The notes below the pieces were generated by a model. That model had not been told where the DNA came from, made no database searches, and was given only the letters and a program-made list of their open reading frames with translations. Position numbers and translations under genes: made by a program. From the NCBI RefSeq assembly GCF_014837235.1, contig NZ_JACYFT010000001.1, positions 310,001 through 374,000 on the forward strand: a DNA stretch of 64,000 bases. Direction: 5' to 3'. Positions within the stretch are counted from its first letter, which is position 1. Each line of letters opens with the position of its first letter. This DNA comes from Limnohabitans radicicola. Its GTDB lineage: Bacteria; Pseudomonadota; Gammaproteobacteria; Burkholderiales; Burkholderiaceae_C. Shown here one piece after another: positions 1 through 64,000 of the stretch.

Positions 1-3000
1 GTGAGCCACTGCACCACGTCGTCGGCCTGGCTTGTGTAGCCTGCGTTGTCGCAACGCTTTTTCAGTCGCTCGGCCTTGGGCGCGTCCAGCACAAAACCAT
101 CGGCGGCCAGCCATTCGAGCTGGTCGTGCAAAAAGTTGCCTGCGCTCGGGCCTTTGGCAAAGCGGTGCCAGGGGACCAAGGCGCCCAGGGGGTTTGCGGC
201 TGCAGGCAGCGCCTGCGCGTCCACGGGCGGCTCGTCGTCGGCCGGGCGAGGCGGGGCCATGTGCAGCACCGTTTGCGAAGCCAGGTCACGCGTCAGGCGC
301 GAGAAGCTGGCGATCGTCCACGACTTGTCGATGCGGGCGGTGCAGCTCAGCGCGTCGCGCAGCTCGGTGGGGCGCACGGGCCGCGCCCAGACAGTGCACG
401 GCACCTCTTCGCTCGCGCTCACCAGTTGCACCGACAAGCGCTGCTCATCTGCATCTTTTTCCAGCGCTTGCAGCTTGGACAACCAGTCGGTGGCCTCCAA
501 TGCCAAACCACCGCCCAGCAAATGGCCTGCCGCGCTGTCGTGGTTGACACAGCTTTTGCCCGAGCCGCGCGTGACAGGGCTCCAGCCCACCCAGAGCGCA
601 TGCCGCGCACGCGTGAGCGCCACGTACCACAGGCGCAGGTCTTCGCGCAGGCGGTCGCGGTCGGCCAGCTTCGTGTCGTCTTTGTCAAAGTCCAGCGTCC
701 AGTGCCGCTCGCCCTCGCCGTCGTCCAATTGCAGCACCGGGGTTTTGTGCGCTTCCATCCTGCGATGGCTGTGCGCAAAGGGCAGGCACACCACCGGGTA
801 CTCCAGGCCTTTGCTGGCGTGGATGGTGATGACCTTGACCAGGTCTTCGTCGCTCTCCAGGCGCACGGTCTGCTCTTCGCTGTCGCCTGCGCCGCCCGCG
901 TTCACCTCGTCAATCTGCTGGGCCAGCCAGCGGATCAGGGCCTGTTCGCCGTCCAGCTGGCTGCTGGCGGTCTGCAGCAGCTCGGCCAGATGCAGCACAT
1001 TGGTCAGGCGGCGCTCGCCGTCGTTCTGGCCACGCCAGCGCCCGGCCAGTTGCAGCACGTGCAGCGACTGGCGCAACATGGCCAGCACGCCCTGCTGCAG
1101 CCAGACTGTGCGCAACTCGCGCATCTGCTCGGAGCGTTGGTCCAGCAGTTCATCATCGGTGGCCAACGCGTGCAACTCGGCCAGCGACAGGCCCACGGTG
1201 CGCGTACCCAGGGCCGCGCGCACGCGGCGCATGTCCTGGGGCTCGGCCACGCCGCGCAGCCACAGGCACAGGTCGCTGGCTTCGTCGCTGGCAAACACCG
1301 AGTCGCGGTCCGACAGGTACACCGAAGCCACGCCCCGCACCCGCAAGGCCTCGCGCACGGCGTTGGCCTCCTTGCCGGTGCGCACCAGCACGGCGATGTC
1401 TTTGGCTTGCAGGGGCTGGTCGCCCTTTTCAGCGTTGACAAAACGGGCCTGCGGGTCGCTCAGCCAGACCACGATCTGCTCGGCGCACAGGGCCGACAAA
1501 TGCGTTTGCGCATCGCGCTGGCTGCGCAACGTGGCGTCGTGGACCACGGTCAGGGCTTTCACCTCGCCGTCGAGGGTGGTGAAGACCTCGTTGCGCCCTT
1601 TGGCGTCCACGGGCTGGAAAGGCAGCGGGTCTTCATCGCCGCGCCGGTAGCCAAAGGCGTCCGGCGCAATCTGGAACCAGCGGTTGACCACATCGACCAC
1701 ATCTTGGGTCGAGCGGTAATTGGTGCCCAGCACATGGTGGCGACCAGCGGTGGCGCGGCGGGCGCTCAGGTAGCTGTGGATGTCGGCGCCGCGAAAGCCG
1801 TAGATCGACTGCTTGGGGTCGCCGATCAACAGCAATGCCGTCTCTGGATCATTGGCAGAGGTTCGGTAGATGCGGTCAAAAATCCGGAACTGCAGCGGCG
1901 AGGTGTCCTGGAATTCGTCGATGAGTGCCACCGGGAATTGCTCGCGCAGGCGCTGCGCCAGGCGCTCGCCTGAATCGGGGTCGGCCAGCGCCACATCCAG
2001 GCGCTGCAGCATGTCGGCAAAACCGAACAGGCCGCTGCGCTTTTTCAGCTCGGCCATGCGCTGCTGCACATGGGTGCGGGCGTGCAGGCGGGCCGCTTGT
2101 GCGGGTTCGGGCAAGGCCTGCAGGGCAGCTTGCAGATCGGCATAGGCTTGCGATTCGGGCGGCAAGTCCACAGGCGGTTCGCCGGGTTTTCGGCATTCGA
2201 GCAGGCCTTCGGGCGTGAAGCGGGTCCAGCCTGTCTTCATGTCCGCTTGCAATACCTTGGGTTCGTCGGCACTTTGCGACCACGCTTTGAGGACACCCAG
2301 CCATTCGGCGCATTTTTTGTACGTCAGCTTGCGGCCATCCCAGCTGGACTTGTGGTGCTCCAGCTGCCCCTCGATCCAGCCCAGCAGGTTGTCGGCTTTT
2401 TCAACCCATCCCTGCTTGAGCGGCGCCAGTTGGGCATCCCGCTCGGCCAGCGCAGCGCCGAAGACCTGCGCCAGCGAGCCGGGGGCGGCGTCTGCCAGCG
2501 TTACAGGCATCAGGGCACGCATGTCCTTTTCCAGTGCGGGCACATCGCGCCAGATGCGCTGCACCTGCGCGACCAGCGCTGTGGGCATGGGGTAGAGCTG
2601 CTGACGCCAATAGTCCTGCACGGCCTCCAGCCGCAGCGCGGCTTCGTCGCCCACCAGCTGCTCTTCAAACAGGCTGCCACTGTCAAAAGCATGCTCGCGC
2701 AGCATGCGCTGGCACCAGGCGTCGATGGTGTAGACCGCCGCGTCGTCCATGGCCTGTGCGGCCAGCGCCAGCCGGTACGCCGCCTGCTCGCGGGGCTCGC
2801 CTTCGGGGTATTCGCTTTGGAGTTGCTTCAGGAAAGCATCGTCGGTTTTCGCGATGCCCCGGAACACCTGGGCCGCCTCGGTCAGGCGGGCGCGGATGCG
2901 GTCCGACAGCTCACGGGTGGCCGCACGGGTGAACGTCATCACCAGCACATCCTGCGGCAGCATGGGGCGCACGGGTGCGGTGTTCGCGTCGCCATGGCCC

Positions 3001-3122
3001 AGCACCAGGCGCACATACAGCGCGGCAATCGTCCAGGTCTTGCCAGTGCCTGCGCTCGCCTCGATCAGGTGGCTGCCCCGCAGGGGAAAACTGTGGGGGT
3101 TGAGGGTGTGCGCGGTGCTCAT
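1..3122 (-). CDS. recB: Exodeoxyribonuclease V beta subunit RecB (UvrD/Rep-type helicase), truncated at left window edge
   Basis: Reverse-strand translation from ATG at 3122 gives MSTAHTLNPHSFPLRGSHLIEASAGTGKTWTIAALYVRLVLGHGD (Walker A), then ...ALIDEFQDTSPLQFRIFDRIY... and ...VITIHASKGLEYPVVCLPF... (SF1 helicase motifs). Not in the ORF track because there is no in-window stop. No terminated ORF is listed in this frame, consistent with an open frame. Overlaps recC stop by ATGA. Confidence 0.93.
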   Translation of the reverse strand, partial: MSTAHTLNPHSFPLRGSHLIEASAGTGKTWTIAALYVRLVLGHGDANTAPVRPMLPQDVLVMTFTRAATRELSDRIRARLTEAAQVFRGIAKTDDAFLKQLQSEYPEGEPREQAAYRLALAAQAMDDAAVYTIDAWCQRMLREHAFDSGSLFEEQLVGDEAALRLEAVQDYWRQQLYPMPTALVAQVQRIWRDVPALEKDMRALMPVTLADAAPGSLAQVFGAALAERDAQLAPLKQGWVEKADNLLGWIEGQLEHHKSSWDGRKLTYKKCAEWLGVLKAWSQSADEPKVLQADMKTGWTRFTPEGLLECRKPGEPPVDLPPESQAYADLQAALQALPEPAQAARLHARTHVQQRMAELKKRSGLFGFADMLQRLDVALADPDSGERLAQRLREQFPVALIDEFQDTSPLQFRIFDRIYRTSANDPETALLLIGDPKQSIYGFRGADIHSYLSARRATAGRHHVLGTNYRSTQDVVDVVNRWFQIAPDAFGYRRGDEDPLPFQPVDAKGRNEVFTTLDGEVKALTVVHDATLRSQRDAQTHLSALCAEQIVVWLSDPQARFVNAEKGDQPLQAKDIAVLVRTGKEANAVREALRVRGVASVYLSDRDSVFASDEASDLCLWLRGVAEPQDMRRVRAALGTRTVGLSLAELHALATDDELLDQRSEQMRELRTVWLQQGVLAMLRQSLHVLQLAGRWRGQNDGERRLTNVLHLAELLQTASSQLDGEQALIRWLAQQIDEVNAGGAGDSEEQTVRLESDEDLVKVITIHASKGLEYPVVCLPFAHSHRRMEAHKTPVLQLDDGEGERHWTLDFDKDDTKLADRDRLREDLRLWYVALTRARHALWVGWSPVTRGSGKSCVNHDSAAGHLLGGGLALEATDWLSKLQALEKDADEQRLSVQLVSASEEVPCTVWARPVRPTELRDALSCTARIDKSWTIASFSRLTRDLASQTVLHMAPPRPADDEPPVDAQALPAAANPLGALVPWHRFAKGPSAGNFLHDQLEWLAADGFVLDAPKAERLKKRCDNAGYTSQADDVVQWL

Positions 3123-6100
3123 GCCTCGTCCCCCTCATCGTCTGCAGGCGTATCTGGCAACGGATCGATGTGGAGTCGCTCAGCCCAGGCTTTCAGGGGT
3201 TCGTATACCTTCTGCGCAAGGCGTTCGAACTCGCCCGTGGCCAGCAAGTCCGCCAGCGTAGGGTAGGTGCGGGCCAGGGCCGGGTCCTTGTCCTTTTCTG
3301 CACTCTTGTTGTAGTCACCGCCCTCATAGGCATCGGCCAGCGCATTGGTGTTTTTTTTGTCCTTGAGCCACTGCAAGGCCACGCCGGGCGGCAGGGGCAG
3401 CGGCCAGCGCATGCCTTCGGCCCAGGTGGCCAGCAGGGCCTGCAACTGGGCACGGGCGGCGTCTGTGTCTTGCGGTTCTGCACGCACCAAGGCATTGCGA
3501 CCCACCACCACGCACTTGCAGGGTTGATCCATGGCGGCAGCGGCCAGTGACTGCAGCCAGATGTCGATGAGTTTTTCAGGCAATGCGGTGGCCTTGCCCG
3601 CTTTCGAAATGCTGACCAGCTTGTTGGCGCGCAGGCTCAAAAGCATTTGTCCACCCTCGCCTGCCAGCAGACCGCCCAGCGCATCCTGCAAGCCAACCTG
3701 CGGCTGTCCCAGATCAACCAGCACACGCTCGGCTGCATGAGGGTAATTCTCGCGCTCGCGCCATGCAGCGGCCAGCTGGGTCTGCAGGATGTGGGTGAGC
3801 TTTTGGGCTTCGAGCGTGCCCACACCCGCCAGCGGCAAGGCCCCGGCCTCACGCAGGTGCTGCACCACACGCGCTGCATGGCTGGGCAGTTCGTCTGCGC
3901 TCAAATCCGCAGGCACGTGCTGCAGTTCATGGTCGAGCAACTGGTACAAGTCCAGCCCGCCCAAGCCAAACAGTTCTTCGTCATGCAGCGCGCTGCGCTC
4001 GTCTTCCAAATGCACCTGCAGCCGCTCTCTGAAAAACGCGCCCACAGGTTTGCGCAGGAAGCGGGCCAATTGGGCGAGCGAGATGATCGGGGCCTGCTCG
4101 TTGGCGGCCATGAGCGGCGGCAACAACGCAGGCCATCGCGGCGAGGGCGCCGCTCCCACCAATGCCCCTGTAGGAGCGGCGCCCTCGCCGCGATCCCCTG
4201 CAGCGCCAATGATTGACCCACCACCGTCGCCGCGATGGTCTTGTTGCGCCGCCCGCCATTCTTTAGCATAGGTCTGCAAACCACTGCCCGCCTCAAAGTA
4301 AGCGCGGCTGAACGGTTGCAGCGGGTGCACCGTGGTCAGGCCTTTGGCCGTGTCTTTGCCCCAGAGCAGGTCGATCTCATCGCGCAGCTGCGACACCAGC
4401 ACCGAAGGCGGTTGTTCGCTGTTGTCCCGCACGCTGCGGCCACTCCAGCTCACGTAGAGCACCTGCCGTGCCGACAACAGCGCTTCGAGCATGAGCTGGC
4501 GGTCGTCGTCGCGGCGCGAACGGTCGCCCGGACGCGTCATGCCGGGCAAGCCCATCAGGTCGAAGTCGGCACGCGGGCTGCGGCGCGGGTAGTCGCCATC
4601 GTTCATGCCCAGCAGGCACACCGCCTGGAATGGGATGGCCCGCATCGGCATGAGTGTGCAGAACGTCACGCCACCCGCCCTGAAGCGCTGCTCCAGCCGC
4701 GGCGTTTTGAGGGCTTCGAGCCAGGCCGATCGCGCCACGGCCAAGGGCACGGCCTCGGCAAAACCCGCTTCGTCGCAAGCCCGCACCCAGTCATTCAAAG
4801 CCTGATCCAGCGCTGCGAGCGCATTGCGGTCGTTGTCGTCACGCGGCTTGAACAGCGCCGCGAGCGTGGCGCGGCAACGCTCGGCCCACTGCACAGGCGT
4901 GGCGCTTTGCGTGCCGATCTGCCACCAGTCGATCAGGGCCTGCAGCAGGTGCGCCAGCGACCCCGCCAGCTCGGCGTCCAGCCCGCCCACTTCAAAGTAA
5001 GGCGATACGCCCAATGAAGCACCGTCGTCCAACGGGTCAGCACCACAGGCATACCCCATGAGCATGCGCTGCACGCCAAACAGCGCCGAATTGTCGTCCC
5101 CGCACACACCCAGGCCCAGACCTGCGCGGTGCTGCGCCGACAGGCCCCAACGGATGCCCGAGCCCGCCATCCAGCGCGTGAGCGTGGGCAGGTGTTCATC
5201 CTTCAGGCCAAAGCGGGCCGCGAGCGCGGGCACTTCGAGCAGCTCCACCAGCTCGCTCATGCGGCTGCGCTGCTGCGGCAGGGCCAGCAGCCATTGCACC
5301 GCGTGGATCAGCGGGCTGACCGCCTGGGCGCCCAGATCGGCAATGTCAAACGGGATGAAACGCGCATCGCCCCGCTTGTACTGGCCAAACACGGCGCGGA
5401 TCGCCGGGGCCATGACCTCGATGTCGGGCACCATGACCACCACGTCACGCGGCGACAGGGGCCGATCACCCGGGGTCGTGTGGAACCACTGCAGCAGCTG
5501 GTCGTGCAGCACCTCGAGTTCGCGCACCGGGCTGTGGGCCACGCTGAAGGTGACCGAGCGGTCGCCTTCGCGCAGCGGCACCGCCGGGGTGCCCGAGCTG
5601 GACGGTTCCAGATCGCGGATGCGCCGCTGCAACTGCGCCAGCAAACGTGTGCCGTCTTCGCCGGGCACATCGTCAAAAAAGTCCAGACGGTTCAGCTGTG
5701 TGAGCGTCAACGCCGCACGCACATCGTCAAACGCATCGAGCTGGCGAATGAAATCGCGCCCCTGCCGCCCCCAGGCGGCCAGCAGCGTGGGCGCGTGCAA
5801 ATGCATCTGCGCCAGCGGCAAGCCTGCCAGCGCCTCGCCCCGGTAGGCGTGACGGCGGCGCTCGGCCTGCAGCCACTCGCGTCCGTCGATGATGTCGCCC
5901 CAGTGGTACTGGCACGGGTTGGGCACGGCCAGCAGCACCTGGCTGTGCGCGGCCAGCGCCGCCAGCATCTCCAGCAGCTGCCCGGGCATGTGGCTCATGC
6001 CGAACACCGACACGCGCCGCGCCACGGGGCTCGCCAGCGGCTGACCCGACTGCAGGTGCGCCAGCGCCCGCGCATGCAGCGCCGGACGGGTGGCCTGGCG

Positions 6101-6685
6101 CTGAGTCTCGTCCAAAGTGGCCAGCACGCGCCGCCACAGTTCGGCCTGCCAAAGCTGGTCTTCGCCCAGTTCATCCTGGCCAGCGGCCTTGCGCAGCACG
6201 TTGCGCCCGGCGGTCCAGTCCTGCAGCCAGTCGGGGCGGTAGATCTGGTACTGGTCAAACAGGTCGGCCAGTCGGCTGGCCAGTTGCAGCAGGCGGTCGG
6301 GCTCGTCGCCTCTCAAGAAACCTGCCACGGGTTGGAACACCGGGTCTTGCAGACAGCCAGGCAACAAAGCCATCAGCCGCCAGGTCATGGGCAGTTTGTC
6401 CAGTGGCGAATCGGACGGCACGTTGTGCTTGCCCAGCACCTGCCGGTAGGTACGCCACAAAAATCGCGAAGGCAGCTCCACCCGCGTGGCCGCGCACACG
6501 CCGCCTTGGCGGGCAAGTTCGATCTTGATCCACTCGGCCATGCCGTTGCTCTGCACCAGCACGACTTCGCTCTCCAGCGGCAGCAAAGGGTGCGTGCGCA
6601 ACCAGCCCGTCAGGGTGTCGGCCAGCACCTCGGCGCGGTGGCTGTGCAGGGCAATGAAGCCGGGCGAAATGGTGGATGCGGGCAT
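3119..6685 (-). CDS. recC: Exodeoxyribonuclease V gamma subunit RecC
   Basis: 1188 aa ORF: MPASTISPGFIALHSHRAEVLADTL..., VVLVQSNGMAEWIKIELA, FGMSHMPGQLLEML, LLGMNDGDYPRRSPRADFDLM; adjacent to recB. Confidence 0.93.
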   Translation of the reverse strand: MPASTISPGFIALHSHRAEVLADTLTGWLRTHPLLPLESEVVLVQSNGMAEWIKIELARQGGVCAATRVELPSRFLWRTYRQVLGKHNVPSDSPLDKLPMTWRLMALLPGCLQDPVFQPVAGFLRGDEPDRLLQLASRLADLFDQYQIYRPDWLQDWTAGRNVLRKAAGQDELGEDQLWQAELWRRVLATLDETQRQATRPALHARALAHLQSGQPLASPVARRVSVFGMSHMPGQLLEMLAALAAHSQVLLAVPNPCQYHWGDIIDGREWLQAERRRHAYRGEALAGLPLAQMHLHAPTLLAAWGRQGRDFIRQLDAFDDVRAALTLTQLNRLDFFDDVPGEDGTRLLAQLQRRIRDLEPSSSGTPAVPLREGDRSVTFSVAHSPVRELEVLHDQLLQWFHTTPGDRPLSPRDVVVMVPDIEVMAPAIRAVFGQYKRGDARFIPFDIADLGAQAVSPLIHAVQWLLALPQQRSRMSELVELLEVPALAARFGLKDEHLPTLTRWMAGSGIRWGLSAQHRAGLGLGVCGDDNSALFGVQRMLMGYACGADPLDDGASLGVSPYFEVGGLDAELAGSLAHLLQALIDWWQIGTQSATPVQWAERCRATLAALFKPRDDNDRNALAALDQALNDWVRACDEAGFAEAVPLAVARSAWLEALKTPRLEQRFRAGGVTFCTLMPMRAIPFQAVCLLGMNDGDYPRRSPRADFDLMGLPGMTRPGDRSRRDDDRQLMLEALLSARQVLYVSWSGRSVRDNSEQPPSVLVSQLRDEIDLLWGKDTAKGLTTVHPLQPFSRAYFEAGSGLQTYAKEWRAAQQDHRGDGGGSIIGAAGDRGEGAAPTGALVGAAPSPRWPALLPPLMAANEQAPIISLAQLARFLRKPVGAFFRERLQVHLEDERSALHDEELFGLGGLDLYQLLDHELQHVPADLSADELPSHAARVVQHLREAGALPLAGVGTLEAQKLTHILQTQLAAAWRERENYPHAAERVLVDLGQPQVGLQDALGGLLAGEGGQMLLSLRANKLVSISKAGKATALPEKLIDIWLQSLAAAAMDQPCKCVVVGRNALVRAEPQDTDAARAQLQALLATWAEGMRWPLPLPPGVALQWLKDKKNTNALADAYEGGDYNKSAEKDKDPALARTYPTLADLLATGEFERLAQKVYEPLKAWAERLHIDPLPDTPADDEGDEA
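4135..4194. repeat. REP-like palindromic element inside recC: 22-bp perfect inverted repeat with 16-nt loop
   Basis: ATCGCGGCGAGGGCGCCGCTCC (4135-4156) ... GGAGCGGCGCCCTCGCCGCGAT (4173-4194). A second outer pair CCATCGCGGCGA (4133-4144) / TCGCCGCGATGG (about 4226-4237) flanks it. Confidence 0.85.
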
Positions 6686-6960
6686 GCAGAAGGGGTGAAC
6701 CGAGGGCGGCAGAAAGCATCAAGAATAGCCGCAATCCGCCCCGCTACAGGCGCCAGAGGCGAGCGTGTATTTGCCCGTTTTTTAAGCACCGCCCGCCGAG
6801 CGAGCAAACACGGGCCCTGGCGCAGTTGTTCATGGACTTATCCACACCTTTGGGCACGGGGTTTGGGGATACCTGCGGGGACAAGGCACCATGCGTTTGA
6901 AATCAGTTGACCGGAAACCGGACACAATCGGACCCAAGCCCCCCACCCGATGGAGTCCCC

Positions 6961-7359
6961 ATGAAACACCTGCAACACCTCGCCACCGCCTTGTTGATCG
7001 CACTGTTGATGGTGCCTGCCTTGGCGCAGCGCATGTACGACGGCAGTGGCTACCAGATCGGCCGCGTGGATGGCGAGCGTTATTACAGCGCCTCGGGCCA
7101 GCAGATCGGGCGGGTCGACGGTGAGCGCGTGTATGACGGCTCGGGGCGGCAACTGGGGCGCATCGACGGCGACAGGGTGTACAGCGCTTCGGGCAGCCAG
7201 ATCGGTCGCATTGACGGTGACCGCCTGTACAGCGCTTCGGGCTCGCAGATGGGCCGCATCGATGGCGAGCGGCTGTACGACGGCTCGGGCCGCCAGATTG
7301 GCCGCGCCGACGGTCTGCGCCGGATGCAGATGATCGTGTTCTTTTATTTCTTCATGTGA
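6961..7359 (+). CDS. Secreted six-repeat (16-aa) protein, beta-flower-like, unknown function
   Basis: Signal peptide MKHLQHLATALLIALLMVPALAQ, then six repeats of the form xY(D/S)(G/A)SGxQxGRxDGxR, then RMQMIVFFYFFM. ATG at 6961 chosen over the upstream ORF start. Confidence 0.8.
   Translation: MKHLQHLATALLIALLMVPALAQRMYDGSGYQIGRVDGERYYSASGQQIGRVDGERVYDGSGRQLGRIDGDRVYSASGSQIGRIDGDRLYSASGSQMGRIDGERLYDGSGRQIGRADGLRRMQMIVFFYFFM
7033..7320 (+). repeat. Six tandem 48-bp coding repeats
   Basis: Units at 7033, 7081, 7129, 7177, 7225 and 7273, each exactly 48 bp. Confidence 0.9.
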
Positions 7360-7422
7360 ATGCGTGGGGGCTTTGTCATGCGCATGACTGGGCCAAGCCT
7401 GTTCCCGTTTTAGAGTGGTGGC

Positions 7423-8058
7423 ATGATGCATTTCTACGAACCCCACCTCGGCCACGGTCTCAAGCACGACCCGTTCAACTCGATCGTCGGTCCCCGGCCC
7501 ATCGGCTGGGTGTCCAGCCGCAGCGCGGACGGGGTGCTGAATCTGGCCCCTTACAGTTTCTTCAGCGCCTTCAACTATGTGCCGCCGCTGATCGGGTTTT
7601 CGAGCATCGGGCGCAAGGACTCTCTCAACAACATCGAGGCCACGGGCGAGTTTGTCTGGAACCTCGTCACACGCGACCTGGCCGAGGTGATGAACCAGAC
7701 CTGCGAGGCGGTACCGCCCGAGGTGGACGAATTTGCATTGGCGGGCCTCACACCCGAGCCTTCGCGCATCGTCAGCGTGCCACGGGTCGCGCAAAGCAAG
7801 GTCAGTTTCGAGTGCCGCTGCACGCAGATCCTGCAAATGGAAGACCTGCAAGGCCAGAAGCTCCAGACCTGGATGGTTTTTGGCCAGGTGGTGGGCGTGC
7901 ACATCGACCAGCGGCTGGTGCCCGGCGGCGTGTATGACACCGCCCGTGCGGGCCACATCCTGCGCGGCGGCGGCCCGGCGGACTACTTCAGCATCGGGCC
8001 CGAGCAGCTCTTCAAAATGTACCGCCCCGAGAGCGGTGCGCGCGATTTGCCCAAGTGA
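7423..8058 (+). CDS. Flavin reductase-like / FMN-binding split-barrel family protein
   Basis: 211 aa: YEPHLGHGLKHDPFNSIVGPRPIGWVSSRSADGVLNLAPYSFFSAFNYVPPLIGFSS. Confidence 0.85.
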   Translation: MMHFYEPHLGHGLKHDPFNSIVGPRPIGWVSSRSADGVLNLAPYSFFSAFNYVPPLIGFSSIGRKDSLNNIEATGEFVWNLVTRDLAEVMNQTCEAVPPEVDEFALAGLTPEPSRIVSVPRVAQSKVSFECRCTQILQMEDLQGQKLQTWMVFGQVVGVHIDQRLVPGGVYDTARAGHILRGGGPADYFSIGPEQLFKMYRPESGARDLPK

Positions 8059-8088
8059 ATGGCAGGCCCTGTGGCCAGCCACCACGGC

Positions 8089-8886
8089 TCACTTCATCGT
8101 CACCGACAAACCGGGCAATGGCCCGGAAAACCTGACCGACCACTGCTCACCCGCTGCAATCGCAAACGCATCGGTCCAGGTGCCTGTGGTGACCACATCA
8201 CCCGGCTGCAGATCGGCTGCGCCAGGGCATTGGCGCAACTCCTTCAAAAAGTGGTGCAGCGCCAGCAAGGGGCTGTCGAGCACATTCATGCCTTGCCCTT
8301 GGGCCACGGCCTGGCCGTTTTTGTGCAGCGTGGCCAGCGCCTGGGCCAGCAGGGTGTTGAGTGCCGTGGCATCGGCCGCCAGATCACGCACGGGCACGCG
8401 TGGCCCGACCAGCAAACGTGCGTGCAGTGCACTGTCGGTCACGGTTTCGCTGGCCGTGAATTGCCAGTCCGGGCAATGCGACTGCACCACCTCAAAACCG
8501 GGCGCCAACCATTCGATGGCGTCGAACAACTGATCCACCGAGGCGTTGGCTGCGGGCGTAGCTCGCAGGCCAAACACGATCTCCGGCTCGATGCGCGGCT
8601 GGCAAGTCGCCGTGAGGTCGATGTGCCCCTCGCCCTCACAAAATGCCAGACCGCCTGCCCACACGGTGCCCCAGATGGGCGCAAAGACCTTGTACAGCGG
8701 CCAGAGGGTGCGGTTGGTGAAACCGATTTTGTAACCCCGGGGCGCTTCGCCACGCTGCAGCCTCAACTGGCGCACGGCGAGCGCTTGCTGGTAGGCCGAA
8801 GCCAGATCGGCAGGCACGTCAGCGCGCTCGGCAGGGCCCCAGGGCAGGCCCTGGTCATGGTGCTGGAGGAGTTGTTCAGGGCTCAT
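8089..8886 (-). CDS. 2-keto-4-pentenoate hydratase / fumarylacetoacetate hydrolase-like protein
   Basis: MSPEQLLQHHDQGLPWGPAERADVPADLASAYQQALAVRQLRLQRGEAPRGYKIGFTNRTLWPLYKVFAPIWG...; C-terminal half of the 523-aa ORF 8089..9660, whose N-terminal half is antisense to the next gene. Confidence 0.82.
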   Translation of the reverse strand: MSPEQLLQHHDQGLPWGPAERADVPADLASAYQQALAVRQLRLQRGEAPRGYKIGFTNRTLWPLYKVFAPIWGTVWAGGLAFCEGEGHIDLTATCQPRIEPEIVFGLRATPAANASVDQLFDAIEWLAPGFEVVQSHCPDWQFTASETVTDSALHARLLVGPRVPVRDLAADATALNTLLAQALATLHKNGQAVAQGQGMNVLDSPLLALHHFLKELRQCPGAADLQPGDVVTTGTWTDAFAIAAGEQWSVRFSGPLPGLSVTMK

Positions 8887-8943
8887 GCGGCCACTATAGC
8901 CCGCGTGACCCACCTCGGCCAGCACAAACGCTACAGTGGAGCC

Positions 8944-9615
8944 ATGGAACAACCGACCCCCGCTCACCTGGCCGCCACGCCCCTGATCGACAGCGACCAC
9001 CCCGAGGTGATCGCCTTTGCCCGCCAGCATGCACAAGGCAGCGATGCGCGCGAGCGCGCCGTGGCGTTGAACCTGGCCGTGCGCGACCTGATCCGCTACG
9101 ACCCCTACAAGATCGATCTGTCGCCGCAGGGCATGCGCGCCAGCACGGCGCTGCGCCAGGGTCACGGCTGGTGCGTGCCCAAGGCGGCCTTGCTGGCGGC
9201 GGTGTGCCGGGCAGCGGGCATCCCGGCCCGGCTGGGCTACGCCGATGTGCGCAACCACCTGAGCACCGAGCGCCTGCGCCAGACCATGCAGACCGATGTC
9301 TTCATCTGGCACGGTTACGCCGACCTCTGGCTGGATGGCCGCTGGGTCAAGGCCACGCCCGCGTTCAACATCGAGCTGTGCAACAAGTTCGGCCTGCTGC
9401 CACTGGACTTTGACGGGCGCAGCGACTCGATCTACCACCCCTTTGACCAAGCGGGCAACCGCCACATGGAGTACGTGCAGCAGCGCGGCACGTTTGACGA
9501 CATGCCGCTGGCACAAATCACCTCGGACTTCCAGCGGGTGTACGGCCACTGGATGCAAAGCCAAAACCAACTGCAGGCCGCCAGCTTCGAGCAGGATGTG
9601 CAAAAGGAAACCTGA
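8944..9615 (+). CDS. Transglutaminase-like domain protein
   Basis: GHGWCVPKAALLAAVCRAAGIPARLGYADVRNHL ... DVFIWHGYADLWLDGRWVKATPAFN: Cys/His/Asp transglutaminase-like motif. Confidence 0.85.
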   Translation: MEQPTPAHLAATPLIDSDHPEVIAFARQHAQGSDARERAVALNLAVRDLIRYDPYKIDLSPQGMRASTALRQGHGWCVPKAALLAAVCRAAGIPARLGYADVRNHLSTERLRQTMQTDVFIWHGYADLWLDGRWVKATPAFNIELCNKFGLLPLDFDGRSDSIYHPFDQAGNRHMEYVQQRGTFDDMPLAQITSDFQRVYGHWMQSQNQLQAASFEQDVQKET

Positions 9616-9750
9616 GTGCGACAGGATTTTTTGGAAAATGGATCCCGTGTTTTTGACCATTCACCCCCTCCAATCTGCATTTCGTCACATGGTGCATGAC
9701 GGCGTCTGGGGCTTTTTTTAGAGTGCCAGCACTTGAAAAGGAGTTTCCCC

Positions 9751-11061
9751 ATGAGCACTGTCCCCTCTGTCTCACCCCGCTGGCCGCATGTGCGCGCCGC
9801 CTTCCACGCCTATGCGCGCTGGCTGGTCTCGATCAGTTGGAAGCGTTTCTGGCTGCTGGCCTTGCTGTTGATGATCGGCACCGGCATCCTCAAAGACCTG
9901 CCCCCCTTCAGCTGGTCATGGGGCCCCACTGAAAAAGTGCAGGTGGTGCACAAAAAGGAGATCCGGGTCGCACCGGCGCAAATCCAGATCGTCCACGGGG
10001 ATGGCCACAGCAGCGAGCAGGTCAAGGAAGGTCTGGACATCTCGATCGATGAAAACGGGGTACGGATCAAGAAACGGACCATCCCCCAGCAGGCCTCGCC
10101 TGCGGCATCCGAAGCATCCGGTGCGCAGGGCGCAGCCACTCAGGCGTCTGACCCTGCCAGTGCCGCCTCGGACCAGCCCGCAGACGATGAAGAAGCCACA
10201 GTGCACACCGAGTGGCATGAAAAAGCAGGCTTTCGCCTGGGCGACGTGCTGCACGATCTGGCCTTGCTGTGGATCGTGGCGTCGATCATGATCAAGATCA
10301 CCTACAAAGGCCAGATGCAGGCACGCGAAGAAGCCGTTCAGGCCAGCGCCCACGCCGAGGCCGAGCAGCTCAAGCGACAGCTGGCTGAAGCCCGTGTGGC
10401 CACCATCCAGGCCCAGGTGGAGCCGCATTTCCTGTTCAACACACTGGCGTCCATCGACCACCTGATCCAGGTTGATCCGGCCAAGGCCAGCCTGATGCAA
10501 AAGAACCTGATCGCCCTGCTGCGTGCGGCCATGCCCCACCTGCGCGGGTCGTCCCAACAAGCGCTGGGCACACTGGGGCAGGAGCTGGACATGGTGCAGC
10601 CCTACCTGGAGATCCAGAAAATACGCATGGAGGAACGCCTGGACAGCCACATCGATGTGCCGCAAGGCCTGCTGAGCGCCGAGTTGCCCCCCATGATGCT
10701 GCAGACCCTGGTGGAAAACGCCATCAAGCACGGCATTGAGCCCCAGGCCGAAGGCGGCCGCCTGCAGGTCAGCGCGCAAGTGCGCGACGGCCAGCTGGAG
10801 ATCGCAGTCAGCGACACGGGGGTGGGCCTGAACGCCCTGCCCGGTGGTGCATCCGGTGCGACAGCATCGACCGGTACGGGCCTGAAAAACATCCGCGAGC
10901 GTCTGCAGCTGCATTACGGGGCGCAGGCCCAGCTGGCGCTGCTGTCGCAGCCACAAGGCGGCGCACTGGCCCGCCTGCGCTTGCCCTACCGGGTGGCACC
11001 GTCCGTCGGCGAGGCAGCACCGCATCAGCCACCTGCCCCCAACGAAAGCAGCGCCGCATGA
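9751..11061 (+). CDS. LytS/AlgZ-type sensor histidine kinase
   Basis: QVEPHFLFNTLASIDHLI (HisKA_7-type His motif), VENAIKHGIEPQ, TGTGLKNIRERL; AAGGAG RBS before ATG 9751; two TM segments. Confidence 0.9.
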   Translation: MSTVPSVSPRWPHVRAAFHAYARWLVSISWKRFWLLALLLMIGTGILKDLPPFSWSWGPTEKVQVVHKKEIRVAPAQIQIVHGDGHSSEQVKEGLDISIDENGVRIKKRTIPQQASPAASEASGAQGAATQASDPASAASDQPADDEEATVHTEWHEKAGFRLGDVLHDLALLWIVASIMIKITYKGQMQAREEAVQASAHAEAEQLKRQLAEARVATIQAQVEPHFLFNTLASIDHLIQVDPAKASLMQKNLIALLRAAMPHLRGSSQQALGTLGQELDMVQPYLEIQKIRMEERLDSHIDVPQGLLSAELPPMMLQTLVENAIKHGIEPQAEGGRLQVSAQVRDGQLEIAVSDTGVGLNALPGGASGATASTGTGLKNIRERLQLHYGAQAQLALLSQPQGGALARLRLPYRVAPSVGEAAPHQPPAPNESSAA

Positions 11062-11882
11062 ACCGATGGCCAGCCCGGGCCATCCTGGCCGACGACGAGC
11101 GCCTGATGCGCGACCAGCTGGTGCTGGCCCTGCAGCAGGCCTGGCCCGAATTGCGCATCGAAGCGCAAGCGCGCAACGGCCAGGAGGCGCTGGCGGCGGT
11201 GCAGCAATGGCGCCCCGAGGTGGTGTTCCTTGACATCCGCATGCCCGCCCTGAACGGCATCGACACGGCGCGCGCCATCGTGGACTGGGCCGATGAACAG
11301 GACACCACGGCCCCCGAAATCGTGTTCATCACCGCCTACGACCAGTACGCGGTCGAGGCGTTTGAGCACGGCGCGGTCGACTACATCCTCAAACCCGCCG
11401 AACCCGAACGCCTGGCCAAAACCGTGGCCCGGGTGTGCCAGCGCCTGCAGCAGCGGCACCAGGACGCATCCCCGGTGGCCAGCGATGCCGTGCCGCCACC
11501 ACTGCTCGCACAGGTGCTGCAGCAGCTCACGCGCCAGATGAAACCGCAGGCGAGCGCCCCACTGCGCTGGATTCAGGCCAGCCTGGGCCAGAGCCTTCAG
11601 ATGGTGCCTATCGAAGAGGTGCTGTTTTTCAGCAGCGACGATAAGTACACCCGTGTGCGCACGGCCACGCAGGAGCACTTCATCCGCAAGCCGATCAAGG
11701 AATTGATCGACGAGCTGGACCCCGAGGTGTTCTGGCCCATCCACCGCGCCACCGTGGTCAATGCCCGTGCCATCGAAGCAGCGCGGCGCGATGACCGGGG
11801 CCGCCTGGTGCTGAGTCTGCGCGGCTGCAGCGAAACGCTGGTGGTCAGCCGCAACCACAGCGCCCGATTCAAAAGCATGTAA
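11058..11882 (+). CDS. LytTR-family response regulator
   Basis: Receiver domain ILADDERLMRDQL...VVFLDIRMPALNGIDTA...; C-terminal LytTR domain (FFSSDDKYTRVRT...FWPIHRATVVNARAI); ATGA overlap with kinase. Confidence 0.92.
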   Translation: MNRWPARAILADDERLMRDQLVLALQQAWPELRIEAQARNGQEALAAVQQWRPEVVFLDIRMPALNGIDTARAIVDWADEQDTTAPEIVFITAYDQYAVEAFEHGAVDYILKPAEPERLAKTVARVCQRLQQRHQDASPVASDAVPPPLLAQVLQQLTRQMKPQASAPLRWIQASLGQSLQMVPIEEVLFFSSDDKYTRVRTATQEHFIRKPIKELIDELDPEVFWPIHRATVVNARAIEAARRDDRGRLVLSLRGCSETLVVSRNHSARFKSM

Positions 11883-11900
11883 GCCCATGAGGAGACCTGA

Positions 11901-13967
11901 GTGACCCCACAGAACAACCCTTTGCTGAGCCCCTGGAACACCCCTTTCGGCATCCCCCCTTTCGAATCTTTCAAGCCCAGCGATTTCGAGCCCGCTTTTG
12001 AGCAGGCGATGGCCGAGCACCTGGCCGAGATCGACGCCATCGTGCAGCAAAGCGCTGCACCGGATTTCGACAACACGGTCGTCGCGCTGGAGCGCTCGGG
12101 TCAGGCTCTGCAGCGGGTCAGCGCGGTGTTTTTCAACCTGAGCGCGTCCAACACCAGCGAAGCGCTACAGGCCGTCGAGCGTGTCATGGCCCCCCAGCTG
12201 GCAGCGCACGAGAGCCGCATCCGGCTGAACACGGCGCTGTTTGCGCGCATCGATGCGGTGCACGTTCAAAGCGCACAACTCGGGCTGGATGCGGAAAGCC
12301 AGCGCGTGCTGGAGCGTTACCACCTGGACTTCGTGCTGGCGGGTGCGCGGCTGAACGAGGCCCAAAGAGCCAGGCTCGCCGAGATTTCACAGGAACTGGC
12401 CGGGCTCTACACCCGTTTCTCGCAAAACGTGCTGGCCGATGAAGGCGAGTTCAGCCAGGTTCTGCGCACCGAAGACGAGCTGCAGGGCTTGCCGGATTTC
12501 GTGCGGACGGCGGCGCGTCAGGCTGCCCTGGCCCGGGGGCTGAACGATCCGCAAGCGCATGTGATCACCTTGTCACGCTCCTCGCTGATGCCGTTCATGA
12601 CGTTTTCGCCCTGCAGGCCGCTGCGCGAGCAACTCTGGCGCGCCTGGTGCCTGCGTGGCGAGCGGCTGGCCGCACACGACAACCGTCCACTGATCCGCCA
12701 CATCATGGGGCTGCGCCACGAACAAGCCCGGCTGCTGGGCTACCGCAGCAGCGCGCACAAGGCGCTGGCCGACACCATGGCGGGCAGCCCCGAAGCAGCA
12801 CGCCAGTTGCTGACCACGGTGTGGGGCCCCGCCAAGGACCGCGCCCGCCAGGAGTACGCCGACATGCTGGCCCTGGCCCGCGAAGAGCAGCCCGGGCAAG
12901 CGCCCGAGACCATCGAGCCCTGGGACTGGCACTTCTGGGCCGAGCGGGTGCGGGCCAGGCGCTACGCCATCGAGGAAGCACAGATCAAGCCCTACCTGCA
13001 ACTGCACAAGCTGACCGAGGCCATGTTCCATGTGGCCGGGCGGCTGTTCGGCCTGCAGTTCCGGCCCTTGCACGATCACCCGCGCTACACCAAGGCCCTG
13101 CAGGCCTATGAGGTGCTCGACGAACTGGGCCAGCATGTGGGTGTGTTCGTGTCCGACAACTTTGCGCGCCAGAACAAGCGTTCGGGCGCCTGGATGAGCA
13201 CTTTCCGTGACCAGGCAGGGCTGCTGAATGCGCGCCCCATCGTCATCAATAACAACAACTTTGTGGCCCCTGCCGCAGGCGCCCCGGCCCTGCTGAGCCT
13301 GGACGACGCGCGCACCCTGTTCCACGAGTTCGGCCATGGTCTGCATGGCTTGCTGTCGCAGTGCCACTACCCGAGGCTTGCCGGGACCGCCGTGCTGCGG
13401 GACTTTGTGGAGTTCCCTTCACAGATTCTGGAGAACTGGCTGCTGCAGCCTGCCGTGCTGCGCCAGTTTGCGCTGCACCACGCAACGGGCGAGCCCATGC
13501 CCGATGCACTGATCGACAAGATCCTGCAGGCCAAGACCTTCAACCAGGGCTTTGCCACGGTGGAGTACCTGGCCAGCGCCCTGGTGGATCTGGCCCTGCA
13601 CGAACACGAAGACCCCGCCAGCCTGGACCCCACCGCGTTCGAGCAAGAGGTGCTGGCGGCTCTGGACATGCCTGCAGGCATCGGCATGCGCCACCGCCTG
13701 CCGCATTTCCTGCACCTGTTTGCGGGCGATGGCTATGCCTCGGCCTACTACGTTTACCTCTGGGCCGAGGTGCTGGAGGCCGACGGCTTTGAGGCCTTTG
13801 TGCACAGCGGCGACATCTTTGAGCCCACACTGGCGCGCAAGCTCAAGGGCCACATCTTTACCCGGGGCAATGCCGTGCCCCCGATGCAGGCCTACGAGGC
13901 GTTCAGAGGCCGCCCGCCGCTTGTGGATGCACTCTTGCGACAGCGTGGACTGCAGCAGGATGCTTGA
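11901..13967 (+). CDS. prlC: M3 family oligopeptidase A-like metallopeptidase
   Basis: 688 aa; ARTLFHEFGHGLHGLLSQ (HExxH), NPLLSPWNTPFGIPPFESFKPSDFEPAFEQAM; GTG start with GAGGAG RBS. Confidence 0.9.
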   Translation: MTPQNNPLLSPWNTPFGIPPFESFKPSDFEPAFEQAMAEHLAEIDAIVQQSAAPDFDNTVVALERSGQALQRVSAVFFNLSASNTSEALQAVERVMAPQLAAHESRIRLNTALFARIDAVHVQSAQLGLDAESQRVLERYHLDFVLAGARLNEAQRARLAEISQELAGLYTRFSQNVLADEGEFSQVLRTEDELQGLPDFVRTAARQAALARGLNDPQAHVITLSRSSLMPFMTFSPCRPLREQLWRAWCLRGERLAAHDNRPLIRHIMGLRHEQARLLGYRSSAHKALADTMAGSPEAARQLLTTVWGPAKDRARQEYADMLALAREEQPGQAPETIEPWDWHFWAERVRARRYAIEEAQIKPYLQLHKLTEAMFHVAGRLFGLQFRPLHDHPRYTKALQAYEVLDELGQHVGVFVSDNFARQNKRSGAWMSTFRDQAGLLNARPIVINNNNFVAPAAGAPALLSLDDARTLFHEFGHGLHGLLSQCHYPRLAGTAVLRDFVEFPSQILENWLLQPAVLRQFALHHATGEPMPDALIDKILQAKTFNQGFATVEYLASALVDLALHEHEDPASLDPTAFEQEVLAALDMPAGIGMRHRLPHFLHLFAGDGYASAYYVYLWAEVLEADGFEAFVHSGDIFEPTLARKLKGHIFTRGNAVPPMQAYEAFRGRPPLVDALLRQRGLQQDA

Positions 13968-14004
13968 CAAGGCAAAATTGCAAAATCTGTCAAACGGAGA
14001 CAAC

Positions 14005-16650
14005 ATGAAGAACAACACCATGCTCACCTGGCTGACGCTATCGCTGGCCACTGCGCTGCCCGCCTTGGCCCAGTCACCCGCGCCTGGCACAACGCCCGCA
14101 GCCCCCAAACCAGCCGCCAGTGCGGCATCTGAAGCCGCGGCCAGCAAACCCGCTGCTGCTACACCCACCAATGGCTTGAAAGCCTACGCCGAAGTCATCA
14201 AGGACAGCAAGGCGCTGCCGGGCCACTTCACCGCGCACCAGAAAGACGACAAGGTCTGGCTGGCCATCACGCCCGAACAGCTGAACCAGCCCTTCTTCTT
14301 CACCGCCAACGTGAGCCGTTCGGTGGGCGAGCGCGGCTTGTATGGCAGCCAGATGGGCCGCTCCTACCTGGCCACTTTCCGCCGCGTGGGCAACCAGATC
14401 CAGCTGGTGGCGCTCAACACCCGTTTCCATGCCCAGGTGGGCACACCGCAGGCGCAGTTCGTGTCCGAGTCGTTTTCCGAGAGCCTGCTGGGCAGCGCCC
14501 CCGTGGTCTCGCTCAAACACCCCGACACCCAGGCGGTGCTGATCGAGGCCAACGCCCTTTTGATGAGCGACATCCCGGGCTACCAGACAGCGCTGGAAGA
14601 AGCGTTCCGCATGCCGTTTGCACTGGACGCCAAGAATTCGGAATTCGCCTCGGTCCACAACACCCCGGACAACACAGGCCTGGAAGTGCGGGCGCATTTT
14701 TCGGTGCCCAAAATCGCGGCATCTCCGCTGTCACCGCCGCCCACACCCACACCGCCGCCGCCCAAAACCACGCCCGATCCGCGCAGCCTGTTCACCAGCT
14801 TTTATTACAACCTGGCCAAACTGCCTGCGCAGCCCTTGTCGCCACGGCTGGCCGACGAGCGCATCGGTTATTTCGTGATGACGCGCACGGACTACACCGA
14901 AGACACACAGCCCAAAACCAGGCAGCACTGGATCAAACGCTGGCGTCTGGAAAAGCAGGACCCGACAGCGGCCCTGTCCCCACCCAAACAACCCATCACC
15001 TTCTGGCTGGACAAGAACATCCCGGTCAAATACCGCGCGTCGGTGCGGCAAGCCGTGCTGGAGTGGAACAAGGCCTTCGAGAAGATCGGCTACCAAAACG
15101 CCATCGTGGTCCAGCAGCAGTCGGACACCGACAGCTTCAACACCATGGACGCACGCCACGCCTCGGTGCGCTGGTTCACGGGCTCTGACATCGGCTTTGC
15201 CATTGGGCCGAGCCACGCCGACCCGCGCACAGGCGAGATCCTGGACGCGGACATGGGCATGTCGGATGTGTTCGCCCGCGGTGCACGCCGTCAGGTGAAC
15301 GAAGACCTGCGCCACACGCACGCATCGCACAGCCATGACGCAGCCCACTGCGACTACGCCCAGCAGGCACAGCAGGAGCTGGACTTCGGCATGGACCTGC
15401 TCGAAGCACGTGGCCTGAGCATGGACGGCCCCGAGGCCGAAGCCCTGGCGCAAGCCTATGTGAAACAAACCATGATGCACGAGGTCGGCCATGTGCTGGG
15501 CCTGCGCCACAACTTCCGCGCCTCCACCGTCCACAGCCTCAAGGACCTGCACAACCCTGCCTTTGCTGGCAGCAAGGGCCTGGCCACCTCGGTGATGGAC
15601 TACATCCCCTTCAACCTCACCGCCGAGGGCCAGCCCGTATCGCAGATGGTGATGAGCACCCTGGGTGAATACGACTACTGGGCCATCGAGTACGGCTACC
15701 GCGAGATCGCGCCGGCCGACGAGGCCAGGGTGCTGGCCCAGATCGCCAGCCGCGCCCGCGAGCCCCACCTGGCCTTTGCCACCGATGAAGACGCGGGTTA
15801 CGGCCCCATGAGCGGCGTGGACCCGCTGATCAACCGCTTTGACCTGGGCAACGACCCGCTGGCCTATTACAAGCACCGCATGCAGCTGTCCAAAGAGCTG
15901 TGGCGCCGCATCGAAAACCTGAAGCTGGCCGATGGCGAAAGCTATGAGCGCCTGACCCGCAGCTTCATGAGCGGCTTCCGCGCCGTGAGCAACATCGCCC
16001 CCCTGGCGGCCAAGTACGTGGGCGGTGTGCTGACACGCCGTGACCGTGCAGGCGGCCTGCCCCTGGCCGAGCCCGTGTCCGCAGCGCGCCAGCAGGAAGC
16101 CCTGAACCTCATCAGCCGGGACTTTTTCCAGACCCACAGCTTCCGCTTCAAACCCGATCTGCTGGCCCGCCTGGCGCAAGACCCGATGGACCGCGATGGT
16201 CCCCGTCAGGACCTGTCGGTGCCCGCCATGGTGCTGAGCCTGCAAAAAGCGGTGCTCGACCCCCTCATGTCGGCCCAAACCGCGCAGCGCCTGGCCGAGT
16301 CGCCCCTGCGCGACCTGGCAGGTCAAAACAGCCTGACCTTGGCCGCCGTCTACACGCGCCTGCAGTCGGACATCTGGAGCGAGGTTGCCAGTGGCCAGCA
16401 GCCCGACCTGCTGCGCCGCAACCTGCAGCGCGAACACCTGCGCCGCAGCATGGACAGCCTGCTGCGCCCTGCAGCCGCACAGCCTGCGGACGTGCGCAGT
16501 GTGCAGCGCCTCTTGCTGTCGCAACTGGCCGAGCGCCTGGAGCAACGCCTGAAAGCGGGCGCGCTGCAACTGGAAACCCAGGCCCATTACAAAGACGCCT
16601 TGGGCAGCATCCGCGCCGCACTGAGCGCCAACCTGCAGCGCAACGGCTGA
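14005..16650 (+). CDS. Zinc-dependent metalloprotease (DUF5117/DUF4953-type)
   Basis: Signal peptide MKNNTMLTWLTLSLATALPALAQ; MMHEVGHVLGLRHNF metzincin-like motif; SVMDYIPFN. Confidence 0.88.
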   Translation: MKNNTMLTWLTLSLATALPALAQSPAPGTTPAAPKPAASAASEAAASKPAAATPTNGLKAYAEVIKDSKALPGHFTAHQKDDKVWLAITPEQLNQPFFFTANVSRSVGERGLYGSQMGRSYLATFRRVGNQIQLVALNTRFHAQVGTPQAQFVSESFSESLLGSAPVVSLKHPDTQAVLIEANALLMSDIPGYQTALEEAFRMPFALDAKNSEFASVHNTPDNTGLEVRAHFSVPKIAASPLSPPPTPTPPPPKTTPDPRSLFTSFYYNLAKLPAQPLSPRLADERIGYFVMTRTDYTEDTQPKTRQHWIKRWRLEKQDPTAALSPPKQPITFWLDKNIPVKYRASVRQAVLEWNKAFEKIGYQNAIVVQQQSDTDSFNTMDARHASVRWFTGSDIGFAIGPSHADPRTGEILDADMGMSDVFARGARRQVNEDLRHTHASHSHDAAHCDYAQQAQQELDFGMDLLEARGLSMDGPEAEALAQAYVKQTMMHEVGHVLGLRHNFRASTVHSLKDLHNPAFAGSKGLATSVMDYIPFNLTAEGQPVSQMVMSTLGEYDYWAIEYGYREIAPADEARVLAQIASRAREPHLAFATDEDAGYGPMSGVDPLINRFDLGNDPLAYYKHRMQLSKELWRRIENLKLADGESYERLTRSFMSGFRAVSNIAPLAAKYVGGVLTRRDRAGGLPLAEPVSAARQQEALNLISRDFFQTHSFRFKPDLLARLAQDPMDRDGPRQDLSVPAMVLSLQKAVLDPLMSAQTAQRLAESPLRDLAGQNSLTLAAVYTRLQSDIWSEVASGQQPDLLRRNLQREHLRRSMDSLLRPAAAQPADVRSVQRLLLSQLAERLEQRLKAGALQLETQAHYKDALGSIRAALSANLQRNG

Positions 16651-16667
16651 CACACCGACCGCTGAAC

Positions 16668-16694
16668 AAAAAAAGGCCCCCTGGGGCCTTTTTT
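16668..16694. terminator. Bidirectional intrinsic terminator
   Basis: AAAAAAGGCCCCCTGGGGCCTTTTTT between convergent genes. Confidence 0.85.
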
Positions 16695-16726
16695 CATGCT
16701 GTGCAGCGGCAGCGCTCAACCACCTG

Positions 16727-18016
16727 TTAACGCACCTGAGCCGCCTCTTTCCAGGCCTGCATGGCTGCCGCTGTGTCTTGTCGCTGCTCAGCCAGCTCTG
16801 CCAGTGCGCACCATGCCTGTCGGCGCATGAGCGGATCCTGCAAACCTTTCACCGACTGTGCCAACAAGGTCTGGGCCTTGCCCCAGAGTTGGTGACGCTG
16901 GCAGGCCATGCCAGCCAGGTACTGCAAATGCGGCTCTGAAGGCCTGGCCTGCTGTGCCGCCTCGATTCGAGCCAGCCAAGGGCGACCATCGGCGGACTGT
17001 GCATCGGCCAAGGTGGCCTGCACACCGCGCACCAGCCGCTGCATGGCCTCTGCAGACCAGACAGGCTGCGCCGACTGCATGGCTTCCCACACAGGCAGCA
17101 ACCACTGGCGTGCCTGTGCCTTGCTGCCGCCCAGCTGCACCAGACGGACAGCCGCGTCAGTCGCCACTTCGGTCAGGCCGCGCTGTGCAGGCGGCAAAGA
17201 CAGCCAGAGTTTCTCAAGGGCTTTGTCGTCGTGCGCGCTGCCGATCAGCTCCTGCACCAAGCCACGCACCAGACTCTGAGACGCGGCAGGGCTGAAGGCA
17301 CGGTGCTTGGCCAGGAGCAAAGCCGTGTCCAAGGCCTGTTCAGGCTTGCCCGCCAGGCGGGCCGCTTTCAGGTGCAAACGCATGGCCACGGTGCGGCGTG
17401 CCACGGAGGTTGGCAACTGGCGCAACTGCGCCAGGCTGGCATTCGCATCACGGTCATCGATCAGCCAGCGCGCAGCGCGCAGGGCAATGCCGTCGAGCAG
17501 TGTTTGGCGGTCGGCACCACTGGCCCGCTCGGCTTCCTGCTGGGCCTGGGCCAGATGGATTTCCCGCAGTCCCTTGTCTTGCAAGGCATGGGCCGACTCA
17601 GCCACCATCACATGGGCCATAGAGCGCAAAGTCACCGAATGCGCCAGCTTCTGGTCTGCCGCATTCAATGAGGCTTCGCGCTCCAGCACCGCTTCAGCCG
17701 ACTTGCGGGCACGCAAAAAGCGCCCGGCCATGAAGTGGCCCATGGCATCGAGCAAAGCCGCATGGGCTGCCCGTTCTTTTTGTTGGAGGCGCCAGCGGCG
17801 CGCCTCGCGCGGCAAGGACAACAGCGCCGACAGCGCCCGCTGCACCAGCAGCAAGACAAACACCAGCCCGCCCAGACACAACAGGACCAGGTTGAGCGAC
17901 ACATCGATGCGGTACGGTGACAGGAAAACCGCCACCGTGCCATGGTTGTTGCCCGCCAGCCAGGCCCCGGCCACTGCCAGTGCAAACAGGCCCATCAGCC
18001 AAAGTGCTGCGCGCAT
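16727..18016 (-). CDS. hemY: HemY-type protein (TPR, heme biosynthesis-associated)
   Basis: 429 aa; MRAALWLMGLFALAVAGAWLAGNNHGTVAVFLSPYRIDVSLNLVLL; downstream of hemX. Confidence 0.85.
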   Translation of the reverse strand: MRAALWLMGLFALAVAGAWLAGNNHGTVAVFLSPYRIDVSLNLVLLCLGGLVFVLLLVQRALSALLSLPREARRWRLQQKERAAHAALLDAMGHFMAGRFLRARKSAEAVLEREASLNAADQKLAHSVTLRSMAHVMVAESAHALQDKGLREIHLAQAQQEAERASGADRQTLLDGIALRAARWLIDDRDANASLAQLRQLPTSVARRTVAMRLHLKAARLAGKPEQALDTALLLAKHRAFSPAASQSLVRGLVQELIGSAHDDKALEKLWLSLPPAQRGLTEVATDAAVRLVQLGGSKAQARQWLLPVWEAMQSAQPVWSAEAMQRLVRGVQATLADAQSADGRPWLARIEAAQQARPSEPHLQYLAGMACQRHQLWGKAQTLLAQSVKGLQDPLMRRQAWCALAELAEQRQDTAAAMQAWKEAAQVR

Positions 18017-18021
18017 GGGAC

Positions 18022-19068
18022 TTACCTTCCCGCCGCCGCTGTGGCCAAAGCCACCAGTGACGCGTCCAGACGCGGCACCTCACCGGCCTTGGTTTGCTGC
18101 TGCGCCTGCTCCAGCAAGGCCAGCATTTGCTGGGTCTTGCGCGACTGGCCATCGGCATAGCGGCGCACTGCCGCGCTCACATGGACCATGTCGGTGCGGG
18201 CCGCGTCGTACTGGCGCGCCAGCAAACCCAGACGTGCGTTGAGCAGCTTGAGTTTGATGTTTTCGCGCAAAAAGAAAATTTGCTCCGGCGACAACAGCAT
18301 CGCCTCGGGCGCGTCGATCCGGCTGATGCGCACCAGGCCCATCAGCTGCTCGCCAATCTGCTTGAAGCCAGGCACCCACCAAGCGGTTGGTAGCGCCGCC
18401 TCGGAAGCGGCGCTGCGCGGCGCAGTGGCAGCCACGGGCGCCTGATTGGCAAACACCAGCCCGTCGGCCAGGGCCACGCCTTCGTCCAGACGAATCAACA
18501 GACCCGGCAAATCGAAGGCCTGCTGCGTGCGCAAGCGCTCCAGGTCTTTTTCGATGGCGCGCTGCACCGGGGCCAGGCGGGGCTGCGCGGCCCGCTGCAC
18601 ACGCTGCTGCGCGCTTTTGAGCGCCCCCAACAAAGGCTCCAGGCTGCCCGTCAGCTGCGCTTGCTGCTGCGCCATGCGCAAGGCGGCCTCAATGTCCACC
18701 ACCAGGTTTTCATCGCGTGAACGTGACAGGCTCTGGATCAGCTCTTCGAGCTGGCTGCGCTGCAGTGCCACTTCACCCAAACGGCTTTCGACCAGTCCCA
18801 ACCGGGCGGCGCTGTCTTTCACGGTGTCCTGCGCTTGCTTGGCCCAGGCCTTGGCTTCAAGCGACTGTTGCCCAGCATCGGCGCTCTGCTTGGCCAGTTG
18901 CTCTTGAATGCGTGTGATTTTCTGCCAGACCTGCGCAGACACCAGCAGGGCCAGCACCGCCACAGCCAGGGCCAACAAGGTCATCCAGAAGCTGGAGGCA
19001 CTTTTGGACTTGGCGGAACCATCAGAAGCAGGCACGGCGGCCTGGGCGGGGTCAGGGTGAGGCGTCAT
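18022..19068 (-). CDS. hemX: HemX-type uroporphyrinogen-III C-methyltransferase family protein
   Basis: MTPHPDPAQAAVPASDGSAKSKSASSFWMTLLALAVAVLALLVSAQVWQKITRIQEQLAKQ...; position between hemD and hemY. Confidence 0.85.
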   Translation of the reverse strand: MTPHPDPAQAAVPASDGSAKSKSASSFWMTLLALAVAVLALLVSAQVWQKITRIQEQLAKQSADAGQQSLEAKAWAKQAQDTVKDSAARLGLVESRLGEVALQRSQLEELIQSLSRSRDENLVVDIEAALRMAQQQAQLTGSLEPLLGALKSAQQRVQRAAQPRLAPVQRAIEKDLERLRTQQAFDLPGLLIRLDEGVALADGLVFANQAPVAATAPRSAASEAALPTAWWVPGFKQIGEQLMGLVRISRIDAPEAMLLSPEQIFFLRENIKLKLLNARLGLLARQYDAARTDMVHVSAAVRRYADGQSRKTQQMLALLEQAQQQTKAGEVPRLDASLVALATAAAGR

Positions 19069-19871
19069 GTGAGTGATTTTATAGACAGGGCCTGGGCTGG
19101 CAGTGCGGCAGGCACCAAGACCACGCGGGACCAGCCCCATTGCTTCAGGCGCTCGGCGATGCGGGGGTGCGTTGCCAAGGCGCGGGCACGTGACAGGTCT
19201 GCTTCTGGCAAAAGCACGCGCAGGTGCGCTGCGGCTTCGGAACTGCTGAACAGCCACCACTGGCCATCCCTCAGCGCTTGCCGGGCTTTGGCCAGTTGGA
19301 CCGCGTCCAGTTGCGGCACCTGGCGGGCATAGGCCACGCATTGCGCCACCTGCAGGCCTGCGGCCACCATTTGCTGAGCCAGCCAGTCACGACCCGCCAA
19401 GCGCCCTTGGGCGTCAGCCCCCCGCACGATCAGCGCAGCATGCACTTGCCCGTCCTGCTGCCAGCGCTGGACATCGGCCTGGACCATGGCCCACAGGGTT
19501 TCCGAGTCGAATTGGGCCGCGTCCGGCGACGGACAACGGATCCCATCGCGAGGCCAACCTGCAGCGACCAATGCCGCCTCGGTACCAGGCCCTGTGCCCC
19601 AAGCCTGCAGCGCGGGGATGGCCACTTGGGCAGGACGAGCCGCCATGAAATGCTGCACGGCATGGGCACTGACAAACATCACCGCCGAACAGGACGGCAA
19701 TCGGTCCCAGGCCGACACCAGTTCAACCGCGTCGGGCAAAGCCACGATGTCGATCAGGGGAAGGGCTTGTGCATCCACCCCCTGCGCCCGCAAGGCCTGC
19801 ACCCAAGCCTGCGCTGCGCCTTGTGGGCGTGTGACCCACACCAGAGGGGAAGGGGCGGTGGCGCTTGTCAT
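19065..19871 (-). CDS. hemD: Uroporphyrinogen-III synthase
   Basis: MTSATAPSPLVWVTRPQGAAQAWVQALRAQGVDAQALPLIDI; downstream of hemC; ATGA overlap with hemX. Confidence 0.88.
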   Translation of the reverse strand: MTSATAPSPLVWVTRPQGAAQAWVQALRAQGVDAQALPLIDIVALPDAVELVSAWDRLPSCSAVMFVSAHAVQHFMAARPAQVAIPALQAWGTGPGTEAALVAAGWPRDGIRCPSPDAAQFDSETLWAMVQADVQRWQQDGQVHAALIVRGADAQGRLAGRDWLAQQMVAAGLQVAQCVAYARQVPQLDAVQLAKARQALRDGQWWLFSSSEAAAHLRVLLPEADLSRARALATHPRIAERLKQWGWSRVVLVPAALPAQALSIKSLT

Positions 19872-19881
19872 GCAGCGCGGC

Positions 19882-20814
19882 TCAGTGCGCACCGCTCTCA
19901 CGCAGAACCTGGGCCACCTGCACACCCAGTTGCTCGGCTGAGGCCAGGTCCAGCACCGCCGTCTGCGCCTGCGCCTGCACCAGGGTGGCCGCGCCTTGCG
20001 GATCCCCCCAAGCCGCACGCAGATGGAGCACGCCCGCTTCGAGCACGGCATGTGCCGCCAGCGGCATGGAGCAGCTGCCGCCCATGGCGCGGCTGACGGC
20101 CCGTTCGGCGGCCACACGCAGCCAGGTGTCCATGTTGGCCAAGGGGGCCAGCAAGGCCTTGAGGTCTTCGCGTCCGGCACGGATCTCGATGCCCAGCGCC
20201 CCCTGCCCTGCTGCGGGCAGCATCTGCTCGGTTTCAAAAATGTGGCGAATCCGGGAAGACAGCTCTAGCCGTTTGAGGCCCGCTGCTGCCAGAACGATGC
20301 CCGCATACAGACCTTCGTCCAGCTTGCGCAAGCGGGTGTCGAGGTTGCCGCGCAGCGGCTCGATCTTCAAGTCCGGGCGCAGGGCCCGCAACAGCACCGT
20401 GCGGCGCAGGCTGGATGTGCCCACCACCGCGCCCTGGGGCAAATCTTCGAGTCGCGCATATTGTGGGGACACCCAGGCGTCGCGCGGGTCTTCGCGTTCC
20501 ATCACGCAGGCCAGCTCAAAGCCTTCGGGCAGGTCCATCGGCACGTCTTTGAGCGAGTGCACAGCGATGTCGGCACGGCCTTCGTCGAGTGCGACTTCCA
20601 GTTCCTTGACGAACAGGCCCTTGCCGCCGACCTTGGACAGGCTGCGGTCCAGGATCTGGTCGCCCTGGGTGGTCATGCCCAGCAAGCTGACCTGTGCGCC
20701 ACGGGCCTGCAGCAAAGCCTTGACGTGTTCGGCCTGCCACAGGGCCAGGCGGCTTTCACGGGTAGCAATGACAACAGAGGTGGCGGGAGCAGCAGACACG
20801 GTGAGGCTTTCCAT
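19882..20814 (-). CDS. hemC: Porphobilinogen deaminase (hydroxymethylbilane synthase)
   Basis: 310 aa; [79 protein letters not shown]. Confidence 0.96.
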
Positions 20815-20966
20815 AAAAACGTGCGCTCAAATTGAAACCTATTGGTAATTTTTGAGGCTGCAGCGATGCTAGCATGAGCTTTGCACACCCGAATCGGGCT
20901 GCAGACTGCACGGTGCCACAAGCGCCGCCCACGATCGCCCATCCCACACACTTCACCGCACCTCCG

Positions 20967-23813
20967 ATGAAACAGGCCTCCCCAGTCGCATCCAAAGCCC
21001 CCGCCAAAGCCGCTCCGCGCGCCAGCAACCGGGACAATGAAAAACCCCTGGTCGAGGACATCCGGCTGCTGGGCCGCATTCTTGGCGATGTGATCCGCAC
21101 CCAGGAAGGTCCGGAGGCTTTTGAACTGGTCGAGCAGATCCGCAAGCTGTCGGTGGCTTTCCGGCGTGACGCCGACCACGAAGCCGACAAGGCACTCAAA
21201 AAACTCCTCAAAGGCCTGCCCGGTGACCGCGCCGTGAGCGTGATCCGCGCCTTCACCTATTTTTCGCACCTGGCCAACCTGGCCGAAGACCGCCACCATA
21301 TTCGCCGCCGTGCCATCCATGAGCGGGCGGGGCACACGCAAGAGGGCAGCATCGACGTCGCGCTGCAACGCCTGCGCTGGGCAGGCATCACGCCCAAAAC
21401 CATTTCGCAAACACTGGCTGGCAGCTACGTCTCGCCTGTGCTCACCGCCCACCCAACCGAAGTGCAGCGCAAAAGCATCCTGGACGCCGAGCGCGACATC
21501 GCCCACCTGCTGACCGAGCGGGACGCCATCAAGGCCCGCGCCGCTGCGGTCAACGCCGCCAAGGACGCGCTCAGCCCCAAAGAGCTGGCCGCCAACGAAC
21601 AACAAATCCGTGCCCGCGTGATGCAGCTGTGGCAAACCCGTTTGTTGCGCTTTACCAAACTCACCGTGGCCGACGAAATTGAGAATGCGCTGAGCTATTA
21701 CGAGTCCACTTTCCTGCGCGAGATTCCCAAGCTCTACGCCGAGCTGGAAGCCTCGCTCGACGGTCAGCCCGTGGCCAGCTTTTTGCGCATGGGCCAATGG
21801 ATTGGCGGTGACCGCGACGGCAACCCCAATGTGACCGCCCAGACGCTCGAGCACGCACTGACCCGCCAAAGCGATGTGGCCCTGCGCCACTACCTGACCG
21901 AGGTGCATTACCTGGGCAGCGAGCTGTCGCTGTCGGCCATGCTGGTGCCTTTTGGCCCCGAGATGCAGGCGCTGGCGGCGCAGTCGCCCGACACCAACGA
22001 GCACCGCCAGGACGAGCCGTACCGCCGGGCACTGACGGGCATGTACGCCCGCCTGGCCGCCACCCTGAAAAACCTGACCGGTGGTGACGCCGCCCGCCAC
22101 GCCGTGGCCCCGCAAAACCCTTATGCCAGTGCCGAAGAGTTTCTGGCTGACCTGCGCGTGATCGAAGCATCGCTGTGCAGCCACCACGCCGAAGCACTGG
22201 CTGCCCAGCGCCTGCACCCACTGATCCGCGCCGTCGAGGTGTTTGGCTTTCATCTGGCCACGGTGGACCTGCGCCAAAGCTCGGACAAGCACGAAGAAGT
22301 GGTGGCCGAACTGCTGACCACCGCCCGCGTGGAAAAGCACTACAGCCAGCTCGATGAGCACGCCAAGCAAGCCTTGCTGCTGGGCCTGCTCAACGATGCT
22401 CGCCCGCTGCGTGTGCCGGGTGCGGTGTACAGCGAACACAGCGTGTCAGAACTGGCGATTTTCGAAACCGCCAAACGCATGCTGAGCACCTTTGGCCAGC
22501 AGGCGATCCGCCACTACATCATCAGCCACACCGAGACCGTGAGCGATTTGCTCGAAGTGCTGCTGCTGCAAAAAGAAGCGGGCCTGATGCGGGGCACACT
22601 GGACAGCGAAGCGCACAACGACCTGATCGTGGTGCCCTTGTTCGAGACCATCGAAGACCTGCGCAACGCCGCGCCCATCATGCGCGACTTCTACGCCCTG
22701 CCCGGCGTGGCCGCGCTGGTGCAGCGCTCGGGCGCCGAGCAGGACATCATGCTGGGCTACTCCGACAGCAACAAGGACGGTGGCATCTTCACCAGCAACT
22801 GGGAGCTGTACCGCGCCGAAATCGCGCTGGTCGAGCTGTTTGACAAGCTCGAGCGCAGCCACGGCATCAAAATCCGCATGTTCCATGGCCGCGGCGGCAC
22901 CGTGGGCCGGGGCGGTGGCCCCAGCTACCAGGCCATTTTGGCGCAGCCGCCCGGCACCGTGCGCGGCCAGATCCGCCTGACCGAGCAAGGCGAAGTGATT
23001 GGGGCCAAGTTCGCCAACCCCGAAATCGGCCGCCGCAACCTCGAAACCCTGGTCGCTGCCACCCTCGAAGCCACGCTGCTGCAACCCACCAAACCCGCCA
23101 CGCGTGCGTTTCTGGACGCGGCCGCCGAGCTGTCCGAAGCCAGCATGGACGCCTACCGGGGGCTGGTGTACGGCACACCGGGCTTCACCGATTACTTTTT
23201 CGGGGCCACACCGCTGCGCGAGTTGACGCAGTTGAACATCGGCTCACGCCCCGCTTCGCGCAAGGCGCTGCAAAAAATCGAAGACCTGCGCGCCATCCCC
23301 TGGGGCTTCAGCTGGGGCCAATGCCGCCTGACACTGCCCGGCTGGTTCGGCTTTGGATCGGCGGTGGCCAGTTTCCTCGACAAGCCCGATGCGGCCGAGC
23401 GCAAAGCGGCGCTGGCCCTGCTGCAAAAGATGTATCGCCAGTGGCCGTTCTTCCGCACCCTGCTGTCCAACATGGACATGGTGCTGGCCAAGAGCGACTT
23501 GGCACTGGCCTCGCGCTACGCTGAACTGGTCAGTGACACCCGCCTGCGCAAAAAGATTTTTGCCGCCATCGAAGCCGAATGGCACAGCACTGCAGATGCC
23601 CTGGCCCAGATCACGGGCGAGAAAAACCGGCTGGAGGGCAACCCGGCCCTGGCCCGCTCGATCCGCCACCGCTTCCCCTACATCGACCCGCTGCACCACC
23701 TGCAGGTCGAACTGATCCGCCGATACCGGGCAGGCCTGGCCGATGAACGTGTGCAGCGCGGCATCCACATCTCGATCAACGGGATCGCGGCGGGCTTGCG
23801 CAACACGGGTTGA
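20967..23813 (+). CDS. ppc: Phosphoenolpyruvate carboxylase
   Basis: [88 protein letters not shown]. Confidence 0.97.
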
Positions 23814-23825
23814 TCGCCCAGAGGT

Positions 23826-25643
23826 TCAGCCTTTTTGAGCGGCGACCCAGTCCCGCACAAGCTGGTCAAGCACATCCAGGGGCACGGCGCCATTGGAGAG
23901 CACGACATCATGGAAGTCTGCCAGCTTGAACCTCGGGCCCAGCTGCTGCTGCGCCCATTGGCGCAGGCTGAGGATTTTCATCATGCCCACCTTGTAGGCC
24001 AAGGCTTGTCCGGGGTCGATCAGGTACCGTTCGATCTCGACAGTGACCTCGTTTTCATCCATGCCCGTCTCGCGCACCATGTAGGCGATGGCCTGTTCGC
24101 GGCTCCAGCGTTTGGCATGCATGCCCGTGTCCACCACCAGCCGTGCCGCGCGGAACATCTCGGCTTGCAGGCGACCGAGGTCATGGAGCGGGTCCGACTG
24201 CAAGCCCATCTCCCAGGCCAATTGCTCTGCGTACAAAGCCCACCCTTCAATGTAGGCCGTGAAGCCTGACGCCCGTCTGAAAAAGGGCAGATTGTCCAGC
24301 TTCATCTGCAAGGCAATTTGCAAATGGTGCCCCGGTATGGCTTCGTGGTACGCCAATGTCCGCATGCCGAATTTCGGTGTGCTTTCAATCTTGTACAGGT
24401 TGGTAAAAAACGTGCCCGGGCGACCGCCATCGAGGGAAGGCATCTGGTAGTAGCCAACAGGTGAGGTCTTCTGTGCAAATTCAGGCACCCTCTGGACCCG
24501 CACACCCGCCTGGGGCCAGGCATTGAAAGCCACGCGGGTCTTGATGGCGGCTTCATCGATGATGGTCTGGTAGTCCTGCAGCAATTGCTGTCGACCTTCG
24601 TCGGTGTCGTCGTAACGCTGATCAGCCCTGCGTGCGAGTGTCCGTATTTTTTCACCCCGGTCTTTGCCGCTCAGTTTCTCCTTGGCCAGGATGGCATCGA
24701 TCTGACGTCCAATGCGCTGCACCTCGGTCAAGCCCGTGAGGTGCAATTCATCGGCCGAGAGTGAGGTCGTCGTGTGCCGGGCAATGGCGAACTGGTAATA
24801 GTCCTGACCTTGGGGCAGCGCCCACACACCCTCATTGTTCAAGGGTTTCTGCAGCAAATTCTGCAAATGCGCGTCCAACTTGCGGTACGCGGGATAAACA
24901 TCACGCTCAACGACCCCCGCCGCCTGTTGCGCCAGTGTGGCCTGCTGTGCCTCGCTCAACACCGAGGGGGGCAACTGCCGCATTTTGGAAGTCAAAGCCG
25001 CCACCAGAGGGTGCTGGTTCGCAGGGTGCACCAGAAAGTGACGAATTTGCTCACGGGTTTTTTCAACTGAAAAACGGGGAGGAAACAAAGCCTTGTCTTC
25101 CCTGACCTTCAAACCCTCCAGGATTTGATCAAAAGCACGAGGAAAAGCCCGCATGCGGGCGATGTAGTCCTGAGCGCTGGCCTGGTTGTGGACGCTGTGG
25201 ATATTGATCAGAAAGTCCGGCAACTGTGACTGCAGGCCAAACAGAGAATTGACCGGATAGCTGTGCCAGCGCCACTTGGCCTGCGCCGCTTCCTGCTGGT
25301 ATTGGTAACGGGCGATCCACCAGTTGATCTTGTCCTCGCCCTTGAGGGCTTGTGCATCGTAGCCCTCGAACTGCTGGGCATTTTGCTGTGCCAAAGCCAA
25401 CTGCTGATCTTCATGCGCCAGCGAGAAATCGTCCAGTTTGTCGCTGTACCAGGCCCACCCCGTCTTGTCGAGCAGCTCCAGGCTGGACATGAACATGGGG
25501 GAATCGATCAGGCCTTGCAGGAAAACACGGTCATAAAACCAATTGATCTTGATGGGGCGCATCCACCATGTGTGCGCCAACAAGAGCACAAACAGCACAG
25601 CCAAGAGCACAAGCACCTGAAAAAAACGCCGGAGATACTTCAT
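23826..25643 (-). CDS. DUF885 domain protein (putative lipoprotein/peptidase-like)
   Basis: MRTLAYHEAIPGHHLQIALQMKLDNLPFFRRASGFTAYIEGWALYAEQLAWEMG typical DUF885 HExxxGHH-type motif; N-terminal TM. Confidence 0.88.
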   Translation of the reverse strand: MKYLRRFFQVLVLLAVLFVLLLAHTWWMRPIKINWFYDRVFLQGLIDSPMFMSSLELLDKTGWAWYSDKLDDFSLAHEDQQLALAQQNAQQFEGYDAQALKGEDKINWWIARYQYQQEAAQAKWRWHSYPVNSLFGLQSQLPDFLINIHSVHNQASAQDYIARMRAFPRAFDQILEGLKVREDKALFPPRFSVEKTREQIRHFLVHPANQHPLVAALTSKMRQLPPSVLSEAQQATLAQQAAGVVERDVYPAYRKLDAHLQNLLQKPLNNEGVWALPQGQDYYQFAIARHTTTSLSADELHLTGLTEVQRIGRQIDAILAKEKLSGKDRGEKIRTLARRADQRYDDTDEGRQQLLQDYQTIIDEAAIKTRVAFNAWPQAGVRVQRVPEFAQKTSPVGYYQMPSLDGGRPGTFFTNLYKIESTPKFGMRTLAYHEAIPGHHLQIALQMKLDNLPFFRRASGFTAYIEGWALYAEQLAWEMGLQSDPLHDLGRLQAEMFRAARLVVDTGMHAKRWSREQAIAYMVRETGMDENEVTVEIERYLIDPGQALAYKVGMMKILSLRQWAQQQLGPRFKLADFHDVVLSNGAVPLDVLDQLVRDWVAAQKG

Positions 25644-25810
25644 GGGGACACGCACCTCTGTTCCATACCAAGACAAGTATAAAGTTCACGTTGCGCCGAT
25701 GATGACATGACGTGGCGGTGAAAGCGCCACACCCACCAGCTTGTATGCAACGGCCCCGCCTTGAAGGACAAGCTGGACCCGCTGCATGCTCTGAACACAA
25801 AGAAGACCCG

Positions 25811-26482
25811 ATGAATCGCCCCCTTTTCACCTTCTTGCGACAACTCAAGGCCCGCATCCGACTGGTCAGCGCTGCGCTGTTTGGCATGGCACTGCATCTG
25901 GCCCTGCCGCCTGACTGGCCGTCATCGCCCACCACACGCCTGCTGCTGTGCTGGAACGCGGCCGTGGCGCTGTACCTGCTGATGGCCTTGTGGGTGATGC
26001 GCCAGTCCGATGTGGAACACATGCGCCAGCGGGCTTACCGCCAGGACGAAGGCCAAAAAACCATTTTGCTGCTGACCATCGTGGCCGTGCTGGCCAGCCT
26101 GGTGGCCATCGTGGCGGAGCTGTCCGCCATCAAGGAACTGAGCGGCAGCGACAAACTGCTGCACATTGGCCTGACCGCAGCCACCGTGGCCAGTTCCTGG
26201 GTGTTCATGCACCTGATGTTTGCCATGCACTACGCCCACGACTACTACCTGAGCGGTCGCCACGGGCGCGAACCTGGCCTGGCCTTCCCGCAAGAGGCCC
26301 AGCCGGACTACTGGGACTTTCTGTACTTTTCGGCCGTGATCGGCACCTCAGGCCAGACGGCCGATGTGTCCTTCACCTCCAAAGCCATGCGCCGAACGGG
26401 ACTGGTGCACTGCGTGCTGGCCTACTTTTACAACACCACGGTGCTGGCTCTGACGATCAACATTGCGGCCAGTTTGATGTGA
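25811..26482 (+). CDS. DUF1345 family membrane protein
   Basis: FMHLMFAMHYAHDYY ... PDYWDFLYFSAVIGTSGQTADVSFTSKAMRRTGLVHCVLAYFYNTTVLALTIN. Confidence 0.88.
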   Translation: MNRPLFTFLRQLKARIRLVSAALFGMALHLALPPDWPSSPTTRLLLCWNAAVALYLLMALWVMRQSDVEHMRQRAYRQDEGQKTILLLTIVAVLASLVAIVAELSAIKELSGSDKLLHIGLTAATVASSWVFMHLMFAMHYAHDYYLSGRHGREPGLAFPQEAQPDYWDFLYFSAVIGTSGQTADVSFTSKAMRRTGLVHCVLAYFYNTTVLALTINIAASLM

Positions 26483-26524
26483 GTCGGCGGGGGCAGCGGC
26501 CCGCGCCCGATAAAATCCGGGCTT

Positions 26525-27973
26525 ATGACAAACCAACTCGACAAAAAATCCCAAGCCTGGTCCGCGCTCTTTTCTGAACCGATGAGCGAGTTGGTCAAGC
26601 GCTACACCGCCAGCGTGTTTTTTGACAAGCGCCTGTGGCAAGCCGACATCCAGGGCTCTCTGGCCCATGCCGAGATGCTGGCAGCGCAAAACATCATTGG
26701 CGCCAGCGATCTGGCCGACATCCAGCGCGGCATGGCGCAGATCACGCAAGAAATCGAATCCGGCGCTTTTGAATGGAAGCTGGACCTCGAAGACGTGCAC
26801 CTGAACATCGAGGCACGCCTGACCCAATTGGTGGGCGATGCGGGCAAACGCCTGCACACCGGGCGCAGCCGCAACGACCAAGTCGCCACCGATGTGCGCC
26901 TGTGGCTGCGCAGCGAGATGGACCTGATCATCGACCTGCTGGTGGATCTGCAAAAGTCATTGGTCGATGTGGCCGAACACAACGTCGAAGTCATCCTGCC
27001 GGGCTTCACCCACCTGCAAGTGGCCCAGCCCGTGAGCTTTGCACACCACCTGCTGGCCTATGTGGAAATGTTTGCCCGGGATGCAGAACGCATGAGCGAT
27101 GTGCGCCGCCGCACCAACCGCCTGCCCTTGGGCAGCGCCGCCCTGGCGGGCACCACCTACCCGCTGGACCGCGAACGCGTGGCCCGCACGCTGGGCATGG
27201 TCGACGAACACGGCAACCCACAGGTCAGCCAAAACAGCCTCGACGGCGTGAGCGACCGCGACTTCGCCATCGAATTCACCGCTGCGGCCAGCCTGTGCAT
27301 GGTGCACATCAGCCGCTTCAGCGAAGAACTGATTTTGTGGATGAGCCAGAACTTCGGCTTTGTGCGCATTGCCGACCGCTTCACCACCGGCTCCAGCATC
27401 ATGCCGCAGAAGAAAAACCCCGACGTGCCCGAGCTGGCACGCGGCAAAACCGGCCGTGTGGTAGGCCACCTGATGGGCCTGATCACCCTGATGAAGGGCC
27501 AGCCCCTGGCCTACAACAAGGACAACCAGGAAGACAAAGAGCCGCTGTTCGACACCGTGGACACGCTCAAGGACACCCTGCGCATCTTCAGCGAAATGGT
27601 TGGCGGTCAAGTCAACCCTGCCACCGGCCAAAAAGAAGGCGGCATCACCGTCAACGCTGCCGCGATGGAAGCGGCCGTGAAGAAGGGTTACGCCACTGCG
27701 ACGGACCTCGCCGACTACCTGGTCAAGAAAGGCCTGCCCTTCCGCGATGCGCACGAGGTGGTGGCCCATGCGGTCAAAACCGCCCAGGGCCTGGATGTAG
27801 ACCTGTCCGAGCTGCCCCTGGAAACCCTGCAAAAGTTCGACAGCCGCATCGAAGCCGATGTGTTCGGGCCGCTCAGCCTGCAAGGCTCAATGAACGCCCG
27901 CAACACCTTGGGCGGCACAGCGCCTGTGCAGGTGCGCCTGCAAATTGCACGCCACCGCGCCCGTTTGGCCTGA
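26525..27973 (+). CDS. argH: Argininosuccinate lyase
   Basis: 482 aa; [59 protein letters not shown]. Confidence 0.97.
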
Positions 27974-27977
27974 AAAC

Positions 27978-28005
27978 GATTCAGCGCAGTCTGCTGCGCT
28001 GGATC
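27978..28005. terminator. Compact stem-loop between convergent argH and the 28004-28657 gene
   Basis: GATTCAGCGCAG-TCTG-CTGCGCTGGATC, 12-bp arms (one G.U), no strong T-tract. Confidence 0.45.
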
Positions 28006-28657
28006 ACCCCCACTCCCGCCCCAGCATGGGCGCTGACACCCCTTTGTGCAGGCGGATCACTGGCACCGCCATGGTGATGACGCGGGGCTTTTCGTCCTTG
28101 AGCAACACCACGTTCAAAAACAAGGTGCCCAAGCCCTTTTCGGTCTTGAAGAGGCCCCAGCGCCGCTTGGGCGCCATGGCGGCCAACAGGGCTTGTTCAT
28201 CCCATTCATCGGTCAAGGGCAGGTAGCTGTAGGCCTGCTCGCGGTGGCGCAGCATCACATGGGTGTAGCTGTAGCCGGGGATGGGTTGGCCGTCGGTGCC
28301 AATCGGGCGGAACTTGATTTCGTAGTCGCCCGTGGCGGTGTTGCCGTGGGCATAACGGCCTGCGTGGATGCCTTGGGTGAACTTGAAGTTGGGACGGCCA
28401 ATCACCAATGGCGCATCCATAAGGTTGCGCAGCTCGATGTTGAGCACATTGGGGTAATTCTTGTGGCCTGTGACCAGCGAGTAGCTCAGGTGCACTGAAA
28501 ACTCGGGAATTTTCTTTTTGTTGCCGCTGAGCACAAAAGCGGAGATCAGCAAACCCGAGCCTGCGGTGATGAAGTCCCACAAGCCCTGGTCTTTGGCCCA
28601 TTTGATCCAGTTGAGGGGTTGCTGGACGACGCCCCACAGGTCTTGCCATTCGATCAT
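28004..28657 (-). CDS. Hypothetical protein with one N-terminal TM segment
   Basis: 217 aa; MIEWQDLWGVVQQPLNWIKWAKDQGLWDFITAGSGLLISAFVLSGNKKKIPEFSVHLSYSLV...; no family recognised. Confidence 0.7.
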   Translation of the reverse strand: MIEWQDLWGVVQQPLNWIKWAKDQGLWDFITAGSGLLISAFVLSGNKKKIPEFSVHLSYSLVTGHKNYPNVLNIELRNLMDAPLVIGRPNFKFTQGIHAGRYAHGNTATGDYEIKFRPIGTDGQPIPGYSYTHVMLRHREQAYSYLPLTDEWDEQALLAAMAPKRRWGLFKTEKGLGTLFLNVVLLKDEKPRVITMAVPVIRLHKGVSAPMLGREWG

Positions 28658-28824
28658 TCACCGTCCTTTTTCCCGCAGTTTTTAAAAAATTCACATCAAA
28701 GTATACAAATTGAGTGTTTTTTCTTCCACGAGCTGGAACCCAGCCGCGGTCACTTAAGCGGCATGGACGGAGGAGCGCTGGACGTAGGATTTGAATCCAA
28801 CATCCACTGCACCGAGGAGTCCAC

Positions 28825-29142
28825 ATGGCCATTTACGAATTGAGAACCTACAACGTCACGGTCGGCAAAATGGCCGAAGTGGTCTCGCTCTACAAGAACG
28901 AAGGCTGGCCAGCCCTGGCCAAACACCCGCAAAAGCTGATGGGCTATTTCACAGGCGACATCGGTGCACTGAACCAGCTGATCCACGTCTGGAAATTCGA
29001 TGACGATGCGGACCGCCGGGCATTCTGGGCGGGCGTGTTCTCGGATCCTGACTTCATGGCTTTCGCAGGCAAGCTGCGCCCGCTGCTGCAATCGCAGGAA
29101 AACAAGCTGATGCTGGCCGCCCCCTGGGGCCCCACGCTCTGA
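28825..29142 (+). CDS. NIPSNAP family protein
   Basis: MAIYELRTYNVTVGKMAEVVSLYKNEGWPALAKHPQKLMGYFTGDIGALNQLIHVWKFDD. Confidence 0.88.
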   Translation: MAIYELRTYNVTVGKMAEVVSLYKNEGWPALAKHPQKLMGYFTGDIGALNQLIHVWKFDDDADRRAFWAGVFSDPDFMAFAGKLRPLLQSQENKLMLAAPWGPTL

Positions 29143-29214
29143 AAGGCTCGATAATCCAGGGTCACAACACCTCAATTTGCGCCTGGTTGCGCAAGCAACT
29201 CAAGGAAGAACGAC

Positions 29215-29928
29215 ATGGGCGCGCAGTGGAAAGCAAAAGGCAAGGCACAGGCAGCAGACGCCAGAGGCAAACTCTTTGGCCGCCTGGCCAAGGACATCAT
29301 GATCGCTGCACGCAACGGCGCCGATCCCGCCTCGAATGCGCGGCTGCGTCTGGTGGTGGAGCAAGCCCGCAAAGTGTCGATGCCCAAGGACACACTGGAG
29401 CGTGCCATCAAGAAAGGCGCGGGCCTTTTGGGTGATGCCGTGAGTTTTGAGCGCGTGATTTACGAAGGTTTTGCCCCGCACCAGGTGCCCGTCATGATCG
29501 AGGTGCTGACCGACAATGTGAACCGCACGGCCTCGGAGATGCGCGTGCTGTTCCGCAAAGGCCAGCAAGGTACATCGGGCTCGGTGTCCTGGGACTTTGA
29601 CCATGTGGGCATGATCGAGGCGGAACCTGCACAAGCCGGTGCTGACCCTGAATTGGCCGCGATCGAAGCAGGCGCGCAGGACTTTGAGCCTGCCGACGAA
29701 GAAGGCATGACGCTCTTCATCACCGAGGCCACCGATCTGGACCTGGTCAGCCGCGCCCTGCCCACACACGGCTTCACCGTGGTGACGGCCAAGCTGGGCT
29801 ACAAGCCCAAAAACCCGGTAGATCCCGCCAATCTGAGCCCCGAACAACTGGAAGAAGTTGAGGCCTTTCTGGGCGCCATCGACAACAATGACGACGTGCA
29901 AAACGTCTTTGTGGGGCTCGCGGGCTAA
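29215..29928 (+). CDS. yebC: YebC/PmpR family regulator
   Basis: [68 protein letters not shown]. Confidence 0.93.
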
Positions 29929-29983
29929 GCCCTGAATCTGTACCTGCAGCGGTCTGGCACCCATACAGGGCACCAGCACCCGC

Positions 29984-31198
29984 TCAGTCGACCTTGGCGC
30001 CGCCTGTGAACCAGCGGCCCACCAACTCGCGCTCGGCATCGGTGATGCCCGTCGCGTTGTTCATGGGCATCTGCCGGCTCACCACCACTTGCTGGTAAAT
30101 GCCCTGTGCGTGGGTCTGGATGCCTTCGGCGCTGTCCAGTCGGATGTTCTTCATCTGCATCGTGGCACCGTGGCACATGGAGCAGCGCTGCTCGATCACG
30201 GCCTTGACTTCGGCGAAGGCCACAGGCGCCTGCACAGCAGACACCGTCTGAGCAGGCGCTGCAGGCTTGAGGGCCACGATCACGCCCAAAATCAGGACCA
30301 CCCCCACCACCGCAAAGGGCAGAGGATTCTTGGCCCGGCCCAGGTGGTAGCCGTGGCGCTGCACAAAGAACTGGCGGATCAGGGCCCCGGCGAACATCAT
30401 CACGAACAGCAGCACCCAGCGCTGCTCGTGGGTGTACAAAAAGCTGTAGTGGTTGGACAACATCGCAAAGATCACGGGCAGCGTGAAATAGGTGTTGTGC
30501 ACGCTGCGCTGTTTGCCGCGCTTGCCGTGGATGGCCAGGGCCTGGGCATCGTACTTTTCGCCCGAAGTCATGGCGGCCACCACCTTGCGCTGACCGGGGA
30601 TGATCCAGAAGAACACATTGGCGCTCATCGCGGTGGCGATCATGGCCCCCACCAACAAAAAGGCGGCACGCCCGGCAAACAAGTGGTTGGCCAGCCAGCA
30701 AGCGCAGGCCACAACCAGGATCATCAAACCGGCAACGATCAGTTCGCCGTTTTTGCGAAAACCAAAGAGACGGCAAACGGTGTCATAAACCAGCCAGAAC
30801 GCCACCAGAAAGCCCAGCGCAGCCGCACCCGCAGTGGTCGGCGCCCAGTCCATCAGTGATTTGTCGATCAGGAAGGTGCCCGCGTTCCAGAGGTACAGCA
30901 CCGTGAAAAGCGCAAAGCCGCTGAGCCAGGTCGAGTAACTTTCCCAGTAGAACCAGTGCAGTTTGGTGTGGATTTTCTTGGGTGCCACCATGTACTTCTG
31001 GGGGTTGTAAAAGCCCCCACCGTGCACCGCCCACATGGCGCCATCCACCCCTTTTTCGAGCAAGTCGGGCGAGGTGGGTTTGAGCAGGTTGTTGTCCAGA
31101 AAGACAAAGTAGAACGACGAACCGATCCAGGCAATGGCCGTGATCACATGAACCCACCTGAGCAGCAGGTTGGCCCAATCCAGCAAATAAGCTTCCAT
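29984..31198 (-). CDS. puuD: Urate hydroxylase PuuD-like membrane protein with C-terminal cytochrome c motif
   Basis: MEAYLLDWANLLLRWVHVITAIAWIGSSFYFVFLDNNL..., multiple TMs, C-terminal CSMCH heme-binding motif. Confidence 0.88.
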   Translation of the reverse strand: MEAYLLDWANLLLRWVHVITAIAWIGSSFYFVFLDNNLLKPTSPDLLEKGVDGAMWAVHGGGFYNPQKYMVAPKKIHTKLHWFYWESYSTWLSGFALFTVLYLWNAGTFLIDKSLMDWAPTTAGAAALGFLVAFWLVYDTVCRLFGFRKNGELIVAGLMILVVACACWLANHLFAGRAAFLLVGAMIATAMSANVFFWIIPGQRKVVAAMTSGEKYDAQALAIHGKRGKQRSVHNTYFTLPVIFAMLSNHYSFLYTHEQRWVLLFVMMFAGALIRQFFVQRHGYHLGRAKNPLPFAVVGVVLILGVIVALKPAAPAQTVSAVQAPVAFAEVKAVIEQRCSMCHGATMQMKNIRLDSAEGIQTHAQGIYQQVVVSRQMPMNNATGITDAERELVGRWFTGGAKVD

Positions 31199-31305
31199 CA
31201 GGATTCTCCAACCTGCTCACCACCGCGGGCGCTGTGAGCAGTCATTCTGTCGCGAAGATAAGGGGCTTGAGAGCCCGAATGTGCGCCGCTGCGACTGGTG
31301 CACTC

Positions 31306-31319
31306 AAGTGTATACAATT
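31306..31319. promoter_or_regulatory. Candidate operator AAGTGTATACAATT upstream of puuD
   Basis: Near-perfect palindrome around TGTATACA in the xdhC-puuD gap. Confidence 0.4.
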
Positions 31320-31380
31320 TTCCTGGTGCGATCCAGAACCGCGTTTCAGGGTAAACCAGCAAGCCGACATGGGCTGCCCT

Positions 31381-32181
31381 TCAAGCAGCCATCTGCAAGA
31401 GTTGTGCTGCCACGGCCACGGCGATGACCTCAGGCTCTTTGCCTGCGATACCGGGCACCCCAATGGGACACGTGATGCGTGCGATCTCGGTTTCTGAAAA
31501 ACCACGCGCGTCGAGCCGGTGTCGGAAGGTGGCCCATTTGGTCTTGCTGCCGATCAGTCCGACAAACGGCAAATCATGGCGTTCACGCAGGCGCTTGAGG
31601 CAGGCGATGACCACATCCAGGTCCTCGGCGTGGCTGAAACTCATGATGAGCACCCGGCTGCCAGGTGCCAGCGTGTCCACCGCCATGTGCACTGGGCTCG
31701 AGTGTTCACAGACCACCTGGGGGGGCACATCCGTGGGGAAAATTTCGTCGCGGCTGTCGATCCAGCGCACCGCAAAGGGCAAGGGGGCAAGCACATTCAC
31801 CAGCGCCTTGCCCACATGGCCGCCACCAAACAACGCCAAAGGGGTGCGTGCAGGGCCCAGGCGGGCGCGCAAGCCGGCAGCGTCGGTTGCATCGACCCGG
31901 CTGAAAGCCAGCGCCACGGAGCCACCGCAGCACTGCCCCAGGTTCGGACCCAGCACGTGCTGCATGGCCAGCTCTTGCGTTTGCCCCGACAGCAGCAGGC
32001 GGGCGTGCGCGATGGCCTGGTACTCCAGATGCCCCCCGCCGATGGTGCCGCACTCACCGCGGGCAAACACCACCATCGAGGTGCCCGGGCCACGCGGCAC
32101 AGAGCCTCGGGTGGCATTCACCGTCACGCACACGGCGGGCTCTTGGGCCAGTCTTTGAAGGGCTTGATCAATCCAGTTCAC
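31381..32181 (-). CDS. xdhC: Xanthine dehydrogenase accessory protein XdhC
   Basis: NWIDQALQRLAQEPAVCVTVNATRGSVPRGPGTSMVVF..., LALFGGGHVGKALVNVL, LIMSFSHAEDLDVV, FVGLIGSKTKWATFRHRL; probable GTG start. Confidence 0.87.
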   Translation of the reverse strand: MNWIDQALQRLAQEPAVCVTVNATRGSVPRGPGTSMVVFARGECGTIGGGHLEYQAIAHARLLLSGQTQELAMQHVLGPNLGQCCGGSVALAFSRVDATDAAGLRARLGPARTPLALFGGGHVGKALVNVLAPLPFAVRWIDSRDEIFPTDVPPQVVCEHSSPVHMAVDTLAPGSRVLIMSFSHAEDLDVVIACLKRLRERHDLPFVGLIGSKTKWATFRHRLDARGFSETEIARITCPIGVPGIAGKEPEVIAVAVAAQLLQMAA

Positions 32182-32272
32182 ACGAGCTTTCCATTTTCGA
32201 ACGACAACGCTGCCGGGATGCGGGGGCAATGCCACAATCGCAGCCCATGCAAGAGTATGCCAAGGAGCCACG

Positions 32273-32812
32273 ATGAGCCGCACACAAAGCACCGATTGGA
32301 ACAGCCTGGCGCGCCGCTGGACGGCAGGTCTGTGGGGTTGCACCTCGGCGGTCTTGCTGTGGCTGGGCGGCTGCACCTCCACCCATTTGCAACAGCCGCC
32401 TTCACCCGCCCAAACCCCGGCCAAGCCCGGCGCAGCAAGCTCGCCCAGCGCCTCTACTCAGGCGCTGCAGACGTCCTCGGCTCCCAACGCCAAAGACTAC
32501 CGCAAAGATGCGGCGAAGCATCTGTACTTGCAGCAAAAAGACAAGGTCTTCAAAGGCCGCCTGCCGCCCATGCTCTACGCCATCGGTGTGTTGAATGTGG
32601 ACATCGACCGCCAAGGGCAAATTCAGGCGCTCCAATGGACACGTGCCCCCCGCCATGCCCCTGAGGTCATGGCCGAGATCGAGCGCATGGTCCACGCCGC
32701 AGCCCCCTTCCCTGCCCCCATGCGGCTGGGCAAAGTCACCTACACCGACGTCTGGCTGTGGGACAAGAGCGGACGCTTTCAACTCGATACCCTGACAGAA
32801 GGTCAGGATTGA
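32273..32812 (+). CDS. Putative lipoprotein with TonB-like C-terminal domain
   Basis: LWLGGCTSTHLQ lipobox; Pro/Ala/Ser-rich linker; IGVLNVDIDRQGQIQALQWTRAPRHAPEVMAEIERMVHAAAPFPAP. Confidence 0.65.
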   Translation: MSRTQSTDWNSLARRWTAGLWGCTSAVLLWLGGCTSTHLQQPPSPAQTPAKPGAASSPSASTQALQTSSAPNAKDYRKDAAKHLYLQQKDKVFKGRLPPMLYAIGVLNVDIDRQGQIQALQWTRAPRHAPEVMAEIERMVHAAAPFPAPMRLGKVTYTDVWLWDKSGRFQLDTLTEGQD

Positions 32813-32885
32813 ATCGCTCTTGCAGTCACCCGCCATCGAGAGAAATATTTCGAATGGATCGCAAAATCAGGATTTATAAACAATA

Positions 32886-32905
32886 AACCCCGCCATGGCG
32901 GGGTT
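32886..32905. terminator. Perfect 20-bp palindrome, likely H-NS gene terminator
   Basis: AACCCCGCCATGGCGGGGTT followed on the minus strand by TTATTGTTTA. Confidence 0.7.
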
Positions 32906-32929
32906 CATGTGAATCGTGATGTGAGAGAT

Positions 32930-33226
32930 TCAGGCAATCAGAAACTGGTTGCGGTCTTTGCCATCGATCCATTTGGGCGCTTTGCCGCGGCCAGTCCATG
33001 TTTGCCCAGTGGCAGGATCGCGGTATTTGGGAGCCACCTTGGCAGTGGATTTGCCAGCAGACTTGGCACCACGGGACGGAAATACATCTTGCGCCGTCAG
33101 GCCAAATTCAGCCACAAGTTCACGGACTTTGGCCACAGCCGCAGCAATTTCATTTTGGCGTGCCTGGACAATGGCTTTTTCAAGAATTTCACGTTGCTGA
33201 AGCAATTCTTTATAACTTTGGCTCAT
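32930..33226 (-). CDS. H-NS histone family nucleoid protein
   Basis: 98 aa; ...KSAGKSTAKVAPKYRDPATGQTWTGRGKAPKWIDGKDRNQFLI: H-NS C-terminal DNA-binding motif. Confidence 0.93.
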   Translation of the reverse strand: MSQSYKELLQQREILEKAIVQARQNEIAAAVAKVRELVAEFGLTAQDVFPSRGAKSAGKSTAKVAPKYRDPATGQTWTGRGKAPKWIDGKDRNQFLIA

Positions 33227-33322
33227 GAGGTAACTCCATTAAAAAATAATCATCCAATATATCAGATGTTTATCGCATGGAGATGCCCAGTATTCAATAT
33301 GCCGTCCTGAATCAGGCCATTT

Positions 33323-34618
33323 TCATGGCGACGCCATTAAATGGGCCAAAACTTTATCAATTCGGCGTCCATCCAGGTCCACGATTTCAAAACGCCACCC
33401 CCCGATCACCACAGACTCGCCAGTCTGGGGTAATCGGCCCAAAACAAAAAGCAACAAGCCCGCCAGCGTGTTGTAGAGCCCCCTGTCTTCGGCAGGCAGG
33501 TCCTTGATTTCCAGCCGGGCCTTGAGTTCATTGATGGGCATGAGCCCGTCCAGCAACCAAGAGCCATCGCTGCGTTGCGTGGCCCAGGCTTCGGTCTGGG
33601 TATCGGGTTTGAGCTCACCCGTGATGGCTTCGAGCAAATCCAGCGGGGTCAGCAAACCCTGCACTTCGCCATATTCGTCCACCACAAAAAGCATGCGACT
33701 GGACTGGTCGCGCAGTTGTTCGAGCAACTCCATGCCGCTGAGGGTTTCAGGAACAAAATGCGCTGGATGCGCAAAATGCTCAATGGGACGCGACTCCCCA
33801 GCGGGCAAGGCCAGCAACTGGAAGACACTGATCACGCCCAGCACATGCTCGAGGCCATCGCGGCAGACCGGATACCAGGAATGGTGGCCCGCTTCGCGCA
33901 GGGCGTTGATGCGGGCCATCGCTTCGGGCAGCGTCATGGCGGCATCCAGCCATTGGATATCGCTGCGGGGCGTCATCATCGACGTCAAGGGCCTGTCGTC
34001 CAGATGGAACACATTGCGCACCATCTGGTGCTCGTGCTCCTCGATCAAGCCGGCATGCACGCCTTCGGCCAGACTGGCGGTGATCTCCTCCTCGGTCACC
34101 TCCTGGCTGCCTTTGCTGCTGATGCGCATGAGCTTGAGCACCCCTTGCGTGGACAGCGCCAGCAGCTTCACAAACGGTCCTGCTGCGCTGGCCAGCCAGG
34201 CCATGGGGCGTGACACCCAGCGGGCCACCGCCTCCGGGTAGAGCTGACCGATGCGCTTGGGCACCAGCTCACCAAAAATGATGGTGGCAAAGGTGATCAG
34301 GGTAACGACGATGGCCGTGGCCGACAAGGCAGCGGCGGCCTCGCTCAAACCCCGGGCTGTCAGGTACTGCGCCAGACCCGCACTGAACGCGGCTTCGCCG
34401 ACGATGCCGTTGAGCACGCCGATCGAGGTGATGCCCACCTGCACAGTCGACAGAAACTGGGTGGGTTGCTCCAGCAAGGTGATGGCCACCTTGGCCCCTT
34501 TGTCGCCGGCTTCGTCGAGCGCGGCCAGCCGCGCCTTGCGACTGGAGGCGAGCGCCATTTCAGACATGGCAAACAAGCCGTTGAGCAGGATCAGAAAGGC
34601 AATCAGCAGGAAATCCAT
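33323..34618 (-). CDS. Hemolysin/CorC-family (CNNM, CBS-domain) membrane protein
   Basis: MDFLLIAFLILLNGLFAMSEMALASSRKARLAALDEAGDKGA; CBS domains; C-terminal CorC_HlyC domain. Confidence 0.9.
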   Translation of the reverse strand: MDFLLIAFLILLNGLFAMSEMALASSRKARLAALDEAGDKGAKVAITLLEQPTQFLSTVQVGITSIGVLNGIVGEAAFSAGLAQYLTARGLSEAAAALSATAIVVTLITFATIIFGELVPKRIGQLYPEAVARWVSRPMAWLASAAGPFVKLLALSTQGVLKLMRISSKGSQEVTEEEITASLAEGVHAGLIEEHEHQMVRNVFHLDDRPLTSMMTPRSDIQWLDAAMTLPEAMARINALREAGHHSWYPVCRDGLEHVLGVISVFQLLALPAGESRPIEHFAHPAHFVPETLSGMELLEQLRDQSSRMLFVVDEYGEVQGLLTPLDLLEAITGELKPDTQTEAWATQRSDGSWLLDGLMPINELKARLEIKDLPAEDRGLYNTLAGLLLFVLGRLPQTGESVVIGGWRFEIVDLDGRRIDKVLAHLMASP

Positions 34619-34718
34619 GACCCCATTGTGCCAAGGAAGCGAGGCAGCATCGCCGCTGCCGACTGTGGGCCGCGCGCACGCACAGCCAATTTGGGACAAT
34701 CGGTCTCAAGAGGTGTTT

Positions 34719-35549
34719 ATGGCGGTGTATTTGATTGGCGACATCCAGGGCTGCGACGAGCCCCTGGCGCGCCTGCTGGAAAAGGTGGATTTCTCGCCCA
34801 GTCGCGATGCCTTGTTTGTGCTGGGCGATCTGGTCAACCGTGGCCCCGACTCGGCCGGGGTGCTGCGCCGCTTGATGGCGCTGGGCCCATCGGTGCATTG
34901 CGTGCTGGGCAACCACGATCTGCATGCACTGGCCGTGGCCACGGGTGCGCGCCACAGCAGCCGCATGGACACCCTGCAAAACCTGCTGCATGCCCCGGAC
35001 CGTGACACCCTGCTCAACTGGCTTCGCCACCAACACATGGCACTGCACGCCCACGGCATGCTGATGGTGCACGCCGGGGTGTTGCCACAGTGGTCCACCG
35101 CACAGACGCTGCGCCTGGCCGCCGAAGTCGAAGCGGTGCTGCAAGGCCCTGATTGGCAAGACTTCTTGCGTCATATGTACGGCAACCAGCCTGCCGCCTG
35201 GGACGACGCGCTCGTCGGCATCGAGCGGCTTCGGGTCACCGTGAATGCCCTCACCCGGCTGCGCTTTTGCACCGCCCAGGGGGTGATGGAGTTTGAATCC
35301 AAGGACAGCGCCCAGGCCGCCCCAGCGGGCTGTATGCCCTGGTTTGACGTGCCTGGACGCCAGACAGCCCATGATGTGGTGGCCTTTGGCCATTGGTCCA
35401 CCCTGGGCTGGCTGGACCGCAGCGATGTCTGGGCATTGGACTCCGGATGCGTGTGGGGCGGCTGCCTCAGTGCACTGGCGCTGGACCCGGTGCATCAGCG
35501 GCACGCCCTGATTCAAGTCGGCTGCGAACCAGCGCAGACACCGGGATGA
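34719..35549 (+). CDS. apaH: Symmetrical bis(5'-nucleosyl)-tetraphosphatase
   Basis: MAVYLIGDIQGCDEPLARLLEKV...FVLGDLVNRGPDS...VHCVLGNHDLHALA. Confidence 0.94.
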   Translation: MAVYLIGDIQGCDEPLARLLEKVDFSPSRDALFVLGDLVNRGPDSAGVLRRLMALGPSVHCVLGNHDLHALAVATGARHSSRMDTLQNLLHAPDRDTLLNWLRHQHMALHAHGMLMVHAGVLPQWSTAQTLRLAAEVEAVLQGPDWQDFLRHMYGNQPAAWDDALVGIERLRVTVNALTRLRFCTAQGVMEFESKDSAQAAPAGCMPWFDVPGRQTAHDVVAFGHWSTLGWLDRSDVWALDSGCVWGGCLSALALDPVHQRHALIQVGCEPAQTPG

Positions 35550-35590
35550 GCACCGGCCAGCAGCGCCCCCGCCAAAGACAGGTATAAACC

Positions 35591-36334
35591 ATGGCTGTGT
35601 CTTCTCCTTTGTCCTTTGACCCCCGCCAGGTGCCCGTGTCCCGTGTGGACGACGACCTGCCGCGTGTGCCCCATGCTCACCTGCGGCCCGAGGCACTGCG
35701 TCAGCGCTTTGCCTCGCCCCCAGATTGGTCTCCCGAGGTCGTGCGAGAGCCACGCTTTGGCGAACGGGCACCCGCCCAAGCCGCGGTGCTGATCCCCATC
35801 GTGCTGCGCGACGCGGGGGCGGGTGGCCCCACCATCTTGCTGACGCTGCGCACGGCGCACCTGTCCACCCATTCGGGGCAAATTGCATTCCCGGGTGGCA
35901 AGGTCGACGCCGAAGACCCCAGCGTACAGGCAGCCGCCCTGCGCGAAGCCCACGAAGAGGTGGGCCTGTCGCCCGAGCGGGTGCAGGTGATCGGCGAATT
36001 GCCGATCTATGTGACCGGCACCTCTTTCCTGGTCACCCCGGTGGTGGGACTGGTGGAGCCCAACTTCACCTTGAACCCCAACCCGGGGGAAGTGGCCGAC
36101 GTGTTCGAAGTGCCTTTGGCCTTTTTGATGAACCCAGCGCACCACCGCCGCCACACGGTGGACTGGCAAAGCGGTCGCCGTGAATGGTTTTCCATGCCTT
36201 ACACCGAGCACCGGCTCAACGGCCAAGGGCTCATCGAGCCGGTGGAGCGTTTCATTTGGGGCGCCACTGCGGGCATGCTGAGGAATTTTTACCGTTTCTT
36301 GCTGGCTGAACATGCAGCCTCGGAGGTGCAATGA
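35591..36334 (+). CDS. CoA pyrophosphatase (Nudix hydrolase)
   Basis: GQIAFPGGKVDAEDPSVQAAALREAHEEVGL Nudix box. Confidence 0.92.
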   Translation: MAVSSPLSFDPRQVPVSRVDDDLPRVPHAHLRPEALRQRFASPPDWSPEVVREPRFGERAPAQAAVLIPIVLRDAGAGGPTILLTLRTAHLSTHSGQIAFPGGKVDAEDPSVQAAALREAHEEVGLSPERVQVIGELPIYVTGTSFLVTPVVGLVEPNFTLNPNPGEVADVFEVPLAFLMNPAHHRRHTVDWQSGRREWFSMPYTEHRLNGQGLIEPVERFIWGATAGMLRNFYRFLLAEHAASEVQ

Positions 36335-37308
36335 GTTTTTTTGCGATTCTTCTGGCCTTGGTGCTCGAGCAAGCCCGACCCATGACGGCGCAAAGCCGCA
36401 TTTACAACATCGTGGGCGGCTGGGCCGACTGGGTGGCGCGCACGCTCGACGCGGGTGTGCGCCACCAGGCGTGGGTGGCCTGGGGCATCACGGTCCTGGC
36501 CCCTGCCGTGTTGGTCATGCTGGTGCACTGGCTGTTGGTGCTGAGCCTGGGCTGGCTGGTGGCCATGCTGTGGAATGTGGCGCTTTTGTATGTGACTTTG
36601 GGCTTTCGCCAATTCAGCCATCACTTCACCGCCATCCGCGATGCGCTGGAGGACGGTGACGAAGCCAAAGCCCGCGAACTGCTGGCCGAATGGCAGCAAG
36701 TCAAGGTGGGCGACATCGCACGCAGCGAAATCGTGCGCCATGCCATCGAGTACTCGATGATCGCCGCGCACAGACACGTCTTTGGGGTGTTTTTTTGGTA
36801 CGCGGTGATGTCCATCATCGGCCTGGGGCCTGTGGGCGCTGTGGTTTACCGCATGGCGGATCACGCACAGGCCCGCTGGCAGCGCCAGCAAGCCGATGGC
36901 TCCGGGGTCAGCGAAGTGCTGAGCGAAGTGTCGCAGCACGCCTGGATGGCCATCGACTGGCTGCCCGCGCGTGCCACGGCTTTGGGCTTTGCCATCGTGG
37001 GCAGTTTTGAAGACGCGATGGACGGCTGGCGCAACCACGCGCAACGCTTCCCCGAAGACAACGACGGCGTGATCCTGGCTGCCACCGCGGGTGCCATCAA
37101 CATCCAGCTCGGCGGCGCTGCATTGGGCAGTCAGAGCGGGCCGGACGGTGAAGAGCCTGACAGCGACAAGATCGCTGGCAGCAGCAGCACCCCAGGTCGC
37201 CCCGCACAAGTGGCACACTTCGCGCAGGTGGTGGGTCTGGTCTGGCGCACGGTGCTGATGTGGCTGGTGCTGGTGGCCTTGCTCACCATGGCCAACCTGC
37301 TCGGCTGA
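36331..37308 (+). CDS. CobD/CbiB family membrane protein
   Basis: MSFFAILLALVLEQARPM..., multi-TM; INIQLGGAALGS; ATGA overlap with the Nudix gene. Confidence 0.78.
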   Translation: MSFFAILLALVLEQARPMTAQSRIYNIVGGWADWVARTLDAGVRHQAWVAWGITVLAPAVLVMLVHWLLVLSLGWLVAMLWNVALLYVTLGFRQFSHHFTAIRDALEDGDEAKARELLAEWQQVKVGDIARSEIVRHAIEYSMIAAHRHVFGVFFWYAVMSIIGLGPVGAVVYRMADHAQARWQRQQADGSGVSEVLSEVSQHAWMAIDWLPARATALGFAIVGSFEDAMDGWRNHAQRFPEDNDGVILAATAGAINIQLGGAALGSQSGPDGEEPDSDKIAGSSSTPGRPAQVAHFAQVVGLVWRTVLMWLVLVALLTMANLLG

Positions 37309-37327
37309 GACCTTCGGGACAGTCAGC

Positions 37328-38296
37328 TCACCAGCGCTGCTGGCCCAACTCTTCAAACAGCTGCGCGTAAATGCGGTGGCGCCGAGCACTGATGGTGCCT
37401 GTCTTTTCATCCGTGCTGACCTCGGCCAGCACAGCGCAGCCCGGCTCATGCAGGTGGGTGCAGTTGTAGAACTTGCATTGACCCAGGTACTGGCGCAAAT
37501 CGGGCATGCATTGGGCCAGCTGCGTGGGCTCGATGTGGTTCAGGCCAAACTCCTGAAAACCCGGCGAATCGATCAAAGCGGTGCGCTGCCCTGCCCGGTC
37601 CAGCTCGGGCACCCAGTACCAGCGCGTGTTGGTGGTGGTGTGCTTGCCCGAGTTGAGCGCTTGTGAAATTTCCCCGGTCTCCACTTGCGCGTCAGGCAGC
37701 AGGCGGTTGATCAGCGTGCTCTTGCCGCTGCCTGAGGGGCCCAGCACCAGCGTGGTCTGGCCTTGCAGCTGCGCGCACAGGGCGTCGACACCATCGCTTT
37801 GCGTCAGCGTCGAGCGCGGGTTCAGGCTCAGAGGCAAGACCAGGTAACCCATGGCACGGTAAGGAGCCAGCCGCTCCCAGGCCTGCGCAAAAGGCGCGGC
37901 CAAATCGCTTTTGTTGAGCGCAATGATGGGGGTGATTTTTTCAGCCTCGGCCGCCACCAGGGCCCGGCACAGCTGGCTTTCCGAGAACTCGGGCTCGGCC
38001 GCGATCAAGATCAAAACCCGGTCCAGGTTGGCGGCAAAGGATTTGGTGCGGATTTCGTCCTGACGGTAGAACAGGTTGCGGCGTTCCTGCAGGCGTTCAA
38101 TGCTGCCCTCGTCGCCCGTCGCCTGCCAAAGCACCTGATCGCCGACCACGGCCTGGTTCTTCTTGCCACGCGGGTGGCAGATCAATCGGCGGCCGTCGGG
38201 CGTTTCCACCAGGCTGTGGCGCCCGTAAGCGGCCACCACCAGGCCGGCTTGCAAGTCTGCAGTGGGCGCTGCCTCGCGCGCTTTGGCTTTGCTCAT
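37328..38296 (-). CDS. rsgA: Ribosome small subunit-dependent GTPase A
   Basis: TTLVLGPSGSGKSTLINRLLPDA, circularly permuted GTPase; CxxC...H zinc-binding C-terminus. Confidence 0.93.
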   Translation of the reverse strand: MSKAKAREAAPTADLQAGLVVAAYGRHSLVETPDGRRLICHPRGKKNQAVVGDQVLWQATGDEGSIERLQERRNLFYRQDEIRTKSFAANLDRVLILIAAEPEFSESQLCRALVAAEAEKITPIIALNKSDLAAPFAQAWERLAPYRAMGYLVLPLSLNPRSTLTQSDGVDALCAQLQGQTTLVLGPSGSGKSTLINRLLPDAQVETGEISQALNSGKHTTTNTRWYWVPELDRAGQRTALIDSPGFQEFGLNHIEPTQLAQCMPDLRQYLGQCKFYNCTHLHEPGCAVLAEVSTDEKTGTISARRHRIYAQLFEELGQQRW

Positions 38297-39552
38297 GCGG
38301 GCTTCATCCGGGCCAGACGCTCGCTGGCGGGCGGATGAGAATAGTAGAACTTCACAAACAGCGGATCAGGCGTCAGCGTGGACGCGTTGTCCTGGTAGAG
38401 CTTGAGCAAGGCGGACGCCAGATCGGCCCCCGGCGTTTGCGCCACTGCGTAGGCATCGGCCTCAAACTCTTGCTGGCGCGAGCGCCATGAACTCAACGGA
38501 GCCAGGAAGAATGTGAACACGGGCACCACCAGCATGAACAACACCAGGGCCAGCGCGTTGTTGTTGCCCGCCATGCTCGGCACCACACCCAGTCCGGTGT
38601 AAAACCAGACCTGCTGGACCAGCCAGCCCAGCAGGGCCAACCCCGCCAGCGTGGTGGTGAAGCTCACCGCCATCATTTTGAGGATGTGCTTGTGTTTGAA
38701 GTGGCCCAGCTCGTGGGCCAGCACCGCTTCCATTTCAGCCGGGCTCAACTGTTTGAGCAAGGTGTCAAAGAACACCACCCGCTTGCTGGCGCCGAAGCCC
38801 GTGAAAAAAGCGTTGGAGTGCGCCGAGCGGCGGCTGCCGTCCATCACGAAAAAGCCTTTGGCCTTGAAGCCAGAGCGTTGCATCAAGGACTGAACACGCG
38901 CCTTGAGCGCTTCGTCTTCAAGTGGCGTGAATTTATTGAAGAGCGGCATGATCACGTTGGGCGCAATGGCCATCAGGAACAGTTGCCATGCCACCAAGGA
39001 ACACCAGGCCCAGAGCCACCACCGGTCTCCACCCATTTCCATCAACCAGAGCACCAGCCACAGCAGCGGCAAGCCCAGCAAAGCCCCCAGCAACAGCCCC
39101 TTGAGCAGATCGCTGATCCACAGCGCGGGGGTCATCTTGTTGAAACCGAATCGCTGCTCCACGCCAAAGGTCTGTACCAGAGACAGGGGCAGACCGATCA
39201 CACCGCCGACCACCATGAACGCCACGATCAACGCAATTTGCTGCGCCATGCCCGGGCCCATGAGTCCAAGCAAGAACTGGTTCAACGCATCCAGCCCACC
39301 CAGCAAGGTCCAGCCCACCAGCACAGCTGCGTCGAGCACGATGTCGATCTGTGAGAGTTTGGCCTTGGCCAGGGTGTAATCCGCCGCTTTCTGATGGTCG
39401 GCCAGGCTGATCGTCTGGGCATGGGCCTGCGGGACCGCGCCCCGGTGGGCCGCCACATGGTGCACTTGCCGGGCGTTGAGCCAGAGCTTGAGGGCCACAT
39501 GGGCCACCAAGGCCACCGCCAGCGTGAGGGTCAGATTCAGGGACGCGTTCAT
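38293..39552 (-). CDS. M48 family (Ste24-like) metallopeptidase
   Basis: [45 protein letters not shown]. Confidence 0.93.
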
Positions 39553-39617
39553 GGGCGCAAAGTGTAGGGCAGATTCCGCAGGCCAGCGCCTGCACGGTCA
39601 TCGGCGACAATGGCCCC

Positions 39618-40205
39618 ATGTCTGAAGTGAATGCATCCCCCGCCCCTGAAACCGCTGAATTGGCCAAATCCGACCAGAACCTGGTCTGGATCGATTGCGA
39701 AATGACAGGGCTCGACCCCGAAAAAGAGCGCCTGCTGGAGATCGCCGTGATCGTCACAGGCCCGCACCTGTCACCCCGCATTGAAGGCCCAGTGCTGGTC
39801 ATTCACCAAAGCGACGAACTGCTGAACAAAATGGATGCCTGGAACAAAGGCACCCATGGCAAAAGCGGCCTGATCGACAAGGTCAAGGCCTCCACGGTGA
39901 GCGAAGCCCAGGCCGAGGAGCAAATCCTCAATTTCCTCCAAACCTACTTGCCCAAGGGGGCTTCGCCCCTGTGCGGCAACACCATCAGCCAGGATCGCCG
40001 CTTTCTGGTGAAGTTCATGCCCAGGCTCGAAGCGTTCTTTCACTACCGCAACCTCGATGTGAGCACCCTCAAGGAGTTGTCACGCCGCTGGAAACCCGAG
40101 GTGTATTCGTCTTTCAAGAAGCAGCAAAAGCACACGGCGCTGGCCGATGTGCATGAATCCATCGACGAATTGGCGCATTACCGCGAGCATTTCATCCAGC
40201 TTTGA
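39618..40205 (+). CDS. orn: Oligoribonuclease
   Basis: [27 protein letters not shown] ... [18 protein letters not shown]. Confidence 0.96.
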
Positions 40206-40461
40206 AAGTTTTCAGGGAAAACCCTAGCCATTTTTCCTGAACCATGCCATAATCTGAGGCTTCGCTGCACGCCAAGTGCTGCGTTTCTCACATCTCCCTT
40301 CATGCCTTGACCCACCGATAGGGTCACTCACAGCGGCCAGGCTCCACGCCCAGCGCCCCTCGCGAGCACCGTTTGATGGTTGATGTTTTTTCAACCTTGC
40401 GGTGCCTGCGGCCAAAGCAATCCTTTGCGGCCGTTGTTCCGTGCGAGTTTTATTGATACAC

Positions 40462-42399
40462 ATGACCGACACTTTGATCACAGTGCAGGACGACCTGTCG
40501 CCTGCCGAAAACCTTTCCATCGCCACCGAACTGGCCTCTGAAGCCGTTGCAGCCGAAGACATCATTGCCGATGTGCCCAACGGCTTTGTTGAACTGGGCT
40601 TGGCGCCCGAACTGGTGCAAGCCGTGGCAGACCTGGGCTACACCCAGCCCACCGCTGTGCAAAAACGCGCCATTCCGTTGGCCTTGCCCACCGCTGGCGG
40701 CTCCAAAGACGGCCAATCCAATGGCTACAGCGACCTGATGGTCTCGAGCCAAACCGGCAGCGGCAAAACCGCCGCCTTCTTGCTGCCCGTGCTGCACACC
40801 CTGATCCAGCAAATGGCCGAGCAGGAGGCTGCCGAGCGCGCCGAGTTTGAACAAGCCTGTGCTGACGCCGCCGCCAAGGGTGAGCCCGCGCCAAAGCGCG
40901 CCAAGCGCAAAGACCCCACCAACCCCCGCAACTTCAAAGCGGCTGTGCCTGGGGCCCTGATCCTGTGCCCCACACGCGAGCTGGCCCAGCAAGTGGCGCA
41001 CGACGCCATCGAGCTGGTCAAGCACACACGCGGTCTGCGCGTGGCCAACGTGGTCGGCGGCATCCCTTACCAGCTGCAAATCGCCAAGCTGCAAAACGCC
41101 AACCTGGTGGTGGCCACGCCCGGCCGCTTGCTGGACCTGCAGCGCTCCATGCAAATCAAGCTGGACCAGGTGCAGTTCCTGGTGGTGGACGAAGCCGACC
41201 GCATGCTCGACCTGGGCTTCTCGGACGATCTGGCCGACATCAACGACATGACCAGCCAGCGTCGCCAGACCATGATGTTCAGTGCCACCTTCGCACCGCG
41301 CATTCAGCAACTCGCCATGCGCGTGATGCACGACGGTGGTTCTTCGGTCCAGAAAATCCAGATCGACAACCCCCAAGAAAAGCACAACAACATCAAGCAG
41401 GTGCTGTTCTGGGCCGACAACGCCCAACACAAGCGCCAATTGCTCGACCACTGGCTGCGTGACACGACGATTGACCAAGCCATCGTCTTCGCCAGCACCC
41501 AGATCGAGTGCGATGGCCTGGCCACCGACCTGCAGCAAGACGGCTTCTCCGCTGTCGCCCTGCACGGCGCCCTGAGCCAAGGCATGCGCAACCGACGTCT
41601 GATGGCCCTTCGCAATGGCCAGGTCCAGATCCTGGTGGCCACCGATGTGGCCGCTCGCGGCATCGACGTGCCCACCATCACCCACGTGTTCAACTTCGGC
41701 CTGCCCATGAAGGCCGAGGACTACACCCACCGCATTGGCCGCACTGGTCGCGCCGGTCGTGATGGCATTGCTGTGACTTTTGCCGAGATCCGTGACCGCC
41801 GCAAGATCGGTGACATCGAGTCCTACACACGCCAACCCTTCAAGGCCGAAGTGATTCCGGGCATGGAGCCCAAACAGCGCTTTGACGCTCCCCGCAAGCC
41901 CTTCGGCAAAGGACCCGCGCGTGGCGGCTTTGGCGACCGTGGTGGCTACGCTGACCGCAGCGGCTTCAACGACCGCGGTTTCGGCAGCCGTGGCCGCCCC
42001 CAAGGCGACCGCTTTGACAACCGTGGCCCACGCGACAACTTCCGTGACGAGCAGCCTCGTTTCGAACCCCGCTTTGACCCACGCAAGGACGGAGGTGGCC
42101 GGGGCGATCGTTTCGAAGGTCGCCAGGAGCCGCGTTTTGAGCCTCGCGCCCCACAAGGTGCCCCTTGGGAACGCGGTGAGAGCCGTGGCGCGCCGCCCCG
42201 CCAAGACACGCGCGGCGGCGGCCGTTGGGAAGAGCGTGACAGCCGTGCTGCACGACCCGCGCCTCGCAACGCAACCGGTGACAAGTTCGCCCCCCGTGGC
42301 CCCAAACAGTTTGGTGCCAACAGCTTCAAGCCCCACAATGCGGGCGGCCCGGCCAAACGCAGCGCTGGCGCCAAGGTGCTGAAAATCACACGCGGCTGA
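40462..42399 (+). CDS. DEAD-box RNA helicase with RGG-rich disordered C-terminus
   Basis: SSQTGSGKTAAF, LVVDEADRMLDLGF, FSATF, HRIGRTGRAG; C-terminal RGGFGDRGGYADRSGF repeats. Confidence 0.95.
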   Translation: MTDTLITVQDDLSPAENLSIATELASEAVAAEDIIADVPNGFVELGLAPELVQAVADLGYTQPTAVQKRAIPLALPTAGGSKDGQSNGYSDLMVSSQTGSGKTAAFLLPVLHTLIQQMAEQEAAERAEFEQACADAAAKGEPAPKRAKRKDPTNPRNFKAAVPGALILCPTRELAQQVAHDAIELVKHTRGLRVANVVGGIPYQLQIAKLQNANLVVATPGRLLDLQRSMQIKLDQVQFLVVDEADRMLDLGFSDDLADINDMTSQRRQTMMFSATFAPRIQQLAMRVMHDGGSSVQKIQIDNPQEKHNNIKQVLFWADNAQHKRQLLDHWLRDTTIDQAIVFASTQIECDGLATDLQQDGFSAVALHGALSQGMRNRRLMALRNGQVQILVATDVAARGIDVPTITHVFNFGLPMKAEDYTHRIGRTGRAGRDGIAVTFAEIRDRRKIGDIESYTRQPFKAEVIPGMEPKQRFDAPRKPFGKGPARGGFGDRGGYADRSGFNDRGFGSRGRPQGDRFDNRGPRDNFRDEQPRFEPRFDPRKDGGGRGDRFEGRQEPRFEPRAPQGAPWERGESRGAPPRQDTRGGGRWEERDSRAARPAPRNATGDKFAPRGPKQFGANSFKPHNAGGPAKRSAGAKVLKITRG

Positions 42400-42410
42400 T
42401 CCAGCCCAGA

Positions 42411-42431
42411 GCCTGACACGCCATGTCAGGC
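42411..42431. terminator. Stem-loop upstream of the helicase terminator
   Basis: GCCTGACA-CGCCA-TGTCAGGC. Confidence 0.45.
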
Positions 42432-42435
42432 CTGC

Positions 42436-42471
42436 AACCGCTCACGGGCCCACGGCCCTGAGCGGTTTTTT
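42436..42471 (+). terminator. Intrinsic terminator after helicase
   Basis: AACCGCTCA-CGGGCCCACGGCCC-TGAGCGGTTTTTT. Confidence 0.8.
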
Positions 42472-42500
42472 CATGGGCTCGCTGTGAAAACGGCAGGCGT

Positions 42501-42536
42501 AAAAAAACCGCCCGGGCTTGCGCCGTGGGCGGTTTT
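42501..42536 (-). terminator. Intrinsic terminator after rplS
   Basis: AAAACCGCCC ... GGGCGGTTTT perfect 10-bp arms with T-tract on minus strand. Confidence 0.85.
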
Positions 42537-42553
42537 CTTTGTACCAGGAAGGC

Positions 42554-42937
<384 letters not shown>

Positions 42938-43073
42938 TTGAAACTCCGACATTTCTCTCGTTCATGCCTGCTGCACTAGGGGCGTTCCGTGCGTCATTGC
43001 ATCAATGACAAGATCCGCAAGTCAAGACTGCGGGGGCCGGATCGCGGCAGGTAGAGGACCGGGATAGCCTTGG

Positions 43074-43079
43074 ATTATA
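43074..43079 (-). promoter_or_regulatory. Candidate -10 box (TATAAT) of a separate rplS promoter
   Basis: Minus strand ...CTGAAAAAAGCTATAATCC directly after the trmD stop. Confidence 0.45.
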
Positions 43080-43086
43080 GCTTTTT

Positions 43087-43860
43087 TCAGTTTCCAGCTG
43101 GCCCACTGGCGGGCAAGCGACTCAAAAAGGCTTCGTCCTCCGGGCTCAAGCCCCCCGCAGAACGCGCTTGCACCAACAATTCGGGACGATGACGGGCGCT
43201 GAGCGTCAGGCTTTGCTCACGTCGCCAGCGCTCGATCCTGGCATGGTGCCCTGACAGCAAGGCCTCGGGCACGGCCTGCCCTTGCCAGACTTCCGGGCGG
43301 GTGTAGTGCGGGCTGTCGAGCAAGCCGTCCAGAGCCGGATTGAAGCTGTCGAACTGGTGGCTACCCTCATCGTGGAGCACACCGGGCTGCAAACGGGCCA
43401 CGGCATCGAGCAAAGCCATGGCCGCGATTTCACCGCCCGAGAGCACAAAGTCGCCCAAGCTGATCTGGGCCGTGACATGGCGGTCAATGAAGCGCTGATC
43501 CACCCCTTCATAGCGACCGCACAGCAGCACCGCCCCCGAACTCCCGGACCAGGCCTGTACCGCTGCATGGTTCAGTTTTTGGCCAATGGGAGAGAACAGC
43601 ACCAAGGGCGCTGGCTCGGCCTCAGCGCGGTCAGCGCGGATGGCCTGCAGGCATTTTTCCAGGGGCTCGGCCAGCATCACCATGCCTGGGCCACCGCCAA
43701 ACGGGCGGTCGTCCACACGACGGTAGTTGCCTTCGGCGTGATCGCGGGGGTTCCACAGCCGCACATCGACACTGCGGCTGTCGTAGGCGCGGCGCGTCAC
43801 GCCACTGGTCAGCAAAGGCGCAAACAGCTCGGGAAACAGCGTGATGATGTCAAAGCGCAT
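43087..43860 (-). CDS. trmD: tRNA (guanine-N1)-methyltransferase
   Basis: MRFDIITLFPELFAPLLTSGVTRRA...PFGGGPGMVMLAEPL...LLCGRYEGVDQRFI. Confidence 0.97.
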   Translation of the reverse strand: MRFDIITLFPELFAPLLTSGVTRRAYDSRSVDVRLWNPRDHAEGNYRRVDDRPFGGGPGMVMLAEPLEKCLQAIRADRAEAEPAPLVLFSPIGQKLNHAAVQAWSGSSGAVLLCGRYEGVDQRFIDRHVTAQISLGDFVLSGGEIAAMALLDAVARLQPGVLHDEGSHQFDSFNPALDGLLDSPHYTRPEVWQGQAVPEALLSGHHARIERWRREQSLTLSARHRPELLVQARSAGGLSPEDEAFLSRLPASGPAGN

Positions 43861-43886
43861 GGATGGCCCTCCACGGCCGCAGCCCG

Positions 43887-44501
43887 TCAGTAATCGGGTT
43901 GCCAGTCGACGGTGATGCGTTTGGCGGGCAGGTCCACGCCATCCACAAAAGCCGACACAAAGGGAATCATGCGCTCCACGGGCTTGCCGCCTTCGGTCTC
44001 GGGTGCAGCTTCAAGCACCAGCACCGTCTGCGGTCCGGTCGACATCAGGTCGCGCACCTGACCCAGGTCCAGACCTTCGCGGTTGACCACCTGCAGACCG
44101 ATCAGGTCCACCCAGTAGTACTCGCCTTCGCCTGCGCTCGGAAAACTCGATCGGGGCACAAAAATGCGGGCACCGCGCAGGGCTTCTGCGGCGTTGCGGT
44201 CATCGATGTCGTGGGCAGAGGCCACGATGGTGTCGGAATGGTCTTTGGACTCCCTGATGCGCAGCACCAGAGGCTCTGTCCAGGCCTGAGCCGTTTGGGA
44301 GGAGGCAGTGTTGACCACTCGGCTGGGTTTCATGGGCCGATCGGGCGGCAACAAAAACCAGCGCTTGGAAGAAAAAAGCGCCTCGGGCGAGGCGCTGTGG
44401 GGCAAGACCTTGAACCAGCCTTTGATGCCCCAGGCATCGGCAATGCGCCCAACTTCAATGGCGTCAGCTGGCAACGCAGCTGTTTCCAAAGCAGGACGCA
44501 T
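43887..44501 (-). CDS. rimM: 16S rRNA processing protein RimM
   Basis: IEVGRIADAWGIKGWFKVLP; PRSSFPSAGEGEYYWVDLIGLQVVN; operon context. Confidence 0.95.
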   Translation of the reverse strand: MRPALETAALPADAIEVGRIADAWGIKGWFKVLPHSASPEALFSSKRWFLLPPDRPMKPSRVVNTASSQTAQAWTEPLVLRIRESKDHSDTIVASAHDIDDRNAAEALRGARIFVPRSSFPSAGEGEYYWVDLIGLQVVNREGLDLGQVRDLMSTGPQTVLVLEAAPETEGGKPVERMIPFVSAFVDGVDLPAKRITVDWQPDY

Positions 44502-44518
44502 GGCCAGTGCCAGAGCGA

Positions 44519-44770
44519 TCAGGCTGCGGCTTTGGCAGCTTGACGAACCAGGCGTTCCACGGTGGGAGAAGCCTGAGCGCCAACGCTCTTCCAGTAGGTC
44601 AGACGATCTTGTGCAATGCGCAGACCTTCTTCGCCACCACGGGCGGTGGGGTTGTAGAAACCGATGCGCTCCAGGAAGCGGCCATCACGACGCACGCGCT
44701 TGTCGGCGACGACGATGTTGAAGAAAGGACGGGCTTTAGAGCCGCCGCGGTTCAGACGAATAACAACCAT
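44519..44770 (-). CDS. rpsP: 30S ribosomal protein S16
   Basis: [41 protein letters not shown]. Confidence 0.97.
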
Positions 44771-44906
44771 GATTTATCCTTGGGTGGTTGGGTCTCTTCG
44801 GAACAATTGCCGAGACACCCGATTTCTTCCAGCGTTTGAGACACGCAACTGGCCACCCGGCCAGTGACACACTGAAAAGCCCACCATTATAGCGGGAGCC
44901 GAAAGC

Positions 44907-45428
44907 ATGAGTTTGATCCGACCCAGCCGCGACGAAGACTTGGCGGCCATCACCGCCATTTACCGCCACCATGTGCTGACCGGTACGGGGACGTTCGAGA
45001 TCGATCCCCCCAGTGAATCCGACATGGCCGCCCGCCGCGCCGATGTGTTGGCCAAAGGCCTGCCTTACCTGGTTGTCGAAGTGGACCAGCAGGTGGTGGG
45101 CTTTGCTTATTGCAACTGGTTTCGCCCCAGGGCAGCTTTCCGCTTTTCAGCAGAAGACTCGATCTACATGGCCCCCACCGTCCACCGCCAAGGCCTGGGC
45201 CGGGCATTGCTGGCCGAACTGTGCGCCCGGGCCGAGCGATCAGGGATCCGCAAAATGATCGCCGTGATCGGGGACTCGGCCAATGCGGGCTCCATTGGCG
45301 TGCACCGCAGCATGGGCTTCACCCACACCGGGGTGGTCACCTCCTGCGGCTGGAAGTTCGAGCGCTGGCTGGACATGGTGTTCATGGAAAAGGTGCTGGG
45401 CACAGGGGATACCCGTCCTCCGCAATAA
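44907..45428 (+). CDS. GNAT family N-acetyltransferase (phosphinothricin acetyltransferase-like)
   Basis: MSLIRPSRDEDLAAITAIYRHHVLTGTGTFEIDPPS...VHRQGLGRALLAELCARAE. Confidence 0.9.
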   Translation: MSLIRPSRDEDLAAITAIYRHHVLTGTGTFEIDPPSESDMAARRADVLAKGLPYLVVEVDQQVVGFAYCNWFRPRAAFRFSAEDSIYMAPTVHRQGLGRALLAELCARAERSGIRKMIAVIGDSANAGSIGVHRSMGFTHTGVVTSCGWKFERWLDMVFMEKVLGTGDTRPPQ

Positions 45429-45436
45429 TCGACGCC

Positions 45437-45883
45437 ATGAAAAACAAGACCCTGGCCACCTGGCTCACCTTTTTCGGCGGTCCGCTGGGACTGCACCGTT
45501 TTTACCTCTATGGCCTGGGCGACATGACGGGCTGGCTGCTGCCCATCCCCACCGCCTTGGGGGTTTATGGCATTGAGCGGGTCCAGCAATATGGGTTGGA
45601 TGACCAGGCCAGCTGGTGGCTGATCCCCCTGCTGGGCTTTACCATCGCCGCTTGCAGCCTCAACGCCATCGTGTACGGCCTGATGTCGCCCGAAAAATGG
45701 AATGCCCGCCACAACCCGGGCGCAGCCGCCCAATCACCTGCCGGACAAACCCACTGGCTTACCGTGGGCGGCATTGCCGTGTCGCTGCTGATCGGCACAG
45801 CCGTGCTGATGTCCAGTCTGGCGTTCAGTTTTCAGCGGTATTTCGAGTACCAGATCGAAGAAGCACGAAAAATCAGCCAATGA
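45437..45883 (+). CDS. TM2-domain-like small membrane protein
   Basis: KNKTLATWLTFFGGPLGLHRFYLYGLGD TM2-like motif; several TM segments. Confidence 0.72.
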   Translation: MKNKTLATWLTFFGGPLGLHRFYLYGLGDMTGWLLPIPTALGVYGIERVQQYGLDDQASWWLIPLLGFTIAACSLNAIVYGLMSPEKWNARHNPGAAAQSPAGQTHWLTVGGIAVSLLIGTAVLMSSLAFSFQRYFEYQIEEARKISQ

Positions 45884-45884
45884 A

Positions 45885-45908
45885 AAAGGCTCCTTGAAGG
45901 AGCCTTTG
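45885..45908. terminator. Bidirectional intrinsic terminator
   Basis: AAAGGCTCCTTGAAGGAGCCTTT. Confidence 0.85.
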
Positions 45909-45926
45909 TTCTGGTCAGTGGGTGCT

Positions 45927-46937
45927 TCAGAAAATCTGGAAGCTGACCCAGTAGGAAATCGCGGCCACAAAAGCACTGGCTGGAATGGTCAACACCCAAG
46001 CCCAGACGATGTTGCCCGCCACCCCCCAACGCACGGCACTGGCGCGCTGCGTGGAGCCCACACCCACAATCGCACCGGTGATGGTGTGCGTGGTCGACAC
46101 CGGAATGCCCAGCGCGGTCGCCAAGAACAGCGTCATGGCCCCACCTGTTTCAGCGCAAAAACCACCCACGGGCTTGAGCTTGGTGATCTTCTGGCCCATG
46201 GTTTTCACAATGCGCCAGCCACCGAACATGGTGCCCAGGCCAATGGCCATGTAGCAAGAAATCACCGTCCATGTTGGCGGTGCTTTGTCACCCGGCAAGG
46301 CATAACCGGTTGCAATCAACAACAACCAGATGATGCCGATGGTCTTTTGTGCATCGTTGCCGCCGTGGCCCAAGCTGTAGGCGCTCGCGGAGACCAGTTG
46401 CAAGCGACGGAACCATTTGTCCACCTTGGATGGGCGTGTGCGACGGAAAATCTGCGCCACGATCACCATCATCAAAGAGCCCAAGGTGAAGCCCAGCAAA
46501 GGCGACACAAAGATGAATGCCACCGTCTTGAGGATACCGGCAGACACCAGGGCGCCAGCACCGGCCTTGGCGATGACTGCCCCCACAATGCCGCCAATCA
46601 GGGCGTGCGATGAACTGCTGGGAATGCCGTAGTACCAGGTGATCACGTTCCAGGTGATCGCCCCAACCAAAGCGCCAAAGACCACATGCACATCCACCAC
46701 CCCGGGCTGGACAATGCCCTTGCCGATGGTGGCCGCCACACTGAGGTGGAAGATGAAGATGGCCACAAAGTTGAAAAAGGCCGCAAACACCACCGCCTGG
46801 GTGGGTTTGAGCACGCCTGTGGAGACCACGGTGGCGATGGAGTTGGCCGCATCATGAAAGCCGTTCATGAAGTCGAATGCCAAGGCCAGCGCCACCAGCA
46901 GGATCACCACCCACAGGGCGGTTTGTACGGTTTCCAT
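45927..46937 (-). CDS. pit: Inorganic phosphate transporter (Pit family)
   Basis: FDFMNGFHDAANSIATVVSTGVL...GGNDAQKTIGIIWLLLIA...PVSTTHTITGAIVGVG. Confidence 0.94.
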   Translation of the reverse strand: METVQTALWVVILLVALALAFDFMNGFHDAANSIATVVSTGVLKPTQAVVFAAFFNFVAIFIFHLSVAATIGKGIVQPGVVDVHVVFGALVGAITWNVITWYYGIPSSSSHALIGGIVGAVIAKAGAGALVSAGILKTVAFIFVSPLLGFTLGSLMMVIVAQIFRRTRPSKVDKWFRRLQLVSASAYSLGHGGNDAQKTIGIIWLLLIATGYALPGDKAPPTWTVISCYMAIGLGTMFGGWRIVKTMGQKITKLKPVGGFCAETGGAMTLFLATALGIPVSTTHTITGAIVGVGSTQRASAVRWGVAGNIVWAWVLTIPASAFVAAISYWVSFQIF

Positions 46938-46959
46938 GTGTCAGGACTCCGCTTACAGA

Positions 46960-47607
46960 TCAGGAGTTCTCGAGGACGATGCCCTCGATCTGGTTGGCCA
47001 CGTCTTCGCACTTGTCGGTGATGGTTTCCAGCAGTTCGTAGATGGCCTTGAGTTTGATGATTTCGCGCACATCGGGCTCGTCGCGGAAGAGTTTGCTCAT
47101 GGCGCTGCGCATCACGCGATCGGCGTCGGACTCCAGGCGATCGATTTCTTCGCAGGTTTTCAAAGCCGACTCGGCCACAGCGGGCTCACCAATGCGGGGC
47201 AAGAGCTTGACCGCGTCCTGCAGGCGCTCGCAACAACGCACCGACAGATCGGTCAGGCGCGTGATCTCGTCGGTCATGTGGCGCACGTCATAGAGCGCCA
47301 TGGTCTCGGCCGAGTCCTGGATCAAGTCAGCCACATCGTCCATCAGGTTGATGAGCGCATGGATCTGCTCACGGTCGATCGGGGTGATGAAAGTGGTGTG
47401 GATCAGGCGGTTGACTTCCTGCGTCACACGGTCGGCCGCGTGCTCGGCATTGTCCACATCGCGGTTGTATTTTTCACGCAGGTGGGTGTCACCGTAGTTG
47501 GCCACCAGGTTGGAAAACGCACGGGCTGCATCCACGATGCGCTCGGCATGTTGGTTGAACAGTTCGAAAAAATTGCCTTCTTTGGGCAGCAGCTTGCCAA
47601 ACAACAT
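46960..47607 (-). CDS. DUF47 (PhoU-like) family protein
   Basis: MLFGKLLPKEGNFFELFNQHAERIVDAARAF; adjacent to pit. Confidence 0.93.
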   Translation of the reverse strand: MLFGKLLPKEGNFFELFNQHAERIVDAARAFSNLVANYGDTHLREKYNRDVDNAEHAADRVTQEVNRLIHTTFITPIDREQIHALINLMDDVADLIQDSAETMALYDVRHMTDEITRLTDLSVRCCERLQDAVKLLPRIGEPAVAESALKTCEEIDRLESDADRVMRSAMSKLFRDEPDVREIIKLKAIYELLETITDKCEDVANQIEGIVLENS

Positions 47608-47728
47608 GGGAGAACTCCTGAGAACTTGAAAAGTGACAGTTCGGTGACAGGCGGGAGTTTAACCGCCCCAAGGTGGGTCTTCGCGGAAAACTGGCCGAAG
47701 CAAACCACCGTCAACGAGGCACCAGCCC

Positions 47729-48088
47729 TCAAGCACTGCGAAAAATGAAATAAACCGCCCCCACCATGCACACAGCGGCCCAGACATAGTCCAGTTTGAA
47801 GGGCTCCTTGAGGTAGAACATGGCAAAGGGAACGAAGACCGTCAGGGTAATGACTTCCTGCATGATCTTGAGCTGCCCGACATTGAACTCGGCGTAGCCA
47901 ATGCGGTTGGCTGGCACCTGCAACAGGTACTCGAACAAGGCAATGCCCCAACTCACCAGTGCCGCGACGTACCAAGGGGCCATTGACAGGCTCTTGAGGT
48001 GACCGTACCAGGCGAAGGTCATGAACACATTGCTGGCCAGCAGCAGCACCACCGTTTGCAAGCCCACAGGCCAATGGCCCCAACTCAT
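47729..48088 (-). CDS. DUF486 / DMT-like small membrane protein
   Basis: NVFMTFAWYGHLKSLSMAPWYVAALVSWGIALFEYLLQVPANRIGY. Confidence 0.9.
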   Translation of the reverse strand: MSWGHWPVGLQTVVLLLASNVFMTFAWYGHLKSLSMAPWYVAALVSWGIALFEYLLQVPANRIGYAEFNVGQLKIMQEVITLTVFVPFAMFYLKEPFKLDYVWAAVCMVGAVYFIFRSA

Positions 48089-48573
48089 GTCGGGGTTCCC
48101 GCTTCTGCCAAGGGCGCAATCGCCTGCTCGCCCACCGCCGCGAGACCTCCAAGGGGGATGCGCTCAGGCGCCAGCTCGGCCAGAGGGTGGAGCACAAAGG
48201 CCCGCCCCCACATGCGCGGGTGCGGCACGCTCAGGCGCGGGCTGTCGATGCGGGCATCGCCGTAGAGCAACACATCCAAATCGAGGGTGCGCGGGGCATT
48301 CAGATAGGGTCGTTCACGCCCAGCCTGCAGCTCCAGCGCCTGCAAGGCATCGAGCAACTGGGGAGCCGTCAGGCGGGTCGACACGCGGGCCACCGCGTTG
48401 ATGAAGTCTGGCCCTGACGCCTCATGCGGCGCTGTGCGGTACAACCGCGAGCGCCCCGTGACCGAGGTGTTCGGCAAGCGGCTCAAGGCACCCAGCGCAT
48501 CCAGCACCGCCTGCCGGGCATCACCCAGGTTGGCTCCGAGCGCCACAAAGGCGGTGACCGGCTCGCGCGACAT
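48085..48573 (-). CDS. folK: 2-amino-4-hydroxy-6-hydroxymethyldihydropteridine diphosphokinase
   Basis: AFVALGANLGDARQAVLDAL ... APRTLDLDVLLYGDARIDSPRLSVPHPRMWGRAFVLHPLAELAP. Confidence 0.95.
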   Translation of the reverse strand: MSREPVTAFVALGANLGDARQAVLDALGALSRLPNTSVTGRSRLYRTAPHEASGPDFINAVARVSTRLTAPQLLDALQALELQAGRERPYLNAPRTLDLDVLLYGDARIDSPRLSVPHPRMWGRAFVLHPLAELAPERIPLGGLAAVGEQAIAPLAEAGTPT

Positions 48574-48578
48574 GGGGC

Positions 48579-50126
48579 TTATCCGGCAGCGCCTTCGCTG
48601 GCGGCACCCACACCATCGCCCCCGCCGGGCTTGCGGCGACGGCGGCGGCGCTTTTTGGGTGCTGCCGCATCGCCATCGCTGCTGGGCAGCGTGTCGGCCA
48701 CAGGTGCCGCAGCGCGGGACTCGCCAGTTGCAGGCTTGGGCACACGGCGCACACGAGGCTTGGCCAGCTGCTCGGCACGGGCTTGCTGCACCAGGTCTTC
48801 GCGCGTGGCATCGTCGGCCAAGCTGAACTCCTGCCACCAGTCGGCCAGCGTGACGTCCACTTCCTGCACATCGGCGCGCAAACGCAAAAAGTCGAACCCA
48901 GCACGGAAACGCGGCTGCTCCACCATGCCAAACGGCGTGCTGCCCACGCGTTTTTCAAAACGCGGCTGCATCATCCAGATCTCGCGCATGTCGGCGGCCA
49001 GTTTGCCGCGACCCGACACATCGCCAATGCGGGCGTCAAAGACCTCGTCAATCGCCTCTTGCAAAGCGGGGAACGGGTGATCCTTGCGGGCCAGTCGCTG
49101 GGCCCAGCCATCGCGCACATCAGCCCACAACACACAGGCCAGCAAAAAGCTCGGTGCCACCGGCTTGCCCTCGCCGACCCGACGGTCGGTGTCGGCCAGC
49201 GCGGCTTTCACAAAAGCGCTGTCGGCACGCTCCACCACCACGTCGAGCAAGGGGTAAATGCCCTTGGCCAGGCCCAGGTGTTTGAGCTGGGCAATGGATG
49301 CCAGGGCATGGCCCGTCTGCAAGAGCTTGAGCATCTCGTCGAACAAGCGGCTTTGAGGCACATCGGCCAGCAAGGCCTTGGCCTCGACCAGCGGTTTCGC
49401 AGTTTTGGATTCGAGCTTGAAACCGAGCTGGCTGAGCTTGGCCGCAAAACGCACGGCGCGGATGATGCGCACCGGATCTTCGCGATAGCGTGCGACCGGG
49501 TCACCGATCATGCGCAAGGTGTGCTTTTTGGCGTCCTGAATGCCACCATGGTAGTCCACCACGATCTGCGTCTGGGGGTCGTAATACATCGCGTTGACCG
49601 TGAAGTCGCGGCGCGTGGCGTCTTCGTCCTGCGGCCCCCACACGTTGTCGCGCAGCACACGGCCACTCGAATCCACCGCATGCTGCATGCCTTCGAGCTG
49701 GCGCTTGCTGGTGCGTTCGTTGCCTTTGACCTGCTCGGCAGCGGCGTTGTCGAGGTAGGCACGGAAGGTGGAAACTTCTATCACCTCGTGTTCACGGCCA
49801 CGGCCGTACACCACATGCACGATGCGAAAGCGCCGCCCAATGATGAAGGCCCGGCGAAACAAGCCCTTGACCTCTTCGGGGGTGGCGTCGGTGGCCACGT
49901 CAAAGTCTTTGGGGCGCAAGCCCAGCAGCAGGTCACGCACAGCGCCGCCCACGATGTAGGCCTCAAAACCCGCTTGCTGCAAGGTGCGCACCACATTGAC
50001 AGCGCGCTCGTCCACCAGGTTCGGGTCGATGCCGTGCACACTGGCGGGCACTTCGGTGCGGCGACCGAAATCGGGCTTGCCGCTTGCCGGCTTGCCCAGC
50101 AGTTTGGTGATGAATTTTTTGATCAT
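48579..50126 (-). CDS. pcnB: Poly(A) polymerase
   Basis: GFEAYIVGGAVRDLLLGLRPKDFDVATDATPEEVKGLFRRAFIIGRRFRIVHV; basic KKRRRRRRKPGG tail. Confidence 0.95.
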   Translation of the reverse strand: MIKKFITKLLGKPASGKPDFGRRTEVPASVHGIDPNLVDERAVNVVRTLQQAGFEAYIVGGAVRDLLLGLRPKDFDVATDATPEEVKGLFRRAFIIGRRFRIVHVVYGRGREHEVIEVSTFRAYLDNAAAEQVKGNERTSKRQLEGMQHAVDSSGRVLRDNVWGPQDEDATRRDFTVNAMYYDPQTQIVVDYHGGIQDAKKHTLRMIGDPVARYREDPVRIIRAVRFAAKLSQLGFKLESKTAKPLVEAKALLADVPQSRLFDEMLKLLQTGHALASIAQLKHLGLAKGIYPLLDVVVERADSAFVKAALADTDRRVGEGKPVAPSFLLACVLWADVRDGWAQRLARKDHPFPALQEAIDEVFDARIGDVSGRGKLAADMREIWMMQPRFEKRVGSTPFGMVEQPRFRAGFDFLRLRADVQEVDVTLADWWQEFSLADDATREDLVQQARAEQLAKPRVRRVPKPATGESRAAAPVADTLPSSDGDAAAPKKRRRRRRKPGGGDGVGAASEGAAG

Positions 50127-50791
50127 TCTTGAAAGAGGTCCAGGATGCGCCAGCCACGCTCGGTGGCCAATTGTCGCAGTCGTTTGTCAGGGTTGGTGGC
50201 CACCGGGTGCTGGGCTTTTTCCAGCAGCGGCAGGTCGTTCATCGAGTCGGAATAAAAGCTCATCTGGACATCGGTCCAGCCAAGACCTCTGTCGGCCAGC
50301 CAGTGCTCGACCCGGGTGACTTTGCCTTCGCGAAAGGACGGGGTGCCCTTGATCTCGCCTGTGATCCAGCCACTGGCATCGCGTTCGAGCTCCACCGCAA
50401 TCAGCTCGCTCACCCCAAAAGCCTGCGCAATCGGGCGGGTCACGAACTCGTTGGTGGCCGTCACGATCATCACCGTGTCGCCCGCGTGTTGGTGCGATCG
50501 TACCAGTGCCAGCGCCTCGGGGGTGATGCGCGGGCGGATCACCTCGTCCATGTAGCGCGCATGGGCGTGCGCGGCCTCGGTGGCACCGCGCTCGCGGGCA
50601 GCCCGGGTGGCAAAGCGCACATAGTCGTGAATGTCGAGCGTGCCCGCCTGGTAATGGGCATAAAACGCGTCGTTGCGTTGGCGGAAATGTTCGGGGTCGT
50701 TCCAGCCCAGCTCGGTGGTGAACTCGCCCCAGGTGTGGTCCGAGTCGATCGGCAGCAGGGTGTGGTCCAGGTCAAAAAGCGCAAGTTTCAT
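50123..50791 (-). CDS. HAD-IB family hydrolase (SerB-like)
   Basis: MKLALFDLDHTLLPIDSDHTWGEF...SFYSDSMNDLPLLEKAQHPVATNPDKRL. Confidence 0.92.
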   Translation of the reverse strand: MKLALFDLDHTLLPIDSDHTWGEFTTELGWNDPEHFRQRNDAFYAHYQAGTLDIHDYVRFATRAARERGATEAAHAHARYMDEVIRPRITPEALALVRSHQHAGDTVMIVTATNEFVTRPIAQAFGVSELIAVELERDASGWITGEIKGTPSFREGKVTRVEHWLADRGLGWTDVQMSFYSDSMNDLPLLEKAQHPVATNPDKRLRQLATERGWRILDLFQE

Positions 50792-51474
50792 TCGTTTTCC
50801 AGCATGGCACGCACGAGCGGAATGGTCAGGGCGCGCTGCGTCTGCAAGGCATAGTGGTCTAAGTGATCGAGCAACTGCATGAGGCTGCCCAGATCGCGGG
50901 AAAAGCGGTTGAGCATGTAGGACATGACCTCGTCGCTCAAAAACAGGCCACGGGCATCGGCCTCCTGGCGCAGCACGGCTCGGCGCTCGGCCTCACCCAG
51001 CACCTGCAGGCCGTACACATGGCCCCAGCCCAGGCGGGTGCGCAAATCGTCGCGCAGCTTGAGGTCAGCGGGCGGCAGGCTGCCCGCCGCCAGCACCCAG
51101 CGAGGCGTGCCCGTGCGGGGCGTGAGCGCATTCACAAACCAGTTGAAAGCGGTGTGCTGCTGCTCGGCGTTGTACAGCTGCACATCGTCCATCAGCACCG
51201 CCACCCACTCGTCCTGAAATTCGGGCGGGTTCATGGTGTGTGCGTCGAGCCAGCCCACGGCGTGGCCCTGCTCGGTCAGTGCATGGTGGACAGCCTGCAA
51301 CAGGTGTGTTTTGCCCGATCCGGCTTCGCCCCAGAGGTAAGTGGGCACAGGCGCACGGGTCTGGCCAGATGCCCAGAGTTTGAGGTGACTGAGCGCCGAC
51401 TCGTTGGGGCCCGCAAAAAAACTGGCCAAGGAGGGCACAGTGGCCAACCCGATGTCAAGCGCCAGTTGCTTCAT
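50788..51474 (-). CDS. hda: DnaA regulatory inactivator Hda
   Basis: MKQLALDIGLATVPSLASFFAGPNESAL...YLWGEAGSGKTHLLQAVHHAL; DnaA-like AAA+ without DNA-binding domain. Confidence 0.93.
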   Translation of the reverse strand: MKQLALDIGLATVPSLASFFAGPNESALSHLKLWASGQTRAPVPTYLWGEAGSGKTHLLQAVHHALTEQGHAVGWLDAHTMNPPEFQDEWVAVLMDDVQLYNAEQQHTAFNWFVNALTPRTGTPRWVLAAGSLPPADLKLRDDLRTRLGWGHVYGLQVLGEAERRAVLRQEADARGLFLSDEVMSYMLNRFSRDLGSLMQLLDHLDHYALQTQRALTIPLVRAMLENE

Positions 51475-52571
51475 GGATGGTGTGTGCCCGGATCGTTCGA
51501 GCTGTACAACTGGCTTTGCAAATACTGCTCACGCAAACGGCGCAGCGCCACCAGCAAGACCGCACTCGCAGGCAAGGCGATCAGCACGCCCACAAATCCC
51601 AGAAGTTGGCCAAAGGCCATCAGGGCCAGGATGACCGACAAAGGGTGCAGGCCGATGCGCTCGCCCACCAGGCGCGGGGTCAGCACAAAACTCTCCAGCA
51701 ACTGACCGAGGCCATAAACCACCGCCACCATCAAGAAGGCATGCCCTGGCGAAAACTGCAGCAGGCCCGCCAGCAAAGCCAGCACCAGGCCCAGCCCAAA
51801 ACCCAGGTAAGGCACAAACACCGCCAGCCCGGTGAACACCCCAATCGGGAGGGCCAGATCGAGTCCGAACAGGCTCAGGCCCACGGCATAAAACACGGCC
51901 AGCGCCAGCATCACCAGCAGCTGGCCACGCAGGTATTCGCCCAGCACCGTGTCACAGTCGAGCATGAAGCTGTCAAAACGGCTGCGCAACCGGGGCGGCA
52001 CCAACTCCACACACAAACGAACCATGCGCGTCCAGTCGTGCAACATGAAAAACAGCGCCACAGGCACGAGCACGGCATACCCCGCCACGGCCAGCGCCAC
52101 GCTGCCACCCAGCTTGAGAGAAGACAGCAAAGGGGCCAGCCAGTCTTCGCGGTTGGCCGTAAGGTAGTCCTTGAGCTGGGTCTTGATTTCACCCAGGTCC
52201 AGCGACACCTCCACGCCCCACTGCGCCAGCCAGGGCCTGAGCGATGCATCGAGCCGGTCCAGCACCAAGGGCAACTGCTGTTTGATGAGTGGCCACTCGC
52301 GCCAGACCACCGGCACCAGCAGGAGCAGCAAACCGACCATCGCCAACAAGGCCAGGGCTTCCACCAACACCACCGCCAGTGTCCGGGGCAAACGCCCACG
52401 GCCCCAGCCCTCCAAGCGCAATACCAAAGGGTGCAGCACATAGGCCAGCACGGCAGCAATGACGAATGGCGCCAGCACGGGTGCCAGCAACCAGAGCAAA
52501 GCCAGGCACAGCACCAGCACGCCCAGCCAGGAGGCCAGGCGGCTCAGCAAAAGAGGCTTTGTAGCTTGCAA
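51471..52571 (-). CDS. AI-2E family transporter
   Basis: 366 aa multi-TM; PVLAPFVIAAVLAYVLHPLV, LTPRLVGERIGLHPLSVILALMAFGQLLGFVGVLIALP. Confidence 0.93.
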   Translation of the reverse strand: MQATKPLLLSRLASWLGVLVLCLALLWLLAPVLAPFVIAAVLAYVLHPLVLRLEGWGRGRLPRTLAVVLVEALALLAMVGLLLLLVPVVWREWPLIKQQLPLVLDRLDASLRPWLAQWGVEVSLDLGEIKTQLKDYLTANREDWLAPLLSSLKLGGSVALAVAGYAVLVPVALFFMLHDWTRMVRLCVELVPPRLRSRFDSFMLDCDTVLGEYLRGQLLVMLALAVFYAVGLSLFGLDLALPIGVFTGLAVFVPYLGFGLGLVLALLAGLLQFSPGHAFLMVAVVYGLGQLLESFVLTPRLVGERIGLHPLSVILALMAFGQLLGFVGVLIALPASAVLLVALRRLREQYLQSQLYSSNDPGTHHP

Positions 52572-52700
52572 ATCGGACTCGAATCTGGAGGGATGAAACC
52601 AAGGGTCAGGGTGAACCCTTAAAATTGCGTCTGATTTTAGTCTGCCCGCCGTTTATTGGGCCCCTCTACTCCCTTTGAAAGCCCTCTTTGGGCCAAAACC

Positions 52701-53732
52701 ATGAGCCAAACACCCCTTTCCTACAAAGACGCAGGCGTTGACATCGTTGCTGGCGACGCGCTGGTCGAGCGCATCAAGCCCCTGGCCAAGAAAACCATGC
52801 GCGAAGGCGTGCTGGCCGGTATCGGCGGTTTTGGCGCGCTGTTTGAGGTGCCCAAGCGCTACAAAGAACCCGTGCTGGTGAGCGGCACCGACGGCGTGGG
52901 CACCAAGCTCAAGCTGGCGTTTGAATGGAACATGCACGACACCGTGGGCATCGACCTGGTGGCCATGAGCGTGAACGACGTGCTGGTGCAAGGCGCCGAG
53001 CCCCTGTTCTTCCTCGACTACTTTGCCTGCGGCAAGCTGGACGTGGACACGGCAGCGGCCGTGGTGGGTGGCATTGCCAAAGGCTGCGAGCTTTCGGGCT
53101 GCGCCCTGATCGGCGGCGAAACCGCCGAAATGCCGGGCATGTACCCGGCTGGCGAATACGACCTGGCCGGTTTTGCGGTCGGTGCGGTCGAAAAATCCAA
53201 AATCCTGACAGGCCAGAACGTCCAGGCCGGTGACGTGGTGCTGGGCCTGGCGTCGAGCGGCGTGCACTCCAACGGTTTCAGCTTGGTGCGCAAGTGCATC
53301 GAGCGCGCGGGCAGCAACGCCCCTGCCTCGCTGGACGGCAAGCCCTTCAAGCAAGCGCTGATGGAGCCCACCCGCCTGTACGTGCTGAATGTGCTGGCCG
53401 CGTTGGCCAAGCACCCGATCAAGGCGCTGGCCCACATCACGGGGGGCGGTCTGCTCGAAAACATCCCCCGCGTCTTGCCCGACGGCCTGGCCGCCCACCT
53501 GCAAAAAGGCAGCTGGCCCCAGACCGAGTTGTTTGCCTGGCTGCAAAAGACCGCGGGCATCGACGACACCGAGATGAACCGCACCTTCAACAACGGCATC
53601 GGCATGGTGGTGGTGATTGACGCGGCCGAAGCCGACAGCTGCGCGGCCACGCTGCGCGCTGCGGGTGAGCAGGTCTACACGATTGGCCGCATTGCAGCGC
53701 AAGGCAGCGGCGAGCCAGTCGTCGTCGCCTGA
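52701..53732 (+). CDS. purM: Phosphoribosylformylglycinamidine cyclo-ligase
   Basis: [32 protein letters not shown]...[56 protein letters not shown]. Confidence 0.97.
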
Positions 53733-53736
53733 AGAC

Positions 53737-54600
53737 TCAGTCGCTGGCGAGCTCGCTCATGCGGGCTCGCAAAGCTTCCTGATCCGGCGCCAGCGGTTCG
53801 GCCTCCAGATAGGCCTGCAAGTCAGCCAGGGCTTGGTCCGCATGGCCCAGCTCGGCGTGCACCAAACCCCGGTCGCGGCGCTCACTGAGGGTGTCGGGCA
53901 ACAAAATCACCAGACGGTCCAGCACCGCCAGCATGCGCGGCCAGTCCTCCTGGGCGCGGTGAATTTCCTTGAGGTTGCGCAGCATGCGTGCCAGCACATC
54001 ACGTGGCGGGCAAGCCTGCAAATACAGCCCCAGCGGGGTTTCACCCTCGTCCAGATCCGCCCCGGCCAATTGGTCAGCACCGTCCCGGTAGGGCGCGAGC
54101 ATCTCTGCCAGCTGGTCCACGCCGAGCGACTCGCCAGTGACCGGATTCATCACCACCAAGCCATCCGTCAAGGCGATCTTGACCAAAAAGTGGCCTGGAA
54201 ATGAAATGCCCTTGGCCTGCAAATTCAGGCCCTGCGCCAGTTCCAGCCAGATCACGGCCAAGGACACAGGAATGCCCCGACGCGTCCGGATCACCTCATG
54301 CACATGGCTGTTCTCGGGCGCGTAGTAATCGTTGGCATTGCGGGCAAAGCCCATGTCTTTGTAAAAAACCTGGTTCAGGATCGCCAGGCGCGTCAAATCA
54401 TCGGCCCCCTGCGGCAAACGAGCCTTGACCCGTTTGAGCATGCGCTCCGCATCATCGAGCACTTGTTGCACATCGAGCGCTGGATCTTCATCATGGGCCA
54501 GCGTGGCTGCAGCCTCCAACAAAGGGAAATGCGCATCGCTTTGCACCAGGCTGGCAAAGTACTCCAGCGGCGAGGGGGGGCGGACAAAGGGCAGGTTCAT
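53737..54600 (-). CDS. SirB1/transglutaminase-like TPR protein
   Basis: LAILNQVFYKDMGFARNANDYYAPENSHVHEVIRTRRGIPVSLAVIWLELAQGLNLQAKGISFPGHFLVK. Confidence 0.9.
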   Translation of the reverse strand: MNLPFVRPPSPLEYFASLVQSDAHFPLLEAAATLAHDEDPALDVQQVLDDAERMLKRVKARLPQGADDLTRLAILNQVFYKDMGFARNANDYYAPENSHVHEVIRTRRGIPVSLAVIWLELAQGLNLQAKGISFPGHFLVKIALTDGLVVMNPVTGESLGVDQLAEMLAPYRDGADQLAGADLDEGETPLGLYLQACPPRDVLARMLRNLKEIHRAQEDWPRMLAVLDRLVILLPDTLSERRDRGLVHAELGHADQALADLQAYLEAEPLAPDQEALRARMSELASD

Positions 54601-54611
54601 GACCGCAAGGC

Positions 54612-56177
54612 TCAGCGCTGGATGAAGGCCTTCAGGCGCAGGCCCGTGGCCCACAGACTGGCGAAGTAGAGGCTTGCCGCCGCCAGCAACACCAGCGCCA
54701 TCCAGCCCATGCGCAGCCAAACATGTTGACGCAAAGCCACCCAGGGCAGCGCATGCGCCGCGAACCACAACAAAGCCGTCAGCAGCGCCGTGGCCAAAAG
54801 CACCTGCAGTGCAAAACGTCCCCAGCCAGGCTGCGGCTTGTAGCTGCCCCGGCGCAACAACCCCACCAAGAGCCACAGCGCATTGACCATGGCGCCCAAG
54901 CCGATGGACAAGGCCAGGCCTGCGTGGGCCAGCCAAGGCACGAACAAGAGGTTGAACAATTGCGTGATCACCAGCACCACCACCGCAATCCGGACCGGGG
55001 TGCGGATGTCCTGGCTGGCGTAGTAACCTGGCGCCAGCACCTTGATGGCCACCAGCCCCAGCAGGCCCACACCATAACCCGTGAGCGAGAGTGTGGTTTG
55101 CTGCACATCGCGGTCGGTGAACGCGCCATAGTGGTAGAGCACTGCCACCAGCGGCTCGGCAAACACCAGCAAAGCTGCCGCACAGGGCAAGGCCAGCAGC
55201 AGAACCAGGCGCAAGCCCCAGTCCAGCATGGCCGCGTAACGATCCAGGTCGCCTGAGGCCTTGGCGGCAGCGAGTTGCGGCATCAGCACCACGCCCAGCG
55301 CCACACCCAACATGGCGGTCGGGAACTCCATCAAGCGGTCGGCGTAACTGAGCCAGCTCACACTGCCTGCGACCAGATGGGATGCAATCTGGGTGTTGAT
55401 GAGCAAAGAGATCTGCGCCACCCCCACGCCCAGCAATGCAGGCCCCATGAGCCGCAGGATGCGCCGTGTGGCGCTGTCGGTCCAAGCCGCGCGCAAGGCT
55501 GTGGGGCTCCATCCCACGCGAGGCAGCAACCCCAAGCGATACAACGCCGGGATCTGCACCGCCAATTGCAGCGCGCCACCGAGCATCACCCCAGCGGGCA
55601 AGGCATAAATGGGCGCCACGCCCTGCCCCTGGAGCCAGGGGGCCAGCGCCAAGGCGGCCGCGATCACACTCACATTGAGCAACACTGGGGTGGCGGCAGG
55701 CACAGCGAAGCGCTTCCAGGTGTTCAAAATACCCGCCGACAAGGCCACCAGCGACATGAAGGCGATGTACGGGAACATCCAGCGGGTCATCTGCACCGCC
55801 GCGTCGAACCCCTTGCCTTCTTGCGCCAGGCCACTGGCCAAGGCCCAGACCAGCCAAGGTGCAGCAAGCACCCCCAGAATTGAGACCACAAGCAACACCC
55901 AAGCCAGGGCTGTGGCCACATGGTCAATGGCCTGCCGGGTGGCGGCATCGCCCCGCTCTGCCCGGGTAGCCGCCAGCACAGGCACAAAAGCCTGACTGAA
56001 CGCCCCTTCGGCAAACAGACGGCGAAACAGGTTGGGAATGCGGAACGCGACGTTGAAGGCATCGGTCAGCGCGCTCGCGCCGAACAGGGAGGCGATCAGG
56101 AGCTCCCGCACCAACCCCGTCACCCGCGAGGCCAGGGTGAAGACGGAAACGATGGAGGCGGATCGAAGGAGGCTCAC
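54612..56177 (-). CDS. murJ: Lipid II flippase MurJ (MviN)
   Basis: SLLRSASIVSVFTLASRVTGLVRELLIASLFGASALTDAFNVAFRIPNLFRRLFAEGAFSQAFVPV; GTG start at 56177 chosen by family N-terminus. Confidence 0.94.
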   Translation of the reverse strand: MSLLRSASIVSVFTLASRVTGLVRELLIASLFGASALTDAFNVAFRIPNLFRRLFAEGAFSQAFVPVLAATRAERGDAATRQAIDHVATALAWVLLVVSILGVLAAPWLVWALASGLAQEGKGFDAAVQMTRWMFPYIAFMSLVALSAGILNTWKRFAVPAATPVLLNVSVIAAALALAPWLQGQGVAPIYALPAGVMLGGALQLAVQIPALYRLGLLPRVGWSPTALRAAWTDSATRRILRLMGPALLGVGVAQISLLINTQIASHLVAGSVSWLSYADRLMEFPTAMLGVALGVVLMPQLAAAKASGDLDRYAAMLDWGLRLVLLLALPCAAALLVFAEPLVAVLYHYGAFTDRDVQQTTLSLTGYGVGLLGLVAIKVLAPGYYASQDIRTPVRIAVVVLVITQLFNLLFVPWLAHAGLALSIGLGAMVNALWLLVGLLRRGSYKPQPGWGRFALQVLLATALLTALLWFAAHALPWVALRQHVWLRMGWMALVLLAAASLYFASLWATGLRLKAFIQR

Positions 56178-56328
56178 AGGCGGCAAGTGTAGCGATCTCG
56201 GGCCCGCCAAAGGGCCCGCAGACCAGGCCCGCTTGCAGAAAGCTGTTGCCGGGAGCCACCACGGAGCCGGGTTCTGCTAGAATGCCGGGTTCGCCGACAA
56301 CATCCTCAAACCCTTCAAGGAAAAAATC

Positions 56329-56631
56329 ATGGCATCTGGTAAGCCAAAGAAAAAGAACCCCCGTCTTGCATCCGGCCGTAAACGCGTCCGCCAAGACATC
56401 AAGATCAACGCCGCGAACTCTTCGCTGCGCTCCAAATACCGCACCGCTGTGAAGAACGTCGAAAAAGCCGTTGCAGCTGGCGACAAGACCAAAGCCACCG
56501 AACTGTTTGCCAAGATGCAAGCTGTAGTGGACACGATTGCCGACAAGGGCATCTTCCACAAGAACAAGGCTGCTCGCGACAAGAGCCGCCTGAGCGCCAA
56601 AGTCAAGACTTTGGCTCTGGCCGCAGCCTGA
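56329..56631 (+). CDS. rpsT: 30S ribosomal protein S20
   Basis: [48 protein letters not shown]. Confidence 0.96.
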
Positions 56632-56705
56632 TCCGCTTTTAAAGATCAACAGCCCGGCCGGGTTCTCCTGGCCGCCGTTTGAAACGGGTGCGCTGTCAGC
56701 GAAAT

Positions 56706-56730
56706 AAAAACCGCCTTCGGGCGGTTTTTT
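56706..56730 (+). terminator. Intrinsic terminator after rpsT
   Basis: AAAAACCGCCTTCGGGCGGTTTTTT. Confidence 0.9.
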
Positions 56731-56750
56731 CATTTCTGGCCTTCTGCTAC

Positions 56751-56830
56751 GCCGGGGTGAGGGTGGCGGTGCACGCCTCATGATTCGCTTCGCTCATAAA
56801 ATCGGCGCCCACAGCCACCCTCACCTCGGC
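56751..56830. repeat. 80-bp inverted-repeat element (17-bp arms, one mismatch)
   Basis: GCCGGGGTGAGGGTGGC (56751-56767) ... GCCACCCTCACCTCGGC (56814-56830). Confidence 0.8.
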
Positions 56831-56841
56831 TCTGACGCACC

Positions 56842-56870
56842 GAAAAACAAAAAACCGCCCAAAGGCGGTT
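56842..56870 (-). terminator. Intrinsic terminator after DUF3579 gene
   Basis: Minus strand AACCGCCTTTGGGCGGTTTTTTGTTTTT. Confidence 0.85.
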
Positions 56871-56880
56871 CGTGTCTGGG

Positions 56881-57201
56881 TTATTTGGAGGCAGGGGGGT
56901 CCGGCAACAGGCAGGCTTCAGCGACCTGCAGGTTGTTGTCCTTGGCGAAGTTCATGACGAAATCCCAGGCCATCACATCGTGATCGCGCAAATCCCGGTG
57001 GACCACCACGCATTTGTCGCGGCCCATGGTGGTGGGGATGCACCAGGGTGAATAGCTCAAATGGCTGCCGGGGCTTGCGCCACCGGGGCGGAACTGGCTC
57101 ATGACCCCTGCCAGACGCTCCGCCCAGTCACTGGGGCGGAAGGTTCTGCCATCCTGGGTGACGCCCAGGATGAAGACTTCTTTGGCGGAGTTGGAGACCA
57201 T
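56881..57201 (-). CDS. DUF3579 family protein
   Basis: EVFILGVTQDGRTFRPSDWAERLAGVMSQF...CVVVHRDLRDHDVMAWDFVMNFAKDNNLQV. Confidence 0.88.
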   Translation of the reverse strand: MVSNSAKEVFILGVTQDGRTFRPSDWAERLAGVMSQFRPGGASPGSHLSYSPWCIPTTMGRDKCVVVHRDLRDHDVMAWDFVMNFAKDNNLQVAEACLLPDPPASK

Positions 57202-57270
57202 CGGATAGAAGGATAAAGGGAAACAGTACAGAGTTCGGGATCGCCGCTCTCTGGTTTACCCAGTATTGTA

Positions 57271-57282
57271 TCTTATATAAGA
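57271..57282. promoter_or_regulatory. Perfect palindrome TCTTATATAAGA between divergent DUF3579 and argD genes
   Basis: Directly read; flanked by GGTTT (57253-57257) / AAACC (57287-57291). Confidence 0.5.
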
Positions 57283-57368
57283 CCTGAAACCGCCTTGTAA
57301 CTCGCGCGCACCATGCAAGGCCCCCATGAACAAGCACGCCACTTTCTGCCTCTAAAATCTCGTTTCAA

Positions 57369-57396
57369 CGGCCCTCTTCGTTGGGCCGCTTTTTAT
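57369..57396 (+). promoter_or_regulatory. Terminator-like hairpin in argD leader (possible attenuator)
   Basis: CGGCCC-TCTTCGTT-GGGCCG followed by CTTTTTATTT, about 20 nt before argD ATG. Confidence 0.5.
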
Positions 57397-57411
57397 TTCA
57401 GGAGTTCACGC

Positions 57412-58614
57412 ATGTCTGCTTTCATTGAAGCCGCCTCACCGCACACCATGAACACCTATGGCCGACTGCCGATCGCACTCAGCCATGGTCAGGGTTGCCG
57501 AGTCTGGGACATCAATGGCAAGCAGTACCTGGATGCTTTGGCTGGTATCGCCGTGAACACGCTGGGGCACAACCACCCCGACTTCGCACCCGCGCTGCAA
57601 GACCAGATCGGCAAGATCATCCACAGCTGCAACTATTTCCATGTGCCCAATGCCGAAAAACTCGCCGCCAAGCTGGCCGAGCTGTCGGGCATGACCAATG
57701 TGTTCTTCTGCAACTCGGGGCTGGAAGCCAACGAAGCGGCCATCAAGCTGGCACGCAAATTCGGCCACGACAAGGGCATCACGAACCCCAAAATCGTCGT
57801 CTACGAAAAAGCCTTCCATGGCCGCAGCATCGCCACACTCAGCGCCACCGCCAACGTGAAGCTGCAGCAGGGCTTTGGCCCCATGCTGGAAGGCTTTGTG
57901 CGCGTACCGCTCAATGACATCGAGGCCCTCAAGAAAGCCACCGCCAACGACCCCGATGTCGTGGCCGTGTTCTTCGAGACCATCCAGGGCGAAGGCGGCA
58001 TCAACCCCATGCGCGCCGACTACCTGCGCGAAGTGCGCGCCCTGTGCGACCAGCAGGACTGGCTCTTGATGATCGACGAAGTGCAGTGCGGCATTGGCCG
58101 CACAGGCAAATGGTTTGCCCACCAGTGGGCAGGCATCGTGCCCGACGTCATGCCCCTGGCCAAAGGCCTGGGCTCGGGCGTGCCGATCGGCGCGGTCGTC
58201 GCTGGCCCCAAGGCCGCCAACATCTTCCAGCCTGGCAACCACGGCACGACCTTCGGCGGCAACCCGCTGGCCATGCGTGCGGGTGTGGAAACCATCCGCA
58301 TCATGGAAAAAGACGGCCTGCTGGACAACGCCGCACGCCTGGGCGCTCACTTCCATGACAAATTGACCGCTGCATTGAGCGGCCAAAAAGGCGTCAAGGA
58401 AATCCGTGGCCAGGGTCTGATGATCGGCATCGAATTCGATCGCCCCTGCGGCGTGCTGCTCAAGCAGGCCGCCGATGCGGGCCTCATCATCAACGTGACC
58501 GCCGACACCGTGGTGCGCCTCTTGCCCCCACTGATCATGACCACCGCCGAAGCGGACGAGGTGCTGGCCATCCTCTTGCCGCTGATCAAGACATTCCTGG
58601 CAGAACAAGCATGA
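57412..58614 (+). CDS. argD: Acetylornithine aminotransferase
   Basis: LDALAGIAVNTLGHNHP, FFCNSGLEANEAAIKLARKFG, LMIDEVQCGIGRTGKWFAHQ, GTTFGGNPLAMRAG; upstream of argF. Confidence 0.93.
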   Translation: MSAFIEAASPHTMNTYGRLPIALSHGQGCRVWDINGKQYLDALAGIAVNTLGHNHPDFAPALQDQIGKIIHSCNYFHVPNAEKLAAKLAELSGMTNVFFCNSGLEANEAAIKLARKFGHDKGITNPKIVVYEKAFHGRSIATLSATANVKLQQGFGPMLEGFVRVPLNDIEALKKATANDPDVVAVFFETIQGEGGINPMRADYLREVRALCDQQDWLLMIDEVQCGIGRTGKWFAHQWAGIVPDVMPLAKGLGSGVPIGAVVAGPKAANIFQPGNHGTTFGGNPLAMRAGVETIRIMEKDGLLDNAARLGAHFHDKLTAALSGQKGVKEIRGQGLMIGIEFDRPCGVLLKQAADAGLIINVTADTVVRLLPPLIMTTAEADEVLAILLPLIKTFLAEQA

Positions 58615-59549
58615 GTTCCCTCCAGCAAAACGCCATCCGGCACTACCTGCAGTTCACGGACCTGAGCGCCGACGAGTACGCGCACCTGTTTGCACGGGCG
58701 GCCGAAATCAAGCGCAAGTTCAAAGCCTACGAAAAGTACCACCCGCTGGCCGACCGCACACTGGCCATGATCTTTGAAAAGGCCAGCACCCGCACGCGTG
58801 TGAGCTTTGAAGCGGGCATGTACCAGCTGGGCGGCTCGGTGGTGCACCTGACCACGGGCGACAGCCAGCTGGGCCGCTCCGAGCCCATCGAAGACAGCGC
58901 CCGCGTCATCAGCCGCATGACCGATCTGGTGATGATCCGCACCTTCGGCCAGGACAAGATCGAGCGCTTTGCCGCGCACTCGCGTGTGCCGGTCATCAAC
59001 GGCCTGACCAACGAGTTCCACCCCTGCCAGATCCTGGCCGACATCTTCACCTACATCGAGCACCGTGGCTCGATTCAAGGCAAGGTGGTGGCCTGGGTGG
59101 GTGACGGCAACAACATGGCCAACACCTGGCTGCAGGCGGCCGAATTGCTGGGCTTCACCGTGCACCTGAGCACACCCAGCGGCTACGAAGTCGACCAGGC
59201 GATTGCAGGCTTGCGCAGCAGCGCCAGTTACAAGGTCTTCAAAGACCCGCAGGACGCCTGCCGCGGCGCTGACCTGGTCACCACCGATGTGTGGACCAGT
59301 ATGGGCTATGAAGCCGAAAACGAAGCGCGCAAGAAAGCCTTTGCCAACTGGTGCGTGGACGAATCCATGATGCAGGCGGCCAAACCGGACGCCCTGTTCA
59401 TGCACTGCCTGCCCGCCCACCGCGGCGAAGAAGTCAGCGCCGAAGTCATCGACGGCCCGCAATCGGTGGTGTGGGACGAAGCAGAGAACCGCATGCACGT
59501 GCAAAAGGCGCTGATGGAGTTCCTGCTGCTGGGCCGCGTGTCGGCCTGA
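58611..59549 (+). CDS. argF: Ornithine carbamoyltransferase
   Basis: FEKASTRTRVSFEAGMYQLGG, FHPCQILADIFT, FMHCLPAHRGEEVSAEVIDG; ATGA overlap with argD. Confidence 0.97.
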   Translation: MSSLQQNAIRHYLQFTDLSADEYAHLFARAAEIKRKFKAYEKYHPLADRTLAMIFEKASTRTRVSFEAGMYQLGGSVVHLTTGDSQLGRSEPIEDSARVISRMTDLVMIRTFGQDKIERFAAHSRVPVINGLTNEFHPCQILADIFTYIEHRGSIQGKVVAWVGDGNNMANTWLQAAELLGFTVHLSTPSGYEVDQAIAGLRSSASYKVFKDPQDACRGADLVTTDVWTSMGYEAENEARKKAFANWCVDESMMQAAKPDALFMHCLPAHRGEEVSAEVIDGPQSVVWDEAENRMHVQKALMEFLLLGRVSA

Positions 59550-59557
59550 GCCTGACC

Positions 59558-59866
59558 GTGAGCCAGTGCACCAGCTGCGGCGCCTGCTGCGCCAGCTTTC
59601 GGGTGGACTTCTCGGTCTTCGAGCACGAAGAAGGCGGCGGCTCGGTGCCTGCCGGGCTGGCCTCGCCCATCACCGACAGCACCTGCCGCATGCGCGGCAC
59701 CGACCACAGCCCGCCACGCTGCGCCGCACTGTATGGCCGCATTGGCGAGAAAGCCATCTGCGGCATTTATGAATGGCGTCCCTCGCCGTGTCGTGAATTC
59801 GAGGAAGGCAGCGATGCGTGCCAGCGCGCACGCCAGCGGCATGGGCTGCCTGCGCTGAACAGCTGA
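59558..59866 (+). CDS. YkgJ family cysteine cluster protein
   Basis: GTG start; MSQCTSCGACCASFRVDFSVFE...CAALYGRIGEKAICGIYEWRPSPCREFEEGSDAC. Confidence 0.88.
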   Translation: MSQCTSCGACCASFRVDFSVFEHEEGGGSVPAGLASPITDSTCRMRGTDHSPPRCAALYGRIGEKAICGIYEWRPSPCREFEEGSDACQRARQRHGLPALNS

Positions 59867-59878
59867 CTTCATTTTTCG

Positions 59879-59897
59879 CGGTTGTTGGAAATAACCG
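59879..59897. promoter_or_regulatory. Candidate operator CGGTTGTT-GGA-AATAACCG upstream of kynB
   Basis: 8-bp inverted repeat with one mismatch and 3-nt spacer. Confidence 0.4.
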
Positions 59898-59935
59898 ACA
59901 CCGCAGCTTTTCTGTGGGTGCTACCTTCGCACACC

Positions 59936-60565
59936 ATGAAAAAACTCTGGGACATTTCCCCGCCTGTGGACGCCAGCAGCCCGGTCTTTCCGGGGGACAC
60001 CCCCTACACGCAGCGATGGGCCGCCACGCTGACCGAGGCCTGCCCCGTCAACGTGAGCGCCATCACGCTCTCGCCCCATGTGGGCGCGCATGCCGATGCG
60101 CCGCTGCATTACGACCCGCAAGGCGCGGCAGTGGGCACACTCGAACTCACACCATTTCTCGGCCATTGCCGTGTGATCCACGCCATCGGTGCGTGGCCAC
60201 TGATCACCACCGCGCACCTGCAGCATGCGCTGCAGGACCTGCCTGAGCGCGTGCTGGTGCGCACTTGCCGCCAGATGCCGCTGGACCACTTCGATACCCA
60301 GCTCACCGCCTTTGATCCACAGGCCGTGCAGCACTTGGCAGACCTGGGCGTGAAACTGATCGGCACCGACAGCGCCAGCATCGACCCCGCCGACAGCAAG
60401 CAGCTGCCCAGCCACCAGGTGATCCGCCAACGCGGCTTGCGGGTGCTGGAAAACCTGTGGCTCGACAACGTGCCCGAGGGCGATTACGAGCTGATCGCCC
60501 TGCCCCTCAAACTCATGCGCGCCGATGCCAGCCCCGTGCGGGCCGTGCTGCGCGAACTGCCATAA
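59936..60565 (+). CDS. kynB: Kynurenine formamidase (arylformamidase)
   Basis: WDISPPVDASSPVFPGDTPY...NVSAITLSPHVGAHADAPLHYDPQG; followed by kynU, kynA. Confidence 0.95.
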   Translation: MKKLWDISPPVDASSPVFPGDTPYTQRWAATLTEACPVNVSAITLSPHVGAHADAPLHYDPQGAAVGTLELTPFLGHCRVIHAIGAWPLITTAHLQHALQDLPERVLVRTCRQMPLDHFDTQLTAFDPQAVQHLADLGVKLIGTDSASIDPADSKQLPSHQVIRQRGLRVLENLWLDNVPEGDYELIALPLKLMRADASPVRAVLRELP

Positions 60566-60583
60566 CGATTCAAGGGACACCCC

Positions 60584-61870
60584 ATGATGAACCTCACCCC
60601 CACACTGCAGGACTGCGAACTGCTGGACCAGCAAGACCCCTTGCGCAGCCTGCGCTCGCAGTTCGATTTACCGCCTGGTGTGATTTACCTGGACGGCAAC
60701 TCGCTGGGCGTGCTGCCCAAAGCCACCCCGGCCCGCGTGGCCCAGGCCGTCACGCAGGAATGGGGCACGGACCTGATCAAGAGCTGGAACAGCGCAGGCT
60801 GGTTCACCCTGCCGCAGCGTGTGGGCGACAAGATCGCGCGCGTCATCGGCGCACAAGCTGGCGAGGTGGTGGCCGCCGACAGCACCTCGATCAACCTCTA
60901 CAAGGTGCTCTCGGCCGCACTGCACATCGCGGCTGCCGACCAACCCCACAAGAAAACCATCGTCAGCGAACGCAGCAACTTTCCGACGGACCTCTACATT
61001 GCCGAGGCGCTGTGCAAGGAGCGCGGCTACACACTGAAGCTGGTGGAGGCCGAAGACATCGCCACCGCCTTGCAAGGCGATGTGGCCGTACTCATGCTCA
61101 CCCACGTGAACTACCGCACCGGGGCCATGCACGACATGCAGGCCGTGACCGCACAGGCCCACGCGCAGGGCGCGCTCACCGTGTGGGACCTGGCCCACAG
61201 CGCAGGCGCAGTGCCGGTGGACCTGCATGCGGCCCAGGCCGACTTCGCCGTGGGCTGCGGCTACAAGTACCTCAATGGCGGCCCCGGAGCGCCCGCCTTT
61301 GTGTGGGTCAACCCGCGCCACACCGAACGCTTCTGGCAACCGCTGGCGGGCTGGTGGGGCCACGCCACGCCATTTGAGTTCACGCCCGACTACCGCCCGG
61401 CCCCCGGCATCACCCGCTACCAATGCGGCACGCAGCCCATCCTGAGCCTCACCGCGCTGGACTGCGGCCTGGACACCCTGCTGGCCGCTGACCGCCTGGG
61501 CGGCATGGCCGCCTTGCGTCAAAAGTCACTGGCGCTCACCGGGCTGTTCATGCAGCTGGTGCGCACACGGCTGCACGGCCAGGGGTTTGGCATCGCCACG
61601 CCTGCGCTGGAATCGCAGCGCGGCTCGCAGGTCAGTCTGACCCGCGCCGAGGGGGCGTACACCATCGTGCAAGCCCTGATCGCACGCGGTGTGATTGGCG
61701 ACTTCCGCGCGGGCGACGGGGGCCAGCACCCGGACATCCTGCGCTTTGGCTTCACGCCGCTGTACATCGGCTACGCCGATGTGTGGAACGCCGCCGAGCA
61801 GCTGTGCCAGGTGATGGCCAGTGGCGAATGGCAGGACGCCCGCTTTGCCCAGAAACACGCCGTGACCTGA
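60584..61870 (+). CDS. kynU: Kynureninase
   Basis: [62 protein letters not shown]. Confidence 0.96.
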
Positions 61871-61880
61871 AAGGACCGCC

Positions 61881-62762
61881 ATGAGTTCCTGCCCTTTCCA
61901 CAGCAGCGCAGACAGCGCCAGCACAGCGCAAGGTGAGCGCATCGTGCACGAAGAAAAAGCCCAGCTCGACTTTGACGGGCGCATGAGCTACGGCGACTAC
62001 CTGCAGCTCGATGCCCTCCTCAACGCGCAACAACCGCGCTCGCCAGACCACAACGAGATGCTGTTCATCGTGCAACACCAGACGAGTGAGCTCTGGATGA
62101 AGCTGATGCTGCACGAACTTCGCGCCGCCGTGGACAACATAGCAAGCGACCAGTTGCCCGATGCCTTCAAGAAGCTCGCCCGTGTGAGCCGGGTCATGGA
62201 GCAGCTGGTGCACGCCTGGGACGTGCTGGCCACCATGACACCGCCCGAGTACAGCGCCATTCGCCCCTACCTGGCCCAATCGAGCGGCTTTCAGAGCTGG
62301 CAGTACCGCTGCATCGAATTTGCCATGGGCAACAAGAACGCGGCCATGCTGCAACCTCATGCGCACCGCTCCGACTTGTCCGCCACCGTGCAGGCCGCCT
62401 ACGAAGCGCCTTCGCTGTACGACGAATGCCTGCGCCTGCTGGCACGGCGCGGGCTGGCGGTACCCGCCTCGCACACCGAACGCGACTGGCGTCTGCCCTA
62501 CGCCGCCGACCCGGGTGTGGAGCAAGCCTGGCTCACCGTCTACCGTGACCCCACCCACCACTGGGACCTGTATCAGCTGGGTGAAGAACTGACCGATCTG
62601 GAAGACGCGTTTCGCCTGTGGCGCTTCCGCCACCTCACCACGGTGGAGCGTGTGATCGGCTTCAAGCGCGGCACAGGCGGCACCGGCGGCGTGAGTTACC
62701 TGCGCAAGATGCTCGACACCGTGCTGTTCCCCGAGATCTGGTCGCTGCGCACCGAACTTTGA
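61881..62762 (+). CDS. kynA: Tryptophan 2,3-dioxygenase
   Basis: [46 protein letters not shown] ... [28 protein letters not shown]. Confidence 0.97.
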
Positions 62763-62792
62763 CAGCAGATCACCCGGGCCTCAGCCCTGACC

Positions 62793-63848
62793 TCAGCCTT
62801 TTTGCCCATCCAACAGCAAGCGGATGGGTGCAGGCAAACCCAGTTGAGGCCAGTCCTGCGCGTCCACCCACTGGCCCTCGCAGCCAGGTGCCTGATGGAT
62901 CTGCACATGCACCGGGTGCAGGTGCAGATCGCGGTGGGTCAGCACATGCTTCCAAGGCGCGATGTAGCGCGGCGACCGGACATCGGCACAACTGGCCAGC
63001 AAAGCAGCCTCGTCATCGAACACGGGCAGACTGAAGAGGCCTGCCCAGACGCCCCGGGCCGGGCGTTTGTGCAGCCAGACCTGCCCCTGCGCATTGACCG
63101 CCCAGAGCAGCCACAGCGTGGCGCTGCTGCGTTTGAGCTTGCGGGTCTTGACCGGGTAGGCCAAAGGCTTGGCCTCTTGCCGCGCTTGGCACAGGCTGGC
63201 CACAGGGCAGCCGTCGCACTGCACTTTGCGCGGCAGGCAGACGGTGGCACCCAGGTCCATCAGCGACTGGGTGTAGGCCGGCATATCGGCCGCATCGGGG
63301 GGCAGCAACTGCTCGGCCAGCGCCCACAGGCTGCGCTCGCTCGCAGACAGCGCCAGGTCTTCGCCGTAACCCAGCACACGGGTGAGCACACGTTTGACGT
63401 TGCCGTCCAGAATGGCGGAGCGTTCGTGAAAGCAAAACGCCGCGATGGCTGCTGCCGTCGAGCGCCCAATGCCCGGCAAGGTGACGAGCTGCTCGGCCGT
63501 GCTCGGGAAAGCGCCGCCAAACCGCGCCACCACCTCCTGCGCGCAGCGGTGCAGGTTGCGGGCACGGCTGTAGTAACCGAGGCCACTCCACAGGCCCAGC
63601 ACATCGTCCTGCGGCGCGGCGGCCAGCGCCGCCACATCGGCAAAGCGCTGCAAAAAGCGCGGGTAGTAATCGAGCACGGTGCTGACCTGGGTCTGCTGCA
63701 GCATGATCTCGGACAGCCAGACGCGGTAGGGGTCACGCGTGTTTTGCCAAGGCAGGCTTTGGCGACCGTGCTGGCGCTGCCAGTCCACCATGCGGCGGGC
63801 AAATCCGGTGGGCAGTTTCGGTGTTTCCGGCTTCAGTTTTTCTGACAT
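62793..63848 (-). CDS. mutY: A/G-specific adenine glycosylase
   Basis: [31 protein letters not shown]...[17 protein letters not shown]...C-x6-C-x2-C-x5-C cluster. Confidence 0.96.
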
Positions 63849-64000
63849 TGGGGGCAAAAGAAAGTGGTGCGCTGGCCTTGCACGATGGATCGGATCGGGG
63901 TGGCACACACCCGACAGGCCTGGCCCGCGCGGCCGTACACAGCGGCTTCGAGCTGGAAGTAACCCGTCTTGCCTTCGGCACTGACAAAGTCCCGCAGGCT
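63833..64000 (-). CDS. mutM: Formamidopyrimidine-DNA glycosylase, C-terminal part, truncated at right window edge
   Basis: Reverse translation [55 protein letters not shown] (Fpg zinc finger); absent from the ORF track because its start lies outside the window. Confidence 0.93.

Follow-up and report, generated by a model that had tools for sequence, protein, structure and literature searches.

What is a long palindrome doing inside an intact recC gene, and how could it have come there? The gene (exodeoxyribonuclease V gamma subunit; 3119..6685, minus strand) lies in the analyzed window, that is, in the whole 64-kb stretch of Limnohabitans DNA, and it encodes an intact protein of 1188 aa (TIGR01450, 941 bits). 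The first-pass annotation of this DNA had described a perfect 22-bp inverted repeat within the gene, and the repeat is indeed exact at 4135-4156 / 4173-4194, with a span of 60 bp. When mismatches were allowed, the arms extended to 32 nt (4128-4159 / 4170-4201; 91% complementary) around a 10-nt loop (4160-4169), and the resulting palindrome (4128..4201) ranked first among the short-range inverted repeats of the whole window. The second-best inverted repeat, at 56751-56830, has 27-nt arms that are 85% complementary and a 26-nt spacer. The predicted folding energy of the palindrome was -41.5 kcal/mol as ssDNA (z = -10.2; none of 200 dinucleotide shuffles was as good) and -67.6 kcal/mol as RNA (z = -8.7).

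The palindrome consists of two 24-bp REP units, named here family A, in which a GTRG head is followed by a hairpin, and the two heads face inwards. REP 1, GTGGGAGCGGCGCCCTCGCCGCGA (4136..4159, minus strand), has a GTGG head, differs by 1 mismatch from the REP dispersed in this genome (G000), and reads V-GAAPSPR in recC. REP 2, GTAGGAGCGGCGCCCTCGCCGCGA (4170..4193, plus strand), is in the opposite orientation, has a GTAG head, and matches the dispersed REP exactly; its complement in recC reads DRGEGAAPT. The pair occupies codons ~829-853, and the recC frame runs through it uninterrupted, as had been claimed, so that the segment under the palindrome (60-74 bp) encodes ~20 residues, DRGEGAAPTGALVGAAPSPRW, and the conceptual translation at the insert includes ...GAAPTGALVGAAPSPR... 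Five of the six reading frames of the REPs are free of stops. An outer nested pair had also been proposed. Its two sequences, CCATCGCGGCGA (4133-4144) and TCGCCGCGATGG (4226-4237), are present, and our interpretation is that they reflect a REP half-site remnant and not a second nested palindrome. The half-REP around CCGTCGCCGCGATGG (4222..4239, plus strand), a direct repeat (D1, 92% to 4182-4194), is probably a decayed older REP, which would be the source of this outer pair.

The dispersal of family A was determined by searching the genome with the 24-mer arm pattern, allowing ≤3 mismatches. The data showed 46 matches, compared with 1 for a reversed-pattern control, and hence the unit is not single-copy. 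Within the window the pattern matches the two arms and nothing else, which agrees with the earlier remark that no second copy was noticed there, and the number of matches expected in a shuffled window was 0.00. Stem variants co-vary on both sides of the hairpin (GCGGCG/CGCCGC, GCCGCG/CGCGGC, GCGACG/CGTCGC), and the copies are mostly intergenic and often paired in inverted orientation. A GTRG-headed inverted pair that is dispersed mostly between genes supports the assignment of the palindrome to the REP type. Most pairs of this genome have their heads outward at ~49 nt start to start, unlike the recC pair, which has its heads inward at 34 nt. The census covered all 46 listed places for this genome and samples for other genomes. 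Two of the 40 REP clusters tested here, those in recC and recD, were inside a coding frame and 38 were not, as judged by a codon score trained on the long ORFs of the window with 240-bp flanks, a test that can miss cases and that missed a recD insert in G022, which was revealed by the RecD alignment.

The position of the insert in the protein was then compared with the domain structure of RecC. The Pfam domains PF04257 and PF17946 (RecC_C) were located at residues 12-358 and 868-1109, respectively, and the REP pair falls into an inter-domain linker at residues ~815-867 (4085..4243, minus strand), between the helicase-like part and RecC_C, just ahead of the C-terminal domain where the first-pass annotation had placed it. 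This linker aligns with residues 811-831 of E. coli RecC (1W36_C). Because the alignment breaks where residue 810 of the E. coli protein corresponds to residue 814 here, and resumes where 832 corresponds to 868, the linker is 21 residues long in E. coli and 53 residues long here. A different, motif-to-motif measure, which is not to be read against these two lengths, put the equivalent region at a median of 38 residues for RecC from other genera and at 38-110 residues for Limnohabitans-like loci. In an AlphaFold2 model of modest overall quality (mean pLDDT 71, pTM 0.52), residues 816-866 were predicted as coil, with pLDDT ~30 at the minimum, the lowest confidence in the protein. At 6907-7359 (plus strand), the window also contains an ORF with an encoded tandem repeat that follows the pattern YSASGxQIGRxDGxR.

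To learn how the linker differs among relatives, RecC proteins from 21 genomes of the same genus were aligned and the linker DNA was read. The segment is not conserved: in relatives the site either lacks an insert or holds a decayed copy or an unrelated REP, as expected for the insertion that had been suspected. Family A is found in the linker of this genome and of G021, and in decayed form in that of G023. Family B, GGAGCGGTCTCCGACCGCGA, is present in G027, G013, G022, G007, G026, and G017, and family C, GATCGCCACGCTTCGCTCGCGATGACG, the sequence of which fits the CGTC superfamily (PMC3733652), in G032, G028, G010, G004, and G025. An array of family D, GTGGGAGGCCGCCCCCGCGGCCGAA and GTGGGAGCGAGCCCCTGCTCGCGAA, occupies the linker of G024. 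The linkers of G034, G002, G016, and G011, and also of the distant congeners G029 and G020, are without a REP. Families B and C are dispersed as well, with genome matches of 146 (G027), 42 (G022), and 33 (G028) for B, and 94 (G025), 68 (G027), 39 (G028), and 32 (G004) for C, which is absent from this genome. Neither a clean target duplication nor an exact empty site for recC was recovered from the DNA alignment of the window with relatives including G021 and G034, the latter having a linker that is too diverged. When the five linker states were placed on a tree of RecC from which the linker had been left out, at least 10 changes were required. As read from these alignments, different REPs have repeatedly occupied one RecC linker among sister species, with turnover of the family at the site, and the linker is an insertion hotspot that is hypervariable and REP-bearing in relatives.

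REPs were also found in other genes. In recD of the same operon, outside the window (G000:C1:308060-308083, L015), a single family-A REP lies in frame, reading ...FLNPVGAAPSPRSGDD... / ...NPVGAAPSPRSGDD... in the frame that the forward REP also uses in recC, and a REP pair is located directly 3′ of recD. The corresponding RecD loop contains family A in G000 and G021, B in G027, G022, and G028, and D in G024 and G032, and it is short or empty in four clade-2 relatives (G013, G007, G026, G017). In G020 (L129) a D-type REP pair is located at recD codons ~121-136, away from the hotspot used in other species. The inter-domain linker of MutL carries B in G027, G022, and G028, and D in G024; REP-like matches with other stems, which were weaker, occur in G007, G017, and G034. 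By contrast, no REP was found in recB (1..3132, minus strand, running past the window start), either here or in the relatives' operons scanned. The in-gene REPs were those in recC, recD, and mutL in G027 (3 of 39 clusters), in the same three genes and rmlB in G022, and in recD, mutL, and rmlB in G028. Outside repair genes, B was found in rmlB (G022, G028) and C in a capD-like gene (G025); the names of mutL, rmlB, and the capD-like gene rest on recognized sequence motifs rather than HMM matches. Two in-gene matches of the census were discounted, one in G021 (L252) as doubtful, with weak coding scores, and one in G022 (L282) as likely antisense.

Because RAYT genes are established partners of REPs (PMC2817692, PMC8266576), the surroundings of such genes are relevant to the origin of the insert. 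RAYT genes with flanking B REPs occur in G028 and G022 and ones with flanking D REPs in G060 and G032, and other RAYTs in the genus have REPs of further stems beside them. The two proteins scanned with NF047646, one B-flanked and one D-flanked, scored 136 and 146 bits (cut-off 80). Thus, the suggested check for RAYTs was positive for GTRG REPs in the genus, and for family A no flanked RAYT was found either in this genome, searched with PF01797 and a G028 RAYT, or in G021. This genome has a single Y1 transposase, which scored 76.3, below the cut-off of 80, and is without flanking A REPs. A Y1 transposase-like protein at G000:C1:549614-549946 (L031) is flanked by AATTAATTGGGGTCTGACCCC-like repeats, which are not GTRG REPs; such proteins are mostly ~240 aa long, and in the genus 43 of 45 genomes have PF01797 matches. 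Since the search gave no RAYT with flanking family-A REPs here, the A copies of this genome may be orphans, with loss of the cognate RAYT being possible.

The explanation that very probably accounts for these data is that a RAYT-mobilized REP dimer inserted in frame in recC and persisted there owing to the tolerance of the linker. A RAYT, which is a HuH single-strand transposase, would most likely have acted on the REP hairpin and moved the pair into the gene. For a landing in frame, the length of the element must be a multiple of three and the frame that is read must contain no stop. The pair of inverted GTAG-type REPs (REPIN or REP dimer) would then be translated as part of RecC in a flexible linker, with a presumably near-neutral effect on RecBCD. 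Insertions elsewhere in genes would be purged, whereas RecC, RecD, and MutL would keep those that hit their disordered linkers, and the survivors could later decay or be replaced by the REP family active in the lineage.

It could also be considered that the linkers spread between species chiefly through homologous recombination of recC alleles, with few true insertions. This reading, which we view as a less than even, though real, prospect, bears on the origin of the pattern among species and is compatible with insertion by a RAYT. Some B inserts have spacers in common among species, which suggests that some of these linkers spread by homologous recombination or descent and not by fresh insertion. 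G013 and G027, which belong to different RecC clades, contain a nearly identical B spacer, TGGRTCACCYGAAACATCA, and both have clade-2-like downstream sequence, and several forks of the tree are open. On the other hand, four unrelated families still demand at least four insertions, and the A insert of this genome matches its own dispersed REP. Hence, at least four insertions into the RecC linker took place, and the number beyond four is unsure, because of the open forks and because some linkers probably spread by recombination. The recC linker of G013 (L115) contains a near-perfect B REP pair, and the only two B matches of that genome are both located there, so this pair could be either a relic kept in coding sequence or something that recombination brought in recently. 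If the former, REP families that a genome has otherwise lost may survive as relics in its coding genes.

Retention by tolerance could further be contrasted with the proposal that repair genes are preferred or selected targets of REPs beyond the tolerance of their linkers, with altered RecBCD or MutL being possibly advantageous, for example in a mutator or hyper-recombination state, as speculated previously (PMC3733652). The restriction of in-gene REPs to few genes, with repair genes making up three of the four gene families (recC, recD, mutL, rmlB), is consistent with such targeting, and so is the same bias in the 2013 survey of other bacteria (PMC3733652). However, every site is a linker or loop, which tolerance explains, rmlB and the capD-like gene carry REPs too, recB of the same operon never carries one among the relatives scanned, and the events across species are not independent. 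We therefore regard this proposal as improbable, and it appears quite improbable that the RecC, RecD, and MutL linkers are preferred or selectively retained landing sites through which REP turnover tunes RecBCD and mismatch repair across the genus.

It is very unlikely that the palindrome has been maintained for a role as a regulatory or structural element of the recC message or DNA, acting on translation, RNA stability, or gyrase binding, with its translation incidental. The very stable RNA hairpin in the middle of recC and the persistence of the near-perfect B palindrome in G013 could be explained in this way, but the palindrome matched no Rfam family of known structured RNAs, and the palindromes of G023, G026, and G034 are decayed or absent, so the pairing is not conserved. 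An origin of the inverted repeat by chance, or from coding sequence that is GC-rich and of low complexity, can be dismissed, since nothing beyond the high G+C content speaks for it, and the shuffled expectation of zero, the hairpin z-score of -10.2, and the 46 genomic copies speak against it.

The insertion of a tolerated REP dimer can be compared with several known systems. Similarly to REPINs with RAYTs (PMC3116915, PMC2817692), the elements described here have a GTRG head, an imperfect palindrome, inverted pairs, mostly intergenic dispersal, and, in relatives, a RAYT flanked by the same REP, while the recC copy differs in being intragenic, in its inward heads at 34 nt, and in that no matching RAYT was found here. 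Rickettsia palindromic elements, which the first-pass annotation had cited, are an apt precedent for selfish palindromes in frame in protein genes, although this is an analogy only, as they belong to other bacteria and most copies here are intergenic; intragenic repeats of R. conorii were equated with RPE-4 and RPE-6 (PMC3733652). The closer precedent is provided by GTAG and CGTC REPs, which were reported inside genes in 2013, many of them in replication and repair genes including recBCD (Di Nocera et al., PMC3733652). In that study intragenic REPs were often dimers encoding 20-30 residues, two Xanthomonas species had different REPs at about the same recB site, both linker or loop tolerance and non-fortuitous targeting were proposed, and the occurrence in repair genes was judged hard to call fortuitous (PMC3733652).

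The recC insert belongs to this already known kind because intragenic REPs in repair genes were reported there, and it shares with them an intact ORF, an in-frame position, and absence from some homologues. The same two superfamilies are found inside coding genes, including repair genes, in both cases. Limnohabitans is not mentioned in the main text of that paper (PMC3733652), and the genes here are recC, recD, and mutL; in congeners, a single RecC linker has been used in turn by four families, which include both superfamilies. Tolerance and targeting were hard to tell apart by test in 2013 from scattered species, while the question becomes testable in a single genus whose RecC, RecD, and MutL sites are empty in some members and contain decayed, fresh, or replaced inserts in others, and the Limnohabitans series offers a natural set of linker insertions for RecBCD biochemistry. 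Compared with the 2013 survey, what is new here is the host genus, the details of recC, recD, and mutL, the dense within-genus series, and the repeated turnover at one site.
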